Source of the DNA: a bacterium
Lineage (GTDB): Bacteria; JAJRZV01
Direction: 5' to 3'
DNA length: 7,552 nt
NCBI GenBank assembly: GCA_024275095.1
Contig: JAJRZV010000023.1
Span: 1-7,552, forward strand
The position numbers and the translations under genes were made by a program. The notes under the pieces were generated by a model, which did not search any database, was not told the origin of the DNA, and saw nothing but the letters and a program-made list of their open reading frames with translations. Shown here piece by piece: positions 1 through 7,552 of this stretch. How positions within the stretch are numbered: position 1 is the first letter of the stretch; the number at the start of each line of letters is the position of its first letter.

Positions 1-534
1 AAGGTGAAACTCTTTTCAGAAGATGGGAAACCCCTGCGCTTCTGGCACATAGGGCGCGTGGGTGAGATATGCGTAAAAGGCAAAACAGTGATGAAGGGGT
101 ATATGGTCGGTGGGCAGCTCAAGCGTGATAATTTTTACGGTGATTGGATGCGCACCGGTGACCTTGCTCGCAAACGGCTTTTTGGATTTACCTTTGTGGG
201 CCGGGAGAAGGACAGACTCAAAGTGGGTGGATACTCCGTCTTCCCCGCGGAAGTGGAAGCGGAACTGCGGGCTCATCCGGATATTGAAGATGCAGTGGTG
301 TTTCCCATCCCCCACGAAGTGAAAGGGGAGCTCCCTCTCGCTGCTGTGAAACTGAGAGAAGGTGCTTCTCTTACAGAAGAAGCGCTTATGGAATGGATTA
401 AAAACAATATCGCTCCGTATAAAGCACCGCGTAAGGTTGTTTTTGTCCCTGAATTTCCCAGGAATCTCACCCTGAAGGTGCTCAGGACTGAATTGAGCAA
501 TCAGTACAGACATCTTGCAGCTGAGTTTCAGTGA
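1..534 (+). CDS. AMP-forming acyl/aryl-CoA synthetase (ANL superfamily), C-terminal part, 5' truncated by the window
   Basis: Frame 1 is open from base 1 (AAG GTG AAA) to TGA at 532-534, leaving 177 residues of the C-terminal end; the true start lies upstream. ANL enzymes activate a carboxylate with ATP to an acyl-adenylate and pass it to CoA or a carrier thiol. Counting from the GTG at base 4, visible motifs are GEICVKG (20-26), the RTGD motif with its conserved Asp (50-53), the hinge motif GREKDRLKVGG (66-76) followed by VFPAEVEAEL, and the last core motif PRNLTLKVLR (152-161). In that last motif K158 is the expected adenylation lysine, although the usual Gly before it is Leu. The C-terminal lid therefore looks intact. 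The substrate pocket lies outside the window, so the substrate cannot be named. The stop overlaps the next start as GTGA, which suggests co-translation with the UbiB-like kinase. Confidence 0.93.
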   Translation, partial: KVKLFSEDGKPLRFWHIGRVGEICVKGKTVMKGYMVGGQLKRDNFYGDWMRTGDLARKRLFGFTFVGREKDRLKVGGYSVFPAEVEAELRAHPDIEDAVVFPIPHEVKGELPLAAVKLREGASLTEEALMEWIKNNIAPYKAPRKVVFVPEFPRNLTLKVLRTELSNQYRHLAAEFQ

Positions 535-1865
535 AGGCATCACCCACAAAGCTGAAATATAAACCTGTAGTTCGGGTTCTTCTTTCGCTCGGCCTTTTTC
601 TGCACATTGTGTTGTGGATATATATCCTCGTATATTTGCGCAGGTTCAGGCTGCTCTCTTACCACGGATTTCGACAGCGAATGCGTCGGCTCAATGAGAA
701 GAATGCCCGGCGTGTATACAGACTCATGGCTTATTTAGAAGGGCTTTTTATCAAAGTGGGACAATTCATCAGCACGCGATTTGATATTTTGCCCAAAGAA
801 TATACTAAGGAACTTGCGCGCCTCCAGGATGAAGTGCCTCCTCGTCCGTTTGAGGAAATGCGAAAAGTGATTGAGGGTGAACTGGGAAAATCTCTGGAAG
901 AAGTTTTTGAAAAAATTGACAGTGAACCGGTGGCATCTGCTTCGCTTGCCCAGGTGCATCACGCTATTTTGAATGACGGTCGTGAAGTGGCTGTCAAGGT
1001 TCAGTATCCCAACATTGACAAAATCGTTCGTGTGGACCTGAAGGTACTCAAAATTATTCTGCGCATTCTTTCCAGGCTTCAGAACACGGGTGATCTGACA
1101 CCCATATACAGAGAATTTGAAAGGTACATTTCCTGGGAACTCGACTTTGTAAAGGAAGGTCATAACGCTGACCGCGTGCGAAAAAATTTTAGTGATGATC
1201 CCACCGTGATTGTTCCTGAGGTGATATGGGAACTAACTCGTCCTAAATTACTCGTGCTTGAATATATTCACGGGGTGAAGGTGACTGACAAAGAAGCAGC
1301 ACTCCGTTTTGGTTTCACTCCAAAAGAATTGATGGAGAAAGTGGTCTCGGTATATTTTACTCAGATTCTCAAACACGGTTTTTTTCAGGCCGATCCTCAC
1401 CCCGGCAACATTTTTGTGTGCCCTGATGGAAAAATCGCACTGCTGGATTTTGGGCTGTCCAAAGAACTTGCACCGGGACTTATCAGTGGCCTCATGCGTT
1501 TTGTTCAGGGGGTGGCGAATGCCGATGAAAAAACAGTGGTAGAGGCCCTGTGGGAGATGGGATTTTCTACAAAGGATAGACGTAAAGAAGGCCTGGAAGA
1601 TTTTGCCCGGTTTGTCGTGAGATACGGCCGCGGGGCTGTAATGAAGAGTGCTCGAAAGCTTAATTATCAAAGAATTGTTCAGGAGCTCGTTGAGATGAGC
1701 CGCAAGAATCCTATGGTTAGAATGCCGACGGACCTTTTGCTTCTTGGGCGTGTATTTGGACACCTTATGGGGCTGGGGCGATACTACAAGGTACGGTTGA
1801 ATTTTGAAAAGATACTGGCGGATTTTTTCCCTGTGCGGTGGAGAGGGTCGCCAGGAGAAGCGTGA
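531..1865 (+). CDS. ABC1/UbiB (AarF/ADCK) family atypical kinase-like protein, membrane-anchored
   Basis: 444 residues starting at GTG 531, which overlaps the upstream TGA by 4 bp. No clear Shine-Dalgarno is visible, so coupling to the upstream gene is likely. The family diagnostics are all present: KVGQ (75-78, the KxGQ motif), the alanine-rich loop ASASLAQVH (135-143) in place of a glycine-rich loop, VAVKV with probable ATP-binding K156, ELDFVKEG (203-210), the catalytic-loop equivalent FFQADPHPGNIF (284-295), and LLDFG (304-308) as the DFG-like metal site. A hydrophobic stretch at about 12-36 predicts one N-terminal membrane helix. Known family members act as ATPases supporting quinone biosynthesis or other lipid handling at the membrane. 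The closing residues look amphipathic and lack an obvious C-terminal membrane hairpin of the kind seen in E. coli UbiB, so I do not assign ubiB. The neighbouring acyl-CoA synthetase suggests a lipid or quinone-related role, by inference only. Confidence 0.95.
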   Translation: MKASPTKLKYKPVVRVLLSLGLFLHIVLWIYILVYLRRFRLLSYHGFRQRMRRLNEKNARRVYRLMAYLEGLFIKVGQFISTRFDILPKEYTKELARLQDEVPPRPFEEMRKVIEGELGKSLEEVFEKIDSEPVASASLAQVHHAILNDGREVAVKVQYPNIDKIVRVDLKVLKIILRILSRLQNTGDLTPIYREFERYISWELDFVKEGHNADRVRKNFSDDPTVIVPEVIWELTRPKLLVLEYIHGVKVTDKEAALRFGFTPKELMEKVVSVYFTQILKHGFFQADPHPGNIFVCPDGKIALLDFGLSKELAPGLISGLMRFVQGVANADEKTVVEALWEMGFSTKDRRKEGLEDFARFVVRYGRGAVMKSARKLNYQRIVQELVEMSRKNPMVRMPTDLLLLGRVFGHLMGLGRYYKVRLNFEKILADFFPVRWRGSPGEA

Positions 1866-1870
1866 GACAG

Positions 1871-1898
1871 TTGACGGTAAGGGTTTCGACCTGATAAA
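1871..1898 (+). promoter_or_regulatory. Putative sigma-70-type promoter for the tRNA-Lys/tRNA-Glu pair
   Basis: TTGACG (1871-1876, 5 of 6 to TTGACA) is followed after 16 bp by GATAAA (1893-1898, 4 of 6 to TATAAT). Transcription would begin near 1905, a few bases before tRNA-Lys. It lies directly after the kinase stop codon at 1863-1865, in a 46-bp gap that has little room for anything else. Confidence 0.6.
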
Positions 1899-1911
1899 AA
1901 TAAACGTTCAA

Positions 1912-1984
1912 GAGCCGTTAGCTCAGCAGGAAGAGCACCGGCCTTTTAAGCCGGGGGTCCCAGGTTCGAGGCCTGGACGGCTCA
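1912..1984 (+). tRNA. tRNA-Lys, anticodon TTT
   Basis: A complete cloverleaf can be drawn by hand. The acceptor GAGCCGT (1912-1918) pairs with ACGGCTC (1977-1983), with discriminator A1984. The D stem is GCTC/GAGC (1921-1924/1933-1936). The anticodon stem CCGGC/GCCGG (1938-1942/1950-1954) holds loop CTTTTAA with anticodon TTT at 1945-1947. The T stem CCAGG/CCTGG (1960-1964/1972-1976) has loop TTCGAGG. CCA is not encoded (AGG follows), so a CCA-adding enzyme is needed. Only 7 bp separate it from tRNA-Glu, and the two are probably co-transcribed. Confidence 0.97.
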
Positions 1985-1991
1985 AGGAGAT

Positions 1992-2066
1992 GTCCCCGTC
2001 GTCTAGCCAGGTCAAGGACACGGGCCTTTCGAGCCCGCGGCACGGGTTCAAATCCCGTCGGGGACA
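1992..2066 (+). tRNA. tRNA-Glu, anticodon TTC
   Basis: The acceptor GTCCCCG (1992-1998) pairs with CGGGGAC (2059-2065), with discriminator A2066. The anticodon stem CGGGC/GCCCG (2021-2025/2033-2037) has loop CTTTCGA with anticodon TTC at 2028-2030. The T stem ACGGG/CCCGT (2042-2046/2054-2058) has loop TTCAAAT. The D-arm GTCTAG...AGGAC is typical of bacterial tRNA-Glu. No CCA is encoded (TTAA follows). An exact 15-bp inverted copy of part of its T-arm (2042-2056) occurs downstream at 2147-2161. Confidence 0.97.
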
Positions 2067-2103
2067 TTAAGGCGTTATTGGTAGTAGAGGGGTAAATTTC
2101 TTT

Positions 2104-2129
2104 TTTATTTTCCGTGTTTATTTTCCGTG
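2104..2129 (+). repeat. Perfect tandem duplication of a 13-bp T-rich unit
   Basis: TTTATTTTCCGTG occurs at 2104-2116 and again, directly abutting, at 2117-2129. It lies in the AT-rich spacer between tRNA-Glu and the inverted T-arm copy. The preceding T-run (about 2097-2106) could assist termination of the tRNA transcript, but I see no GC-rich stem just upstream, so I do not call a terminator. Confidence 0.85.
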
Positions 2130-2146
2130 GTAGAAGGGATGGGGTA

Positions 2147-2220
2147 GGGATTTGAACCCGTCGCAGAGCGTGGAGGGCGGAGCCCAGATATAATGCGCGG
2201 TGGGTGGTGTGTGTATGAAA
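2147..2220. repeat. tRNA-downstream repeat unit A, beginning with an inverted tRNA-Glu T-arm
   Basis: GGGATTTGAACCCGT (2147-2161) is the exact reverse complement of tRNA-Glu bases 2042-2056, 90 bp downstream of that arm. It is followed by a G-rich tract with a small hairpin GGGC-GGA-GCCC (2175-2184) and a GT-rich segment (2196-2216). The same order (inverted T-arm, CGC-type junction, G-rich segment) recurs in units B (2463) and C (2699). Similarity among units outside the T-arm is weak but visible, for example GGCGGAGCCcAGATA here against GGCGTAGCCAGGATA in unit B. A TATAAT at 2189-2194 lies inside it but has no matching -35. Confidence 0.6.
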
Positions 2221-2259
2221 AATATATTTTTTACGGTTAAAAAGGTGCCCCAAGAGTAA

Positions 2260-2288
2260 TTGTGTGTCTGTGGTGATTTTGATAAGAT
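2260..2288 (+). promoter_or_regulatory. Weak promoter candidate for tRNA-Ser
   Basis: TTGTGT (2260-2265) and TAAGAT (2283-2288, 4 of 6 to TATAAT) are separated by 17 bp and lie 23 bp before the tRNA. The -35 match is poor. The region is AT-rich, and tRNA-Ser is 245 bp from tRNA-Glu, so a separate promoter is plausible, though read-through is not excluded. Confidence 0.3.
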
Positions 2289-2311
2289 TCAAATAAATGC
2301 TTTTTGTGCAA

Positions 2312-2399
2312 GGAGAGGTGGCCGAGTGGTCGAAGGCGACCGCCTGCTAAGCGGTTTCCCGCCAAAAGCGGGACGTGGGTTCGAATCCCACCCTCTCCG
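2312..2399 (+). tRNA. tRNA-Ser, anticodon GCT
   Basis: This is a class II tRNA. The acceptor GGAGAGG (2312-2318) pairs with CCTCTCC (2392-2398), with discriminator G2399 as usual for bacterial tRNA-Ser. The D stem is GCC/GGC (2321-2323/2335-2337). The anticodon stem ACCGC/GCGGT (2339-2343/2351-2355) has loop CTGCTAA with anticodon GCT at 2346-2348, reading AGC/AGT codons. The long variable arm pairs TCCCGC with GCGGGA (2357-2362/2368-2373). The T stem GTGGG/CCCAC (2375-2379/2387-2391) has loop TTCGAAT. CCA is not encoded (GTA follows). Its 3' end is duplicated exactly 237 bp downstream. Confidence 0.97.
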
Positions 2400-2462
2400 G
2401 TAAAGGATTCATTGAAGAAGGTTTGTTGCTGGTTTTGATATTGAATTATTCATGATGTTAAA

Positions 2463-2520
2463 GTGGGATTCGAACGCACGTCTGGCGTAGCCAGGATAAA
2501 GCGAAGCAATATGTAAGAGG
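2463..2520. repeat. tRNA-downstream repeat unit B, beginning with an inverted tRNA-Ser T-arm
   Basis: GTGGGATTCGAACGCAC (2463-2479) is the reverse complement of the tRNA-Ser T-arm 2375-2391 at 16 of 17 positions, starting 71 bp after that arm ends. It also faces the right-hand T-arm copy GTGCGGGTTCGAATCCCAC (2610-2628), giving a segment 2463-2628 with terminal inverted repeats that differ only by a 2-bp indel. Inside is a small hairpin TGGC-GTA-GCCA (2483-2493), then GGATAAAGCG. This is the counterpart of the GGGC-GGA-GCCC hairpin in unit A. Confidence 0.6.
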
Positions 2521-2548
2521 CGCGGGCAGTAGCAGGGGGCAACCGAGG

Positions 2549-2636
2549 GGTATAGGTTTGAGGTAGTACAGCAGGTTTTAAGATGAAAGGTTTGAGCGGT
2601 AGCGCGCCTGTGCGGGTTCGAATCCCACCCTCTCCG
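2549..2636 (+). pseudogene. Decayed tRNA-Ser-derived gene (tRNA relic)
   Basis: The 3' part is tRNA-Ser sequence: T-stem remnant and T loop, 3' acceptor strand CCTCTCC (2629-2635) and discriminator G2636. They sit exactly 237 bp from the same elements of the intact gene. Upstream the cloverleaf is broken. A D-arm-like TTTGAGCGGTAGCGC (2591-2605) lies almost next to the T-arm with no anticodon stem, and the best 5' acceptor candidate TGAAAGG (2584-2590) matches GGAGAGG at only 5 of 7. A second D-arm-like stretch begins at 2555, and AGGTTTGAG is repeated at 2554-2562 and 2588-2596. I read this as a tandem duplicate of tRNA-Ser that lost its middle. A chimera with another tRNA, or a mere attachment-site copy of the 3' end, is also possible. 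Confidence 0.5.
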
Positions 2637-2639
2637 GTA
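2614..2639 (+). repeat. 26-bp exact direct repeat of the tRNA-Ser 3' end
   Basis: Bases 2614-2639 are identical to 2377-2402, covering half of the T stem, the T loop, the 3' acceptor strand, the discriminator and three further bases (GTA). The copies are offset by 237 bp. Identity ends at 2403/2640. Downstream AT-rich spacers remain similar (for example TTGAATTATTCATG against TTGTAATTATCCATG), so the repeat extends in degenerate form beyond the exact core. Confidence 0.9.
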
Positions 2640-2698
2640 GTTAAATTTATCAACGAAGTTTAAATCCGGTTGAAGTATTGTAATTATCCATGTGGTGG

Positions 2699-2765
2699 TG
2701 GGATTCGAACGCCGGGAGGGGGGTGAACGGAGCAAACGGATGTGTGTGGTGGTTGTTTATGAGGG
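2699..2765. repeat. tRNA-downstream repeat unit C, beginning with an inverted T-arm
   Basis: GGTGGGATTCGAAC (2697-2710) is the exact reverse complement of 2616-2629 in the tRNA relic, again about 70 bp downstream of its partner. It is followed by a G-rich tract, CGGAGC (2729-2734) and a GT-rich segment ending TTTATGA. This matches the order in unit A (CGGAGC, then GTGGTGTGTGTATGA). It is the third copy of the same design. Confidence 0.55.
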
Positions 2766-2913
2766 GCATCGCCCAGGTGTGAGATAGAAGGCTTGTGAAG
2801 GGTGATATTGGAGCACGGGTGGCAGGTCACGCGCCTCGTTGTTTATGTTCCACTCCACTCGTCGAAGCAATCTAAGGGTTCACAGACACCCCACACCATC
2901 CCCCCTCCCAGCG
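2710..2913. repeat. Inverted repeat with 14-bp G-rich/C-rich arms
   Basis: CGCCGGGAGGGGGG (2710-2723) and CCCCCCTCCCAGCG (2900-2913) are complementary at 13 of 14 positions, with 176 bp between them. The left half of the enclosed DNA is rich in G and T and the right end is rich in C and A, so weaker pairing may extend inward. It could be the ends of a small inserted element or a cruciform. No coding capacity is seen inside. Confidence 0.6.
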
Positions 2914-2974
2914 CAGAACACCAAATATCAAATTAGACCAGACCCTGGAGTTCGGTTTGGGGTAGGGCAATGCA

Positions 2975-3003
2975 TTGAAGCAGGACCTTCTCCTGTGTAT
3001 CAT
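2975..3003 (+). promoter_or_regulatory. Probable mutS promoter with a palindrome in its spacer
   Basis: TTGAAG (2975-2980, 4 of 6) and TATCAT (2998-3003, 5 of 6) are separated by the ideal 17 bp. Initiation about 7 bp after the -10 falls at about 3010, next to the mutS ATG at 3012. The spacer holds CAGGA-CCTTC-TCCTG (2981-2995), a 5-bp perfect dyad that could be an operator. Because of its position it would not be transcribed. Confidence 0.55.
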
Positions 3004-3011
3004 GGTGCATC

Positions 3012-5618
3012 ATGTTCGGGAGCAAGCCTTCAGGTAAAAAGAACATAAAGTCGATTTCTGAGCTCACGCCCATGATGCGCCAATACATGGAAATCAAAAA
3101 CCGGTACAGGGATTGTATTCTTTTCTTCCGCATGGGTGATTTTTACGAGATGTTTTTTGAAGATGCGGAAATTGCCTCGCGGGTACTCAATATTGCTCTG
3201 ACCACTCGTGATCGTACCAGTGAAAATCCTGCTCCCATGTGCGGTGTTCCCTTTCACAGTGCTGGTCCTTACATCCGCAAGCTCCTTGAGGCAGGTTATC
3301 GGGTGGCAGTGTGTGAACAACTGGAAGAGCCGGGCAAAGGAAAAAAAATTGTAACCCGTGATGTTGTGCGGGTGTACAGTCCTGGTGTGGATTACGATTT
3401 CGAGGAAGAGGACAGATTTAACTATGTTTTTGCTGTCGTCCGTACAGACGAGTTGTTCGGCTATGCTTATGCAGACGTTTCCACGCGCCTTTTCCGGGCT
3501 GGGCAGGTGAAAGGAGTAAAAGATATCACGGACATGGTGGAGCGGTTGAACCCTGCTGAAATTATTATGCTGGGAGATCCTGAAAAGCCCCATTCAACAT
3601 GGAAGCAACTCCGACGACACTTGCTTGTAAGAGTTGCGGAACAGCTGAACTTTCCCGAAGACGCGGATTTTGCACTCAGGATGCTTATGGAAAAATTTAA
3701 AAATGATATCACATGGTTAAAGAACAAACCTGCGGCGGCCATTGCGGCAGCAGGCCTGTTGCATCACGTGATGCGGTTTGCACTGACGAGAGAAGTGCTG
3801 GACCCTCCTCAGGAGGACACATACGGGGGAGAGGGAGCCACTGTAGATGCGGCGACATTGAGAAACCTGGAAGTGTTTCAAACTCTTTCAGGAGATAAAA
3901 AAGGATCTGTATACAGCACTCTTTGCCTTGCGGTGACTTCAGGAGGTAAAAGAGTCATCAGAGATATGCTTTCGCGTCCGCTGAAAGAAAGGAAGAGAAT
4001 ACTACAGCGTCTTTCAGCCATAGAAGAGCTTTACAGGGAGCACCTGTTACGCTCGCGTCTAAGGGAATACCTTTCAGGTGTGCCAGATGCAGAGCGTATT
4101 ATGGCCCGCATCAATGCAGGAACCGCGACTCCAGCTGATCTTGCACAGCTGAGGCGTTTCCTGCAGGCCGTGCCTTTGGTGAAATCCGAAATCGAGAATT
4201 TGAACTCTCCTTTTCTTGTACATCTGCGCACGCAGGTTTCAGAACTCTCACACATACGGGAATTGCTGGAAAAGGCCATTGTAGAGACTCCGCCATCACA
4301 CATGCGGGATGGCGGAGTTATCAACCCGGATTTTGATGAAGAATTAAAGGAATTGCATCGGTTAAGAGAGGCCGGGGGGCGCTGGATAGCAGAATTCGAG
4401 GCCCGGGAGAAAGAGCGCACGGGCATTCCCACGTTGAAAGTGGGTTACAATCGCGTGTTTGGATACTACATTGAAATTTCAAAAGGGCAGCTGTCTCGTG
4501 TTCCTCCCGAATACGAACGCCGCCAGACCCTTGTTTCCAGTGAAAGATTCATTACCCCGGAGTTAAAGGAATGGGAGGAGAAGATACTCACAAGCAGCGA
4601 GCGAATCGTTCAGCGTGAAAAAGAGATTTACGAGCGAATTCTCAGAGATATAAAAGATGTCAGCCAGGAAATATTCACGTGTGCGCGTGCGCTGTTCCAG
4701 CTGGATGCCATCGCAGGTCTTGCCGAGGTTGCTGACCGATATGGATATGTAAAGCCGGAAATTGTCGAGGAACCCGTAACCGAAATCGTGGGAGGGAGAC
4801 ACCCTGCAATGGAGAGACTTCATGGAAGTGATGCTTTCATACCGCTGGATGTCAGCGTCAGTGCCGACAATGAACAGATACTGATTATTACCGGGCCGAA
4901 CATGGCGGGAAAGTCAACGGTGCTGCGCACTGCAGCACTTATTCAACTTATGGGTCAGGCAGGTTTTTTTGTTCCCGCGGAGAAAGCCGTTATTGGGATT
5001 GCTGATCGAATAACCTCTCGCATTGGTGCGTCTGATGACATCACCCGTGGCAAGAGCACCTTTATGGTCGAGATGGAGGAGACAGCGGAAATTCTCAGGA
5101 AGGCCACGCGCTCCAGCTTTATCATCCTCGACGAAATAGGCAGGGGCACGTCTACTTACGATGGTATCAGCATCGCCTGGGCAGTGGTTGAATATATTCA
5201 TGACACTGTAGGAGCACGAACACTGTGCGCAACCCATTACCACGAATTGACGGAGGTGGCTCGATTAAAACCACGCGTTGTTAACTACACCATGGAAGTA
5301 AGGGAATATGGAGACGAACTGCTTTTTATGTATCGTCTCGTTCGGGGCAGAGCCAATCGCAGTTACGGAGTTCACGTGGCGCGCCTGGCGGCATTGCCCC
5401 CGGACGTATTGCAAAGAGCAGAGGAAATCCTTCGTTCCATGGAGGAAGGTGTTGGAGTGGGCAAGATACTCAGAGAGGCGAGACAGTTAGAACTGTTTTC
5501 CCCTACCTCCAACCAGGTGCTTCAGGAGCTGGTGAAAATTGATGTAGGCCAGATCACCCCTCTCGAAGCCATTAACCTTCTTTACAGACTTCAGGAGAAG
5601 GCCAAACAGGAGCAGTGA
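3012..5618 (+). CDS. mutS: DNA mismatch repair protein MutS
   Basis: 868 residues, full length for bacterial MutS. The protein scans DNA, binds mismatches and small loops as a dimer, and uses ATP to signal repair. The mismatch-reading motif GDFYEMF (42-48) has the intercalating F44 and its partner E46. A connector, lever and clamp region follow. The ATPase domain has Walker A GPNMAGKS (628-635), the segment STFMVEM (682-688), Walker B IILDE (704-708, with catalytic E708), the GRGTS signature (710-714) and THYHEL (741-746). QLELF (825-829) fits a sliding-clamp binding motif, ahead of a short C-terminal tail. ATG 3012 is the only usable start: an in-frame TGA lies at 2976-2978, there is no GTG or TTG start codon between, and the next ATG (residue 21) would remove the conserved TP before MMRQY. 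No Shine-Dalgarno precedes it. mutL is not adjacent. Confidence 0.98.
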   Translation: MFGSKPSGKKNIKSISELTPMMRQYMEIKNRYRDCILFFRMGDFYEMFFEDAEIASRVLNIALTTRDRTSENPAPMCGVPFHSAGPYIRKLLEAGYRVAVCEQLEEPGKGKKIVTRDVVRVYSPGVDYDFEEEDRFNYVFAVVRTDELFGYAYADVSTRLFRAGQVKGVKDITDMVERLNPAEIIMLGDPEKPHSTWKQLRRHLLVRVAEQLNFPEDADFALRMLMEKFKNDITWLKNKPAAAIAAAGLLHHVMRFALTREVLDPPQEDTYGGEGATVDAATLRNLEVFQTLSGDKKGSVYSTLCLAVTSGGKRVIRDMLSRPLKERKRILQRLSAIEELYREHLLRSRLREYLSGVPDAERIMARINAGTATPADLAQLRRFLQAVPLVKSEIENLNSPFLVHLRTQVSELSHIRELLEKAIVETPPSHMRDGGVINPDFDEELKELHRLREAGGRWIAEFEAREKERTGIPTLKVGYNRVFGYYIEISKGQLSRVPPEYERRQTLVSSERFITPELKEWEEKILTSSERIVQREKEIYERILRDIKDVSQEIFTCARALFQLDAIAGLAEVADRYGYVKPEIVEEPVTEIVGGRHPAMERLHGSDAFIPLDVSVSADNEQILIITGPNMAGKSTVLRTAALIQLMGQAGFFVPAEKAVIGIADRITSRIGASDDITRGKSTFMVEMEETAEILRKATRSSFIILDEIGRGTSTYDGISIAWAVVEYIHDTVGARTLCATHYHELTEVARLKPRVVNYTMEVREYGDELLFMYRLVRGRANRSYGVHVARLAALPPDVLQRAEEILRSMEEGVGVGKILREARQLELFSPTSNQVLQELVKIDVGQITPLEAINLLYRLQEKAKQEQ

Positions 5619-6281
5619 GTGAAATATTTAAGGGACGGCCTGATTTTAACATTATTAATATATATCGTGCTCGTTGCATTCGCTCTGGTATCAATTCATT
5701 TTTCTTCACTTGTAAGTTTGCGTCCTGTGGTGACAGCTGTTTTGTTTTTGTACGTGCCGCTTTTATGGGCGCGTATGAGAAGGTATCCCGTGGAATTGTT
5801 TGGGTTTAATTTTTCTGATTTGCCCGGCCAATTGAAGGATTTTATGGTAGTTGTGCTCTGGGTTTTCCCGGTATTTGCAGGAGGATTTTTATTCTATCAT
5901 CGGGTGATACTGGGTTTTCACTACACTTGGGCTATTCCTCATCAGCCTCTTCAAAAAGTACTTTTTCATTTATTCGGAGCAGCCCTTCCAGAGGAACTTT
6001 ACTTTCGAGGTTTCCTTCAGCAATTGTGTAATGAGGATCTGCGTCGTAGATGGCACTCCTTTGGTGCCTCGTGGGGCCCGGGAGTTTTTGTCTCGGCATT
6101 ACTGTTTGCAATGGGACACCTTGTTTTTGATCCCCGCCCCGAGCGTCTCGCGGTGTTCGTTCCCGGCGTTTTATTCGGCGTTCTCCGTGAGCGCCACGAC
6201 AGCATAGCGCTTCCCGTGCTTCTTCACTGGAGTGCCAACGTGATGGTAGATTGGTTGAGCGAGGGGATTCTTCTTTTCTGA
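5619..6281 (+). CDS. CPBP family glutamic-type intramembrane protease (CAAX protease/bacteriocin-processing type)
   Basis: 220 residues starting with GTG 5619, directly after the mutS TGA (5616-5618). AGGAG (5608-5612) lies 6 bases upstream, so mutS and this gene are very likely one transcript with coupled translation. The three family motifs are intact: EELYFR (125-130, EExxxR), FAMGH (163-167, FxxxH) and HWSAN (203-207, HxxxN). These residues form the active site inside the membrane. Hydrophobic segments at about 7-27, 36-51, 75-95, 114-124, 155-170 and 178-189 indicate a polytopic protein. Characterised relatives cleave prenylated or sorting-signal-bearing proteins, process peptides, or give bacteriocin immunity. 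Nothing here fixes the substrate. The secreted protein gene downstream has its own promoter, so a link to it is only a possibility. Confidence 0.93.
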   Translation: MKYLRDGLILTLLIYIVLVAFALVSIHFSSLVSLRPVVTAVLFLYVPLLWARMRRYPVELFGFNFSDLPGQLKDFMVVVLWVFPVFAGGFLFYHRVILGFHYTWAIPHQPLQKVLFHLFGAALPEELYFRGFLQQLCNEDLRRRWHSFGASWGPGVFVSALLFAMGHLVFDPRPERLAVFVPGVLFGVLRERHDSIALPVLLHWSANVMVDWLSEGILLF

Positions 6282-6292
6282 ACAGAAGTAAC

Positions 6293-6309
6293 ACAAATTG
6301 ACAATGTGT
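6293..6309. promoter_or_regulatory. Palindrome, possible operator
   Basis: ACAAATTGACAATGTGT is a 17-bp dyad centred on A6301 with one mismatched pair: ATTG-A-CAAT inside and ACA/TGT outside. It starts 12 bp after the protease stop. It contains TTGACA (6298-6303), but no convincing -10 lies 16-18 bp further on. No T-run follows, so it is unlikely to be an intrinsic terminator. Confidence 0.35.
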
Positions 6310-6360
6310 TAAAAATTCGTCACTCGGTTATGAAAAAAAAATCAAAAAGTAAAAGAATGC

Positions 6361-6390
6361 TTGACATGACATTTGGATGTTTGGCAAAAT
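6361..6390 (+). promoter_or_regulatory. Putative sigma-70-type promoter for the secreted protein gene
   Basis: A consensus TTGACA (6361-6366) is followed after 18 bp by CAAAAT (6385-6390, 4 of 6 to TATAAT). This gives a start near 6397 and a leader of about 48 bases before the ATG at 6445. The upstream run of A residues (6332-6340) could act as an UP-like element. It indicates that the gene is transcribed independently of mutS and the protease. Confidence 0.6.
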
Positions 6391-6412
6391 AAGGATGATG
6401 GCTGGGGAAGTA

Positions 6413-6428
6413 TCTTAAATATTTGAGA
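6413..6428. promoter_or_regulatory. AT-rich palindrome in the leader of the secreted protein gene
   Basis: TCTTAAATATTTGAGA is a 16-bp dyad with 7 of 8 pairs matched, the exception being T6416/G6425. It lies between the promoter and the Shine-Dalgarno. It could bind a dimeric regulator; as RNA it would form only a weak stem. Confidence 0.3.
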
Positions 6429-6444
6429 CTGAAGGAGGGGGAGC

Positions 6445-7552
6445 ATGAGAGTGTTCAAATATGGGCCAATTATAGCAGCGATTTTTTTGTGCAGTACGGC
6501 TGGGGCATCAGAGAGCCTGTGGGAGCCGCTGGTAAACTTTGAAGCTCCACAGAAACACGTTACTGTCGTGTTTGACACAGAACACGGGTGTGATCCCACA
6601 AATTCTTACCGCGGTGCATGGTATCCTGCCACGCCCGGTCAGGATGCAAGCCAGGGTGGTCCCTGCTATGAAAATGAAAATTTCGCGGATGAGTACCTGA
6701 TCATTCGTATTACCAAGCCCGGAATGGACTACATCGCTAACCTTGTCAGAAATATTATGACCGATGATTCTATCCTTGCTTTCGCAGATTCACTGATGAA
6801 GCTCTTTACAGACCAGGATACCAGGCCCATCTCACCGGATCAGATTACCACCACACCCCAGGGGCATCCACTGGCACCCTGGAGATGTGCCACATACCAG
6901 TCAAATATGACCATCAGCGCATGTGATGGCATGCAGATCTGTGTTGACGGCTCAGATGACGAAGAGATTTACGGGCCCTCCAACGGTGGTGCCGATGGAT
7001 GGGGTGGTGACGGTATATATTTTCAGTATATCTGCGGGTTTGATCCATGGATGCCTCCTGGTGCCACTTCTGTAGCAGATGATATTGGAAAAGGAATATT
7101 TAGCACCTGCATGACAGTTCCTCTCGTGGGTCCTGTCTGCCTCAACATGGCAATAGCAGATGTAAACGATATTCCCGGAGTAAGTACCTGGCATCCTGAC
7201 ACCGATGATTCGGCCTCCGCTACCCTCCCAACGATCAGCCGTGTAATTTACTGGAACCCTGACGACGTGAGCGTGCAACTTGAATCAGACATTGGTACCA
7301 AATGTGAAGAATATAAAATTGACCGTGACGGTGATGGATTCGTGGATGCAACCATCGCATGCGATTACTGGCCCCACACTCATGACGACAGCCTGCAGTT
7401 TAAACTCCAGATAAACAATCCCATTATTGACGTGCTTCTTGACTGGCGTCCGAGAGCCACCTCGTTTGGGGGAACAGTCACCGATTACTGTACTCCAGCA
7501 ACGTCCGACCCGGACATTGATGACGAGTGCGGAACCGGAGAAATTCAAATTC
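6445..7552 (+). CDS. Secreted cysteine-rich protein of unknown function, 3' truncated by the window
   Basis: I do not recognise this protein. The frame is open from ATG 6445 to the window end, 369 codons with no stop. AAGGAGG (6432-6438) lies 6 bases upstream, a near-perfect Shine-Dalgarno. The N-terminus MRVFKYGPIIAAIFLC is a Sec signal peptide with a likely signal peptidase I site after A21 (AGA|SE). C16 is not in a lipobox. The mature part holds 12 cysteines (49, 74, 148, 160, 166, 197, 222, 232, 287, 306, 349, 362), an even number that suits disulfides formed outside the cytoplasm. DRDGDGFVD (293-301) resembles a calcium-binding D-x-D-G-D-G-x-x-D loop. A Gly/Asp-rich segment (178-190) precedes a mildly hydrophobic stretch (216-240). 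It is Asp-rich overall and was probably made for the periplasm or cell surface. Any C-terminal anchor or sorting signal lies beyond the window. Confidence 0.9.
   Translation, partial: MRVFKYGPIIAAIFLCSTAGASESLWEPLVNFEAPQKHVTVVFDTEHGCDPTNSYRGAWYPATPGQDASQGGPCYENENFADEYLIIRITKPGMDYIANLVRNIMTDDSILAFADSLMKLFTDQDTRPISPDQITTTPQGHPLAPWRCATYQSNMTISACDGMQICVDGSDDEEIYGPSNGGADGWGGDGIYFQYICGFDPWMPPGATSVADDIGKGIFSTCMTVPLVGPVCLNMAIADVNDIPGVSTWHPDTDDSASATLPTISRVIYWNPDDVSVQLESDIGTKCEEYKIDRDGDGFVDATIACDYWPHTHDDSLQFKLQINNPIIDVLLDWRPRATSFGGTVTDYCTPATSDPDIDDECGTGEIQI

Follow-up and report, generated by a model that had tools for sequence, protein, structure and literature searches.

The tRNA-Ser gene in the window, i.e. 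the whole 7,552-nucleotide stretch that was analysed, is followed by one instance of a repeated unit, in which the tRNA 3' half and a trailer precede an inverted T-arm copy (A'), a hairpin module (H) and, displaced downstream, a direct copy of this 3' half (A), in this order. We consider it somewhat probable (roughly 55%) that such units are small mobile cassettes that lack genes, are docked on the tRNA gene as an array, enter via site-specific recombination in the T-loop and possess attC-like hairpins. Each cassette would comprise the tRNA 3' half (T54 to the 3' end), the trailer, A' and H, and would be inserted at G53 or directly behind it. Its 3' half would thereby restore the tRNA and the old 3' half would be pushed downstream to become A, so that A' and A would be inverted ends around H, folding into a DNA hairpin as the presumed recombination site. 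The recombination would be enzymatic, probably with the single-stranded hairpin as substrate and with a Xer-type or other tyrosine recombinase acting in trans. The evidence for mobility comes from haloarchaea; the source genome contributes the anatomy only.

The source genome (G000) has a size of 2.45 Mb in 136 contigs and is 97% complete; the window represents its contig C119. The 40 nearest genomes in the comparison set have only the domain in common with it. An earlier note on this DNA reported that positions 2463-2479 match the reverse complement of the T-arm at 16 of 17 positions, which is borne out, and the two arms extend to 20 nt (2372-2391 and 2463-2482; 95% complementary, 71 nt apart), representing the top inverted repeat of the window. 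The ungapped score of this match is 17.5 compared to a maximum of 8 for shuffled downstream sequence and a maximum of 6 upstream, and the DNA fold of 2372-2482 reaches z = -5.3, equalled by 0 of 200 shuffles. The TTCGAA core, which had been regarded as Ser-type, is present but not specific, since this loop is common to many tRNAs and the specificity resides in the T-stem; the copy is matched almost equally well by the other tRNA-Ser genes that share this T-arm. Further downstream, the direct repeat of the tRNA 3' half is identical at 26 of 26 positions with a spacing of 237, and when 2463-2639 is folded as DNA, its second copy is paired with A'. The core behind A' is a diverged form of the genome-wide core GCCGTGAGGC..GGCGAGCGGAGCGAGCATATAAT, as judged by comparison with 16 other tRNA loci of the source genome. 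The second tRNA of the window followed by its own inverted copy, as claimed before, is tRNA-Glu; a direct copy was looked for 3' of its A' and core and none was found. The tRNA-Lys gene that runs directly into tRNA-Glu is without an inverted copy. All features are listed in the table. Except for the tRNAs, nothing in the window scored over the Rfam gathering threshold.

Table. Features of the tRNA-Ser and tRNA-Glu loci in the window
Feature	Position	Strand	Basis or remark
tRNA-Glu(TTC)	1991..2067	+	docking tRNA of the second element in the window
A' of tRNA-Glu (2147-2161) and core CGCAGAGCGTGGAGGGCGGAGCCCAGATATAATGCGCGG	2147..2200	-	A' is 15 nt exact
tRNA-Ser(GCT)	2312..2399	+	ARAGORN; Rfam tRNA, 64 bits
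T-arm of tRNA-Ser (G53 = 2379, T54 = 2380)	2375..2391	+	presumed docking site
Presumed first cassette unit of 237 bp (comprises tRNA 3' half with trailer, inverted T-arm and hairpin core; ends with G53 of the displaced copy)	2380..2616	+	direct repeat 2377-2402 / 2614-2639
A', inverted copy of the tRNA-Ser T-arm	2463..2482	-	19/20 against 2372-2391
Core after A' of tRNA-Ser	2482..2520	+	hairpin CTGGCGTAGCCAG, followed by GCGAAGC...ATATG
A, displaced direct copy of the tRNA-Ser 3' half, from the T-loop to 2 nt past the 3' end	2614..2639	+	direct repeat
A' of a second, decayed unit (GGTGGGATTCGAACGC)	2697..2712	-	then degenerate core GTGAACGGAGCAAAC

An exact search for the core found only four sites in the source genome. 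The core has diverged, hence 43 tRNA genes of this genome and their surroundings were examined locus by locus. An inverted copy of a part of the own T-arm was found 22-82 nt downstream of 17 of them, with exact lengths of 24 nt for tRNA-Trp, 21 for Tyr, 20 for Leu-CAA and 17 for both Val and Ala. In 13 of the 43 cases no other tRNA of the genome matches the downstream copy better, two of these being identical tRNA-Gln copies at contig ends that may be one locus. Behind A' there is a small hairpin, in many cases GCC GTGA GGC, whose stem bases change together, and then the common stretch GGCGAGCGGAGCGAGCATATAATGCGCG. A direct copy of the tRNA 3' end follows in six loci (Ser, Arg-CCG, His, Leu-CAA, Leu-GAG and Arg-TCT); it comprises 20-26 bp, or 76 bp in tRNA-His. 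The contigs C24 and C121 both terminate in the same tRNA-Gln(TTG), with an identical inverted T-arm but different sequences past the hairpin, meaning that the unit is either present twice or polymorphic in the population.

The boundaries of the displaced copies were analysed in a profile of 53 tRNA loci, mostly haloarchaeal, with 66 direct copies. Their identity to the tRNA amounts to 0.80-1.0 from residue 52/53 to the last tRNA base and is approximately 0.4 right past the tRNA 3' end and 0.29 just 5' of the start. In tRNAs with a residue 52 other than G the displaced copies agree at this position in only 37%, hence the homology starts at G53. The haloarchaeal A' shows 0.9-1.0 identity limited to the T-loop and the start of the 3' T-stem, and A' of the source genome is often longer. 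An unbiased motif places the own tRNA at percentiles of 0.78 and 0.80 for two Halorubrum genomes and of 0.88 for the source genome, and variant T-loops or T-stems (Gly-CCC, Phe, Tyr) have downstream copies with the matching variants. The earlier view that the inverted copy tracks its own tRNA and is no fixed dispersed repeat is thus upheld, but the inverted copy alone is only one end of a unit, which also contains the tRNA 3' half, a trailer and a hairpin common to different tRNAs and genera.

Direct indications for gain and loss of units were obtained from orthologous tRNAs of two Halorubrum species, in which single units are precisely present in one species and absent in the other. At tRNA-Gly(GCC), the 140 bp past the displaced copy of one species align from the first base with the 140 bp right after the tRNA of the other (128/140 identical). 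The same empty-site alignment was found for Val(GAC) with 29/32 and for Arg(CCT) with 85/88 identical positions, the latter comparison being complicated by a second insert type in both species. The Val(GAC) gene carries the T-stem pair G52-C62 in the unit-bearing species and A52-T62 in the empty one, and the displaced copy is a hybrid with G52 of the unit and T62 of the empty-site allele, i.e. with a junction across the T-loop. Such a hybrid would be the expected trace of recombination between residues 52 and 62. At Lys(TTT) the two species share the same trailer and the same H, differing in order and combination. Since units are precisely present or absent at orthologous tRNAs, simple copying from the adjacent tRNA, which had been offered before as one explanation of the inverted copy, is insufficient. 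Absence from close relatives, named in the earlier note as evidence against its reading, indeed occurs at single loci of Halorubrum, but appears as cassette polymorphism.

The same H sequences are found again at other tRNAs and in other genera, next to trailers that differ. H1 (47 bp), for example, lies between A' and A in opposite orientations at the tRNA-Leu of two Halorubrum species with different trailers, its copies agreeing at 46/47 positions, and is also found at the tRNA-Asp of a third genome from another genus. It was considered as a multi-copy transposon and rejected, because searched genomes contained at most one copy (once each in two, at a tRNA, and zero in the third). The orientation of H relative to the tRNA is constant in all but three of the tRNA-linked matches listed. 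One class of H folds with an outer stem formed by A' and A, an asymmetric unpaired stretch, an inner stem and a variable tip. Among 22 haloarchaeal A'-H-A sequences, the outer helix is 97.5% and the inner helix 95.4% paired, with covariation; 45 changes affect both sides compared to only one that is one-sided, 0 of 500 shuffles reach the observed value and slid controls stay far below. Co-variation maintained by pairing, the other explanation proposed before, is thus supported for the A'/A hairpin, and there are almost no G-T intermediates, which points to pairing in DNA, or to repair from a template, more than to an RNA helix. The covariation is best explained by a cassette that brings both halves along, and not by simple copying on the spot. 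Some H tips (L224, L233, L269, L279) contain nested hairpins, inserted as GAGCG-GTGCGAGGTGCGAGCGAAGCGAGCACCTCG-GCGA, which are reminiscent of small mobile repeats inserting into palindromes.

The start of the displaced-copy homology at G53, before T54 T55, can be compared to the G/TT point of the attC boundary box, where cleavage would lie as far as can be told from sequence. The attC R-box has the consensus GTTRRRY / RYYYAAC, and by eye the T-arm GTTCRAA / TTYGAAC fits this consensus at its GTT/AAC ends and not at some other positions. In integrons, attC sites of 57-142 nt consist of complementary boundary boxes, an unpaired spacer, an inner stem and a variable tip (PMC2727003). The 22 haloarchaeal sequences show this type of fold, with paired outer and inner helices and the asymmetric unpaired stretch in between. 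The units further resemble integron cassettes by their tandem arrangement, by AAC/GTT at the inner end of the outer stem and by the unpaired spacer, inner stem and variable tip, and they resemble attC by a hairpin site of 40-123 nt, the putative join at G/TT and the position of new units next to a fixed docking site (PMC2727003); the hairpins may also work in an attC-like manner, using these same elements. Unlike in integrons, the T-arm of a tRNA takes the place of attI, and in place of a promoterless gene there is the tRNA 3' half with its trailer, the 3' half being the sole gene-like part. Overall, the likeness to integrons appears close in topology and site architecture, as a resemblance and not as membership.

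Several observations count against cassettes. With 100-240 bp, the units would make very small double-stranded circles, precise unit loss could result from repeat-mediated deletion between the 22-bp copies, and the 26-nt copy could be kept identical by gene conversion. Moreover, the direct repeat at tRNA-His of the source genome and at L206 spans the whole trailer (76-100 bp), like a plain tandem duplication. Such whole-trailer duplications are in line with the main rival explanation, which needs no dedicated enzyme: replication would stall at tRNA genes and the near-palindromic T-arm would promote template switching to the opposite strand, giving rise to inverted copies and tandem duplications, with quasi-palindrome correction keeping A' matched and repeat-mediated deletion removing units. 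It would also account for an A' that reaches beyond the T-arm to the variable region and anticodon stem, as in the 24-nt copy of tRNA-Trp, and for the almost purely Watson-Crick covariation, which is expected from templated correction; furthermore, repeat-mediated deletions have been described in a haloarchaeon (PMC3119063). However, H modules stay conserved from one tRNA or genus to another and move separately from the trailers, the direct copies end exactly at the tRNA 3' end, and orthologous tRNAs gain new units with unrelated trailers, which makes us regard template switching as rather unlikely.

Less likely still, the units may be scars of ordinary integrase-coding elements such as proviruses or plasmids that target the T-loop, in which case the direct copies would go back to former attR sites, and the inverted ones to arm sites of the integrase in degraded attP regions. 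Integrative elements of the T-loop class generate a repeat from the T-loop to the tRNA 3' end and the incoming element restores the tRNA (PMC8371274). The direct repeat of the same extent, the restored intact tRNA and the sharp boundary at the tRNA end agree with this type of integration, and integrated elements without an integrase do occur (PMC8371274). In contrast to such elements, the units are too short to contain an integrase or other gene, they are tandem and uniformly 100-240 bp, they contain the inverted T-arm copy and a folded module, and they occupy many different tRNAs per genome; gene-less tandem units with a conserved fold are also unlike random remnants. No integrase remnant was noted, and the source genome is without a non-Xer tyrosine recombinase. 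Finally, it is very improbable that A' is an RNA-level device, i.e. an antisense element located in the trailer, whose pairing with the T-arm would control maturation or termination, because despite the strong A'/T-arm pairing and the nearly constant H orientation, A' is preceded by what appears to be the intrinsic terminator of the tRNA in Atopobiaceae, in a gammaproteobacterium and in another bacterium, the two-sided covariation is unlike a typical RNA helix, no Rfam family covers the unit, and the replacement of terminators by units in the source genome, i.e. a link to missing T-rich trailers, was not significant (p = 0.19).

Regarding the enzyme that the cassette reading calls for, the source genome encodes two tyrosine recombinases, both of the XerC/XerD type and neither linked to the units. 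Their scores with the integron integrase model TIGR02249 were 141.7 and 148.6 bits compared to the cut-off of 265, i.e. the genome possesses no integron integrase. A mechanism based on reverse transcriptase was rejected, since RVT_1 is absent from the source genome. One Cas1 gene is present, without further link to the units. Among other small gene-less elements, SMR-A of Haloquadratum walsbyi (~110 bp) has terminal inverted repeats and no known transposase and is inserted into palindromes (PMC3119063). The units are similarly small and gene-less, share the terminal inverted repeats and the lack of a known transposase, and the SMR insertion into palindromes is comparable to the nested hairpins inside H loops; however, SMRs target IS605-type palindromes without target duplication (PMC3119063), whereas the tRNA units have tRNA-derived ends and duplicate the 3' half. 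As short gene-less hairpins the units also resemble REP elements with their RAYT transposases, and three RAYT-like genes exist in the source genome. Mobilisation by RAYTs was nevertheless rejected, because these genes are flanked by a different repeat, GGGGTCTGGTCTCAACATTTGACATT, which is absent from the tRNA units. The genes in question (L218, L219, L220) encode single-copy REP-associated transposase-like proteins flanked by inverted GGGGTCTGGTCTCAACATTTGACATT repeats, and the one protein that was scanned has a DnaA C-terminal-type domain. The GGGGTCTGGTCTCAACATTTGACATT repeat also occurs downstream of tRNA-Leu genes on contigs C77, C105 and C98, and in the window positions 2935-2950 (AGACCAGACCCTGGAG) are similar to the inner part of the RAYT-flanking repeat. 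Another side observation in the window is a CPBP-family intramembrane protease at 5619-6281, myxosortase-like, which adjoins mutS.

For the distribution in other genomes, the degenerate pattern GATTYGAAC..GAGCGGAGCGA, which derives from the bacterial core, was applied to one genome of each species; loci selected by such a pattern carry no frequency information. Among the matches listed, many immediately follow a tRNA gene; these stem from numerous haloarchaeal genera and, among bacteria, from Atopobiaceae, a Spirochaetota bacterium, a gammaproteobacterium, Nakamurella and other bacteria. These loci show the same anatomy, often in tandem, for example four units at the tRNA-Leu of Halorubrum xinjiangense; the likeness between bacterial and haloarchaeal loci is one of anatomy, seen with a scan pattern derived from the bacterial core. 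In an unselected survey of two Halorubrum genomes with 44 tRNAs each, an own-type A' was found within 150 nt at 15 and 14 tRNAs, and a motif chosen regardless of the own tRNA gave 17 and 14 matches compared to approximately one, and at most four, in shuffled sequence. Among 62 tRNAs from 29 loci of other phyla, the anatomy was seen in one genome only (G008, locus L031), and across 386 genomes the pattern GATTYGAAC..GAGCGGAGCGA matched the source genome only. Rfam 15, searched over A'-H of 12 loci, gave tRNA and SRP matches only, and the searched viral contigs contained two matches, neither of them an intact tRNA array.

More tentatively, one may envisage a gene-less cassette system that spans both domains, in which tRNA T-arms serve for docking, the A'-H-A DNA hairpins act as attC-like sites and a host tyrosine recombinase, possibly Xer-type, exchanges the units, i.e. 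an integron-like system without an integron in which tRNA 3' halves are repeatedly replaced. If true, tRNA genes of archaea and bacteria would host a cassette exchange system for which no description was found in the open-access literature, to which our search was confined. Such a system would bear on the preference of mobile elements for tRNA genes, could be a precursor or parallel of integron attC sites and would offer a natural route for swapping tRNA 3' halves, as the co-transfer of residues 52 and 62 in tRNA-Val would exemplify. The presence/absence differences among related Halorubrum strains make cassette exchange testable in culture.

Two further types of arrangement were observed. An IMG/VR contig (L104, 158-393) and an Anoxybacillus sediminis record (L114, 3225-3458) contain tandem units of ~180 bp with antisense tRNA-like sequence and GAGCGGAGCGAAGCGAAGG, with no predicted intact tRNA adjoining. 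The second insert type of haloarchaea is located on the acceptor stem and consists of inverted acceptor sequence, a hairpin, and a direct copy of the T-stem 3' strand and acceptor. It was found at L124 (tRNA-Ala), L134 (tRNA-Asp copies), L260/L259 (tRNA-Arg(CCT)) and L254 (tRNA-Gly(GCC)), and follows the logic of the T-arm units with a different join point.
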